From positions 1-42,635 of the forward strand of contig JAPLSM010000432.1 of the NCBI GenBank assembly GCA_026398635.1: a stretch of 42,635 bases of DNA, read 5' to 3'. Made by a program: the position numbers and the translations under genes. The notes beneath the pieces were generated by a model that did no database searches, was not told the DNA's origin, and saw only the letters and a list, made by a program, of their open reading frames with translations. The stretch comes from Spirochaetota bacterium. GTDB lineage: Bacteria > Spirochaetota > Spirochaetia > SZUA-6 > Fen-1364. Below are positions 1 to 42,635 of this stretch, piece after piece (the first letter of the stretch is position 1; each line of letters opens with the position of its first letter).

Positions 1-1
1 G

Positions 2-1192
2 TCCCCGGGACGGTCGCTGTACTTCCCCTTCATGTCCGACGCCGCCCAGGTGCTGGCCGCCACGGCGCGGGCCTGCGGCATGGACGCGGCCGTCCTGCCC
101 ATGCAGGACGCCCGCGACCTCGAGCTGGGCAGGCGCCACACCTCGTCCCGCGAGTGCTTCACGATGATCTGCACCACGGGGAGCTTCCTGAAAAAGCTCG
201 AGGAGCCAGGCGTCGATCCGGGCCGGGTGAGTTTCTTCATGCCGCGCCACACCGGGCCCTGCCGTTTCGGCCAGTACCACAAGCTGCAGCGGATCATCCT
301 CGAGCGCATCGGCTGCGGGGATGCGGAGATCGTCTCGCCGACCAACCGAACCTCGTACGCGGACTTCTCGCGCGGCCCACGGTTCCGGCTGCTGGTCTGG
401 AAGGCCCTGGTGGCAGCCGACCTCCTCGGCAGGATGCGGCAGGAGCACCGCGCGACCGAGCTCGAAGAAGGGGCGGCTGAGGCGGCCTATCGGCGCGCCC
501 TGGGCGATCTCGTTTCCGCCGTGGAACGGGGCGGCCGGGAGGTGCTCGACGTCGTCCAGGCTGCCGCCGATTCCTTCGCGGCGCTGCCCTCGACTCCGCC
601 GGGCCGGCGTCCCGTGGTCGCGGTCGTCGGCGAGATCTTCATGCGCGATAACCCGTTCTGCAGCGGTTTCCTGGTGCGCCGGCTCGAGGCTCTGGGGCTC
701 GAGACGATCATGGCGCCGGTGCGAGAGTGGATCCAGGCATCCTCCCTCCGCTACCGCCGGGAGAGCGCCTGGCGACGGGAGCCGGGCGGCATCGTGACGG
801 CGCTGGTCCAGGGTTTCGTGCAGAACCTCATGGCCGAACGGATCGAGCGACGGTTCCACGGTGCCGTGAACCCGCGGCACATCGTGCCGGTGGAGCGCAT
901 CCTGGAGCTCGCCGCCCCCTACGTGCACCGGGATTACGGCGGCGACCCGCCCCTCGCGTTCGGCGCTGCCTCGGCCCTCGCGCAGGAGGGGATCTCGGGG
1001 GTGGCGAACATCCTGCCGTTCACCTGCCTGCCGGGCACGATCGTGATGTCCGTCGCCGCGGCATTCCGCCGGGACCACCGCGGCATCCCGTGGGTGGACG
1101 TCGCCTGGGACGGCCAGGAGGACGTGGGATTGCAGACGCGTCTCGAGGCGTTCGCGTACCAGGCCAGGGAGTTCGCGACGCTCTCAAGGTAA
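2..1192 (+). CDS. 2-hydroxyacyl-CoA dehydratase activase-related protein, C-terminal part (5' truncated)
   Basis: The frame is open from base 2, before the first ATG at 32, so the gene begins outside the window. The visible ~397 residues resemble the C-terminal HgdB-like part of the large activase-related proteins of the 2-hydroxyglutaryl-CoA/benzoyl-CoA dehydratase group. Typical segments are GPCRFGQYHK, which contains a cysteine, and GEIFMRDNPFCSGFLVRRLE, also with a cysteine. In full-length relatives the N-terminal part holds ASKHA ATPase domains and a 4Fe-4S site that feeds electrons to a dehydratase. That part is not visible here, so the substrate cannot be named. The gene ends 17 bp before the converging PIG-L deacetylase gene. 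Family assignment is good; the physiological role is inference. Confidence 0.75.
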   Translation, partial: SPGRSLYFPFMSDAAQVLAATARACGMDAAVLPMQDARDLELGRRHTSSRECFTMICTTGSFLKKLEEPGVDPGRVSFFMPRHTGPCRFGQYHKLQRIILERIGCGDAEIVSPTNRTSYADFSRGPRFRLLVWKALVAADLLGRMRQEHRATELEEGAAEAAYRRALGDLVSAVERGGREVLDVVQAAADSFAALPSTPPGRRPVVAVVGEIFMRDNPFCSGFLVRRLEALGLETIMAPVREWIQASSLRYRRESAWRREPGGIVTALVQGFVQNLMAERIERRFHGAVNPRHIVPVERILELAAPYVHRDYGGDPPLAFGAASALAQEGISGVANILPFTCLPGTIVMSVAAAFRRDHRGIPWVDVAWDGQEDVGLQTRLEAFAYQAREFATLSR

Positions 1193-1209
1193 GAGGCCGC
1201 GTCGCGGGG

Positions 1210-1950
1210 CTACCAGTGCAGGACCTTGAAAGCCTCCGCGAACTCGAATGCCTGCTTACCCTTCTTCGCGGTCTCCCGCGCCGACTTCCGGATACCCTCG
1301 GCGAGCTTCTTCGGGTCGCTGCTGACCTGGCTCGCGTGGCGCCGCAGCGCGGCGATGCGCTTGCCGATGCAGCAGCCCACGTCCTCCCACCGGTCCGGGT
1401 TCTCGCTCCAGAACAGCCACGCCTCCCGAATGCGCCACGGCTCGACCCCGTCCACGAGCTGCTCGGGGAAGAGGTAGATCTCCTTGGCCGCGTACGCTGC
1501 GTCCAGCGCCGCCTGCCCGGCTGCCCGGTGGTCGGGGTGGGTCTGGTACCGTCTCCAGGGGTCGATGGTGACGAGGAGGTGCGGCCGGCATCGCCGGATG
1601 ATGCCCGCGATCTCCCGGCGCATGGCCATCGTGTTTTCGAGCATGCCGTCGGGGTGACGCTGGAAGATGACCTCCTTCACCCCGAGGTGCGCCGCGGCGC
1701 TGCGCTGCTCGCGTTCCCGGCGCGAGGCGAGCTGGCCGGGCAGCACCCGCGGGTCCTTGCTACCCTTGTCCCCGCTCGTCAGGAGCAGGTAGGTCACCTC
1801 GCGGCCCTCGGCCGCCCACTTCGCGACCGTGGCCGCGCACCCGTATTCGGGGTCGTCGGGGTGCGCGGCGACGACCAGCACGCGCCCGCCGGGGGGAACC
1901 GCGCCGCTCGTACGCCCGCTGCCGCGCTCCGCTCGAGATGCGCGCTGCAT
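1210..1950 (-). CDS. PIG-L/LmbE family deacetylase
   Basis: This 246-residue protein has the family signature near its N terminus: VLVVAAHPDD at about residues 25-34, where the His-Asp-Asp binds zinc. A second metal-site histidine lies in the THPDHRA segment in the middle. The family removes N-acetyl groups from glycolipid or amino-sugar substrates such as GlcNAc-PI, GlcNAc-Ins-type thiol precursors and chitin oligomers. The sequence alone does not identify the substrate. The start codon is the ATG at 1950-1948, four bases after the stop of the upstream DUF6062-like gene, so the two probably share one transcript. The C terminus (KKGKQAFEFAEAFKVLHW) is charged and has no membrane segment, so a cytosolic enzyme is expected. 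Confidence 0.85.
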   Translation of the reverse strand: MQRASRAERGSGRTSGAVPPGGRVLVVAAHPDDPEYGCAATVAKWAAEGREVTYLLLTSGDKGSKDPRVLPGQLASRREREQRSAAAHLGVKEVIFQRHPDGMLENTMAMRREIAGIIRRCRPHLLVTIDPWRRYQTHPDHRAAGQAALDAAYAAKEIYLFPEQLVDGVEPWRIREAWLFWSENPDRWEDVGCCIGKRIAALRRHASQVSSDPKKLAEGIRKSARETAKKGKQAFEFAEAFKVLHW

Positions 1951-1954
1951 GGTT

Positions 1955-2665
1955 CTACTCCTTCCTCATCAGCCTTCCCGCGAGCACCTGGAGGGCCCGC
2001 GAAAGGGCGGTGCGCTGCTCCTCGGTTCCCTGGCCTGGCTCGGTGTGCTGGAACAGCTGGGTGAAATCGAGCACCTCGGCCTCGAGGCGCTCCAGACTTT
2101 TCTCGGCGAGCGGGATCACGTCCGCGAGGAAACGCTCGAGATCGGCCGATCCGAGCATGTTCCCGGCGGCGAGGGTGACCGCGCGGAGGTGGTCGAGGCA
2201 GAAGCCGCGCGAGGCGCCGAGGCGCGGGGGGAACTCCGGGTCGTGCTTCCAGAGGTAGACTATGGTGAAGGTCCAGCGCTCGAGGTCCGCCGCGAGCATG
2301 TCGCAGACCTGGCACCGGTCGCGCAGCATCCTGATGCGATCGGCGAGCGCGGTGAGGCCGGCCTTCCGGCGGCCCGGGTTGCGGGCGCCCGCGAGCGCCT
2401 TGCGCAGCGCCGGCGCCTGGTGCTGCAGGTGGGTGTGGGTCATCACCGCCAGGCCGAGCGGGTTGTGACCCCGGTAGAGGCGCTGGGTGTGCTCGGGGCA
2501 GAACCCCTTCTCGTTCGTCAGCACCCGGGTCTCGCTCGCCATCGCCCTGCCGCCGAGACACGACTCGAGGTACCAACGCTCCGCGGCATCCACCAGGGTG
2601 CACAGGGGGCACTCGCCGCCCTTCGCGTACGCGTCGTGGACCTTGCTGATCTCGAGCTTCGGCAT
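1955..2665 (-). CDS. Cysteine-rich protein of the DUF6062 type, function unknown
   Basis: A 236-residue protein that I match from memory to DUF6062. It has two similar halves. Each opens with a Cys-x-x-Cys pair (ECPLC near residue 20; CQVC near residue 120) and continues to a GFCPEH or GFCLDH motif about 35-50 residues later. The Cys/His spacing suggests a metal or FeS site duplicated in each half, but that is inference. It has no signal peptide or membrane segment. It starts with ATG at 2665-2663 and ends just before the PIG-L deacetylase gene, so the two are likely co-transcribed. No function should be assigned. Confidence 0.6.
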   Translation of the reverse strand: MPKLEISKVHDAYAKGGECPLCTLVDAAERWYLESCLGGRAMASETRVLTNEKGFCPEHTQRLYRGHNPLGLAVMTHTHLQHQAPALRKALAGARNPGRRKAGLTALADRIRMLRDRCQVCDMLAADLERWTFTIVYLWKHDPEFPPRLGASRGFCLDHLRAVTLAAGNMLGSADLERFLADVIPLAEKSLERLEAEVLDFTQLFQHTEPGQGTEEQRTALSRALQVLAGRLMRKE

Positions 2666-2702
2666 CGGGCCCGCCTTAATACCGCGCCTATCGCCATCCC
2701 TC

Positions 2703-2747
2703 GGGCGGCAGCCCTAGCGCGCCTCTGGCGCGCGAAGGCGGGAGCCC
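2703..2747 (+). repeat. Intergenic palindromic repeat, copy A
   Basis: This copy reads GGGCGGCAGCCCTAG, then a perfect stem CGCGCC-tct-GGCGCG, then GGCGGGAGCCC. The same architecture recurs at 18224 (minus strand), 33664, 39999 and 42346. The 15-mer GGCGGGAGCCCATGG (2737-2751) is repeated exactly at 35806-35820. All copies lie between genes, as REP-type elements do. It lies in the 112-bp gap between the GNAT gene and the DUF6062-like gene. Confidence 0.65.
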
Positions 2748-2765
2748 ATGGCTACGGCGCGGTTC

Positions 2766-2779
2766 AGACATCCATGTCT
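2766..2779 (-). promoter_or_regulatory. Small palindrome with ANGGAN loop on the minus strand
   Basis: Read on the minus strand this is AGAC-AUGGAU-GUCU: a 4-bp stem closing a hexaloop of the CsrA type (CANGGANG). It overlaps the TAG stop of the GNAT gene and lies about 100 nt upstream of the DUF6062-like gene, both transcribed from this strand. It belongs to the set of CATCCATG-centred palindromes in the window. CsrA binding is inference. Confidence 0.35.
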
Positions 2780-3623
2780 AGACCCCGTAATACGAGATGA
2801 CGTACCCGCCGAGGGTCACGAAGCCGAGCCGCTCGTACAGCGCGATCGCGGGCCCGTTCCCATTCTTCACGAACAGGCAGGCGACCGGCTTGTCCGCGAA
2901 GATCGCTTCGAGCAGCGCGGCCATCACGATCCGGGCTATCCCCTTTCCGCGTTCCGACGGCACGGTGAAGACGCCGCCGATCTGGTCCACACCGTATCCC
3001 CGTGCATTGGTGCCGGCCTTGGCCAGGGGACGGCCGTCGCGCGCGGCGTGGAACACGATCTCCTGCCGCAGCCCCTGGCGCAGTAGCTTCAGGCAGGCCG
3101 CGTCGCTGAACAGGGCGGTATCGAGCACCACCTCCTCCAGCTCGTACGCGCGCTGGAGGGGAAACAGCAGCGCCGCGTCGCCCCTTGCCGACCGGCGCAC
3201 CCGGACCCCCGTGGCCGCGGCAGCAGCGCTCGCGTGCACTGCCGGGCCTGCCCAGGCCGTGCGCGGCAGCTTCATGAGCCGGTACTCGATGCGCGTGGCG
3301 GGCGCAACGGGCATGGCAGACTCGACCGCGGCCACGCTCGCCTCGGGACCTCCGATCGAGTGCACCGGCATCCGCAGGTCACCGAGCAGCCCGGCCAGGC
3401 CGGCCCGGTCGCCCGCGCCCTCGGGCAGCACGGGCAGCACCAGCCCGGCGGTCGTGGCGACGAGCGCGCCGCGGATCGCGCCGGCCGTCTCGTCAACGTA
3501 CGCCGTGCAGCCGCGTTCGCCGGCCTTCACGCGCGCGCTCGCCCCCGCGCACCGTGCTTCGTCGCGGCACAGGAACGCGACAAGGCGCTCCTCGTCGGCG
3601 TGGGAGGCCGGCCGCCAGCTCAT
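2778..3623 (-). CDS. GNAT family N-acetyltransferase
   Basis: A 281-residue protein with a GNAT domain in the C-terminal half. The acetyl-CoA-binding motif A is VPSERGKGIARIVM (the R/Q-x-x-G-x-G/A pyrophosphate loop), and near the end comes GPAIALYERLGFVTLGGY, the usual N-x-x-A-x-x-x-Y-x-x-x-GF ending. The N-terminal ~130 residues look like a divergent substrate domain. The open frame runs on upstream to 5618 through the neighbouring gene, but this is not a fusion. The ATG at 3623-3621 overlaps the TGA of the glycosidase gene by four bases (ATGA), the coupling seen elsewhere in this chain. Substrate unknown. Confidence 0.8.
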   Translation of the reverse strand: MSWRPASHADEERLVAFLCRDEARCAGASARVKAGERGCTAYVDETAGAIRGALVATTAGLVLPVLPEGAGDRAGLAGLLGDLRMPVHSIGGPEASVAAVESAMPVAPATRIEYRLMKLPRTAWAGPAVHASAAAAATGVRVRRSARGDAALLFPLQRAYELEEVVLDTALFSDAACLKLLRQGLRQEIVFHAARDGRPLAKAGTNARGYGVDQIGGVFTVPSERGKGIARIVMAALLEAIFADKPVACLFVKNGNGPAIALYERLGFVTLGGYVISYYGV

Positions 3624-5374
3624 GGGGCTGCCCCGGGGAACGACACGGGCATCCTGCCCGCCGCGGCGATCTCGCCGGCGAGCACGGCGAACCCGGCACG
3701 GAACGAGTCCCGCCCGCTGCCGTAGACGGCCACGGCGGTCGAAACCCACGGCGCCTCCGCGAGGTACACGGGGCTCAGGGTCGAGACCACCAGCAGGCGC
3801 GGGCCGAGGTCCCGCATCCGGTCGAGCACCTCGAGGCTGTTGTCGTTCGCGAGGCAGAACACCACCGTGTCGTACCGGCGTGCCCGCTCGGGGACCCGCG
3901 CGAGATCGTCGGGGTCCGCGGCGTAGAACGGCTCGTAGGAGAAGGCGAGCGTCTCGGCGCCGGGCCAGCGCGCGAGCCCTTCCTCGAAGAACTCGTCGAT
4001 CTGCCCGCACAGCAGGACCCGCTCGCCCTCCGCGGGCCGCCAGGGCACCCGTCCTCCCGACACGAGCGTGACCGCCCGGGCCGCGCTCTGTCGGAAGAAC
4101 TCGGCCGCGCCCGGTGCGGGGACCGAGGCCGGCACCCGATCCGCGTCGGGGAAGAGGGCATCGCGGCCCCGGGGACCCAGGAAGCGCAGCTTCGCCGCGA
4201 GCACGTACGTCGCCGCTTCCGCCACGATCGCCCGGAAGCCTGGTTCCCGGCGCATGGCGGCGCCGAGCGTGCGCCAGACCTTCTCCTGGCTGGGGGGCGA
4301 GTGCGAGAGCAGCAGCATGTCGTTGCCCGCCTCCAGTGCGAGCCGGCACGCAACGGCCACGTCGAGGGTTCCGTTCAACGCGCCCTCCATCTCCATGTCG
4401 TCGGTGACCACCATGCCCCGGAACCCGATCCGGTCGCGCAGCACCGTTCGTAGCAGGAACGGCGACAGCGAGGCGGGGGTGAGGTCGCCGAGGATGTCGG
4501 GGAAGGCGAGGTGGCCGCTCATCACCGCGGGAACGCCCTCGCGGGCGAGGATCCGGTACGGCAGCAGGTCCCGGGCGAACAGTGTCTCGAGGTCGACCCT
4601 GATCACGGGGAGCTTCCCGTGCGAGTCCCGGTCCGCCGAACCGTGGCCGGGGAAGTGCTTGGCCGTCGCCATCACGCCCGCCTTCGCGAGGCCCGCTGCG
4701 TACGCGACGGAGAGCAGTCCCACCGCCGCCGGGTCCGAGCCGAAGCTTCGGGGCCCGATGACGGTCGCCTCGGGATCGGAGTACGTGTCCGCGGTCGGCG
4801 CGAAATCCATGTTGATGCCGAGCGCGGCCAGCTCCCGGCCGAGGTACCAACCCGTGAGGTACGCGTCGCGCGGCAGGCCGCCGGCCCCGATGGCGAGGTT
4901 GCCCGGCGTGATCGAAGTCTCGCGCTTGATGTGCCGGACCCACCCGCCCTCCTGGTCCGTGGCCACGAGCAGCGGCATCGCGAGCCGGGTGGACTGGGAC
5001 AGGCGCTGCATGTCGGCCACGTCGCGCGCCAGCGAGGGGAGGTCCGCCACGTTGCGCGCGAAGATCTTCACCCCGCCGATGCCCCGGTCCCGGATCCACG
5101 CGCGGATCTCGGCGGACGGAGCGGTGCCGAGGTACCCGAGGAACAGCGTCTGGCCGAGCAGCTCTTCGTCGCTCATGGATGCGGCGAGGCGCGCGGCAGC
5201 CTGCTCGGGAGATCCGGCGGAGGGCAGGGCGGCCTCCCAGAAACCGATCGCGGCCGGGGCGGCGGGCGCCGGGACCACAGCCGTGGGTGCCGGGGCAGGC
5301 GGGGCGGCGGGCGTCGAGGCTGCCGGGACCGCAGCCGCGGCGGCGGCGAGCGCGCAGAGGAGGGCGGTCAGCAC
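3620..5374 (-). CDS. Glycoside hydrolase family 3 protein, NagZ-like beta-N-acetylhexosaminidase with C-terminal domain
   Basis: A 584-residue protein. Residues 1-20 are hydrophobic and alanine-rich, and a Pro/Ala linker follows to about 43, which suggests export. The GH3 TIM barrel follows: ATDQEGGWV near 138-146, KHFPGHG at 239-245, the NagZ Asp-Ser-His loop at 250-252, and VTDDMEMEG with the likely nucleophile Asp325. These are the hallmarks of enzymes that release N-acetylglucosamine from peptidoglycan fragments. About 200 further residues form a second domain, as in two-domain GH3 enzymes. The start is uncertain: I chose GTG at 5374, which overlaps the lplA stop. GTG at 5386 is also possible, and no strong ribosome-binding site favours either. 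Cell-wall recycling is the likely role. Confidence 0.85.
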   Translation of the reverse strand: MLTALLCALAAAAAAVPAASTPAAPPAPAPTAVVPAPAAPAAIGFWEAALPSAGSPEQAAARLAASMSDEELLGQTLFLGYLGTAPSAEIRAWIRDRGIGGVKIFARNVADLPSLARDVADMQRLSQSTRLAMPLLVATDQEGGWVRHIKRETSITPGNLAIGAGGLPRDAYLTGWYLGRELAALGINMDFAPTADTYSDPEATVIGPRSFGSDPAAVGLLSVAYAAGLAKAGVMATAKHFPGHGSADRDSHGKLPVIRVDLETLFARDLLPYRILAREGVPAVMSGHLAFPDILGDLTPASLSPFLLRTVLRDRIGFRGMVVTDDMEMEGALNGTLDVAVACRLALEAGNDMLLLSHSPPSQEKVWRTLGAAMRREPGFRAIVAEAATYVLAAKLRFLGPRGRDALFPDADRVPASVPAPGAAEFFRQSAARAVTLVSGGRVPWRPAEGERVLLCGQIDEFFEEGLARWPGAETLAFSYEPFYAADPDDLARVPERARRYDTVVFCLANDNSLEVLDRMRDLGPRLLVVSTLSPVYLAEAPWVSTAVAVYGSGRDSFRAGFAVLAGEIAAAGRMPVSFPGAAP

Positions 5375-6156
5375 CGGAGGTTCCACGCGTCCGTGGCGTA
5401 CCGCTCGGCGACGAGGGCTTCGGCCCGTGCCGTTTCGGCCGCCGTGAGGCCGTCGTCGTCCGCGCCGAAGCGCGCGCGGGCGGCCTGCGCGAACGCCTCC
5501 CGGACCTCCTCGAAGACGAGCGCCCGGCCCGCTTCCTCGGCGAGGCACGAGGGCTCGCGGAAGTCGGCCGGCGGCTCGACGCGCAGGTAGCGGAACACCC
5601 GGCGGCCCGGGTTCTCAAGGGGAATGGACCCGTGCTGGAGCACGGCGGATCGCGTGGTCATCTGGGCGCTGCCGACGAGCTTGCGTCCCGAGACGCCCGC
5701 GATCTCGTATTCGCCCGCGGCGCCGAAGCATTCGGGGTTCCGCGGGTCGCCGGCCTGCGCGGCGCAGACCGATCCCCGGATGCCGAGCCGGACGAGCCCG
5801 TCGAGCAGGAAGGCCGCGATGTACTCGTAGACCGCGCGCTTGCGCGAGGATCCGGCCAGATCCTCCGCGTCCTCGCGCGAGAAGACCACGGCGTAGGTGA
5901 GCTCGTTGTCGTGCAGCACCGCGTGGCCGCCCGTCGGCCGGCGCACGAGGCCGATCCCGTCGGCCTCGAGGGCTGCTGCGTCGAGCAGGCCGGCCGCGCG
6001 CTGGAACCGCCCCAGCGACAGGGCGGCGGGCTGGAACCCGTAGAGCCGCACCACGGGCGGGCTGTCGCCCCGGCCGCAGAACTCGGCCAGCGCCTCGTCG
6101 ACGGCCATGTCGAAGCGGCCGTCCATGCGGGGGTGGACGACGAGCCGGAAGCTCAA
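5368..6156 (-). CDS. lplA: Lipoate-protein ligase A / lipoyltransferase family protein
   Basis: A 262-residue member of the biotin/lipoyl ligase fold. The lipoyl-AMP-binding loop reads RRPTGGHAVLHDNELTYAV (RRPTGG at 72-77), and the invariant lysine sits in GRKLVGSAQ (Lys159), followed by LQHGSI. The protein attaches lipoate, octanoate or a related acyl group to lipoyl domains of 2-oxoacid dehydrogenases or GcvH. The family includes LplA, LipM and LipL, which sequence alone does not separate. The start is TTG at 6156-6154 and overlaps the trxB TGA by four bases (TTGA), so translation is probably coupled. It also overlaps the next gene by 7 bp. Confidence 0.85.
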   Translation of the reverse strand: MSFRLVVHPRMDGRFDMAVDEALAEFCGRGDSPPVVRLYGFQPAALSLGRFQRAAGLLDAAALEADGIGLVRRPTGGHAVLHDNELTYAVVFSREDAEDLAGSSRKRAVYEYIAAFLLDGLVRLGIRGSVCAAQAGDPRNPECFGAAGEYEIAGVSGRKLVGSAQMTTRSAVLQHGSIPLENPGRRVFRYLRVEPPADFREPSCLAEEAGRALVFEEVREAFAQAARARFGADDDGLTAAETARAEALVAERYATDAWNLRC

Positions 6157-7088
6157 GCGTACGCCCGGCCCTTCAGGGCTTCGATGCGCTGGCCGGCCGC
6201 GTGCGCCGCCACCGCGCCCTCGGCGGTGGCGACGACCAGCTGCCGGAACGGCGTGGAGCGCACGTCGCCCGCGGCGAAGAGGCCGGGGATCGAGGTCTCC
6301 ATACGCTGGTCCGTCACCACGGAGCCGCCCTCGTCGAGGCGCACCCCGGGGGCCGCGGCGGTCTGCGGAATGCTGCCGACGAAGATGAACGCCGCGTCCA
6401 GGGTCTCGTCGTACTCCCGGCCGGTCGTGTTGTCCACGAGGCGCACGCCCGTCACCTTCGCCTCGCCGAGGATGCGCCGCACCTCCGTGTGGAACCGGAC
6501 CTCGATCTTCGGGTTCGCGATCGTGCGGTCCGCGAGCGCCTTCTGCGCGCGCAGCTGCCCGCGCCTATGAATTACCAGCACGGAAGAAGCGAGGTTGGCG
6601 AGGTACATGGCCTCGTCGCAGGCCGCGTCGCCTCCGCCCACGACCAGCATGCGTTTGCCCTTGAAGAAGGGGCCGTCGCAGGTCGCGCAGCACGAGACGC
6701 CCCGGCCCGCCAGCTCCTGCTCGCCCGGCACGCCGAGGTGCCGGTGCTTCGCCCCCGTGGCGAGCACCACCGAGAGCGCGGCGAGGGGGCCCCGGTCGGT
6801 TTCGACCGTGAAGATCTCCCCGTCACGACGGATCGCCGACACCGTGGCATTCATGATCTCGGCCCCGAACCGGACCGCCTGCTGCTCCATGCGCTGGCTG
6901 AACTCGAAGCCGCTCACGGGATCGGAAACGCCAGGGTAGTTCTCCAGGGTGGCGATGATGAGCGCCTGCCCGCCGGAGGCCAGCTGCTCCAGCACGAGCA
7001 CGTCGAGCCCCGCCCGGGCCCCGTACTGGGCCGCGGCGAGCCCCGCGGCGCCCCCGCCCACGACGATCAGGTCACGCTGCGCTGCCAT
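6153..7088 (-). CDS. trxB: Thioredoxin reductase
   Basis: A 311-residue pyridine nucleotide-disulfide oxidoreductase of the low-molecular-weight TrxR type. It carries an N-terminal FAD site (VVGGGAAGLAAAQYGAR), the redox-active CATC at 134-137, the NADPH site VVGGGDAACDEAMYLANL, and the C-terminal FAD motif GLFAAGDVRS. It passes NADPH electrons to thioredoxin. I chose the ATG at 7088-7086 because AAAGGAG precedes it by about six bases and it begins the Rossmann strand directly. Reading further upstream adds an unlikely 35-residue tail. It is first in a tightly overlapping chain trxB-lplA-GH3-GNAT, with an extended -10 promoter just upstream. Confidence 0.92.
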   Translation of the reverse strand: MAAQRDLIVVGGGAAGLAAAQYGARAGLDVLVLEQLASGGQALIIATLENYPGVSDPVSGFEFSQRMEQQAVRFGAEIMNATVSAIRRDGEIFTVETDRGPLAALSVVLATGAKHRHLGVPGEQELAGRGVSCCATCDGPFFKGKRMLVVGGGDAACDEAMYLANLASSVLVIHRRGQLRAQKALADRTIANPKIEVRFHTEVRRILGEAKVTGVRLVDNTTGREYDETLDAAFIFVGSIPQTAAAPGVRLDEGGSVVTDQRMETSIPGLFAAGDVRSTPFRQLVVATAEGAVAAHAAGQRIEALKGRAYA

Positions 7089-7111
7089 CCCGACTCCTTT
7101 AGCCGCGCGGG

Positions 7112-7120
7112 AGCATACCA
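7112..7120 (-). promoter_or_regulatory. Extended -10 promoter for the trxB chain
   Basis: On the minus strand the sequence is TGG-TATGCT: a -10 hexamer preceded by the TG of an extended -10. No good -35 box lies 17 bp upstream. Transcription would start about 18-20 nt before the trxB ATG at 7088, leaving room for the AAAGGAG site. Confidence 0.45.
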
Positions 7121-7183
7121 GAATCCCGTCCTCATGGGAAGAAAAAGGCTTCCGACAATGGAAGGGAAGGAGTGGAACCGGCG

Positions 7184-7687
7184 ATGGATGCACGCGCGAC
7201 CGGCCTCGTGGGCGTTTTGCGTGAGGGCATGGACCGCGAAGCCCTGATGTTCAGCGACCTCGTGGGCGAATTGGACCGGCTCGGCGCCTCGTTCAAGGCG
7301 AAGGACTGGACGGGCAGCCTCGTGGTGGCCCAGGGGCTCGACGGGATGGCCCGCCGCATCGAGCGCGTGGAGGCCGAACGCGCAGCCGCGGTGGCAGATC
7401 TCGCCACGGCGCTCGGCATGGCGCCGGGCACCCCGCTGTCGGCCCTCGTCGGGCGGCTCGAGCCGTCCGAGCGGCAGCCGCTCGAGGACAGCGGCCGGCG
7501 CCTGCGCACCGCGGTCTTCCGGCTGAAGACCGCCACGGGCAGGCTCCGCTATTCCGCCGAGACCCTCTCGGGCACCCTCGGGCGGGTGCTCGAGGGCATC
7601 TTCCCAGGCCGCCGGGGCAGGATGTACGACCCGCAGGGCCGGCCGGCCGTGCCGACGGGCGCCTCGCTCGTCGACCACTCCCTCTAG
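7184..7687 (+). CDS. flgN: FlgN-like flagellar chaperone
   Basis: A 167-residue, mostly helical protein directly upstream of flgK, the usual place for FlgN. FlgN binds the C termini of the hook-filament junction proteins FlgK and FlgL and delivers them to the flagellar export gate. No catalytic motif is seen or expected; the call rests on size, heptad-like helices (LVGELDRLGASFKAKDW near the N terminus, a long Arg/Leu-rich helix in the middle) and position. I chose the ATG at 7184 because AAGGAG ends 11 bases before it. A GTG at 7172 in the same frame overlaps that site. A weak sigma28-like -10 (TCCGACAA at 7151-7158) lies upstream without a matching -35. Confidence 0.65.
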   Translation: MDARATGLVGVLREGMDREALMFSDLVGELDRLGASFKAKDWTGSLVVAQGLDGMARRIERVEAERAAAVADLATALGMAPGTPLSALVGRLEPSERQPLEDSGRRLRTAVFRLKTATGRLRYSAETLSGTLGRVLEGIFPGRRGRMYDPQGRPAVPTGASLVDHSL

Positions 7688-7705
7688 GGCTCCAGGAGGC
7701 GCCGC

Positions 7706-9583
7706 GTGCAGTCCACGTTCGCACCCATCGAACTCGGCAAGCGCAGCCTGATTGCGCACTCGACGGCCCTGCAGACCGTCGGGCACAACATGTCCAACGC
7801 GACGGTGGAGGGCTACAGCCGCCAGCGCGTGGAGCTGAAGGCCTTCGAGCCGCTCTACGCGCCGCAGCTGAACCGGGCGGAAACCCCCGGGCAGATCGGG
7901 CAGGGCATGGAGGTCTCGAGCATCACCCGCGTGCGGGACATGCTGCTCGAGAGCCGCATCGTCGGCGAGCAGAACATCCAGGGATACTGGGAAGCCCGGG
8001 ACAAATATTTATTGATGCTCGAGCAGGTGCACAACGAGCCCACCGACCAGAGCGTGCGCACGCTGCTCGACCGGTTCTGGCAGTCCTGGCAGGAGCTGTC
8101 CGCCCGGCCCACCGAGACCGGCGCCCGCCGGGCGGTGCTCGAGCGCGGCCATTCGCTGGCCGAGGGCATCAACGACCGGTACCGGCGCTTCAAGGCCGTC
8201 CGGGACATGATCGACGGCGACATCAAGGGAACCGTCGAGCAGGTCAACTCGCTCACCGGCGAGATCGCGGCCCTCAGCAACGAGATCATCAAATCCGAGG
8301 CGCTCGGGGATAACCCGAACGACCTGTACGACCGGCGCGACCTCCTGGTCGGGAAGCTGTCGAAGCTGCTGGACATCAGCGTGAGCTACCGGGACCCGGA
8401 CGAGCTGGTGATCTCGACGGGCGGCATGCACCTCGTGCAGGGCCGGCATCACGAAGAGTTCGCCCTGGAGGCGGACCCGAACGACGAGGGGTACGGGAAG
8501 CTCGTGTGGGCCGACGGCGGCGACCCGGTGACGCTGCGCGGCGGCACGCTCGCCTCGCTCGTCGAGCTGCGTGACGTTGAAACCAAGGGCGAGATCCAGG
8601 CCCTCGACCTGCTCACCCAGAACTTCGTCGACCTCGTAAACGAGGCGCACCGCCGGGGCTTCGGTCTGGACGGAAGCACGGGCGCCGACTTCTTCGTGCA
8701 GCACCCCTTCATCGACAATGCCCAGGGCAACTACGACGCGAACGGCGACGGCGCCTACGACGCCACGTATGTCTACCGGGTCACGGGCGCCAACACGCTC
8801 ACGGCCACGAACCAGGTCGGCCTCCGGGGCACGCTGACGCTGCCCGGGGCCGGGGGCGACGTCGCGGTGGAGTATTTCCCCACTGACACCGTGCGCGACC
8901 TCGTGGAGCGCATCAACCTCTCGGGCGCCGAGGTCGCGGCGCGCCAGAACAGCGAGGGGAGGCTGTCGATCTCGGGCGTGCCGGCCGCCGACGCGCGGAA
9001 CCCTGATTTCGTGCTGCGGGGCCTGCAGGACTCGGGCCGGTTCCTGGTAGGTTACGCGGGCATCCTGGACCAGTCCGGCCCCGCGGGCGCCTACGCGTGG
9101 ACGCGGGCCGACGCCACGGCCGCGCTCGCGGCCGACGGCACCGACTTCTCGGTGGCGCCGCTCGCGCACCCGTCGGGGTGGATCGCGGTCAACCCGAAGA
9201 TGGCAGACGACCCTGCTTCCATCGCCGCCGCCTCGGCCCTCGACGGCCGGTCCGAGGGACCCGGGGACGGCGCCACCGCGCTGGCCATCGCGCAGCTCAG
9301 GACCGAGCCGGTCGTGCTCGGCGTGACGACCAGCTTCGACAACTTCTTCGCCGACCGCGCGGCGTCCATCGGCCTGCGCGGCGAGGAGGCCGGGCGGGGC
9401 CTCGAGACGGTGAACCTCGTGATGAAGGACCTCACCGACACCCGCGAGAGCCTTTCGGGCGTCAACATGGACGAGGAGCTCACGAAGATGCTCACCTACC
9501 AGCGCGGCTACGAGTCCATCGCGCGGTTCGTGACGACCTTCGACGAGATGCTCGACGTGATCATCAACCGGATGGCGGTCTAG
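7706..9583 (+). CDS. flgK: Flagellar hook-associated protein 1 (FlgK)
   Basis: A 625-residue protein with the flagellar rod/hook N-terminal motif: GHNMSNATVEGYSRQRVE at about residues 26-43, matching the ANNxANxxTxGY-type signature. It also has a matching C-terminal D0/D1 helix ending SGVNMDEELTKMLTYQRGYE. FlgK is the first junction protein between hook and filament. The long middle part (about 300-550) is the variable, surface-exposed region. The start is GTG at 7706, with AGGAGG seven bases upstream. It lies 18 bp after flgN and 11 bp before flgL, in one plus-strand flagellar operon. In spirochaetes the filament is periplasmic. Confidence 0.95.
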   Translation: MQSTFAPIELGKRSLIAHSTALQTVGHNMSNATVEGYSRQRVELKAFEPLYAPQLNRAETPGQIGQGMEVSSITRVRDMLLESRIVGEQNIQGYWEARDKYLLMLEQVHNEPTDQSVRTLLDRFWQSWQELSARPTETGARRAVLERGHSLAEGINDRYRRFKAVRDMIDGDIKGTVEQVNSLTGEIAALSNEIIKSEALGDNPNDLYDRRDLLVGKLSKLLDISVSYRDPDELVISTGGMHLVQGRHHEEFALEADPNDEGYGKLVWADGGDPVTLRGGTLASLVELRDVETKGEIQALDLLTQNFVDLVNEAHRRGFGLDGSTGADFFVQHPFIDNAQGNYDANGDGAYDATYVYRVTGANTLTATNQVGLRGTLTLPGAGGDVAVEYFPTDTVRDLVERINLSGAEVAARQNSEGRLSISGVPAADARNPDFVLRGLQDSGRFLVGYAGILDQSGPAGAYAWTRADATAALAADGTDFSVAPLAHPSGWIAVNPKMADDPASIAAASALDGRSEGPGDGATALAIAQLRTEPVVLGVTTSFDNFFADRAASIGLRGEEAGRGLETVNLVMKDLTDTRESLSGVNMDEELTKMLTYQRGYESIARFVTTFDEMLDVIINRMAV

Positions 9584-9594
9584 GAGCGACGACG

Positions 9595-10842
9595 ATGAAG
9601 CGGATCAGCTCGCAGCTTCCCAGCTACGACAGCAGCTACTACCTGCGGCTGCACGAGTGGCAACTGAACCAGATGAACAACAAGGTCGGGGCGCAGAGCC
9701 GCATCAAGGACCTGCGCGACGACCCGCTGGCGGCCGCGCGCTCGGTGCGCCTGCAGTCGGCGATCTTCCGTTCCGACCAGTACGCGTCCAACACGGACGC
9801 GCTGCGGGAGAGCCTCTCGAGCTCCGAGGGGCAGCTCCGCAGCGCCATGGACGTCCTGCAGCGCGTCCGGGAGCTCGCGGTGCAGGGCGCCAACGGCATC
9901 TACGACGCGTCCCAGCTCGCCTACATCGGCGAGGAGGTCGACCAGCTGCTCGCCGAGCTGATCACCATCGGCAACGCGCGCGACGAGAGCGGCAACTACC
10001 TGTTCTCGGGCACCGCCTCTCGCACGGAACCGTTCCGTCTCACCCAAGGCCGGGTGCCGGGCGGCGCCTCCGACCTCGTGGTCGAGGTGAGCTACCTCGG
10101 CAACGACGGGGAGAACCCCGTGGAGGTCACGGAGGGCACCGCGGTCTCCACCGTGATGTCCGGCAACCGAGCCTTCTGGGCCGAGCAGCAGCAGATCTAC
10201 GCGACCGTGGACGCCACGCAGTACCGGGTGCAGGCCGACGCGACGATCCGGGTCGACGGCGTCGACATCGGGCTCGCGACCGGCGATCCGATCAGCGCCA
10301 TCATGGCGAAGATCAACGATTCTGGCGCACCGGTGCGCGCGACGCTGGACCCCGTGACCGGCGGCCTGGTGCTGCAGTCGACGCAGCCGCACCAGATCAG
10401 TCTCTCGGACCTCGGCGGCGCCACGGTGCTCCAGGACCTCGGGGTGCTCGCGCGGGGCGGCAGCCGGCCGCCCCTGAACACCTCGCAGAGCGCCCGGGTG
10501 TTCGGCGGCTCGATCTTCGACGTGGTCATCCACCTGCGCGACAGCCTGCTCGAGGGATCCTCCGAGAAGGTGGGCTCCTCGGGCCTCAAGGGCATCGAGA
10601 ACGCCATCACGACCCTCGCGGGCACCATCGCCGGCGTGGGCGCGAAGGACACGCGCCTCGAGGCGGTGGCCTCCCGCCTCTCGTGGGAGAAGCCCGAGCT
10701 GGTACGGTTCGACAGCCGGGAGCGCGATCTCGACGTGGCCGAGGCCCTCACGCAGCTCAAGGCGTTGGAATACGGGCACGAGGCGGCGCTCAACGTCGCG
10801 GCCAAGGTGCTCACCCCGACGCTCCTGGACTTCCTGCGCTAA
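9595..10842 (+). CDS. flgL: Flagellar hook-associated protein 3 (FlgL)
   Basis: A 415-residue flagellin-like junction protein. The N-terminal helix bears RIKDLRDDPLAAARSVRL and the D1 motif VLQRVRELAVQGANGIYD; the C-terminal helix ends EAALNVAAKVLTPTLLDFLR. Between them is a variable domain of about 200 residues. The frame is open far upstream inside flgK, but the true start is the ATG at 9595, with TAGGAG (overlapping the flgK stop) eight bases before it. FlgL sits between FlgK and the flagellin filament. Confidence 0.93.
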   Translation: MKRISSQLPSYDSSYYLRLHEWQLNQMNNKVGAQSRIKDLRDDPLAAARSVRLQSAIFRSDQYASNTDALRESLSSSEGQLRSAMDVLQRVRELAVQGANGIYDASQLAYIGEEVDQLLAELITIGNARDESGNYLFSGTASRTEPFRLTQGRVPGGASDLVVEVSYLGNDGENPVEVTEGTAVSTVMSGNRAFWAEQQQIYATVDATQYRVQADATIRVDGVDIGLATGDPISAIMAKINDSGAPVRATLDPVTGGLVLQSTQPHQISLSDLGGATVLQDLGVLARGGSRPPLNTSQSARVFGGSIFDVVIHLRDSLLEGSSEKVGSSGLKGIENAITTLAGTIAGVGAKDTRLEAVASRLSWEKPELVRFDSRERDLDVAEALTQLKALEYGHEAALNVAAKVLTPTLLDFLR

Positions 10843-10846
10843 CGGC

Positions 10847-11296
10847 ATGCGCGTCCGCACCCGACCGTACGGCGAGGTCGACCTCGACGAGCGCCAGCGC
10901 ATCAGCCTGCCGTGGGGCCTCCTGGGCTTCGAGGACCTGCGGGACTGGGCGATCCTCGACGCGGCCCAGCCGCCGTTCTACTGGCTCCAGTCCCTCGAGC
11001 GGCCCGAGGTCGCCTTCGTGCTGGTCGACCCGTTCTCGTTCCGGCCCGACTACGACCCGGGCGCCGACCCCGCGGAGCTCGCCGTGCTGGAGCTCGCCGG
11101 CGCGGAGGAACGGCTGGTGTTCGCCATCGTCACCGTGCCCGCCGAAAGGGGGCGCATGAGCGCGAACCTCCAGGGTCCGCTCCTCATCAACCGGCGCACC
11201 CGCGTGGGGCGCCAGGTGGTGAGCAACGATCCCCGCTGGGGGGTGCGGCACGTGATCGCCGACGAGCTGGCCGCGCACCGAGCCTCGACATGCTGA
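10847..11296 (+). CDS. fliW: Flagellar assembly factor FliW
   Basis: A 149-residue FliW protein, recognised from [15 protein letters not shown] near the N terminus, [20 protein letters not shown] in the middle, and the closing [19 protein letters not shown]. FliW binds both flagellin and CsrA. When flagellin is exported, free FliW captures CsrA and relieves repression of flagellin translation. Here it starts four bases after the flgL stop and its last 7 bp overlap the csrA start, the standard fliW-csrA pairing. Its flagellin partners lie about 7-9 kb away in the same window. Confidence 0.95.
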
Positions 11297-11541
11297 TCCT
11301 CGCGCGCCGCATCGGCGAGTCGATCGTCATCGGTGACCAGGTCGAGGTGTCCGTGGTGGACATCAAGGGCGACCAGGTCAAGCTGGGCATCAATGCGCCG
11401 CGCGCCGTTCCCGTCTTCCGGCTCGAGATCTACCGGGCCATCCAGGAGGAGAACCGGCGCGCCGCGGCCGCGGCGCCCGACGCCCTGCCCCGGCTCGAGG
11501 GACTCGGGGCCGACCCTACGCGGAATCCGCCAGCTCGCTGA
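11290..11541 (+). CDS. csrA: Carbon storage regulator / translational repressor CsrA
   Basis: An 83-residue CsrA. The canonical part is [17 protein letters not shown], then [17 protein letters not shown] and [14 protein letters not shown], which includes the strand and RNA-contacting arginines. A longer tail of about 25 residues follows ([19 protein letters not shown] onward). CsrA is a homodimer that binds GGA in hairpin loops near ribosome-binding sites. The ATG at 11290 lies inside the end of fliW, so translation is coupled. The last 26 bp overlap the 3' end of the convergent HD-GYP gene. Likely targets in this window are the flagellin and flaG leaders. Confidence 0.95.
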
Positions 11542-12598
11542 AGATCCGGGCAAACGAAGGCGCCATCGCGAGGAAGCGGTCGACGAGGAGGGGGTCGAAC
11601 TGCATGCCCCGCTCCGCGGCGATCGTCTCGACCGCGCGCTCGTGGGGGTAGGGCTCCTTGTAGGTGCGGCGCATCCGCAGCGCATCGTAGACGTCGGCGA
11701 TCGCCACGATCCGGGCGGCGAGCGGGATCTGGGTCCCGTCGAGGCCGTAGGGATAGCCGGTGCCGTCCCAGCGTTCGTGGTGGCGCAGCGCGATCTCGCC
11801 GGCCATGGGGGTGTGGTACCGGCGCAGGATGTAGGCGCCGTTCTTCGTGTGCTCCTTCATGATCTCCCATTCCCACGGCTCGAGGGCCCCGACCTTGTTC
11901 AGGATGTCGTCGGGAGTTCCGATCTTGCCCACGTCGTGGAGGGCGGCGGCCTGGGAGATGCTTTCGATGAACTGCCGGTTCACCTCGGGCCACCCGGCGC
12001 GGCCGTGGAGGTCGCTCGCGAGCTCCCGAGCGTACCGGTTGACCCGCTCGACGTGGTGACCGGTGTCGTTGTCCTTCCGTAGGGCCGCCTCGAGCAGGCT
12101 CGCGAAGGTGCCCTGCACCAGCGAGTGGTACTCCGGGGTGATGTCGAGGCAGATCGCCTGGAAGGCGCGCGGCTCGAAGGCGCTCGGGTGCGGTAGCGGC
12201 AGGATCCACACCTTGTACACGCCGAGCAGCTGGTCAATTCCCGTGCGCTCGATCGAACCGATCCACCGGTGGCCGCTCTCGGCGGACCGCACGGCCCGGA
12301 ACAGCTCCGCGCTGCGCGATTCATCGAAGAACGGCGCGGAGAACTGGGTGAACCAGAGCCCGGGCATGCGCTGGGGGATTCCGAACAGAGCAGCGGAGCT
12401 CCGGTTCGCGAAAAGGATCTTGAGGCTCGCGTCGAGGAAGAGGCAGGGCACGGGGTCCTCGAGCCGGACCGCGCTCCACTTCGCGAACTCGTCCGAGGAA
12501 AGCAGGAGCTCCTCGCCGCTGTCCGGCGCCTCCTCGAGGGCCTCGAGCTCGAGCGGCTCGTCGCCGTTGCCGTTCACGATCTGCTCCTCACCGTCCAT
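11516..12598 (-). CDS. PAS-HD-GYP domain protein, probable cyclic-di-GMP phosphodiesterase
   Basis: A 360-residue protein. Residues about 40-155 look like a PAS sensor domain ([18 protein letters not shown]). Residues about 165-355 form an HD-GYP domain: [11 protein letters not shown] with the HD pair at 221-222, [26 protein letters not shown] with GYP at 281-283, and [23 protein letters not shown] enzymes hydrolyse c-di-GMP to GMP, and the intact motifs suggest activity. The protein has no membrane segment. It starts within the end of tsaB (11-bp overlap) and is the last gene of the minus-strand flagellar run, so it probably tunes the c-di-GMP pool read by the PilZ proteins. Its 3' end overlaps csrA tail to tail. 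Confidence 0.9.
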
Positions 12599-13247
12599 CG
12601 CGGCGTCCTGCCTCGATCTCGGCCTCGCTCTGCCTGAGGTAGAGCGGCTTCAGGGATTGCGGGTTCGCGCCTTCGGACGCGAACCGGTCCCTGCCGGCCT
12701 TGAGCACCGCCGCGGGGTCGAACAGGTCCGTGGCGGAGATTCCGGGGAGGCCTTCCGCGAAGCGCGGAGCGTCCGGGCCCGCCAGCAGGATCCGGCCAGT
12801 ACCGGCCGCGAACCGTGCACGGAGATCGTCCGGCGCGAGGTCGAGGTACTCGGTGACGCGCCGGCCCTCGCGGTAGCCTGCCGCGTACCAGCGGCCCTTG
12901 CGGGCGTCGATCACGGACCAGACGTCGCCGGCGAAGCAGGCCCAGGGCAGGGCGAGCACGTCGAGGGTAGAGACGCCCACCAGCGGGCAGCCGGTGGCGA
13001 AGGCGATGCCCTTCGCCGTGGCCAGGCCGATGCGGATCCCCGTGAACGATCCCGGGCCCACCGAGCAGACCACCAGCTCCAGGTCGCCGGCGGCGAAGCC
13101 CAGCTACGCGAGCAGGCGGTCCGCGAGGGGCAGGAGGGCGGGGGAGTGCTGCAGCCCGTGACGCAGGGCGAGGGACGCCCGGGCCGCGCCGTCGTCGGCG
13201 CAGAGGGCGAGCACCTCCGTGGCGGTGTCGATGGCGAGGGTCCTCAC
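12588..13247 (-). pseudogene. tsaB: TsaB, tRNA threonylcarbamoyladenosine protein, interrupted by one in-frame TAG
   Basis: The frame encodes a full-length (219-codon) TsaB. It begins RTLAIDTATEVLALC and continues with the ASKHA motif CSVGPGSFTGIRIGLATAKG, then STLDVLA and IDARKGRWYAA. Codon 48 (13106-13104) is TAG between ADRLLA and LGFAAGDLEL; relatives usually have Glu or a similar residue there, and GAG is one base away. There is no frameshift. TsaB partners TsaD (and TsaE) in making t6A37 of ANN-decoding tRNAs and is normally essential. Either the base is an assembly error, the gene is broken, or the codon is read through. A restart at GTG 13073 would remove the first strands of the fold. 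The GTG start overlaps the tsaE stop (GTGA). Confidence 0.85.
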
Positions 13248-13693
13248 GACGCGAGCCCCTCGACGACGATGAGGCGGCCGCCGTCCGGCTCGAGGGAGAT
13301 CGTCACCCGCACGGCCCCGCGGCCCCGCAGAGTCGGTTCGAGCTTCTCCCCCCACTCGACCACGGTCACGCCCGGGCCGGCGAGCAGGTCGTCGAGCCCC
13401 AGGTTGGCGATCTGCGTCGCGCCCTCGACCCGGTAGAGGTCCACGTGCGCGAGCGGGATGCGCCCCGGGTAGTCCGCGACGATGGTGTAGGTGGGGCTGA
13501 TGATCTCGTCCTCGATGCCGAGCCCGCGGGCGATGCCCTTGGCGAGCACCGTCTTGCCCGCCCCCAGCGGGCCGCGGAGCAGCACGACCGATCCGGGTGC
13601 CAGCGCGGCGCCGATCCGCTCGCCGATCGCCCGGGTCTCGTCGGGGCTCGCGCTTGACAGCACGACGGGACCGTTCGCCACGTTCGAGGTCAA
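13244..13693 (-). CDS. tsaE: TsaE, tRNA t6A biosynthesis ATPase
   Basis: A 149-residue P-loop protein with Walker A GPLGAGKT at 41-48 and the family segments SPTYTIVADYPG and HVDLYRVE, followed by VVEWGEKL. TsaE cycles the TsaB-TsaD complex in synthesis of threonylcarbamoyl adenosine at position 37 of tRNAs. The start is TTG at 13693-13691, preceded by GAAGGT. It lies 10 bp after the membrane PilZ gene and overlaps tsaB by four bases. tsaE next to tsaB is common; their position between flagellar and c-di-GMP genes resembles what I recall for Treponema. Confidence 0.93.
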   Translation of the reverse strand: MTSNVANGPVVLSSASPDETRAIGERIGAALAPGSVVLLRGPLGAGKTVLAKGIARGLGIEDEIISPTYTIVADYPGRIPLAHVDLYRVEGATQIANLGLDDLLAGPGVTVVEWGEKLEPTLRGRGAVRVTISLEPDGGRLIVVEGLAS

Positions 13694-13703
13694 TCGCGCA
13701 CCT

Positions 13704-14885
13704 TCAGCGCGGCAGGTACGGCCGGCTCCGGATGGGCTTCACGCGCTGGGCCGCAACCGGCCGCGCGCCCTCGGGGCGGGCCTGGACGCTCGCCTCGGCC
13801 ACGGTACGCGGCTTGGAGAAATCGTAGACGAACTCGCAGATCCGGTTGAGGTACTGCCGGGTGACCCGGGTGTACATCACGTGCATCACGCCGCCCCGGG
13901 GTCCCGACCGCCGCACCCCCCGGACCTTGCCGAAGGCGCGGATGGGCGTTTTTCGCTCGATGTCGAACTCGACCATCACGAGCCGGCCGGGCTCGAACGG
14001 CGACATGGTCTGGATCGCGCAGCCGCCTGTCGAGAGGTCGACCACCGTGCCGAGGGCGCGCAGATTGTGCTCGATGATCGCCCGTCGCTGCCCGCCGGCA
14101 TCGGCGATGCGCACGGGATAGTAGAAGCAGGCGCGCATCAGTTCCTTGCGCCGGGCTCGCCGGCGCTGCTCCTTGCGCAGGGTCTTCGTGTGCTGGACGA
14201 GCACGCACGAGGTGCCCTTGACGGTGTCGTAGCCGAGCACCTTCGAGCGGAAGGTGTACCCCGCGTCGCCCTCGCGCCAGAAGTAGATGTCCACCGGAGT
14301 TCCTCGGGGCCAGCGGGTGCCGTCCGCCGCGGGGGCGAGGATCGTCAGGAAGTCCTTCATGTTCGACACGACCCGGCTCTGGAACTTCCCGCCTGATTCC
14401 GTGCCGACCGCGACGACCTGCCCCGGCTTCACGAGGTGCGTGGAGCGCAGCACGGCGCCGCGCCGGGCGTTCCGCTCGAGGGCCTGCTTGATGCCGAAGA
14501 TGACCGCCTTGCGCGCCTCGCGTTCCTCCTCGGGTCCCGCCCGGTTCGCCTCGACCGAGTACAGCCCCCGGCGCAGCACGTCGTCGAGCAGGGCCGGACT
14601 CGAGAAGACGAGGAAGGGCTGCCGGATCTTCGTTGCCGCAACGAGGCGCTCCAGGGTTTCCGCCTGGACGGTGGTGAGGCCCATGGACTTCGCCGTGCGG
14701 CGGAAGAGGTGCCGGCTGTACCGCCGCATCTCCTCGGGGGTGCGGCCGCGCCGGGTCCGGCTGACGATTGCGCCTACGAGGAGAGCGACGACGACGACGC
14801 CGAAGATGACGACGAACCAGATCACGTTCGTTTGCGTGCCCTGGCCCGTGTTGATGAACCGGAATCCCGCCTGCAGGACGATCAC
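13704..14885 (-). CDS. Membrane-anchored PilZ domain protein
   Basis: A 393-residue protein. Residues about 21-43 form one membrane helix (VIWFVVIFGVVVVALLVGAIV). A soluble region of about 170 residues follows, then a C-terminal PilZ domain with the Arg-rich c-di-GMP motif (RRRARRKELMR) and VDLSTGGCAIQT, the D/N-x-S-x-x-G motif. PilZ proteins bind c-di-GMP, and YcgR-type members act on the flagellar motor. The flagellar neighbours suggest a motor or export role, which is inference. The GTG start at 14885-14883 has GGGAGG upstream and overlaps the preceding stop (GTGA). The open frame continues upstream to 15497, but that part is noise inside the neighbouring gene. Confidence 0.85.
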   Translation of the reverse strand: MIVLQAGFRFINTGQGTQTNVIWFVVIFGVVVVALLVGAIVSRTRRGRTPEEMRRYSRHLFRRTAKSMGLTTVQAETLERLVAATKIRQPFLVFSSPALLDDVLRRGLYSVEANRAGPEEEREARKAVIFGIKQALERNARRGAVLRSTHLVKPGQVVAVGTESGGKFQSRVVSNMKDFLTILAPAADGTRWPRGTPVDIYFWREGDAGYTFRSKVLGYDTVKGTSCVLVQHTKTLRKEQRRRARRKELMRACFYYPVRIADAGGQRRAIIEHNLRALGTVVDLSTGGCAIQTMSPFEPGRLVMVEFDIERKTPIRAFGKVRGVRRSGPRGGVMHVMYTRVTRQYLNRICEFVYDFSKPRTVAEASVQARPEGARPVAAQRVKPIRSRPYLPR

Positions 14886-15739
14886 GGGTGCCTCCCCAGG
14901 AGCGGCAGGAGCTGCGCCAGTCGCGGCGCCACCTCGTACTCCGCCAGGTCGCCGATCAGCACGGTGTCCTTCGCCTCGAACGCTGCCAGGAGATCGCGCA
15001 GCGTCGCGTTCAGGTCGACGATGAGACGTTCGCGCCCGGCGTCGCGGGGCAGGAAGGAAACGAGCGGCAGCAGGCGCTGAACCGCGTCGCAGAGGCCCGT
15101 CACCGTGGCCATGGCTTCCCGGTCGCGACCCGTCTGCAGCTGCACGGCAACTTCGGCGAGACCCGGCAGCAGGCGCGCCACGGGTTCCGCGGCTGCCGCG
15201 AGGGCAGCGCCCGGGTCCGCGGCCTGCTCCGCGACGACGGCCAGGGTGCCGGAGAGCTCGCGCGCGAGGGCTGCGGTCCCGGCGCGGCGATCCGCGGGCC
15301 ACCCGCGCACGGCAGCGGCCGTGGCGCCCGCGAGGGAGCGTTCGAGCCGGGCGGCTGCCGCCGCGGCATCGGGGCCCGCCGGCCTCGCGCGCAGCGCGGC
15401 GAGGGCATCGCCGGCGGCGGCGAGCGCCTCGCCGTCCACCTTGTCGGTATCGAGGGCACGGGCCAGGGTGTCGAGCACGCCGGCAGCCGCCCGCCAATGC
15501 TCGAGGCGCAGCTCCGCTGCGTGTCGGACGCTGACGCCGAGCTCGCTGATGCCGTCGACCGGCCGCGCCTGCCAGCGCTCCCGGGGGGACCCGGCGAGGT
15601 CTTCCCCGTCAGCCGAGAGGGCGACCACCACGAAGCCCGAGTCGGCGAGCCAGCGCTCCACAGCCGTGGCCACCTCGCCGAGGGTACGCTCGTTTTCGAG
15701 GCTGAACCGCACCGCTTCGCCGTTGATCGTGAGGCGCAT
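14882..15739 (-). CDS. Unknown protein encoded between fliD and a PilZ gene
   Basis: I do not recognise this 285-residue protein. The first ~60 residues (MRLTINGEAVRFSLENERTL, then a short helix and FVVVALSADGEDL) have the strand-strand-helix-strand pattern of a small beta-grasp or ubiquitin-like fold. The rest is alanine-rich and helical. Its end, VDLNATLRDLLAAFEAKDTV, resembles the helices of small flagellar chaperones, but not closely enough for a call. It starts 11 bp after fliD with ATG 15739 and overlaps the PilZ gene by four bases, so it is made with both. A flagellar or export role is inferred from position only. Confidence 0.7.
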   Translation of the reverse strand: MRLTINGEAVRFSLENERTLGEVATAVERWLADSGFVVVALSADGEDLAGSPRERWQARPVDGISELGVSVRHAAELRLEHWRAAAGVLDTLARALDTDKVDGEALAAAGDALAALRARPAGPDAAAAAARLERSLAGATAAAVRGWPADRRAGTAALARELSGTLAVVAEQAADPGAALAAAAEPVARLLPGLAEVAVQLQTGRDREAMATVTGLCDAVQRLLPLVSFLPRDAGRERLIVDLNATLRDLLAAFEAKDTVLIGDLAEYEVAPRLAQLLPLLGRHP

Positions 15740-15750
15740 GCGACGGATCC

Positions 15751-17772
15751 TCAGTTGCCGTTGTTGGAGGTGCTGTTGGTGAAGTTTTTAAGGGTCTGGG
15801 AGTTTTTATCCATCTCGTTGAGCGCGCTCTCCATCAGGCCGTACTTGCGCTTCAGCTCGGCCTCCTTGGCCGTGAGACGCTTCTCGTAGTCGCTGATCTC
15901 GCGTGCGCTGCGCGCGATCTGCGTGTCGGTGCCCGTGACCCGGTTCGGGAGGATGCCGCCGGTCTGCACGAAGGGCCTGAGCAGCGCGTCGAGGGAGTAC
16001 GCCACCCCGGTGTTCACCACGAGGTCGCCGTCGGTGTCGTTGCCGAACAGCTCCCGGATCGCGTCGGGCATCGAGGCGATGGCATTCTCGAGCTTCGCTT
16101 CGTCGGCCTCGAGGTAGCCGCGCAGGCGCGTCTTGTCGACCCCCGAGCCCGGACGCCGCAGGTCCGTCGCGATGCCGATCTGGGCGAGCAGCGCGAGGTC
16201 GCGTGAACGGCTGGTGGGGTAGGCGTTCATCATGATCTGCTGCATCGAGGCCTTGAGGTTCGTCAGCATGGTCTCGCCCGTAAGTAGCCCGAGCCGTTCG
16301 GTCGCCTTCTTCTTCTCTTCGTCGGTGAGGTAGCCGGCCTCGGCGATGACCGCCGCGTCCTTGCGGGTGAGCACGTCCACGTCGGTGATGATGCGGTTGT
16401 AGGCGCCCACCAGCGAGAGGACGGTGTCCTTGATGGCCTTCGCGTCGCGGTGCACTGTGAGATCCACGGGGTCCTTCGAGGGGGCTTTCAGCGTCAGGGT
16501 GACGCCGGGCACGACGTCGTCGATCACGTTCGACGGGCGGGTCACCTCGATGCCGTCGAGCGACAGCACCGCGTCGGCCGCCTCGGAGACCGCGTTCACG
16601 GGCACGTAATCGCCCCGCTGCGTGACATCCACGAGGGCCACGTCGGTGATCGAGATGCGCCGGTGCGTGTTGCGGTTGCGCAGGTCGAGGCTGTCGATCG
16701 AGCCGGCGAGCTTTCCCACCTCGATGGTGATCTTCTGGAACTCTCCCGAGTCCGCGAGCCCGGGCAGGGCCACGAGCTTCCCCCCGCTCTCCAGGAAGAG
16801 CACCTGGGGATCGCTCACCTTCTCGGGCTTCTTCGGCGCCTCCCACTCGGGGAGGGGAGCCTCCGACCGCCCGCTCTCGATGCGCACGCCGCCGAACTCG
16901 ATCGACCCGGTCTCGGGCACCCGGGGACCCGTGGGCGGGGCCGCGGCGGCCTCCTCGCTCAGGAGTTCGACCTTCACCGACAGCTCGAGGACCATCCGCT
17001 CGTCGAGGGCGACGGACGGCTGCACGGGAACCTTCAGCTCGGCGCCCGGCTCGAGGGTGAGCACGCCGTCCGTGAGCTTGTACTGGGACGGGTCGAGGGT
17101 CTTCGACCAGGCGGCCACCCCGCGCTCGGTGAGGGTGATCTCGCGCGAGGCGGCGAGCCGGCGCTCGAGCATGCCCGTCTTCACGCCGAGGTCCGCGGCA
17201 GCGCCCGAGAGCACGAGACGGTTCTCGGCGCCTGTCTTCTTGGATTCTATGAGGAGGACCTGGGTCTCCTTCGTGTCGTTTACGACCGAGGCGCGGAGGT
17301 GCTCGCCGCCCTTGCGGGTGAGGGCTTCGGCGAAGTCCTTGAGGCTGCCGCCGCTGTAGGCGAGCTTGATCTCCTTCCCGCCGACGCTGAACACGTAGTT
17401 GCCGGCGTCGACGGCGAAGTCGCGCCCGAGCGAACGGGACAGGAACCGGTCAGCGGTGGCGACTCTTCTCACGGCCACCGCGAGCGTCTCGTCGATCGCC
17501 TGCCGGGTCGCGGTGGCGGTAATAGCCTTCGCATCGGAGGAGTCGACGATCCGGTCGTTGAAGGGGTTCTCGAACCCGTAGAGACCGCGCGTCCCCTCGC
17601 GGAGGGTGGTGAGGGAGCGGTTGAAATCCTGCCAGGCGGTCTTCCGTTTGGCGAGGAGGTCGGCGTCCGCCTGCATGCGCTTTAGCGGCTGACGTTCGAC
17701 CTCCATTAACGCGTCGATGATCTTCTTGGTATCGACTTTGCTCGTCACGCCCGGGATCGTGATATCAGACAT
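15751..17772 (-). CDS. fliD: Flagellar filament cap protein FliD (HAP2)
   Basis: A 673-residue cap protein. The N-terminal FliD domain starts ITIPGVTSKVDTKKIIDALM and continues through VERQPLKRMQADADLLAKRK and TAWQDFNRSLTTLREGTRGL. The conserved C-terminal half contains KDTVLSLVGAYNRIITDVDV and ends in a coiled coil (RSAREISDYEKRLTAKEAEL) and an Asn/Ser tail. FliD sits at the growing filament tip and folds exported flagellin. Residues about 270-340 form a Pro/Glu-rich insertion. The ATG at 17772-17770 follows flaG by 37 bp. Its leader has only a weak GGTGA ribosome site and no CANGGANG motif. Confidence 0.93.
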   Translation of the reverse strand: MSDITIPGVTSKVDTKKIIDALMEVERQPLKRMQADADLLAKRKTAWQDFNRSLTTLREGTRGLYGFENPFNDRIVDSSDAKAITATATRQAIDETLAVAVRRVATADRFLSRSLGRDFAVDAGNYVFSVGGKEIKLAYSGGSLKDFAEALTRKGGEHLRASVVNDTKETQVLLIESKKTGAENRLVLSGAAADLGVKTGMLERRLAASREITLTERGVAAWSKTLDPSQYKLTDGVLTLEPGAELKVPVQPSVALDERMVLELSVKVELLSEEAAAAPPTGPRVPETGSIEFGGVRIESGRSEAPLPEWEAPKKPEKVSDPQVLFLESGGKLVALPGLADSGEFQKITIEVGKLAGSIDSLDLRNRNTHRRISITDVALVDVTQRGDYVPVNAVSEAADAVLSLDGIEVTRPSNVIDDVVPGVTLTLKAPSKDPVDLTVHRDAKAIKDTVLSLVGAYNRIITDVDVLTRKDAAVIAEAGYLTDEEKKKATERLGLLTGETMLTNLKASMQQIMMNAYPTSRSRDLALLAQIGIATDLRRPGSGVDKTRLRGYLEADEAKLENAIASMPDAIRELFGNDTDGDLVVNTGVAYSLDALLRPFVQTGGILPNRVTGTDTQIARSAREISDYEKRLTAKEAELKRKYGLMESALNEMDKNSQTLKNFTNSTSNNGN

Positions 17773-17809
17773 GAATCACCGTGTCCCCCCGAGCGTATTG
17801 TCAGGCAGA

Positions 17810-18151
17810 TCAGATCTTTTCGTCAACCAGGAAGCCGATCATCTGCCTGATCTTTGCGGTCATGCGCTGGATTTCCTCGGCGGGGATCTCCTTGATGACC
17901 TTATCGGTTTTCCCGTCAACGACCTTGATGATGATCTGGTTGATCTCCTCGTTGACGGAGAGCCTGATCCGGTGGTTGAACGCCTGGAACGTGTCCTCCA
18001 GCGCCCGCGCCTGCCGCTCGACCTCCTGCCGGGTGAGCTCCTGCTCGGCCTGCACCCGGGGCTCCCGTCGTTCGGCGAGGTGTCCCGCTTCCTTCTGCAG
18101 CATCTCGGGCACCCCGGCGGATTTCAGGATACCCGGAATTTCCATACCCAT
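17810..18151 (-). CDS. flaG: FlaG family flagellar protein
   Basis: A 113-residue protein ending in the FlaG signature: FNHRIRLSVNEEINQIIIKV, then VDGKTDKVIKEIPAEEIQRM and a short hydrophobic tail. FlaG proteins affect filament length and often sit next to fliD, as here. The ATG at 18151-18149 was chosen because GGAGG lies seven bases upstream and MGMEIPGI begins a sensible protein. That ribosome site forms the loop of a small hairpin (18156-18169) with CsrA-target geometry. No intrinsic terminator or clear promoter was seen between this gene and the second flagellin, only several strong stem-loops. Confidence 0.85.
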   Translation of the reverse strand: MGMEIPGILKSAGVPEMLQKEAGHLAERREPRVQAEQELTRQEVERQARALEDTFQAFNHRIRLSVNEEINQIIIKVVDGKTDKVIKEIPAEEIQRMTAKIRQMIGFLVDEKI

Positions 18152-18155
18152 AGTC

Positions 18156-18169
18156 GTGCCTCCGTGCAC
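18156..18169 (-). promoter_or_regulatory. CsrA-type hairpin holding the flaG Shine-Dalgarno
   Basis: On the mRNA this is GUGC-ACGGAG-GCAC: a 4-bp stem with a six-base loop of the form ANGGAN, matching the CsrA core CANGGANG (CACGGAGG). The GGAGG is also the ribosome-binding site of flaG, whose ATG is four bases downstream of the hairpin. A bound CsrA would block initiation. The motif and stem are visible in the sequence; binding is inference, supported by csrA and fliW in the same window. Confidence 0.6.
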
Positions 18170-18223
18170 TCGCTGTTCAGCTGGCCTCGCGCCGCGCCTG
18201 CCTGGGGGCGATGCGTTCGGCCT

Positions 18224-18280
18224 GGGCTCTCGCCCTTCGGGGCTCTCGCGACGCGCGCTCCGCACGCGTCGCTGTCGCCC
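18224..18280 (-). repeat. Intergenic palindromic repeat, copy F
   Basis: On the minus strand this begins GGGCGACAGC, then an 8-bp inverted repeat GCGACGCG ... CGCGTCGC, then CGAGAGCCC, repeated once more as GGGCGAGAGCCC. This is the layout of copies A-D, with a longer stem. It lies in the 276-bp space between the second flagellin and flaG, upstream of the flaG CsrA-type hairpin. Confidence 0.55.
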
Positions 18281-18282
18281 TG

Positions 18283-18361
18283 TTCCACGTGCTTGGGGCG
18301 CTTCGCACCTCTCACACGTGGAAGAGATGGGCGGGGGGGCGCGACCCCCCGTGATCCCATC
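18283..18361. other. Two strong inverted repeats between the second flagellin and flaG
   Basis: TTCCACGTG (18283-18291) is mirrored by CACGTGGAA (18315-18323). Next to it, GATGGG (18326-18331) pairs with CCCATC (18356-18361) around a run of G paired with a run of C. Neither is followed by a T tract, so they are not standard terminators. They could still limit read-through from the flagellin genes into flaG-fliD or stabilise mRNA ends. Confidence 0.45.
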
Positions 18362-18427
18362 AAAGTCGGAAAAGGTGACGTCCAGCACCCTCTCCCGTCG
18401 GGAACGGTACGTCCCGCTATTCCTCCG

Positions 18428-19285
18428 TCAGGCGAGCAGCTGCAGCACCGACCTGGGTTTCAGGTTGGCCTGCGCCAGCATCGCCGTGCTGGACTGTAGC
18501 AGGATCGAATCTTTCGTGTACTCCACCATTTGCGCCGCGATATCGGCGTCGCGGATCAGCGACTCGGCGGCCTGCATGTTCTCCGAGGCCACGGCGACCC
18601 CCTTGGCGGCCATCTCGAAGCGGTTCTGATACGCCCCGAGGTCGGCCCGCTGCCGGGAGACCCGGCGCAGGGCGTCGTCGACAATGCCGATGGTGCGGTT
18701 GGCCGGGTCGGGCGCCGAGACGGAGACCGTGTTGGCGGCTCCCGCCTGCAGCCCGAGACCGTGCGCCGTCATCGTGCCGATGTAGACGCGCTCGCGCTGG
18801 TCCATGTTGGCGCCCACCTGGAAGTACAGCTGGCGCACCTCCGTGCCGCCGTTTGCGGAACTCGCGAAGGCCCCCGTCAGCACGTTCATTCCATTGAACT
18901 GTGCGTGCGAGGCGATCCGGTTGACCTCGTCGACGAGCTGGGACACCTCCACCTGGATCTGCATGCGATCCTCGTCAGTGTAGATGCCGTTCGACGACTG
19001 TACGGCCAGCTCCCGGATGCGGTGCATGATGTCCTGCGATTCCGAGAGGTAGCCCTCGGCCACCTGGATGAACGAGATCCCGTTCTCGATGTTGCGGCCG
19101 GCCTGGTTCAGGCCGCGAATCTGGGAACGCAGCTTCTCCGAAACCGCCAGCCCGGAGGCGTCGTCGCCCCCGCGGTTGATGCGCTGGCCGGAGGACAGCT
19201 TCTCGATGTCCTTGTTGAGGTCCCATTCCTTGAACTTCACCAACCGATTCGCGTACAAGGCGCTCATGTTGTGGTTGATGATCAT
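18428..19285 (-). CDS. Flagellin, spirochaetal FlaB family (second copy)
   Basis: A 285-residue flagellin. The N terminus is [18 protein letters not shown], followed by [34 protein letters not shown] and [14 protein letters not shown]. The C terminus contains [20 protein letters not shown] and [19 protein letters not shown]. It has only D0 and D1, about the length of spirochaetal periplasmic filament cores. It is clearly related to, but distinct from, the flaB copy upstream (for example RGGDD instead of RAGDD, and a different D1 tip). The ATG at 19285 has AAGGAGGG upstream. No sigma28 promoter was found in its own 268-bp leader, so read-through from flaB is possible. Confidence 0.95.
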
Positions 19286-19291
19286 CGTGAC

Positions 19292-19329
19292 CCTCCTTGC
19301 TCCGTGTGTGCTCGAGGCATCCCTGCCTC
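19292..19329 (-). promoter_or_regulatory. Two CsrA-type motifs in the leader of the second flagellin
   Basis: The upstream motif (19314-19329) is GAGGC-AGGGAU-GCCUC on the mRNA: a perfect 5-bp stem with an ANGGAN hexaloop, 29 nt before the ATG. The downstream motif, CAAGGAGG (19292-19299), is CANGGANG and contains the ribosome-binding site. A further ACACGGAG lies between them. Two sites, one on the Shine-Dalgarno, is the arrangement known for CsrA on the Bacillus subtilis hag leader. Binding here is inference. Confidence 0.6.
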
Positions 19330-19439
19330 TGGCGTCCTGGGCACTGTGTGTTGCTGGGGCAGCGTCATGGGAAGGGTTCGCGCGTCCCTTCCCCCCGTTC
19401 CCGGTTTTCCCCGTCAACAAGGCGGCGGTCTCCGGCTCC

Positions 19440-19463
19440 GCGCCGCCCCCCGCGGGACGGCGC
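19440..19463. other. GC-rich stem-loop between the two flagellin genes
   Basis: GCGCCG (19440-19445) pairs with CGGCGC (19458-19463), with three more C-G pairs inside after a one-base bulge. There is no T tract on either side. It may attenuate transcription between flaB and the second flagellin or protect the flaB 3' end. Functional meaning uncertain. Confidence 0.3.
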
Positions 19464-19553
19464 TTCGCCTAGGGCACACGCCCCCTCGTCACGAACACAC
19501 GCAAGGAGGGTTCGTTTTCAAAGAGCAGTGCTTACATTCTCAATGATGCCTCG

Positions 19554-20414
19554 CTACTGGAACAACGTCAGCACGGTCTGCGTCTTCGTGTTGGCCTGGG
19601 CCAGCATGGCCGTGGCCGACTGCACCAGGATGGCGTTCTTGGTGTACTCGACCATCTCGCTCGCCATGTCCGCGTCGCGGATGCGGCTCTCGGCGGCCTG
19701 CAGGTTCTCCGCGCCGATGTCGAGGCCCTTCACCGCGTGCTCGAGCCGGTTCTGGTACGCGCCGAGGTCGGCCCGCTGCTTGCTGACCGCCTTCAGGCCC
19801 GCGTCGACGATCCCGATGGTGCGGTTGGCGCTGTCCGGGGTCGAGATCGACACGATCTGCTTGCTGCCGACGTTGCGCAGCCCGAGGCTGTCGGAGGTCA
19901 TCGTGCCGATGTAGACCCGCTCGCGCTGGTCCATGTTGGCGCCGCTGTGCAGCCACATCGAGTCGGTCACCACGTTCTCGGCGCCGAGGCGCGCGAAGCG
20001 GCCCGTCAGCATGTTCATGCCGTTGAACTGGGCGTGGGACGCGATGCGATCCACCTCGTCGACGAGCTGCGACACCTCGACCTGGATCTGCATCCGGTCC
20101 TCGTCGGTGTAGATGCCGTTGGACGCCTGCACCGACAGCTCGCGCAGCCGCTGCATGATGTCCTGGGTCTCCTGCAGGTACCCCTCGGTGGTCTGGATGA
20201 ACGAGATGCCATTCGACGCGTTGTCGCTCGCCTGGCGCAGACCGCGGATCTGGCTCCTCATCTTCTCGCTCACCGCGAGACCTGAGGCGTCGTCGCCGGC
20301 CCTGACGATGCGGCTGCCGGACGAGAGCTTCTCCATGTTCTTGTCCAGCGCCCAGTTGTTCACCTTGAGCTGGCGGTTGGCGAAGAGCGCACTCAGGTTG
20401 TGATTGATGATCAT
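19554..20414 (-). CDS. flaB: Flagellin FlaB (periplasmic flagellar filament core)
   Basis: A 286-residue flagellin, closest to spirochaetal Fla[77 protein letters not shown], and near the end [20 protein letters not shown] followed by [15 protein letters not shown]. In spirochaetes FlaB proteins form the filament core inside the periplasm. The ATG at 20414 has GGGAGG upstream, so the start is clear. It is preceded by a near-consensus sigma28 promoter and a leader of about 190 nt carrying two CsrA-type motifs. Export is by the flagellar system, so no signal peptide is expected. Confidence 0.96.
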
Positions 20415-20419
20415 GAGAT

Positions 20420-20463
20420 CCTCCCTGAACACGCTGCGGGGCCGCCCCGGGCATCCATGCCCG
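20420..20463 (-). promoter_or_regulatory. Two CsrA-type motifs in the flaB leader
   Basis: The upstream motif (20448-20463) is CGGGC-AUGGAU-GCCCG on the mRNA: a perfect 5-bp stem with an ANGGAN hexaloop, about 34 nt before the ATG. The second, CAGGGAGG (20420-20427), fits CANGGANG and contains the ribosome-binding site. The stem bases differ from those of the second flagellin while the loop rule and position are kept. CsrA repression of flaB is known in Borrelia; its action at these sites is inference. Confidence 0.65.
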
Positions 20464-20610
20464 CGGCGCCGTCGGGTCCAACGGACCTTCCGGCTTCGGC
20501 GCCCCTCCGTCCGTTTTCCGCTCCAGCGGCGTCCAGGCTCGCCGATACTGGAGAGGAGCGGAGGAGGGACCGCCGCCCCGGCCCGAAGGCCAGGGTCGCC
20601 CTCACTCCTC

Positions 20611-20638
20611 TTCTCGGCAGGGGGGAGTTGAAGCTTTA
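20611..20638 (-). promoter_or_regulatory. Sigma28 (FliA-type) promoter of flaB
   Basis: On the minus strand TAAAGCTT (20638-20631) is followed after 12 bases by GCCGAGAA (20618-20611). The sigma28 consensus is TAAAGTTT, 11 bases, GCCGATAA, so each box has one mismatch and the spacer is one base longer. Just upstream lies an A-rich tract (20644-20659), unusual in this GC-rich DNA, which could act as an UP element. The transcript would start near 20604, giving a leader of about 190 nt. Confidence 0.75.
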
Positions 20639-20648
20639 GCCCCCTTTT

Positions 20649-21764
20649 TTATTTTTTTTCGAGGGAGGAAAGGTAACCCTGGGCCACCGGGTCCGCGGGA
20701 TCCAGCTCGAGGGCCGTGCGGAAGTAGCCGCGGGCCTCCTCGGCCAGGCCCTGGCGGAGCGCGACGACGCCGAGGTTGGAGATGACCTTCGTGTTTTCCG
20801 GCTCCAGCGCGAGTGCCGCGCGGAGGGTGCGTTCGGCGGCTGCCAGGTCGCCGAGCTCCATCTGGCAGATGGCGAGCTCGTTCAGGGGATCCGGGCCCGA
20901 CCCGCCGAGGCTGATCGCCTTCTCGAAGGCCTCCCGGCCCTCTGCCCACCGGCCGAGCCGCCGGCACCCCCAGCCGACCAGGAACCAGGCGTTCCACGCG
21001 TCGGGGTGCGTCTCGAGAAACCGGCGCGCCAGGGCCACGCCCTCCTCCTCGTGGTTCATGCGGATGGCGTCGAAGGCGCGCTGGAACAGGCCTTCGGCCA
21101 GCCCCTGGGCGTCGATCTCCTTCACGATGCGCAGGGCTTCCGCCCGCTTCGCCGCGTCGTCCGAGAGGCGCACGAAGGCGGCGAAGTGCTCCCGGGCCTT
21201 CTCGAATGAGCGCTGGTGCAGGTGGAAGAAGGCGAGGTTGTAGTGCACGGCGGGCTCGCCCGGGTCCGCGGCGAGCGCCCGCTTGTACGCCTCGAAGGCC
21301 GACTCGCGCGCGGCCTCAGCCGTCTCCTCGCGGCCCGTGCGCTCGAGAGCCCGGGAGTGCCCGTCGTGGGCGAGCGCGAGGTTCATCAGGGTGACCGCGT
21401 CGCCGGGGAAGAGGCCCTCGAGGGCCCGGAAGATCTCTACGGCCAGCTCGTGGTCGCCGTTGCGGTCGGTCATGATGCCCGCACCGGTGAACTCGGCCTT
21501 GATGTTGGGCCGCACCGCGATGACGAACCTTCGGTAGTAGTCCGCGTGCTCGTGCGCGGGTTCGCAGGCGAGCAGCTTCAGGGTGCCCGAGACGATCGCC
21601 TCCCAGGCGAGCTCCTTCGTCGTGCCCGACGTCTCGCCGGGGCCGAGCTCCACGGGCATGAGGATGGCGGGGTCGAGGGTGAAGTCGCCGATCGCGCGCT
21701 GCATGGTGCCGGCGATCGAGATGAAGCCGAGGGAGGCAGGTGCCGGGCCGGGGTCAGCCGCCAC
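20649..21764 (-). CDS. Tetratricopeptide repeat protein upstream of flaB
   Basis: A 371-residue protein. Residues 1-105 form a non-TPR region. After it come repeated helix pairs with the TPR pattern (AVTLMNLALAHDGHSRALER, AVHYNLAFFHLHQRSFEKA, AWNAWFLVGWGCRRLGRWAE, KVISNLGVVALRQGLAEEAR), ending ALELDPADP. Such repeats bind other proteins; the partner is unknown. No signal peptide or membrane helix is seen. GTG at 21764-21762 is the start, three bases after the PilZ stop, so the two genes form one unit with a promoter at 22657-22685. Its stop lies in an A-rich tract immediately before the flaB sigma28 promoter. Confidence 0.85.
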   Translation of the reverse strand: MAADPGPAPASLGFISIAGTMQRAIGDFTLDPAILMPVELGPGETSGTTKELAWEAIVSGTLKLLACEPAHEHADYYRRFVIAVRPNIKAEFTGAGIMTDRNGDHELAVEIFRALEGLFPGDAVTLMNLALAHDGHSRALERTGREETAEAARESAFEAYKRALAADPGEPAVHYNLAFFHLHQRSFEKAREHFAAFVRLSDDAAKRAEALRIVKEIDAQGLAEGLFQRAFDAIRMNHEEEGVALARRFLETHPDAWNAWFLVGWGCRRLGRWAEGREAFEKAISLGGSGPDPLNELAICQMELGDLAAAERTLRAALALEPENTKVISNLGVVALRQGLAEEARGYFRTALELDPADPVAQGYLSSLEKK

Positions 21765-21767
21765 GGG

Positions 21768-22619
21768 TCAAGGCGCCGGCCGGCGGGTGGCGCCGGGTTT
21801 CCCCGCGGCGGGACCGGCGGGAAGGATCCGGCGTCCGCCGCTCAGGAACCCGCTGAGCATCATCTTGTACACCACCGGGGGATCGCCGAGGAACTTGATG
21901 CCCAGAGCCAGGAACTCGGGGTGACCCGACACCTCCTCGGCTCGTGCCACCTCGCCCCAGAGGGTGATCGTCTCGTCGCCCTCGTTCCGTTTCACCTTGA
22001 GCCCGATCGGCTGCCCCGCGACCGAGACGGTAAGATTGGCCACGAGCACCTTGGCGCCGCCGAAGGACAGGTCTCGGAGGATGCAGCGGGTGTCCGCGCC
22101 CTCGACGACGATGGTGCTCGGCGACTCGATGCCGAGGCGCTTGAGGGCGTCCGGGGTCATGGTGATGCGCTCCTCGCGCCGGCGCTGAGCGTTCGTGTTC
22201 GCCTCGAGCAGCACGCCGAGCGCCTGGATCAGGTCGTCGGAGGGCCGTCCCGTGAACTCCAGGGCGACGAGCTGCGCGCTGGGGTTCTGCGGGTTGTACG
22301 GGGTGGTCCCGGTCAGGCGCCCGGCCACGTAGAAGGTGAGGGGATCGGGTTTCTCGGGACGCTTGAAGGTGAGCCGCACGGAGAGGTGGCCGCCAGCCTT
22401 CTGGATGGCCTGGAGGAAGGGCTCACGCAGGTCCGGCACGAGCAGCTTCGCGGCCGCCATGGAGCAGGCGTAGAGGACGCACCGGGTCTCGCCGCCAGCG
22501 GCCTTGAGATGCGTCGACAGCAGGCCGGTAGCCTCCATCACCTGCTTGTTGAAGGTGACCTCGGTCTGCTGGTACTCCTCATAGAACCGCGATATCTCGT
22601 GGCTCGTGATGATGGACAT
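21768..22619 (-). CDS. PilZ domain protein, soluble spirochaete-like two-domain form
   Basis: A 283-residue protein. The N-terminal ~140 residues (MSIITSHEISRFYEEYQQTE onward, with VLYACSMAAAKLLVPDLREP) resemble, from memory, the PilZ-like N-terminal domain of spirochaetal c-di-GMP receptors such as PlzA. The C-terminal PilZ domain has RRREER at 146-151 and DLSFGGAKVLV (DLSFGG at 183-188), the c-di-GMP contact motifs. I chose ATG 22619; the longer open frame upstream crosses the promoter at 22657-22685 and is not used. It leads a two-gene unit with the TPR protein. With the HD-GYP enzyme downstream it suggests c-di-GMP control of motility. Confidence 0.85.
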   Translation of the reverse strand: MSIITSHEISRFYEEYQQTEVTFNKQVMEATGLLSTHLKAAGGETRCVLYACSMAAAKLLVPDLREPFLQAIQKAGGHLSVRLTFKRPEKPDPLTFYVAGRLTGTTPYNPQNPSAQLVALEFTGRPSDDLIQALGVLLEANTNAQRRREERITMTPDALKRLGIESPSTIVVEGADTRCILRDLSFGGAKVLVANLTVSVAGQPIGLKVKRNEGDETITLWGEVARAEEVSGHPEFLALGIKFLGDPPVVYKMMLSGFLSGGRRILPAGPAAGKPGATRRPAP

Positions 22620-22656
22620 CGTCGCAGGCTTTCCGTAGGATGGTGATCCTCCGGCA

Positions 22657-22685
22657 AGTGTAGCGTCGCGGCCGGGGGGTGTCAA
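22657..22685 (-). promoter_or_regulatory. Sigma70-type promoter for the PilZ-TPR unit
   Basis: TTGACA (22685-22680), 17 bases, TACACT (22662-22657) on the minus strand. Transcription would start near 22650 and the leader would open with a small hairpin AGGAT-cacc-ATCCT (22637-22650), about 30 nt before the ATG at 22619. Confidence 0.75.
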
Positions 22686-22700
22686 TGCGAGGGAGGGGCC

Positions 22701-23705
22701 GTGGACGGTCATTCGGTGTTCAGCGTGGAAAATCCGCTCGTGGACTTCATCGCCCGCGTAGACGCCGCGTTCCTCGCCACCCGGGGCAAACGGCCCGGCA
22801 CCATGCACCTCATCGACGAGGCGGAGTCCGCCGCACTCGTTGCGGCCCTCCAGAGCCCACGCAGCGGTTTCGCCGCGCCTCGCTCGCTCCCCGGCGGCAG
22901 CGCGGCCAACACGCTGCGCGGCGTGGCCTGGCTGAACCGCGACGGCGCGCTTGAGGCGCCTCTGTTCGGAGGCGCGGTCGGTCGTGACACGCTCGGCGAC
23001 GGCTACCTCGCGGCTCTGCGCGCGGCAGGCGTCGAGCCAGCACTCGTCCGCCGGGAGGCGCGCACCGGCACCTCGATCATCCTCGTCACGCCGGACGGCG
23101 AGCGCACGATGAACACGAACCTCGGCGCCTGCCGGCTGTACCGGGCCGGCGACCTCGATCTCGACCGTCTCGCCCGGTCCCGGCTCCTGTATCTCACCGG
23201 CTACCTCTGGGACACGGAGAACCAGCGCGAGGCCGCCGAGAAGGCGGCTTCGTTCGCGCGCTCGCACGGCATCCCTGTGGCATTCGACCTCGCCGACCCG
23301 TGGGTCGTCGAGCGCTACCGCGAACGGTTCCAAGACTGGGTACCCCGTTCCGTTGACCTGCTCTTCGCCAACGGGAAGGAGCTTGCGCTGCTCACGGGCG
23401 CGGCCTGCGACGAGGACTGCATGGAGGCCGCGAAGGCCATCGCGCCGATCGTGGTCATGAAGGTGGGCGCCCGGGGCTGCTGGGTGGGCGGCAGGGACGT
23501 GGCCGCGCCCGAGCTCGTGCCGACCGAGGCCGTGAAGCCGCTGGACACCACGGGAGCCGGCGACTCCTTCGCGGGCGGTTGGCTGTACGGCAAGCTCCGC
23601 GGCCGCGAGCCCGCGGCCTGTGCGAGGCTCGCGAACGCAGTAGCCCGGGGAATCGTCCAGGTCTACGGCTGCGACTACGAGGCCGTGGGCGCGCCGCCGG
23701 CCTGA
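22701..23705 (+). CDS. PfkB family sugar kinase, adenosine kinase-like
   Basis: A 334-residue ribokinase-family enzyme with both PfkB signatures: PGGSAANTLRGVAWLN near residues 65-80 (substrate loop, Gly-Gly-Ser-Ala-x-Asn) and DTTGAGDSFAGGWLYG near 280-295, with the catalytic Asp in GAGD. The N-terminal VENPLVDFIARVD and the overall layout are like adenosine kinases, which convert adenosine to AMP; other nucleoside or sugar substrates remain possible. GTG 22701 has GGGAGG upstream. It is divergent from the PilZ unit, and its last 31 bp overlap the convergent ackA gene. With ahcY and adk in the window, an adenosine salvage role is attractive but unproven. Confidence 0.85.
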   Translation: MDGHSVFSVENPLVDFIARVDAAFLATRGKRPGTMHLIDEAESAALVAALQSPRSGFAAPRSLPGGSAANTLRGVAWLNRDGALEAPLFGGAVGRDTLGDGYLAALRAAGVEPALVRREARTGTSIILVTPDGERTMNTNLGACRLYRAGDLDLDRLARSRLLYLTGYLWDTENQREAAEKAASFARSHGIPVAFDLADPWVVERYRERFQDWVPRSVDLLFANGKELALLTGAACDEDCMEAAKAIAPIVVMKVGARGCWVGGRDVAAPELVPTEAVKPLDTTGAGDSFAGGWLYGKLRGREPAACARLANAVARGIVQVYGCDYEAVGAPPA

Positions 23706-24928
23706 CCGAGGCGCGCGAGCGCGTCGCGGCCACCCAGGACCGCGTCCCGGGTCTCCAGCGCGATCATCAACTCCTCGTTGGTGGGGATCACCAGCACGGG
23801 CACCGGGGCGCCGGGCGCGGATACGACCGCCTCGGCGCCGCGCACCGCATTGGCCTCCCGGTCGACCGAAACCCCGAGCAGGCTGAGTTTTGAGGTGATC
23901 ATCTCGCGCGTTCGGGGCGAGTTCTCGCCGATGCCCGCGGTGAACACGAGTGCGTCGAGGCGTCCCTCGAGCCCGATGGCCGCGGCGGCCGCGTGACGGG
24001 CGGCGCTCCCCGCGAACATCTCGAGCGCGAGTGCGGCCCGGGCGTTGCCCGCGTCCGCGGCCCGCTCGACATCGCGCATGTCGTTGCTGATGCCGCTGAT
24101 GCCCTTGAGCCCCGAGTTGCGGTAGAGCAGGGTGCGGACCTCGGTCGCCGACATCTTCAGGGTGTCGACGAGGTAGAGGATCACGTCGGGGTCGACGTCG
24201 CCGCAGCGGGTTCCCATCATGAGCCCCGCCACGGTCCCGAAGCCGAGCGAGGTGTAGACGGGCTTCCCGTCCTTCACTCCCGCGACGGAGGCGCCGTTGC
24301 CGAGGTGGCAGGTGACGCAGCGGAAATCGGCGGGGTCCCGGCCGAGGAACTCCGCGGCCCGGCCCGACACGTACTGGTGCGACATGCCGTGGAAGCCGAA
24401 CCGCCGGATGCCGTGACGCTCGTAATACTCGTACGGGATAGCGTAGACGTACGACCGCGCGGGCAGCGTAGCGTAGAAGGCCGTGTCGAACACCCCGACG
24501 TGCGGGACCGCGGGAAGAACCTCGGCGGCCGCCCGGTAGCCGGCCAGGGTCGGCGGGTTGTGCAGGGGCGCGAGCCGCGTGTGCCGCTCGACCAGCCGCA
24601 CGAGCGCTTCGTCGAACACCACGGGGCCGCTGATCGAGGGCCCGGCGAGAACCATGCGGTGGCCCACCGCGTCGATCTCCGCCGGGTCCCGGATGATGCC
24701 CGTCGCGTGGTCGGTGAGCGCGTCGAGCACCACGGCGATGCCCGCCCGGTGGTCGGCGACGTCCGCGGTCCGCTCCACGGCCTCCCGGCCGGCCGGCGCA
24801 AAACGGAACAGCCCGTCCTTGAGGCCAATGCGGTCCACGATGCCCTTGCCGAGAGACGCCCGGCCCTCGATCTCGATGAGCTGGAACTTGATCGAGGAGC
24901 TGCCGCTGTTGATGACGAGGATCTTCAT
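23675..24928 (-). CDS. ackA: Acetate kinase
   Basis: A 417-residue acetate kinase: MKILVINSGSSSIKFQL at the N terminus, GHRMVLAG, PLHNPPTLAG, GVFDTAFYATLP, RRFGFHGMSHQYVS, THLGNGAS-type HLGNGASVAGV, GFGTVAGLMMGTRCGDVDP, and VFTAGIGENSPRTRE near the end. It interconverts acetyl phosphate plus ADP with acetate plus ATP, the last step of acetogenic fermentation. It is translationally coupled to the upstream P1 peptidase (ATGA overlap at 24928-24925). No pta gene is in the window. The 3' end overlaps the convergent pfkB-family gene by 31 bp. Confidence 0.96.
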   Translation of the reverse strand: MKILVINSGSSSIKFQLIEIEGRASLGKGIVDRIGLKDGLFRFAPAGREAVERTADVADHRAGIAVVLDALTDHATGIIRDPAEIDAVGHRMVLAGPSISGPVVFDEALVRLVERHTRLAPLHNPPTLAGYRAAAEVLPAVPHVGVFDTAFYATLPARSYVYAIPYEYYERHGIRRFGFHGMSHQYVSGRAAEFLGRDPADFRCVTCHLGNGASVAGVKDGKPVYTSLGFGTVAGLMMGTRCGDVDPDVILYLVDTLKMSATEVRTLLYRNSGLKGISGISNDMRDVERAADAGNARAALALEMFAGSAARHAAAAAIGLEGRLDALVFTAGIGENSPRTREMITSKLSLLGVSVDREANAVRGAEAVVSAPGAPVPVLVIPTNEELMIALETRDAVLGGRDALARLGQAGGAPTAS

Positions 24929-25902
24929 GCCCGGCGCTTGATGAGCTCCCGGATCTCCCGGTACCCCGGCAGGCCGTAGGCCGACTCCGCGTGCTTCACG
25001 GCGCTCACGATTGCCCGGGCCACGACCTCCGCGGCTGCAGCGCCGACTGCGCTCCCGTCCGCGTCGACCTCACCCGTGGCGAGGACGAAGATCGTGTCCC
25101 CGTCGTCGCCGGTGTGCACGGGCGCGATAGCCCTGGCGAAGCCGTCGTGGGCCATCATCGCCACGCGCCGCGCCTGCGCCTTCGTGAGGCGCGCGTTCGT
25201 CGCCACCGTGGCGATCGTCGTGTTGGTCGAGAACCCCTTCGCCACCACCGGCCGGTGCACCATCATCTCCACGGCGCCCGCGAACCCGTCGCCGGCCTCG
25301 CGGAGGACTCCGGCGAGGGTCTCCCCGGTCGCGGGATCGACCACGTCGCCGTACCCGTTCACCACCACGATCGCGCCGACCACGAGGCCGCCCACCCGGC
25401 GGCTGGCGGTGCCGAGGCCCCCCTTCATGATCCGGTTCAGCATGGCCTTCGGGCCGATCGTGGCGCCGGTTCCCGCGCCGACGTTGCCCTGCGCGACCGG
25501 GCCGCTCGCGGCCGCCTCGCAGGCCGCCCGACCCATGGCCGCGTCGGGCCGCCGCCGCGGGTTCCCGACGGACAGGTCGTAGATGACCGCGGCGGGAACG
25601 ATCGGCACCTTCGCGAAGCCGGTTTCGAAGCCGAGCCCGCGCTCCTCGAGCCAGGCGACCACCCCCGAGGCCGCGTCGAGACCGAAGGCGCTGCCGCCCG
25701 AGAGCAGCACCGCCTGAACGGCCGACAGGGAGTTCGCCGGGTCGAGGCCGTCGGTCTCGCGCGTGCCGGGCGCGCCGCCGCGAACGTCCACGGCCGCGAG
25801 CGCACCATTTCCGCAGAGAACGACCGTGCAACCGGTACCTCCCTCGAGGTCCTGGGCGTGCCCGACGAGGATCCCGGGCACGTCGGTGATGGCATCGTGC
25901 AT
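24925..25902 (-). CDS. P1 family (DmpA/NylC-type) peptidase, self-processing
   Basis: A 325-residue N-terminal-nucleophile-type protein. It starts MHDAITDVPGILVGHAQD, has VLLSGGSAFGLDAASGVVAW, GNVGAGTGATIGPKAM, and the cleavage/nucleophile region FSTNTTIATVATNARLT, where Asn227-Thr228 would be the autocleavage site by analogy with NylC and DmpA. The family includes D-aminopeptidases, beta-aminopeptidases and nylon-oligomer hydrolases; the substrate here is unknown. I chose ATG 25902 because homologues start this way. TTG 25938 is in frame but adds an unlikely tail; neither start has a good ribosome site. It precedes ackA with a four-base overlap. Confidence 0.88.
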   Translation of the reverse strand: MHDAITDVPGILVGHAQDLEGGTGCTVVLCGNGALAAVDVRGGAPGTRETDGLDPANSLSAVQAVLLSGGSAFGLDAASGVVAWLEERGLGFETGFAKVPIVPAAVIYDLSVGNPRRRPDAAMGRAACEAAASGPVAQGNVGAGTGATIGPKAMLNRIMKGGLGTASRRVGGLVVGAIVVVNGYGDVVDPATGETLAGVLREAGDGFAGAVEMMVHRPVVAKGFSTNTTIATVATNARLTKAQARRVAMMAHDGFARAIAPVHTGDDGDTIFVLATGEVDADGSAVGAAAAEVVARAIVSAVKHAESAYGLPGYREIRELIKRRA

Positions 25903-25982
25903 GGCGATAAAATGGCCCGGCCCGGGCCAGGCTGTCAATGTCGGGGCACCGGCACTCCGATCGGCCGTGCGCGTCGGTGCGC

Positions 25983-26012
25983 TTGCTCATAGCGGCCCCG
26001 TCGGGGTACAGT
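25983..26012 (+). promoter_or_regulatory. Candidate sigma70 promoter for panB-panE
   Basis: TTGCTC (25983-25988), 18 bases, TACAGT (26007-26012). Transcription from about 26019 would leave GAAGGAG before the panB GTG at 26044. The -35 is weak. Confidence 0.5.
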
Positions 26013-26043
26013 GACTCATCCCATCCCCGAAGGAGACTAAACC

Positions 26044-26898
26044 GTGAGCGACATCAAGAAGCTGCTCGTGAGCGACCTCTGGGACATGAAGCGCCAGGGG
26101 AAGAAGATCACGATGATCACCGCCTACTCCTACCCCCAGGGCCTGATCGTGGACGAGGCAGGCATCGACATCATCCTCGTCGGCGACAGCCTCGGCATGG
26201 TCGAGCTGGGCTACCGGGACACGGTGCCCGTCACCATGGATGAGATGCTCATGCACACGAAGGCCGTCATGCGGGGCGTCAAGCGCGCCCACGTGGTCAG
26301 CGACATGCCCTTCATGTCCTACAATATCTCGATCGAGCAGGGCATCACGAACGCGGGCATCCTGTACAAGGACGGCCTCGCGGACTCGGTGAAGCTGGAG
26401 GGCGGCCAGGACATGGCCGCCGTGGTCCGCGCCATCGTGAAGGCCGGCATCCCCGTCTTCGGCCACATCGGCCTCACGCCCCAGACCGCGGCCATGCTCG
26501 GCGGGTTCAAAGTGCAGGGCAAGTCGGTGGACCAGGCGAAGCGGGTGGTCGACGACGCCCTCGCCCTCGAGGACGCGGGCGCCTTCGCCCTGATCCTCGA
26601 GGCCATCCCACGGCAGCTCGCCGCGATCATCACGCAGAAGGTGAAGATCCCCACGGTCGGCATCGGCGGCGGCCTCGACTGCGACGGCCAGGTGTTGGTG
26701 CTTCACGACATGGTCGGCCTGTTCCGGCGGTTCACCCCGAAGTTCGTGAAAGTCTACGCCGACGTGTACTCGATCCAGCTCGAGGCGGTGAAGAAGTACA
26801 TCGGCGACGTGCAGACGTCGAAGTTCCCGGCCGAGGAGCACACCTTCACCATGAAGGAGGACGTCGTCGTCGAGCTGCGCAAGGCGTACGGCCTGTAG
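26044..26898 (+). CDS. panB: 3-methyl-2-oxobutanoate hydroxymethyltransferase
   Basis: A 284-residue ketopantoate hydroxymethyltransferase. Conserved stretches are KITMITAYSYPQGLIVDEAG, ILVGDSLGMVELGY (metal Asp), VSDMPFMSY (second metal Asp), VKLEGG, GHIGLTPQ, LILEAIP (catalytic Glu) and TVGIGGGLDCDGQVLV. It transfers a hydroxymethyl group from methylene-tetrahydrofolate to 2-oxoisovalerate, the first step of pantothenate synthesis. GTG 26044 is the start, with GAAGGAG nine bases upstream. panE follows after 12 bp, giving a two-step pantoate module. Confidence 0.95.
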   Translation: MSDIKKLLVSDLWDMKRQGKKITMITAYSYPQGLIVDEAGIDIILVGDSLGMVELGYRDTVPVTMDEMLMHTKAVMRGVKRAHVVSDMPFMSYNISIEQGITNAGILYKDGLADSVKLEGGQDMAAVVRAIVKAGIPVFGHIGLTPQTAAMLGGFKVQGKSVDQAKRVVDDALALEDAGAFALILEAIPRQLAAIITQKVKIPTVGIGGGLDCDGQVLVLHDMVGLFRRFTPKFVKVYADVYSIQLEAVKKYIGDVQTSKFPAEEHTFTMKEDVVVELRKAYGL

Positions 26899-26910
26899 CG
26901 GGAGCCCCGG

Positions 26911-27846
26911 ATGAAAATCTCGATCATCGGATCGGGAGCCATGGGCTCCCTGTTCGGCGGCATGCTGTCCCGGGCCGGCCACGAGGTGGTGCTCTACGAC
27001 GTCTTCCGCGAGCACGTCGAGGCCATCCGGCACGACGGCCTGGCCATCGAGCAGGCGGGCTACTCCGAGGTGCTCACCTGCCGTCCCTCGGCGACCACCG
27101 ACCCCGCGGACACGCGCGACTCCGACGTTCTGATCGTGTTCGTGAAGTCCACGGCCACGGAGGCGGTGGCCGCCCAGTTCGCGCCCCTTGCGGGGCCCGG
27201 GACCATCGCGCTCACGCTCCAGAACGGCCTTGGCAACGAGGCGATCCTTCGAAAGCACTTCGGCGCCGAGCGGACCGCGGCGGGGGTGACGTCGCAGGGC
27301 GCGACCTTCCTTGGCCCGGGGCGCATCCGTCACGCGGGGAAGGGGCCCACGCACCTCGGCATGGCCAGCGGCTCGCACCGGCGCCTGGTGGCACTCGCGA
27401 CGGCGCTGGCCCAGGCTGGGTTCGAGACGCACGTCGAGGCCGACGTGGCGGGTCTCGTGTGGAGCAAGCTCGTCATCAACGTCGGCATCAACGCGCTCAC
27501 GGCCCTCGTGGGCCGGGAGAACGGTCGCCTGCTCGACCTCGAGGAGACCCGGTCGCTGATGGCCGACCTCGTGGCGGAGGCGGTGGCCGTGGCGAAGGCC
27601 CGGGGAATCGCGCTCTCCTACGCGGACCCGTTCGCGACCGTGTGCGAGGTGGCGAAGAAGACGGGCGCCAACCGGTCGTCCATGCTCCAGGACTTCGACC
27701 GCGGCCGGGCGACGGAGATCGACTTCATCAACGGCGCCATCGTGCGCGAGGCGGCGGCGCTGGGCATCCCCGTGCCCGTGAACGCGGCCGTCACCCGGCT
27801 CGTGAAGGCGCTCGACCGGTTCCACGCGGAGAAGCAGGGGACCTAG
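26911..27846 (+). CDS. panE: 2-dehydropantoate 2-reductase
   Basis: A 311-residue ketopantoate reductase with an N-terminal NADPH Rossmann motif (MKISIIGSGAMGSLFGGML), TLQNGLGNEAIL, GVTSQGATFLGPGRIRHAGK, the catalytic lysine in VWSKLVINVGINALTAL, and the C-terminal ATEIDFINGAIVREAAALGI. It reduces ketopantoate to pantoate and follows panB. ATG 26911 is close behind the panB stop. The M20 peptidase gene starts three bases after its TAG, so all three are likely one transcript. Confidence 0.93.
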   Translation: MKISIIGSGAMGSLFGGMLSRAGHEVVLYDVFREHVEAIRHDGLAIEQAGYSEVLTCRPSATTDPADTRDSDVLIVFVKSTATEAVAAQFAPLAGPGTIALTLQNGLGNEAILRKHFGAERTAAGVTSQGATFLGPGRIRHAGKGPTHLGMASGSHRRLVALATALAQAGFETHVEADVAGLVWSKLVINVGINALTALVGRENGRLLDLEETRSLMADLVAEAVAVAKARGIALSYADPFATVCEVAKKTGANRSSMLQDFDRGRATEIDFINGAIVREAAALGIPVPVNAAVTRLVKALDRFHAEKQGT

Positions 27847-27849
27847 GAC

Positions 27850-29100
27850 ATGCTGAACGAGCGGGAACGGCGCCTGGTCGCGGCCATCGACACCGACGAG
27901 CTGGTGCGCCTCACGCAGGACCTCGTGCGTATCGACTCCGTCATCCGTCCCGAAACGGGGAACACCGAGCGGGAAGCGGTGCGTTTTGTGGCGGGGTGGA
28001 TTCGGCGCGAGCTCGGCGTCGAGCCGCGCATCGAGGAAGCCGGGCCGGGGCGCGAGAACGTGATCGCCACGCTCGATTCCGGACAGCCGGGACCCTGCCT
28101 CATGCTCGAGGGTCACACCGACGTGGTGAGCGAGGGCGCCCGTGAGCGCTGGACCCGCGACCCCTTCGGCGCCGAGATCGCGGACGGCAGGCTCTACGGC
28201 CGGGGCTCCTGCGACATGAAGGCAGGGGTGGCCGTGGCGCTCCTGACAGCGAAGGCGCTCGCGAAGGCCGGCGTCCCGTGGCGGGGGAAGATCCGGCTGG
28301 GCCTCGTCTGCGACGAGGAAGGGATGATGATCGGCATCAAGGACTTCATCCGCCGGGGCCACGCCGACGACGTGGACGCCTGCCTCGTTCCCGAGCCCGA
28401 GGAGAACCAGCTCTGCCTCAGCATGAAGGGTGCGATCCGCGCGAAGATCCTCGTGACCGGGCGCATGGCCCACGGCGCCATGCCTCTCAGCGGGGTCAAC
28501 CCCAACACCCGCCTCGCGCGTATCGTGCTCGCCTTCGAGAGATTCGAGGCGGAGGAGAAGCGCCGGTGCGGGTCCGACGAGTACCTCGGCCTTCCCTCGG
28601 TCACCTTCACCGTCATCCAGAGCCCCCCGCCGGGCAGCCCCGCGCAGCTCAACGTGATGCCCGGTGAGGCGCTCGCATACGTGGACATCCGCACCGTGCC
28701 GAAGCAGGACCACGAGACGGTCAGGAACGCCCTGCGGGCCATCCTCGCCGGGCTGGCGGCCGACGATCCCGAATTCAAGGCGGCCATTGAGTTCATCGAG
28801 GACCGTCCCGTGGTAGCGATCGGGAAGGACGAGCCGATCGTGCGGGCGGCGGCGACGGCGTTCGCGGACGTGACGGGCAGGGAGCCGGTCTACAACGGGG
28901 TGCCGGGCGCCACCGACGGCACATACTTAAGCGCCTGGAAGGGCATCCCCTGCCTCGTGAACGGCCCGGGACCCCGGCACGTCCCGCACCAGGCCGACGA
29001 ATACGTGGAGGTGGCGGAGCTCGTCGAGGCGGCCCGGGTCTACGTGGTGGCCGCGCACCGCTTCCTCGCCTCGGCGACTCAGGGTAGGAAGCGCGGTTGA
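27850..29100 (+). CDS. M20 family metallopeptidase (ArgE/DapE-like)
   Basis: A 416-residue M20 zinc peptidase or deacylase. Metal ligands lie in LEGHTDVV, GRGSCDMKAGVAVALL, VCDEEGMMIG (catalytic Glu-Glu) and near the C terminus in GPRHVPHQADEYV. A dimerisation domain occupies about residues 195-300. The family includes acetylornithine deacetylase, succinyl-diaminopimelate desuccinylase and carboxypeptidases; the sequence does not decide between them. It follows panE by three bases, an unexpected partner for a pantothenate operon, perhaps simply the operon's last gene. Its TGA stop overlaps the -35 box of the liv operon promoter. Confidence 0.88.
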   Translation: MLNERERRLVAAIDTDELVRLTQDLVRIDSVIRPETGNTEREAVRFVAGWIRRELGVEPRIEEAGPGRENVIATLDSGQPGPCLMLEGHTDVVSEGARERWTRDPFGAEIADGRLYGRGSCDMKAGVAVALLTAKALAKAGVPWRGKIRLGLVCDEEGMMIGIKDFIRRGHADDVDACLVPEPEENQLCLSMKGAIRAKILVTGRMAHGAMPLSGVNPNTRLARIVLAFERFEAEEKRRCGSDEYLGLPSVTFTVIQSPPPGSPAQLNVMPGEALAYVDIRTVPKQDHETVRNALRAILAGLAADDPEFKAAIEFIEDRPVVAIGKDEPIVRAAATAFADVTGREPVYNGVPGATDGTYLSAWKGIPCLVNGPGPRHVPHQADEYVEVAELVEAARVYVVAAHRFLASATQGRKRG

Positions 29101-29126
29101 CACGCGGCCCCGGTTCTCCCTACACT
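29097..29126 (+). promoter_or_regulatory. Sigma70-type promoter of the liv operon
   Basis: TTGACA (29097-29102), 18 bases, TACACT (29121-29126), with a start point near 29133 and the livG ATG at 29156. The -35 overlaps the stop codon of the M20 peptidase gene. Confidence 0.7.
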
Positions 29127-29155
29127 TGCCGCATCCAAACCACGGGAAAGGACTC

Positions 29156-29911
29156 ATGCTGAAGATCGCGGGCTTGATCAAGTCGTTCGGGGCGTTGCGG
29201 GCGCTCGATTCCGTGAGCATTGAAGTCGCCGCGGGCGCCATCCACGGCATCATCGGCCCCAACGGTTCGGGCAAGACCACGCTCTTCAACTGCATCACGG
29301 GTCTGCTGAAGCCCGATTCCGGCACCGTGCACCTCGCCGATCGCGACATAACAGGGCAGCGGGCCGACCTGATCGCGGGCATGGGCATCCGGCGCACCTT
29401 CCAGGCGGGCAAGCTCGTGCCCTCGCTCACCGTGCTCGAGAACGTGATGGCGGGTGTGAACGACAGCGTCGGGAAGGCGGCGGTCGATACGTTCCTCCGG
29501 CTGCCGTTCGTCGCCTCCCGCCGCGAGCGCGACATCGAGAGCCGCGCGCGGCGTGCGCTAGCCGTCACGGGCCTGGAGGCATCGGCCGACCGCTGGTCGG
29601 CCGACCTCGTGTGGACCGAGCGGCAGCTCGTGCAGATCGCCCGGGCGCTCGTCTCCGACCCGAAGATCCTGCTGCTCGACGAGCCGGCCTCGGGCATGGG
29701 CAGGAAGGAGACGGAGAAGGTCGAGGAGATCATCCGGGTCGTGCGGGAGGGCGGGGTGACCGTGGTGGTGGTCAGCCACGACGTGAAGATGCTCATGAAC
29801 CTCTCGGACACAGTGACCGTGTTGAACTTCGGCCAGAAGATAGCCGAGGGCTCACCTGAGGCGATCCAGAAAGACCCCCGGGTGCTGGAGGCCTACCTTG
29901 GCGCAGAGTGA
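29156..29911 (+). CDS. livG: Branched-chain amino acid-type ABC transporter ATPase LivG
   Basis: A 251-residue ABC ATPase with Walker A GPNGSGKT, IRRTFQAGKLVPSLTVLENV (Q-loop region, LivG type), Walker B ILLLDEPASGMG and the H-loop VVVSHDVKML. Oddly, the ABC signature is not LSxGQ; it reads DLVWTERQLVQIARAL. The flanking ERQ...IARAL pattern is kept, so it may be a divergent but working signature. ATG 29156 follows AAAGGA. It is the first gene of livG-F-H-M-K and partners LivF on the cytosolic face of the LivHM channel. Confidence 0.9.
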   Translation: MLKIAGLIKSFGALRALDSVSIEVAAGAIHGIIGPNGSGKTTLFNCITGLLKPDSGTVHLADRDITGQRADLIAGMGIRRTFQAGKLVPSLTVLENVMAGVNDSVGKAAVDTFLRLPFVASRRERDIESRARRALAVTGLEASADRWSADLVWTERQLVQIARALVSDPKILLLDEPASGMGRKETEKVEEIIRVVREGGVTVVVVSHDVKMLMNLSDTVTVLNFGQKIAEGSPEAIQKDPRVLEAYLGAE

Positions 29912-30614
29912 CCTGCTCCTGAAGGTGGACGGCCTGTCGGTCTCCTACGGCCACGTGCAGGCCCTGCGCGGGGCTTCGCTCGAGGTTCGGACCGGCGAGA
30001 TCGTGGTGCTCATCGGCGCGAACGGCGCGGGCAAGACCTCGCTGCTCGAGACGGTGCTGGGGATCAACCGGCCGGATGCGGGCTCGATCGAGTTCAAGGG
30101 CCGGCCCATCGCAGGCATGGCCGCCGATCGGGTGGTGCGCAGCGGCATTTCGCTCGTGCCCGAGGGCCGGGGCGTGTTCGCAGCCATGAGCGTGCTCGAC
30201 AACCTCCTGCTCGGCGCGCACCACAACCTGGCGAAGGCCAGCGCCAACCTGCGCCGGGTGTTCGAGTGGTTCCCCGTCCTGGGGGAGCGGAAGAACCAGG
30301 TGGCCCGGACCCTGAGCGGCGGCGAGCGGCAGATGCTCGCCATCGGCCGGGCCCTGATGGCCGCCCCGTCGCTGATCATGGTCGACGAGCCGTCCATCGG
30401 CCTTGCGCCGATCGTCGTGAACACGATCTTCGAAATAATCGTGCGCCTCAACCGCGAAGGCTACACGATCCTCCTGTCCGAGCAGAACGCGTACAAGTCG
30501 CTGAAGTGCGCGCACCGCGGCTACGTCCTGGAGACGGGCGCGGTCGCGATGCACGGCACCGCCGCGGAGTTGCTCGGCGACCCGGGTGTCCGGGAAGCCT
30601 ACCTGGGAGCGTGA
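29898..30614 (+). CDS. livF: Branched-chain amino acid-type ABC transporter ATPase LivF
   Basis: A 238-residue ABC ATPase: Walker A GANGAGKT, LVPEGRGVFAAMSVLDNLLL (typical LivF), an intact signature TLSGGERQMLAIGRALM, Walker B LIMVDEPSIGLAP and the H-loop position in LLSEQNAYKSL, where LivF proteins carry Gln instead of His. TTG 29898 is the start, overlapping the livG end by 14 bp, with GGAGG upstream. The canonical signature here contrasts with the divergent one in LivG. Confidence 0.93.
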   Translation: MAQSDLLLKVDGLSVSYGHVQALRGASLEVRTGEIVVLIGANGAGKTSLLETVLGINRPDAGSIEFKGRPIAGMAADRVVRSGISLVPEGRGVFAAMSVLDNLLLGAHHNLAKASANLRRVFEWFPVLGERKNQVARTLSGGERQMLAIGRALMAAPSLIMVDEPSIGLAPIVVNTIFEIIVRLNREGYTILLSEQNAYKSLKCAHRGYVLETGAVAMHGTAAELLGDPGVREAYLGA

Positions 30615-30617
30615 GGC

Positions 30618-31502
30618 ATGCAGGTCCTGATCGCACAGCTGATCAACGGTGTGAGCCTCGGCAGCATCTACGTGCTGCTGGTCACCGGCTTCAACCTGCT
30701 CCTGCTCGTGGCCATGGTCATCCACTTCTCCTACCCGTCGGTGGTCGTGTTCTCCATGTACATCGCGTGGGTGGTGCTGAAGTACACGGGCAACAACCTC
30801 GTCCTGGGCGTGCTCGCCGCGGTGGCTGCCTCGATCCTCGCCAACGTCGCCAGCGCTCCGCTGTTCCAGAAGGTGATGCAGAAGAGGGGCGAGGTGGACA
30901 TCAACAGCACGATGGTGCTCTCGATGGCCATCGGCATGATCATCACCGACGTCCTGTCCCACAGCTTCAACAAGGGGTTTCCCGTCGCCTTCCCGAACGC
31001 ACTCGGCGGCAGCCGGCCGATCCTTCAGGCAGGCCTCATCACCCTCACCATGGGGCAGGTGGTGGCCCTGGGGGTGGGCGTGATCGCGGTCTCGGGCTTC
31101 TTCGTGCTGCTGTACCGTTCGCGGGCGGGGCGGGCGTTCCGGGCGATCGCGGAAGACCCTAACGGCGCGCGCCTGGTCGGCATCCCGCTGATCAGCACGG
31201 GGTTCGCCAGCTACGCCATCACCGGCCTCCTCGGCGGGGTGAGCGCGATCCTGCTCGCCATGCTCCTCGGCTCCGCCACGCCCGGCCTCTGCGAGCAGGT
31301 CTCGCACAAGGTGCTCGCGGTGAGCATCATCGCGGGCCTCGGCAACCTGGTCGGCGGCCTCGTTGTGGGGCTCGGCCTCGGAGTGCTCGAGGCCGTAGTG
31401 CAGGGCTACATCTCGGGTTCGTGGTCGAACGCCATCGCCTTTGTCATCATGCTCGTGGTCATCCTCGTCAAGCCGAAGGGCATCTTCGGCCTGAAGCTGT
31501 AG
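30618..31502 (+). CDS. livH: Branched-chain amino acid-type ABC transporter permease LivH
   Basis: A 294-residue membrane protein with about eight hydrophobic segments. It begins LIAQLINGVSLGSIYVLLVT, typical of LivH, and contains the conserved coupling region AFRAIAEDPNGARLVGIPL and the later LVGGLVVGLGLGVLEAVVQGY. It forms the inner-membrane channel with LivM. It starts three bases after livF. A 36-bp hairpin follows its TAG before livM. Confidence 0.92.
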   Translation: MQVLIAQLINGVSLGSIYVLLVTGFNLLLLVAMVIHFSYPSVVVFSMYIAWVVLKYTGNNLVLGVLAAVAASILANVASAPLFQKVMQKRGEVDINSTMVLSMAIGMIITDVLSHSFNKGFPVAFPNALGGSRPILQAGLITLTMGQVVALGVGVIAVSGFFVLLYRSRAGRAFRAIAEDPNGARLVGIPLISTGFASYAITGLLGGVSAILLAMLLGSATPGLCEQVSHKVLAVSIIAGLGNLVGGLVVGLGLGVLEAVVQGYISGSWSNAIAFVIMLVVILVKPKGIFGLKL

Positions 31503-31538
31503 GCTCGGCCTTGCGCACATCCATGTGCTCGGCCGAGC
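31503..31538. repeat. Intercistronic hairpin between livH and livM
   Basis: GCTCGGCC (31503-31510) pairs with GGCCGAGC (31531-31538), enclosing GCACAT-cc-ATGTGC. The CATCCATG centre is shared with palindromes at 2766, 20448 and, in part, 35766. The upstream part (CGGCCTTGCGC) also resembles 39963-39973. In the mRNA it could set different levels for LivH and LivM; on the other strand its loop would be ANGGAN. Confidence 0.6.
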
Positions 31539-31565
31539 TTCGACATCGTGTCTAGGGGGTCGGCC

Positions 31566-32471
31566 GTGCCGCTGCCGCTGTACTACTTCCTGGCCAACGC
31601 CGCCATCAATGTCCTGATGAGCTGGGCGCTCTACCTGCCCTACCGGGTCGCGCACCTGCACTTCATCACGGTCGCGAACATGGCCATCTCGGGCTACTTG
31701 GCCGGCTACCTCGTCGGCACCATGCACGTGCCCTTCGGCTGGGCCTTCCTCGCGGGGATCGCGGTCGCGGCCCTCATCGGGTACGTCGTGTCGCTGTTCA
31801 TCGGCGACGCGCCCACCTTCGCGGTGGTCATCGTGGGCTTCACGTTCATCTACATCGCCCGCACGGTCATCGAGAACCTGAAGGCCGTGGGCGGCACCCT
31901 CGGCATGTTCGGCCTGCCGGGCATCGCCGCTACCCCCGACGGTCACCGCTGGGCGATGCTCGGCATCCTCTTCGGCCTGCTGCTGCTCGTGGGGTTCCTC
32001 ATCTTCCGGTTCGACCACTCCCGGCTCGGCCGGGCCGCCTCGGCGGTCTTCACGGACAAAGACCTCGCCTCGTCGCTCGGGGCGGACGCGAAGCGGCTGG
32101 GCATGCTCGTGCAGACGTTCAGCTGCGCCGTCGCGGGCGCCTGCGGCGTGCTCTACGCCTTCATCTACAAGAGCCTGCACCTCGACTTCTTCACCTTCCA
32201 CCTCGTGGGCATCTTCATGACCGTGATCTTCGTGGGCGGCTACGCCACGCAGTGGGGTTCGCTGGTCGTCGCGCCCATCCTCTACGGGGTGCCCATGCTT
32301 TTGCCGGCGTCCGTGCAGGCGTGGCGGATCGTGATCTACGGAGCAGCCCTGATCCTCGTCCTCGTGCTGAAGCCGGAGGGGTTCGTCACCCGCCGGTTCG
32401 TCGTCAAGCTGGAACGTACTCTTTCGGCGCGCCGAAGGAGACGCAATACATCTCTGAAGGAGGAGCTATGA
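31566..32471 (+). CDS. livM: Branched-chain amino acid-type ABC transporter permease LivM
   Basis: A 301-residue membrane protein with about eight hydrophobic segments and the LivM coupling region (RLGRAASAVFTDKDLASSLG, then GADAKRLGMLVQTFSCAVAG). It ends in a basic tail (VVKLERTLSARRRRRN). GTG 31566 was chosen because AGGGGG lies just upstream; GTG 31548 is in frame but less likely. The stop overlaps the binding-protein start (ATGA). Confidence 0.9.
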   Translation: MPLPLYYFLANAAINVLMSWALYLPYRVAHLHFITVANMAISGYLAGYLVGTMHVPFGWAFLAGIAVAALIGYVVSLFIGDAPTFAVVIVGFTFIYIARTVIENLKAVGGTLGMFGLPGIAATPDGHRWAMLGILFGLLLLVGFLIFRFDHSRLGRAASAVFTDKDLASSLGADAKRLGMLVQTFSCAVAGACGVLYAFIYKSLHLDFFTFHLVGIFMTVIFVGGYATQWGSLVVAPILYGVPMLLPASVQAWRIVIYGAALILVLVLKPEGFVTRRFVVKLERTLSARRRRRNTSLKEEL

Positions 32472-33619
32472 GAAAGGCATTCTGGCTCGTGCTGATCGTG
32501 GCGCTCGTCGCCCTGATCGGTTGCGCGCCCAAGGTTGCGGTGAAGGAGTGGACGATCCCGTTCCTCAACTCACTCACTGGGCCGATCGCGAGCATCGGCG
32601 AGTACCTCGACTGGGGTGCCCAGCAGGCAGCCCGCGAGATCAACGCGGCCGGCGGCATCAAGGGCAAGCCCGTGAAGGTGGTGGGCGTGGACACCGCGCT
32701 CGACCCGCAGCTCGGCTCGGTCAAGATGGCCGAGATCGTGAAGGACTCCCTGGTGGCCCTCGGGCCCGTGCCCGAGAACGTCATCCAGGCCGCCATGCCC
32801 ATCGCGGTAGAGGCGAAGATGATGTCCATGACCGCGACGACCTCGTACGAGTACGCGGAGAAATACTTCCCGTGGACCGTTTCGTGGTTCCCTCCGACCG
32901 AGCAGCGCCTCGGCATCCTGGTCGCGGCGTGGGGCAAGCTGCACCCCGAGATGAAGAAGGTCGTGCAGTTCGTCGAGAACTACGGACCGTGGCCCGGCAT
33001 GGCCGACGCGCACGTGAAGGGGCTCTCGGGCCTCGGCATGACCGTCGAGAAGGTCGAGGTGCCCACCGACGCGGTCACCTTCGGCCCGCTGGTCGTGAAA
33101 GCGCTCAACGCGAAGCCTGACGGCATCGTGTTCGTCTGCAACGGCGAGAAGATCGGAAAGATCATCAAGGAGCTGAAGGGCCGGGGCTGGACCGATATGG
33201 GCAAGCTCCTGGTCTTCTCCAGCGGCGACGTGCCCGAGCTGTACGCCACCGGCGGCAAGGACATCGACGGCATCGTCGTGTACAACTACATCAACCCCTT
33301 CGTCGACAACCCGCGCTGGAACGTGTTCAAGGCGGCGTTCAAGAAAGATCACAAGGACATGGATCCCTTCAGCCTGTCGCCGAACTACTACGACGCGCTG
33401 TACATGGTGAAGGAAGCGATCGAGAAGACCGGCGTGACCGGCGATCCCAAGAAGCTCGCCGAGGAGCGCAAGAAGATCGCCGACTACTGCGCCAACGTGA
33501 AGGGCTTCAAGGGCCTGCAGTTCGACTGGGACATGAAGGACGGCGTGCCGACCAACAAGCCGACCTACCTGTTCGAGATCCAGGACGGCAAGAAGAAGCT
33601 CCTTAAGGAAGTGAAGTAG
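32468..33619 (+). CDS. ABC transporter substrate-binding lipoprotein (LivK-like)
   Basis: A 383-residue periplasmic binding protein of the branched-chain amino acid/amide type. A lipoprotein signal covers residues 1-19, with lipobox LIGC and Cys19. The mature part opens with the type I fold (IPFLNSLTGPIASIGEYLDW, GAQQAAREINAAGGIKGKPV). The ligand cannot be deduced; relatives bind branched-chain amino acids, amides, urea or aromatic compounds. The ATG at 32468 follows AAGGAGGAG and overlaps the livM stop. Being last in the operon, before a strong terminator, is one way to accumulate more of the binding protein. Confidence 0.92.
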   Translation: MRKAFWLVLIVALVALIGCAPKVAVKEWTIPFLNSLTGPIASIGEYLDWGAQQAAREINAAGGIKGKPVKVVGVDTALDPQLGSVKMAEIVKDSLVALGPVPENVIQAAMPIAVEAKMMSMTATTSYEYAEKYFPWTVSWFPPTEQRLGILVAAWGKLHPEMKKVVQFVENYGPWPGMADAHVKGLSGLGMTVEKVEVPTDAVTFGPLVVKALNAKPDGIVFVCNGEKIGKIIKELKGRGWTDMGKLLVFSSGDVPELYATGGKDIDGIVVYNYINPFVDNPRWNVFKAAFKKDHKDMDPFSLSPNYYDALYMVKEAIEKTGVTGDPKKLAEERKKIADYCANVKGFKGLQFDWDMKDGVPTNKPTYLFEIQDGKKKLLKEVK

Positions 33620-33650
33620 CGACATACGGCGCGCGAGCGCCGAAGACGCG

Positions 33651-33725
33651 AAGGGCGCCCCTAGGGCGGCAGCCTCCGCACGGAGTACCGTGCTTGGGCG
33701 AGAGCCCTCCGGGGCGCCCTTTTTT
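33651..33725 (+). terminator. Three-tier intrinsic terminator of the liv operon, containing repeat copy C
   Basis: AAGGGCGCCCC (33651-33661) pairs perfectly with GGGGCGCCCTT (33711-33721) and is followed by a run of T to 33725. Inside it AGGGC pairs with GCCCT, and innermost GCACGG-agta-CCGTGC (33678-33693). The interior (33664-33707) matches the intergenic repeat family (GGGCGGCAGC ... GGGCGAGAGCCC). A small extra hairpin GGCGC-gcga-GCGCC lies just before it, at 33628-33641. Confidence 0.85.
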
Positions 33726-33768
33726 CATGTGCGACGCACGCGGCGGGTGGTTGCCCGCCGTACCCGCT

Positions 33769-34107
33769 TCAGCCCGACGGCCCACCGTCGCCGTCGTCGC
33801 TCGTGCGCGAGGCGAGTGCGCCGTCGATCTGCTCGATGAGGCTCGCGGCGATCTCCTCGAGCTCACGGGGACCGGCCGGGGTGGTGCGCGCCGCCCTGCC
33901 CGAGCGCTCCTTGACCAGCTCGTCGGCGATGTTGAGCGCGGCGAGCAGCGCGAGGGTGAGGGGGGTGGCGAAGGAGTACCGGGCCTTCACCTCCTCGACC
34001 TTCTCGCGGAGGTAGGCGGAGACCCGCTCCAGGTGCTCGGCGCTCTCGTCCGACTGGATCGTGAAGGAGGATCCCAGGACGTCGATCCGGAGCTGGCGCT
34101 TCTCCAT
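33769..34107 (-). CDS. zapA: ZapA-like cell division protein
   Basis: A 112-residue protein of ZapA type: a short beta-hairpin start (QLRIDVLGSSFTIQSDESAE), EHLERVSAYLREKVEEVKAR, ATPLTLALLAALNIADELVK, then a coiled-coil and a disordered acidic tail. ZapA bundles FtsZ filaments at the division ring. It lies 12 bp after the coiled-coil gene that follows rplT, so division and ribosome genes are probably co-transcribed. Confidence 0.8.
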   Translation of the reverse strand: MEKRQLRIDVLGSSFTIQSDESAEHLERVSAYLREKVEEVKARYSFATPLTLALLAALNIADELVKERSGRAARTTPAGPRELEEIAASLIEQIDGALASRTSDDGDGGPSG

Positions 34108-34119
34108 GATCCTCCGGCT

Positions 34120-34503
34120 CTAGAAGATGTCGAGCTCGCTGCCGGCCGGCTGGTTCGCCTCGGCGCCGGCCGGGGCCGCCGGCTTCGGGTCGGCCGGCGC
34201 CGAGTCGCGCGCGGGCGCGTCGTGACGGGTGGGCTTCTCGCGGGCTGCGGCGGCGGCTCCGGCAGCCCCGGCTGCGGACTCCTCGAGGTCGTCGAGGTTG
34301 TGCAGCGTCCGCACGATGGCGGACTCGATCTCCCTCTGGTCGGTCTTGAATCCCTCGACGAGCGTCTCCAGCTCCTTCATCCGCCGCTGGGCGGAATCGA
34401 GGCCTCGGCGCAGGGTCGCGTTCTCCTCCTTCAGCACCCGGATGAGTTCGACCGCGCTCGTGACCTTCTGCTCGAGGAGCCGGATCTGCTCGAGGGAGAT
34501 CAT
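34120..34503 (-). CDS. Small coiled-coil protein, ZapB-like
   Basis: A 127-residue protein. Residues 1-75 form a continuous coiled coil (MISLEQIRLLEQKVTSAVEL and onward, with heptads of Leu/Val). The rest is a low-complexity Ala/Pro/Lys tail ending ELDIF. That layout, and the adjacent ZapA gene, suggest a ZapB-like division factor; the sequence has no diagnostic motif. The short ELDIF end could be a peptide-binding tail. It is coupled to rplT through TGATG. Confidence 0.6.
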   Translation of the reverse strand: MISLEQIRLLEQKVTSAVELIRVLKEENATLRRGLDSAQRRMKELETLVEGFKTDQREIESAIVRTLHNLDDLEESAAGAAGAAAAAREKPTRHDAPARDSAPADPKPAAPAGAEANQPAGSELDIF

Positions 34504-34871
34504 CAGGCCACCGGCGCGGGCAGCGCCTCCCGAGCCCGGGCGATGAGCGCCTTGAAGGCCGCGGGGTCCTCGATAGCCATGTTCGACATGGCCTTGCGGT
34601 TGATGGTCACCCCGGCCAGCTCGAGTCCGTGTATGAACTGGGAATAGCTCACGCCCTCGGCCCGGGTCGCCGCGGAGAGGCGGGCGATCCACAGCCTGCG
34701 GAAATCGTGCTTGCGGTCCTTGCAGTGCTGGTAGGCGTGCACCATCGCCTTGAGGACCGACTCCTTGGCGGTCTTGAAGAGGCGTCCCCGGCCGCCCCAG
34801 TACCCGCGCGCGGCCCGCATGATCTTGCGCCGCCGCTCCCTCCGTCTCGTTCCGTTCTTCGCTCTCGGCAT
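34503..34871 (-). CDS. rplT: 50S ribosomal protein L20
   Basis: A 122-residue L20: basic N terminus PRAKNGTRRRERRRKIM, then GYWGGRGRLFKTAKESVLKA, RKHDFRRLWIARLSAATR and GVTINRKAMSNMAIEDP. L20 binds 23S rRNA early in assembly and in many bacteria represses its own operon. It follows rpmI after 33 bp. The ATG at 34871 is the usual start; the family norm is about 118 residues. Confidence 0.97.
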   Translation of the reverse strand: MPRAKNGTRRRERRRKIMRAARGYWGGRGRLFKTAKESVLKAMVHAYQHCKDRKHDFRRLWIARLSAATRAEGVSYSQFIHGLELAGVTINRKAMSNMAIEDPAAFKALIARAREALPAPVA

Positions 34872-34904
34872 TGTATCGCTCCTGTGTGATCGTGCGCCCG
34901 GCGG

Positions 34905-35108
34905 CTATCTCCCCGAGTAGGGGAGCAGCTGCTTGACCCGCTTCGTCTCGACCGGGCTCAGCGTGGCGGAGAGGCGCAGGCGCCGCTTCCGCTTGGCGTT
35001 CTTCTTCGTGAGGATGTGCCGCAGGCCCTGCTTCTTGTAGCGCACCTTTCCGGAACCCGTGATGTGGTACCGCTTGGAGGCGCTCTTCTTGGTCTTCATC
35101 TTCGGCAT
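34905..35108 (-). CDS. rpmI: 50S ribosomal protein L35
   Basis: A 67-residue L35: [20 protein letters not shown], then [20 protein letters not shown] and [20 protein letters not shown]. It is the middle gene of infC-rpmI-rplT, 7 bp after infC. Confidence 0.97.
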
Positions 35109-35115
35109 GCTCGGA

Positions 35116-35646
35116 CTATCCTTTCCTGGCCTTGGTTCCCTTCGGATTCAGGAGCAGGGACATCGTACGGCCCTCCATCTGCGCGGCGCGCTCGAGGAGG
35201 AAGTTCCCCTCCAGCTTCTCCAATATGCGGTCGAGGACCACCTTGCCGAGCTCGGTATGGGCCAGCTCGCGGCCGCGGAAACGGACCGTTACCTTGACCT
35301 TGTTCCCCTCGTCGAGGAACTCCCGCACGTGCCGGGTCTTGAACTCCAGGTCGTGGCCGTCGATCTTCGGCTGCATCCGGATCTCTTTGATCCGGACCTG
35401 CTTCTGGTGTTTTCTCGACTCCCGTGTCTTCTTCTCGAGGTCGAACTTGTACTTCCCGTAGTCGAGGAGCTTGCAGACGGGGGGCTGTGCCTGGGGGGCG
35501 ATCTCCACGAGATCGAGCCCCGCCTCCCGAGCCATGCGCAGCGCCTCGATGGTGGGGACGATGCCCTTCTGGGCGCCCTCGCCGTCGATCAGGCGCACTT
35601 CCCGCATCCGGATCGCTTCATTGATCCTGAGATCTTTTTCAGCCAA
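35116..35646 (-). CDS. infC: Translation initiation factor IF-3
   Basis: A 176-residue IF-3: [60 protein letters not shown] and [18 protein letters not shown]-3 checks start codons and keeps subunits apart. The start is TTG at 35646-35644 with GGGGGAGG upstream. Rare start codons are typical of infC, because IF-3 represses its own non-AUG start. A near-consensus promoter lies 33-61 bp upstream. Confidence 0.97.
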
Positions 35647-35678
35647 TAGACCTCCCCCTTTGAGTGGAAACGGGACCG

Positions 35679-35707
35679 ACTATACCATCGGCCGCCGAAA
35701 AGGTCAA
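35679..35707 (-). promoter_or_regulatory. Sigma70 promoter of infC-rpmI-rplT
   Basis: TTGACC (35707-35702), exactly 17 bases, TATAGT (35684-35679) on the minus strand, giving a leader of about 25-30 nt before the TTG start. Confidence 0.8.
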
Positions 35708-35754
35708 TAAATCCCGATCCGGGAAGGGACGAACGCCCCAAGACCACGGAAGGC

Positions 35755-35820
35755 GGTCGTCCGCTCGTGCATCCGTGCACGCGGACGACCACGCACCATC
35801 CCCAGGGCGGGAGCCCATGG
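35755..35820. repeat. Intergenic palindrome plus repeat tail, copy E
   Basis: GGTCGTCCG (35755-35763) pairs with CGGACGACC (35782-35790) around CGTGCA-tccg-TGCACG. On the minus strand the loop region reads C-ACGGAU-G. Downstream, GCACCAT and ATGGTGC enclose GGGC-ggga-GCCC, and GGCGGGAGCCCATGG (35806-35820) is an exact copy of 2737-2751. It lies between the cyclase 3' end and the infC promoter and could end cyclase transcription, though no T tract follows. Confidence 0.6.
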
Positions 35821-35832
35821 TGCTGGCCGACC

Positions 35833-38800
35833 TCAGAGCCGGCGCATCAGGTCGTTCCACCGATCTTGCAGATACTTCTTGAAATCGTACTCCTGGGAAT
35901 CAGGGAGGATGTCCCCGACCGCCCGGGCGATCTCGCCGAAGAGGTCGCGCAGCAGGTCCATGCCGGCACGATCGGCCTTGTCGTCGGGCACCCGGAACTC
36001 GGGCACGAACATGGACTCGCGGAGGCGTTCCAGGGACCCGGCCTGGACCGGACCCCGCTCGGCGCCGCTGCCTGCGGCCCGCAGTTTCTGCAGGTCCACC
36101 AGGATCTCCTCGGGCGAATAGGCGGTGATGGCCTCCGCGATGCCCTTGACCTGAATGGGGCCGAGCTCGGTGCACCGCACGTACTCGCGCACTTCCTTCC
36201 AGGTGGCCTCGGTGATCAGGATGTCGCCGGGGGTGGCGGCGGTCTGCATCCGTGAGGCGACGTTCACCGGGTGGCCGAAGACGTCATTGTCCTTCCAGGT
36301 CACCTCGCCCGTGTTCAGGCCGATCCGCACCTGGAACTTCTCGTGCGCGAGCTGCGTGGCGCTGTAGTGCTGGATCTTCTGCTGCACCGTCATGGCGGCC
36401 GTCACGGCATTCACGGGGTGCTTGAACACCGCGAGGATCGCGTCGCCCATCTTCTTCACGACCGTGCCCCGGCTGGCGGTAATGGTCGGGACGACGTTCC
36501 CCTCGAACGCGTTGACGAGCTTCATCTGCGACGACATGTCGTCGGTCATCGACGAGAACTTCTCGGTGAAGCTCGCGATGTCGATGAAGAACACCGTCAG
36601 CACCTGGACGTGCTCGCGGCGCAGCTTGAACTCGAGCTTGGCCTTCGAGAGGGCGCTCCCCGACGGGGCCGGCGTGGCTGCGGGCGTCGCCGGCGGGGCG
36701 AACGTCGCCGCGCCGACGGGCGGCACGAGGCCCCGCACGAGTGCCTGCCGGGTCTCCTCCGCGAACGCCCCCTGGCAGAGCTCGGGGCTGAGCGACCGTA
36801 TCGCGGCCTGCACGGGGGCGCTCTCCACGGACATGAGCGACCGCACCAGGGCGAACGTCTCCCGCGACAGGGGGCGGGGGATGTTGGTGATCAGCTCCGC
36901 CACGAGGTCGGTCTTCCCCGCGCGTGCGTCATCGGTTACGACCTGCGCGGCGTAGTCGTCGTTGATCGCGAGCAACGCGAGCAGCGCCTCCAGGCGGACG
37001 GACTGATCCGCGTCCTCGAGCAGCCGGTAGAGCCGGTCGGTGAGGGTGTCCGCTGATACACCGGCACCCCGGGCGCAGAGGCCGCGCAGCACGCGCACGG
37101 CGGCCCGTCGGGCGAAGGCTCGGGACGCGCCCGTGAGGTCGAGGACCAGGTGAGTGAGGCCGGCGTCTCCCGCCTTCGCCAGGGCGGCGGCTACCCGCAG
37201 CCGCACCTCCTCGTCGATCCCCTCGGCGTCGAACATCTTCAGCAGGGGCGGCAGGCTCTTCGCGACGGCGGAGAGGTCCATGCGTTCGAGACTCTCGGCG
37301 GCGAGCGCGCGGGTGCCCGGGTCGAGCTTCGGCAGCAGCAACAGGTGGACGAGCGGTCCGATCATGATCCGGGCGGGCATGTAGCGGGCTCCCCGGACGT
37401 AGCCGTTCAGCGACCGAAGGCTGCGCCCGGGGTCGCGGAAGAACTCGCGCGACTGCTCGATGACCGCGCGCGTCAGCAGCTGGCACAGGGTGACGATCGA
37501 GGTCTCCTCGAGGAAGGGCACGCGCTCCGCGCGGGAGAAATCAAGGATTTCCTGGACCTTGCGCGAGGCGGTGCGGATCTCCAGCACCCCGACCACCCGG
37601 ATGAGCCGGTTGAGCCGACGCAGGCTGAGCGGGCGACCGAGGTCTACCCGGCTGAGCATGTTCGACATGGCCATCCGGTCCTTGCGCTCGCGCAGCTGGA
37701 ACAGCGGGAGGCAGGCTTCGAACTGGTTGCGGTCCTCGCGGGGGGCGCCGGCGAGAAGGCTGCGCAGCTGGTCCACCACCGCACGGGTCGGGGCCTCGTC
37801 GCGGAAGAACGCCTGGACCTCGGCGAGCAGCGAGGGCGTGGCGTAGCGCTCGAGCAGCGACGCGAGCACTGCCATCAGCAGCTCTTCCTTGCGGGTGATC
37901 CCGCGTACGGAGATGAACGTGCGGCGGATCCTGGCGAAGACCTGCTCGAGGTGGGCCGAGGCGATCACCGAGAACTCGCTGAGCAGGTGTGGCGAATCGC
38001 TCTTCACCTGCTGCACGATCCGTTTGAGGAAGTCGCCGACCAGGCCCTCGGTCTCGACGTCCACGAACGGGATCACGAGCAGCAGACGGAAGACCCGGGT
38101 GGGGTAGCGGAGCCGACCCTGGAAACCCGCGAGGCCGAGGAGGAAGCTGCGCACGGTCTGGCGCGGTCCCCGCTGCAGGCTCTCGAGCACCCAGTTCTGC
38201 TGCTGGTTCTTCGCCTTCAGCGTGTAGAGGCACAGGTATGCGCCGAGGGGCCCGGGGGCCAGTTCGTCCTTAGTGAAATCGAGCATTTCCTGACCGCCGA
38301 GCCGCAGCATCCGGGTGAACGCCGCTTCCTGAACGGAGGGCGGCGTCCGCGGCAGAGTGTCGAGGAGCAGCGCGTTCTTCTCGGCCTCCACGAGGGCTTC
38401 GACGGCGATCCGGCGGGCCTCTTCGCTCTGGTGCGTGTCGACGAGCACCGCCTGGTCGAGCTCCTGCACCTGGGGGTGCGAGGGCGCGATGGTGTTGAGC
38501 GCGCCGAGGATGGCGGTGCGCACGTCGTCCTCACCGCTGAAATGGTTGAAGTACTTGATCAGCATCCCCACCGACGTGGGGGCGCGGATGGCAGCGAGGG
38601 ACTGGATCGCGGCGAGACGCTGCGATTTCTTCCCGCGCTCGATGATCTGGTAGAGGTGGGGGACGGCGACCTCGTTGCCGGGCGAGCCCGACGCGCGGAT
38701 CGCCGCCTCGCTCACGGCCAGGTCGGCATCGTAGATCGGCTTCACGAGGAGGTTGAAGATCTCCTCGTCGTAGTAGCTTTTCAGGAGCGTGAGGGCGGTC

Positions 38801-38874
38801 ACCCGGCCTTCGCGGCCGAGAGAGGCAGGTGTGCGCTCGGCGGGGATGGGTGCTGCTGGCGACGGTGCTTTCAT
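35833..38874 (-). CDS. HEAT-repeat protein with C-terminal class III adenylate/guanylate cyclase domain
   Basis: A 1013-residue protein. Residues about 1-700 are helical repeats of HEAT type (SEAAIRASGSPGNEVAVPHL, LAAIQSLAAIRAPTSVGML, RVAAALAKAGDAGLTHLVL, VRLEALLALLAINDDYAA). A Pro/Ala linker leads to a class III cyclase domain with VFFIDIASFTEKFSS (metal Asp), GTVVKKMGDAILAVF (substrate Lys and second metal Asp), RIGLNTGEVTW and DVFGHPVNVASRM (transition-state Asn and Arg). All catalytic residues seem present. A tail of about 90 residues follows. I chose ATG 38874, just after a promoter; the frame is open to 38931, inside that promoter. ATP or GTP use is not decided, and there is no membrane segment. 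Confidence 0.88.
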   Translation of the reverse strand: MKAPSPAAPIPAERTPASLGREGRVTALTLLKSYYDEEIFNLLVKPIYDADLAVSEAAIRASGSPGNEVAVPHLYQIIERGKKSQRLAAIQSLAAIRAPTSVGMLIKYFNHFSGEDDVRTAILGALNTIAPSHPQVQELDQAVLVDTHQSEEARRIAVEALVEAEKNALLLDTLPRTPPSVQEAAFTRMLRLGGQEMLDFTKDELAPGPLGAYLCLYTLKAKNQQQNWVLESLQRGPRQTVRSFLLGLAGFQGRLRYPTRVFRLLLVIPFVDVETEGLVGDFLKRIVQQVKSDSPHLLSEFSVIASAHLEQVFARIRRTFISVRGITRKEELLMAVLASLLERYATPSLLAEVQAFFRDEAPTRAVVDQLRSLLAGAPREDRNQFEACLPLFQLRERKDRMAMSNMLSRVDLGRPLSLRRLNRLIRVVGVLEIRTASRKVQEILDFSRAERVPFLEETSIVTLCQLLTRAVIEQSREFFRDPGRSLRSLNGYVRGARYMPARIMIGPLVHLLLLPKLDPGTRALAAESLERMDLSAVAKSLPPLLKMFDAEGIDEEVRLRVAAALAKAGDAGLTHLVLDLTGASRAFARRAAVRVLRGLCARGAGVSADTLTDRLYRLLEDADQSVRLEALLALLAINDDYAAQVVTDDARAGKTDLVAELITNIPRPLSRETFALVRSLMSVESAPVQAAIRSLSPELCQGAFAEETRQALVRGLVPPVGAATFAPPATPAATPAPSGSALSKAKLEFKLRREHVQVLTVFFIDIASFTEKFSSMTDDMSSQMKLVNAFEGNVVPTITASRGTVVKKMGDAILAVFKHPVNAVTAAMTVQQKIQHYSATQLAHEKFQVRIGLNTGEVTWKDNDVFGHPVNVASRMQTAATPGDILITEATWKEVREYVRCTELGPIQVKGIAEAITAYSPEEILVDLQKLRAAGSGAERGPVQAGSLERLRESMFVPEFRVPDDKADRAGMDLLRDLFGEIARAVGDILPDSQEYDFKKYLQDRWNDLMRRL

Positions 38875-38902
38875 ACGCTTCGAATGACTTCGATTCTCTA
38901 CA

Positions 38903-38931
38903 AGCATACCGGCGGCCGCAACATTCGTCAA
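38903..38931 (-). promoter_or_regulatory. Sigma70 promoter of the HEAT-cyclase gene
   Basis: TTGACG (38931-38926), 17 bases, TATGCT (38908-38903) on the minus strand, with a short leader to ATG 38874. It supports that start over any upstream codon. Confidence 0.7.
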
Positions 38932-38971
38932 TGTTGCCGCAGGAGGGAGCCTCGATGACGTCGGGGCACGG

Positions 38972-39000
38972 TTGTGGCGGGCGGCCGTTCGCTCTATGAT
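38972..39000 (+). promoter_or_regulatory. Sigma70 promoter of the TPR lipoprotein gene
   Basis: TTGTGG (38972-38977), 17 bases, TATGAT (38995-39000). The ATG of the gene is at 39007, so the expected start point falls on or next to it, and the mRNA would be leaderless. It is divergent from the cyclase promoter. Confidence 0.65.
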
Positions 39001-39006
39001 GGCTTC

Positions 39007-39957
39007 ATGAGAGGGTTCCGGGCCGTACGCATCGCCGCCGCCTGCGCGCTCGCCGCGGCGCTCTCGGCCGCGTTCGCGGCCGGGGGATGCGCCACCGACA
39101 CCCGAGAGCGGGAGATCGCCCTCGAGTACTTCAACCTCGGCAACGCGTACTTGGGACTCGGCAGGCTCGACGAGGCGGCGCGGGCCTTCGAGTCCGCGAT
39201 GCGCCTAGATCCGGGGCTCGCCCGTGCCGACTACAACCTCGCCATCGCGTACGTGCGCCTGGACCGCGCCGGGGAGGCCGCGGACATCCTCGATCGCCTC
39301 GTCGCGGACGACCCGAACAACGTGACGATCCTGCTCGCCTCGGGCTGGGCGCTGCACGAGGCCGGAAGGGACGAGGAGGCGCTTGCCCGGTACGACGCCG
39401 CGGCTGCCCTGGCGCCCGAGAACCAGGACGCCCTCTACAATGCGGGCCTCATCCTGTGGGCAGGGGGGCGTGTCCGCGAGGCGACGGACCGCTTCACCCG
39501 CCTGCTCGCGATCGCGCCCGGCGACGCGGACGTGCTCTTCAACCTCGGCTCGCTCGAGCTCGCGCTGGACGATCCGTCACGAGCGGCCGAGTACCTCGGG
39601 CGCTACGTCGAGCGCAAGCCGCAGGACGCCGAGGGCCTGCTCCTGCTCGCGAGCGCCTGGGAGCGGCAGCGGCAGTTCTCCCGCGCGCTCGAGGCATATG
39701 ACCGGATCATCGCCGTCGATGCGAAGTCGGCGAGCGCGTGGTTCGGGAGGGCCCGGCTCCTTCTGACCGTCGTCGAGGATCCCGATCGGGGCCTGGAAGA
39801 TCTGCGTCGTGCTCTGGAAGCGGGGTTCTCGGACAAGGCCGCGGCCGCGGCACTGCTCGCGAACGAGACGCTGCTCGCCCGCGCGGACGTGGAGAAGGAG
39901 CTCGACGCCCGCGGATTGCTGAAGCAAGAACCGGCACCACCCGCCGAGGGGCCGTAA
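39007..39957 (+). CDS. TPR-repeat lipoprotein
   Basis: A 316-residue protein. Residues 1-28 form a lipoprotein-like signal (basic RGFRAVR, an Ala-rich core, then AAGGC with Cys28); the lipobox is relaxed, as is common in spirochaetes. From about residue 37 there are at least six TPR-like helix pairs (ALEYFNLGNAYLGLGRLDEA, ARADYNLAIAYVRLDRAGEA, QDALYNAGLILWAGGRVREA, ADVLFNLGSLELALDDPSRA). It probably scaffolds a cell-envelope complex; the partner is unknown. ATG 39007 has no ribosome site before it but begins right at a promoter's start point. GTG 38974 is in frame but lies inside the promoter. Confidence 0.8.
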   Translation: MRGFRAVRIAAACALAAALSAAFAAGGCATDTREREIALEYFNLGNAYLGLGRLDEAARAFESAMRLDPGLARADYNLAIAYVRLDRAGEAADILDRLVADDPNNVTILLASGWALHEAGRDEEALARYDAAAALAPENQDALYNAGLILWAGGRVREATDRFTRLLAIAPGDADVLFNLGSLELALDDPSRAAEYLGRYVERKPQDAEGLLLLASAWERQRQFSRALEAYDRIIAVDAKSASAWFGRARLLLTVVEDPDRGLEDLRRALEAGFSDKAAAAALLANETLLARADVEKELDARGLLKQEPAPPAEGP

Positions 39958-39969
39958 GGTCGGCGCCTT

Positions 39970-40037
39970 GCGCGTCCCTGCACGGCCGCTGACCCCTAGG
40001 GCGTCAGCTACCCCGAGACACCGGGGTGGCGGGAGCC
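39970..40037. repeat. Intergenic palindromic repeat, copy D
   Basis: 39970-39983 reads GUGC-AGGGAC-GCGC on the minus strand, an ANGGAN hexaloop whose stem has one G-U pair. Then GCTGAC (39988-39993) pairs with GTCAGC (40003-40008) around CCCCTAGGGC, and ACCCCG-agacac-CGGGGT (40010-40027) leads into GGCGGGAGCC. GGGCGTCAGC ... GGCGGGAGCC (39999-40037) fits the family consensus. It lies between two converging genes and may end both transcripts, although no T tract is present. Confidence 0.6.
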
Positions 40038-40080
40038 TCCGCCCGTCGTGGACTAGGGTCGGCGGGGGGCCTGGCGGGCA

Positions 40081-40716
40081 TCAGCCCTTGCGGCCGAGCA
40101 CTGCGCGCACGCCCTCCAGCGTGTCCTCGGGGGTTGTCGAGGAATCCACGTCGCGCAGGAGGCCGCGCTCCCGGTAGAAATCGATCAGGGGCTCGGTCTG
40201 CTTCTTGTAGACCTCCAGCCGGTTCGTGATGGACGCGAGCTTGTCGTCGTCCCGCGTGTACGTCTGGCCTCCACACCGGTCGCACACGCCCTTCACCTTC
40301 GAGGGCATGTTCCGCACGTGGTAGATGGCGCCGCAGGCACGGCACACCTCCCGTCCGGTGAGTCGCAGCACCACGATGTCGTCACTGATCACGAAGTTCA
40401 CCACCGCGTCGAGCTTCTGGAAGCCCTCGAGTGCCTCGGCCTGGGGGATGGTACGGGGGAACCCGTCCAGGATGAATCCCTTCACCGCGTCCGGCCGTGC
40501 GAGGCGCTCCCGCACGAGGCTCACGGTGAGCTCGTCGGGCACGAGATCTCCCCGGCCGACGATCGCCTTCACCTGCATCCCGAGCTCCGTTTCGCGCTTG
40601 ATCGCGTCGCGGAAGATGTCGCCGGTGGAGATTTGCGGGATGCCGAGTTCCTTCGCCACGAGGCCGGCGAGGGTGCCCTTGCCGGCGCCCGGGGGGCCGA
40701 GAAAGATCAGTTTCAT
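40081..40716 (-). CDS. adk: Adenylate kinase
   Basis: A 211-residue long-form adenylate kinase: P-loop GPPGAGKGT, ISTGDIFRDAI, GFILDGFPRTIPQAE, and a zinc-binding LID with CRACG and CDRCGG, typical of many Gram-positive and spirochaetal enzymes. It converts AMP plus ATP into two ADP. It lies 7 bp after the zinc-ribbon gene and downstream of ahcY. In an SAH-recycling reading it would process AMP made from adenosine. Confidence 0.97.
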   Translation of the reverse strand: MKLIFLGPPGAGKGTLAGLVAKELGIPQISTGDIFRDAIKRETELGMQVKAIVGRGDLVPDELTVSLVRERLARPDAVKGFILDGFPRTIPQAEALEGFQKLDAVVNFVISDDIVVLRLTGREVCRACGAIYHVRNMPSKVKGVCDRCGGQTYTRDDDKLASITNRLEVYKKQTEPLIDFYRERGLLRDVDSSTTPEDTLEGVRAVLGRKG

Positions 40717-40723
40717 GCCGTGC

Positions 40724-40963
40724 CTACTCCTCCGTGGCTAGGGTGACGGGCCGGGGCCCGTAGTTCCTCACAATCACGTAGCGTGTGGTGCACTCCCGGC
40801 TGCAGTGATCCTCGTCGAAGCCTTCCCCGCGCGGGAAAATCCGCCCACAGTTGGCGCAGACTGCGAACACCTGGGCGCACTCCGGACAGCACCGGCCCTC
40901 GGGCGAGAGCCGCGCGCGTGGTGTCCAGCGGCCGCACGTGCGACACCGGTCGAAGTGCGGCAT
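40724..40963 (-). CDS. Small double zinc-ribbon protein, unknown function
   Basis: A 79-residue protein with eight zinc-ligand-like cysteines: Cys7/Cys10 with Cys26/Cys29, and Cys36/Cys39 with Cys54/Cys58 (Cys25 is extra). This suggests two small zinc ribbons and no room for another domain. The ATG at 40963 overlaps the ahcY TGA (TGATG) and adk follows after 7 bp, so it sits in the middle of a purine/methyl-cycle operon. A nucleic-acid or protein-binding role is plausible but not shown. Confidence 0.65.
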   Translation of the reverse strand: MPHFDRCRTCGRWTPRARLSPEGRCCPECAQVFAVCANCGRIFPRGEGFDEDHCSRECTTRYVIVRNYGPRPVTLATEE

Positions 40964-42219
40964 CAGGTGCCGCTCGCGAAATCAGTGAGGTAAGCTGTCT
41001 GCGCGCTGGTGAGCGCGTCGATCCGCCTGCCCATGGTGGCGAGCTTCACCGAGGCGATCGCCCGGTCCTGCTCGACGCCGATCGTGTATACTTGGCGCTG
41101 TAGGCCCCGTCCCTCGCGGGCGAGCCGCACGAGCGACAGGAACTGGTTGGCAAACGACATGTCCATCACTTCCGAGGGGTGGCCCTCGGCGGCCGCGAGG
41201 TTCACGAGCCGCCCCTTCGCGAGCAGGTAGATCCGCCGGCCGTCGGCGAGGAGGTGCTCCTCGTTGTCGGCCCGGATCTGCGTGACCCGCCGGGCCAGGG
41301 ATGCGAGGTCGGGGATGCGGATCTCGCAGTCGTAGTGTCCGGTGTTGCACACCACGGCCCCGTCCTTCATGCGCTCGAAGTGGCGCCGGACGATGATGTC
41401 CTTCACGCCGGTGGCCGTGACGAAAACGTCGCCGACGGCCGCGGCTTCGTCCATGGGCATCACGGTGAAACCGTCCATCGAGGCGCGCAGGGCGCTCACG
41501 GGGTCGACCTCGCACACGGTCACGATCGCGCCCATGCCGCGCGCCCGCTGGGCCACGCCCCGGCCGCAGTGGCCGTAGCCGGCCACGACGAATGACTTCC
41601 CGGCCAGCAGGATCGAGGTGGCCCGGAGGATCCCGTCGATGGTGGACTGGCCCGTGCCGTACACGTTGTCGAAGTCGCACTTCGTCTGCGCGTCGTTCAC
41701 CGCGATCACCGGGTACAGGAGCTTGCCCGCCGCGGCCATGGCGCGCAGGCGGTGCACGCCGGTGGTGGTCTCCTCGGTGCCCCCGATCACCCCGGGCGCG
41801 AGCTCGGTGCGCTCGCTGTGGACCCGGAAGATCAGGTCGGCGCCGTCGTCGAGGGTGAGGGTCGGTTTCATCTCGAGCGTGCGGTCGATGGACCAGTAGA
41901 ACTCGTCGCGGGTCTGGCCGTGCCACGCGTAGATCGAGGTGCCGTCGGCCGCGAGTGCCGCCGCCACGTCGTCCTGGGTGGAAAGCGGATTGCACCCCGA
42001 CCACGAGACCTCAGCGCCGGCAGCCACGATCGTTTTCACGAGCACCGCGGTTTCCTTGGTCACGTGGAGACACCCGGCCACGCGCATGTTCTTCAGCGAC
42101 GCGAGCTTCGCGTGCTCCTCGCGCAGGGCCATGAGCACGGGCATCCGCGATTCGGCCCACGCGATCTTGAGCCTGCCCCCGGCAGCGAGGGTCGGGTCGG
42201 CGATTCTGCTGTTCGGCAT
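40963..42219 (-). CDS. ahcY: S-adenosylhomocysteine hydrolase
   Basis: A 418-residue adenosylhomocysteinase of the shorter type, without the ~40-residue insert of many longer forms. Motifs are SWSGCNPLSTQDDVAAAL, YGTGQSTIDGILRATSILLA, the NAD loop VVAGYGHCGRGVAQRARGMG, VTATGVKDIIVRRHFERMKD, CNTGHYDCEIRI and VMDMSFANQFLS. It splits S-adenosylhomocysteine into homocysteine and adenosine, relieving methyltransferase inhibition. ATG 42219 follows GGGGAGG; a strong promoter lies about 70-95 bp upstream. The ~60-nt leader can fold (CCGGG with CCCGG) but does not match an SAH riboswitch that I recognise. Confidence 0.95.
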   Translation of the reverse strand: MPNSRIADPTLAAGGRLKIAWAESRMPVLMALREEHAKLASLKNMRVAGCLHVTKETAVLVKTIVAAGAEVSWSGCNPLSTQDDVAAALAADGTSIYAWHGQTRDEFYWSIDRTLEMKPTLTLDDGADLIFRVHSERTELAPGVIGGTEETTTGVHRLRAMAAAGKLLYPVIAVNDAQTKCDFDNVYGTGQSTIDGILRATSILLAGKSFVVAGYGHCGRGVAQRARGMGAIVTVCEVDPVSALRASMDGFTVMPMDEAAAVGDVFVTATGVKDIIVRRHFERMKDGAVVCNTGHYDCEIRIPDLASLARRVTQIRADNEEHLLADGRRIYLLAKGRLVNLAAAEGHPSEVMDMSFANQFLSLVRLAREGRGLQRQVYTIGVEQDRAIASVKLATMGRRIDALTSAQTAYLTDFASGT

Positions 42220-42285
42220 TATTCCTCCCCGGGCGGCCCGAACGGTATTTGCCGCGGCTCCCGGAACTCGAATTCACTGTTGGAA

Positions 42286-42314
42286 ATTGTAGCGGGTGGG
42301 TACCCGGCAGTCAA
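42286..42314 (-). promoter_or_regulatory. Sigma70 promoter of ahcY-zinc ribbon-adk
   Basis: TTGACT (42314-42309), 17 bases, TACAAT (42291-42286) on the minus strand. Transcription would start near 42279, giving a leader of about 60 nt. Confidence 0.78.
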
Positions 42315-42318
42315 GGCA

Positions 42319-42390
42319 GCCACGTCATCCGAAGGATGGCGTGGCGACCCCGACAGCCCTAGCACGCCTTTGGCGTGCGGAGGCGAGAGG
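42319..42390. repeat. Intergenic palindromic repeat, copy B, with adjacent hairpin
   Basis: GCCACG-t-CATCC-gaa-GGATG-g-CGTGGC (42319-42345) is a near-perfect hairpin. It is followed by GACAGCCCTAG, CACGCC-ttt-GGCGTG and GGCGAGAGG (42351-42390), the layout of copy A with compensating changes in the stem (CACGCC/GGCGTG versus CGCGCC/GGCGCG). It lies between the ahcY promoter and the plus-strand promoter at the window end. Confidence 0.6.
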
Positions 42391-42417
42391 GGGGGGGGCG
42401 GGAATTCTGCTGGCAGC

Positions 42418-42451
42418 GGGTATTGACACATGTGATACCCGGGTATATAAA
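42418..42451 (+). promoter_or_regulatory. Strong promoter with operator-like half-sites
   Basis: TTGACA (42423-42428), 17 bases, TATAAA (42446-42451): close to the sigma70 consensus. Three half-sites overlap it: GGGTAT (42418-42423), ATACCC (42435-42440) and GGGTAT (42441-42446). The last two form the perfect palindrome ATACCCGGGTAT between -35 and -10, where a repressor or a spacer-twisting activator could bind. The regulated transcript runs out of the window. Confidence 0.7.
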
Positions 42452-42457
42452 CATCCC

Positions 42458-42635
42458 TCGCCTCAAGGCATTTTCTCCTCAGAGCAAGATATGTGGAGGG
42501 GAAGAATCGGCCCTGAGGTTGTGGCGTGTCGGGCCCTGAAGAGGGGACGGCAGAGCCGGAGACCTTTGAAAGGAATAGGGAAGGGACAGGAAGAGCGGGT
42601 CCATCATGGTTCGCTTTGCGAACTGTGATGAGCCG
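42458..42635 (+). other. Structured 5' leader or RNA, truncated by the window end
   Basis: From the promoter to the edge there is no long reading frame in good context, but several stems: TTCTCCTC (42473) with GAGGGGAA (42496), GGCCC (42509) with GGGCC (42530), CGGC-aga-GCCG near 42550, and a 13-bp hairpin CATCATGGTTCGC-ttt-GCGAACTGTGATG (42602-42630) with two G-U pairs. The last holds an ATG (42606) open for ten codons to the edge. It may be an mRNA leader or a small RNA; I match it to no known family. Confidence 0.35.

Follow-up and report, generated by a model that had tools for sequence, protein, structure and literature searches.

Genes and RNA elements around flaG

The window (the whole 42,635-nt stretch of spirochaete DNA that was analysed) carries two flagellin genes, flaG and fliD in that order on the minus strand, and fliW and csrA together on the opposite strand at 10847-11541. 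The features discussed here are collected in Table 1. The encoded CsrA has an intact RNA-binding core: Pfam PF02599 extends across positions 1-53, and alignment to solved CsrA chains covers both the initial MLILARR and R44. Residues L4, R6/R7 and R44 are RNA contacts in CsrA, and the nearest solved relatives are Bacillus-type CsrA proteins that are partnered by FliW.

Two features of a CsrA-FliW-flagellin circuit are found at this locus: csrA adjoins fliW, and CsrA-type sites lie in the flagellin leaders. The second is seen across the clade, where an upstream ANGGAN hexaloop on a stem of at least 4 bp precedes 91 of 167 flagellin genes (vs. 1 of 235 other genes) and is accompanied by a GGA at the Shine-Dalgarno (SD) sequence. 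csrA was found in 115 of 148 related genomes and fliW likewise in 115 of 148, and these are the same genomes among the matches listed.

Table 1. Features of the flagellar locus and of the fliW-csrA pair (window coordinates)
Feature	Position	Strand	Description and evidence
fliW	10847..11296	+	overlaps start of csrA
csrA (83 aa)	11290..11541	+	nearest solved relatives 1t3o, 5dmb
fliD	15751..17772	-	37 nt downstream of flaG stop; without CsrA-type hairpin at its start
flaG (113 aa)	17810..18151	-	Pfam PF03646, E 7.6e-22
Weak second ANGGAN hexaloop, flaG codons 1-5	18136..18149	-	GGGU-AUGGAA-AUUC; loop from +6 (A of ATG), ~20 nt downstream of the first
SD hairpin of flaG	18156..18169	-	stem GUGC/GCAC, hexaloop ACGGAG with Shine-Dalgarno GGAG; proposed CsrA-binding site (sequence, conservation, covariation, background)
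Terminator-like hairpin	18332..18351	-	CGGGGGG-UCGCGC-CCCCCCG; U run usual in relatives, absent here
Covarying hairpin R1, flaB 3'UTR / flaB-flaG junction	18361..18403	-	loop CUGGACGU at 18385-18378; covariance model 34.5 bits, E 9.5e-5
Flagellin flaB, directly upstream of flaG	18428..19285	-	Pfam PF00669/PF00700
CsrA-type hairpin (canonical), leader of this flaB	19314..19329	-	GAGGC-AGGGAU-GCCUC
Second flagellin flaB	19554..20414	-	Pfam
CsrA-type hairpin (canonical), leader of second flaB	20448..20463	-	CGGGC-AUGGAU-GCCCG

The Shine-Dalgarno hairpin of flaG

The flaG leader ends in ...GAGUGCACGGAGGCACGACUAUGGGUAUGGAAAUUCC on the minus strand, where positions 18169-18149 read GTGC ACGGAG GCAC GACT ATG. 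A 4-bp stem presents the hexaloop ACGGAG (18165-18160), and the 4-nt spacer GACT leads from the stem to the ATG (18151-18149). The GGA of the loop overlaps a Shine-Dalgarno sequence at normal spacing (GGAGG, 7 nt, ATG). The original prediction had put the whole GGAGG in an ANGGAN loop four nucleotides before the ATG, at 18151-18169: the hexaloop, the stem and the spacing are as it described, but the 3′ arm begins with the last G of GGAGG, so that this G lies outside the loop, and the range, while containing the hairpin (18156-18169), runs on through the spacer to the A of the ATG.

In its form the hairpin is an exact match to the high-affinity type of CsrA site. According to a structural study, that type has an ANGGAX hexaloop with a stem immediately beneath it (PMC4005645), and the window's ANGGAN loop sits directly on its stem in the same way (GUGC-ACGGAG-GCAC). 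The consensus from SELEX in E. coli is RUACARGGAUGU (quoted in PMC8668096), and many relatives of the window genome come near its UAC-ARGGAU-GU with UUAC-ANGGAG-GUAA. Unlike the SELEX site, the flaG loop ends in G, as the SD sequence requires, rather than in U. Together with the covariation described below and with csrA and fliW encoded in the window, this match strongly supports the earlier identification of a CsrA-type hairpin at the flaG SD.

The hairpin alone has a predicted energy of about -3.7 kcal/mol. The stem is short (4 bp) and competing folds exist: its pair probability in context ranges from 0.56 to 0.98 with the amount of flanking RNA folded, and it is absent from the minimum free energy (MFE) structure of one 71-nt fold and seen in the 328-nt MFE structure and in both centroids. 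The weak hexaloop in the first codons of flaG, a possible second CsrA contact of the kind that would let a single dimer bridge two sites, is not kept as a hairpin in most relatives. A second canonical hexaloop occurs in 7 of 30 hairpin-bearing flaG leaders, a count that includes the window, whose own second hexaloop is the weak one only; the flaG leader has one strong canonical site and flagellin leaders have two GGA sites. Four loci of one family (L020, L037, L065 and L067, family f33) carry a second ANGGAN hexaloop of 4-6 bp inside the coding region, at about +31 in flaG, in which wobble pairs and base substitutions distinguish the genomes.

Conservation and covariation of the hairpin

flaG is present in 98 of the 148 relatives, and 89 loci were read. 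Starts were picked by SD strength and the SD GGA was examined blind to pairing. In 31 of the 71 flaG leaders with an SD GGA, this GGA sits in a hexaloop on a stem of 4 bp or more, vs. 3 of 154 control genes that likewise have a GGA in the SD, drawn from about 380 kb of control regions in the same genomes (odds ratio ~39; Fisher p 3e-15, or 1e-9 when families are counted). When right arms were swapped between families, 4.5 +/- 2.0 hairpins were expected, with a maximum of 12 in 5000 draws. Among further flaG leaders taken from named records, none of them counted before, 33 of 46 have the hexaloop stem. The first loop position is A in 30 of the 31 long-stem sites, vs. 44% (68/154) of background SD GGAs. 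Within 21 flagellar loci, SD hexaloops with stems of 4 bp or more are confined to flagellin genes and flaG; four genes with such stems that automatic labelling had classed as other are flaG by sequence. The comparison with leaders of related spirochaetes that the original prediction had named as one of its checks, with lack of conservation in relatives as part of what would count against it, came out in its favour.

The distribution is patchy: the hairpin occurs in 12 of the 25 families that have an SD GGA, and none was found in one well-supported clade of 33 genomes, several of which have no GGA in the SD. Its correlation with csrA is uninformative because nearly all flaG-bearing genomes have csrA. 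CsrA-type hexaloops are also seen in other placements. In two genomes without the SD hairpin (L047 in G068, L054 in G048), GAUGUC-ACGGAU-GAUGUC lies upstream of the SD and close to flaG, followed in L054 by a U run; in two loci of family f28 (L055, L071), GGGUA-A(A/G)GGAG-UACCC lies just upstream of the SD, about -18 from flaG, which would be another position for a site of CsrA type.

The stem is clearly maintained in evolution by compensatory change. Across 47 distinct ANGGAN flaG sites, chosen without regard to the stem, all four pairs change on both sides, and the covariation score is 0.513 vs. 0.186 +/- 0.033 after shuffling, with far lower values in slid registers. The variants include GUGC/GCAC (the window), GUAC/GUAC, CUUAC/GUAAG, CUUUC/GAAAG, CUAAC/GUUAG and UUGAC/GUUAA. 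The family that includes the window retains GU(A/G)C-ACGGAG-G(U/C)AC, with a full exchange of an A-U for a G-C pair, in an intergenic region that has otherwise diverged almost throughout. On a tree built from FlaG and flagellin C-termini, stem pairs 2-4 account for at least 11 pair-state changes among hairpin-bearing leaders.

The flaB-flaG junction

The RNA between flaB and flaG holds a further conserved structure, R1. Its loop motif and pairing stem were seen in 82 of the 89 flaG loci, and 10 of its 11 pairs covary (score 0.589 vs. 0.238 +/- 0.017). An R1 covariance model has a single hit in the window genome and finds exactly one copy each, upstream of flaG, in 88 of the 148 relatives (98 of which bear flaG). 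A search across the phylum returned Spirochaetia, one marginal hit in another class, and one genome with two copies. In family f29, two genomes (G048, G068) were missed by the model and at first counted as lacking R1; this was rejected, as both hold the variant loop CCGGAUGU. The window gave no Rfam match at the gathering score and nothing relevant at E up to 5, so that R1 is unmatched there, and a limited literature search found no paper on it. R1 is apparently an undescribed structured RNA of Spirochaetia.

The R1 loop, (A/U)C-Y-GGA-Y-GU with an invariant GGA, comes close to the Csr/Rsm consensus but is one base shorter, and this similarity makes CsrA a candidate ligand. The R1 stem, by contrast, is long and purine-biased, which is not a known requirement of CsrA. 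Between the flaB stop and R1, CCGUUC(C) is kept in most loci (about 18400-18410 on the minus strand of the window) and is missing in some families. It could form a pseudoknot in which CGUUC pairs with GGACG of the R1 loop.

A terminator-like hairpin follows R1. In relatives it often has CGCG in its loop and a U run, and it lies 20-35 nt before the flaG start (L005, L006, L020, L053 and other relatives). Given that a terminator-like hairpin with a U run precedes flaG in relatives, transcription most likely reaches flaG by reading through from flaB.

CsrA and FliW as probable regulators of flaG

CsrA represses flagellin synthesis in several bacteria: its targets are hag in B. subtilis and flaB in Borrelia burgdorferi and Leptospira, and flaB1/flaB2 have been proposed in Treponema denticola (PMC9481697, PMC8668096). 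The spirochaete flaG locus shares with these systems a (predicted) CsrA-type site at the SD and a csrA gene beside fliW; it differs in that the target is flaG rather than flagellin and in having one strong site rather than two. The closest precedent is flaG of Campylobacter jejuni, which is already a known CsrA target. There the flaG leader is bound by CsrA, with an enrichment of > 346-fold in co-IP, although its affinity (Kd > 350 nM) is lower than that of flaA (~50 nM). A fliW mutant has about 3-fold less FlaG, and about tenfold less when a flaA-leader mutation is added; deletion of csrA restores FlaG in the mutant and by itself leaves FlaG unchanged (PMC4894983). In both organisms the flaG mRNA has GGA motifs near the SD, with CsrA binding and FliW antagonism of it, read out as FlaG levels, demonstrated in C. 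jejuni (PMC4894983). The spirochaete case belongs to a different phylum, involves a single SD hexaloop supported by covariation, and places flaG behind flaB and a terminator-like hairpin. The original prediction knew of no described CsrA control of flaG in spirochaetes; a search of the open-licence literature likewise found none, although such control has been described outside the spirochaetes, in C. jejuni (PMC4894983).

Given its sequence and structure, the flaG hairpin is very likely a CsrA site. Judging by the parallel cases of C. jejuni flaG, B. subtilis hag and flaB of spirochaetes, it is likely that CsrA binds there and blocks FlaG translation and that FliW relieves the block. A CsrA dimer on the hairpin would cover the SD and so prevent translation. 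As long as flagellin had not yet been exported, CsrA would occupy the flaG SD; on export, FliW would be freed from flagellin and remove CsrA, and FlaG would be made in step with flagellin. Since deletion of csrA alone left FlaG unchanged in C. jejuni, the effect in spirochaetes may be conditional.

Three other explanations were weighed. In the first, CsrA does bind, and its main effect falls on the whole flaB-flaG transcript (on how stable it is, on transcription past the terminator-like hairpin, or by way of flagellin mRNA titrating CsrA) rather than on flaG initiation. The usual position of flaG 20-35 nt behind a terminator-like hairpin in relatives, with probable read-through from flaB, speaks for this, as does the titration of CsrA by flaA mRNA in C. 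jejuni (PMC4894983); however, the site coincides with the SD, where a block of initiation is classically exerted, and we regard the explanation as unlikely. The second dispenses with CsrA and takes the hairpin as a simple structure acting in cis to tune FlaG translation or to gate it by temperature. The hairpin is exactly at the SD, and hairpins with MFEs of about -0.2 to -5.2 kcal/mol, as found for the 18-nt sites, could modulate initiation. The SD bases are in the loop, however, so that the hairpin without a bound protein would leave most of the SD exposed; the loop is fixed in its length (6), its initial A and its GGA though other SD contexts are possible, and the same loop form recurs in the clade's flagellin leaders, all of which makes this a distinctly improbable account. 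Chance pairing around an ordinary GGAGG in the window genome only, for which one might cite the 4-bp stem, its absence from some relatives and from one local MFE fold, is scarcely credible and is contradicted by the background comparison (the odds ratio), the arm swaps, the compensatory switch within the window's family and the covariation across families. CsrA binding at the SD, with a block of flaG initiation, is the reading retained here.

Repression had also been expected to spread from flaG to fliD by coupling or polarity, and this part of the original prediction found no support. The two genes are separated by 37 nt in the window and by a median of about 32 nt (32.5) in relatives, with no overlap of stop and start, so that translational coupling is not supported; fliD has no CsrA-type hairpin at its start. 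Polarity onto fliD is possible, with nothing that supports it.

More tentatively, the junction as a whole might act as a composite RNA control element. R1, then the terminator-like hairpin and lastly, in about half of the lineages, the CsrA hexaloop at the flaG SD would jointly govern how much flagellin is made relative to FlaG (and perhaps FliD), and flagellin mRNA might through them serve as a CsrA sponge.

Implications

FlaG is a filament-associated protein of the periplasmic flagella of spirochaetes, and the control of FlaG relative to flagellin therefore bears on the assembly of spirochaete filaments. The sequence comparisons suggest that FlaG is probably under the same CsrA/FliW control as flagellin in many spirochaetes. 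On evolutionary evidence, a second filament gene would join flagellin under CsrA/FliW control in spirochaetes, and the comparisons give the exact bases at which the control of flaG can be tested. The larger novelty may be the R1 hairpin beside flaG: lying behind flaB, it offers a lead on the regulation of flagellin mRNA in a whole bacterial class.
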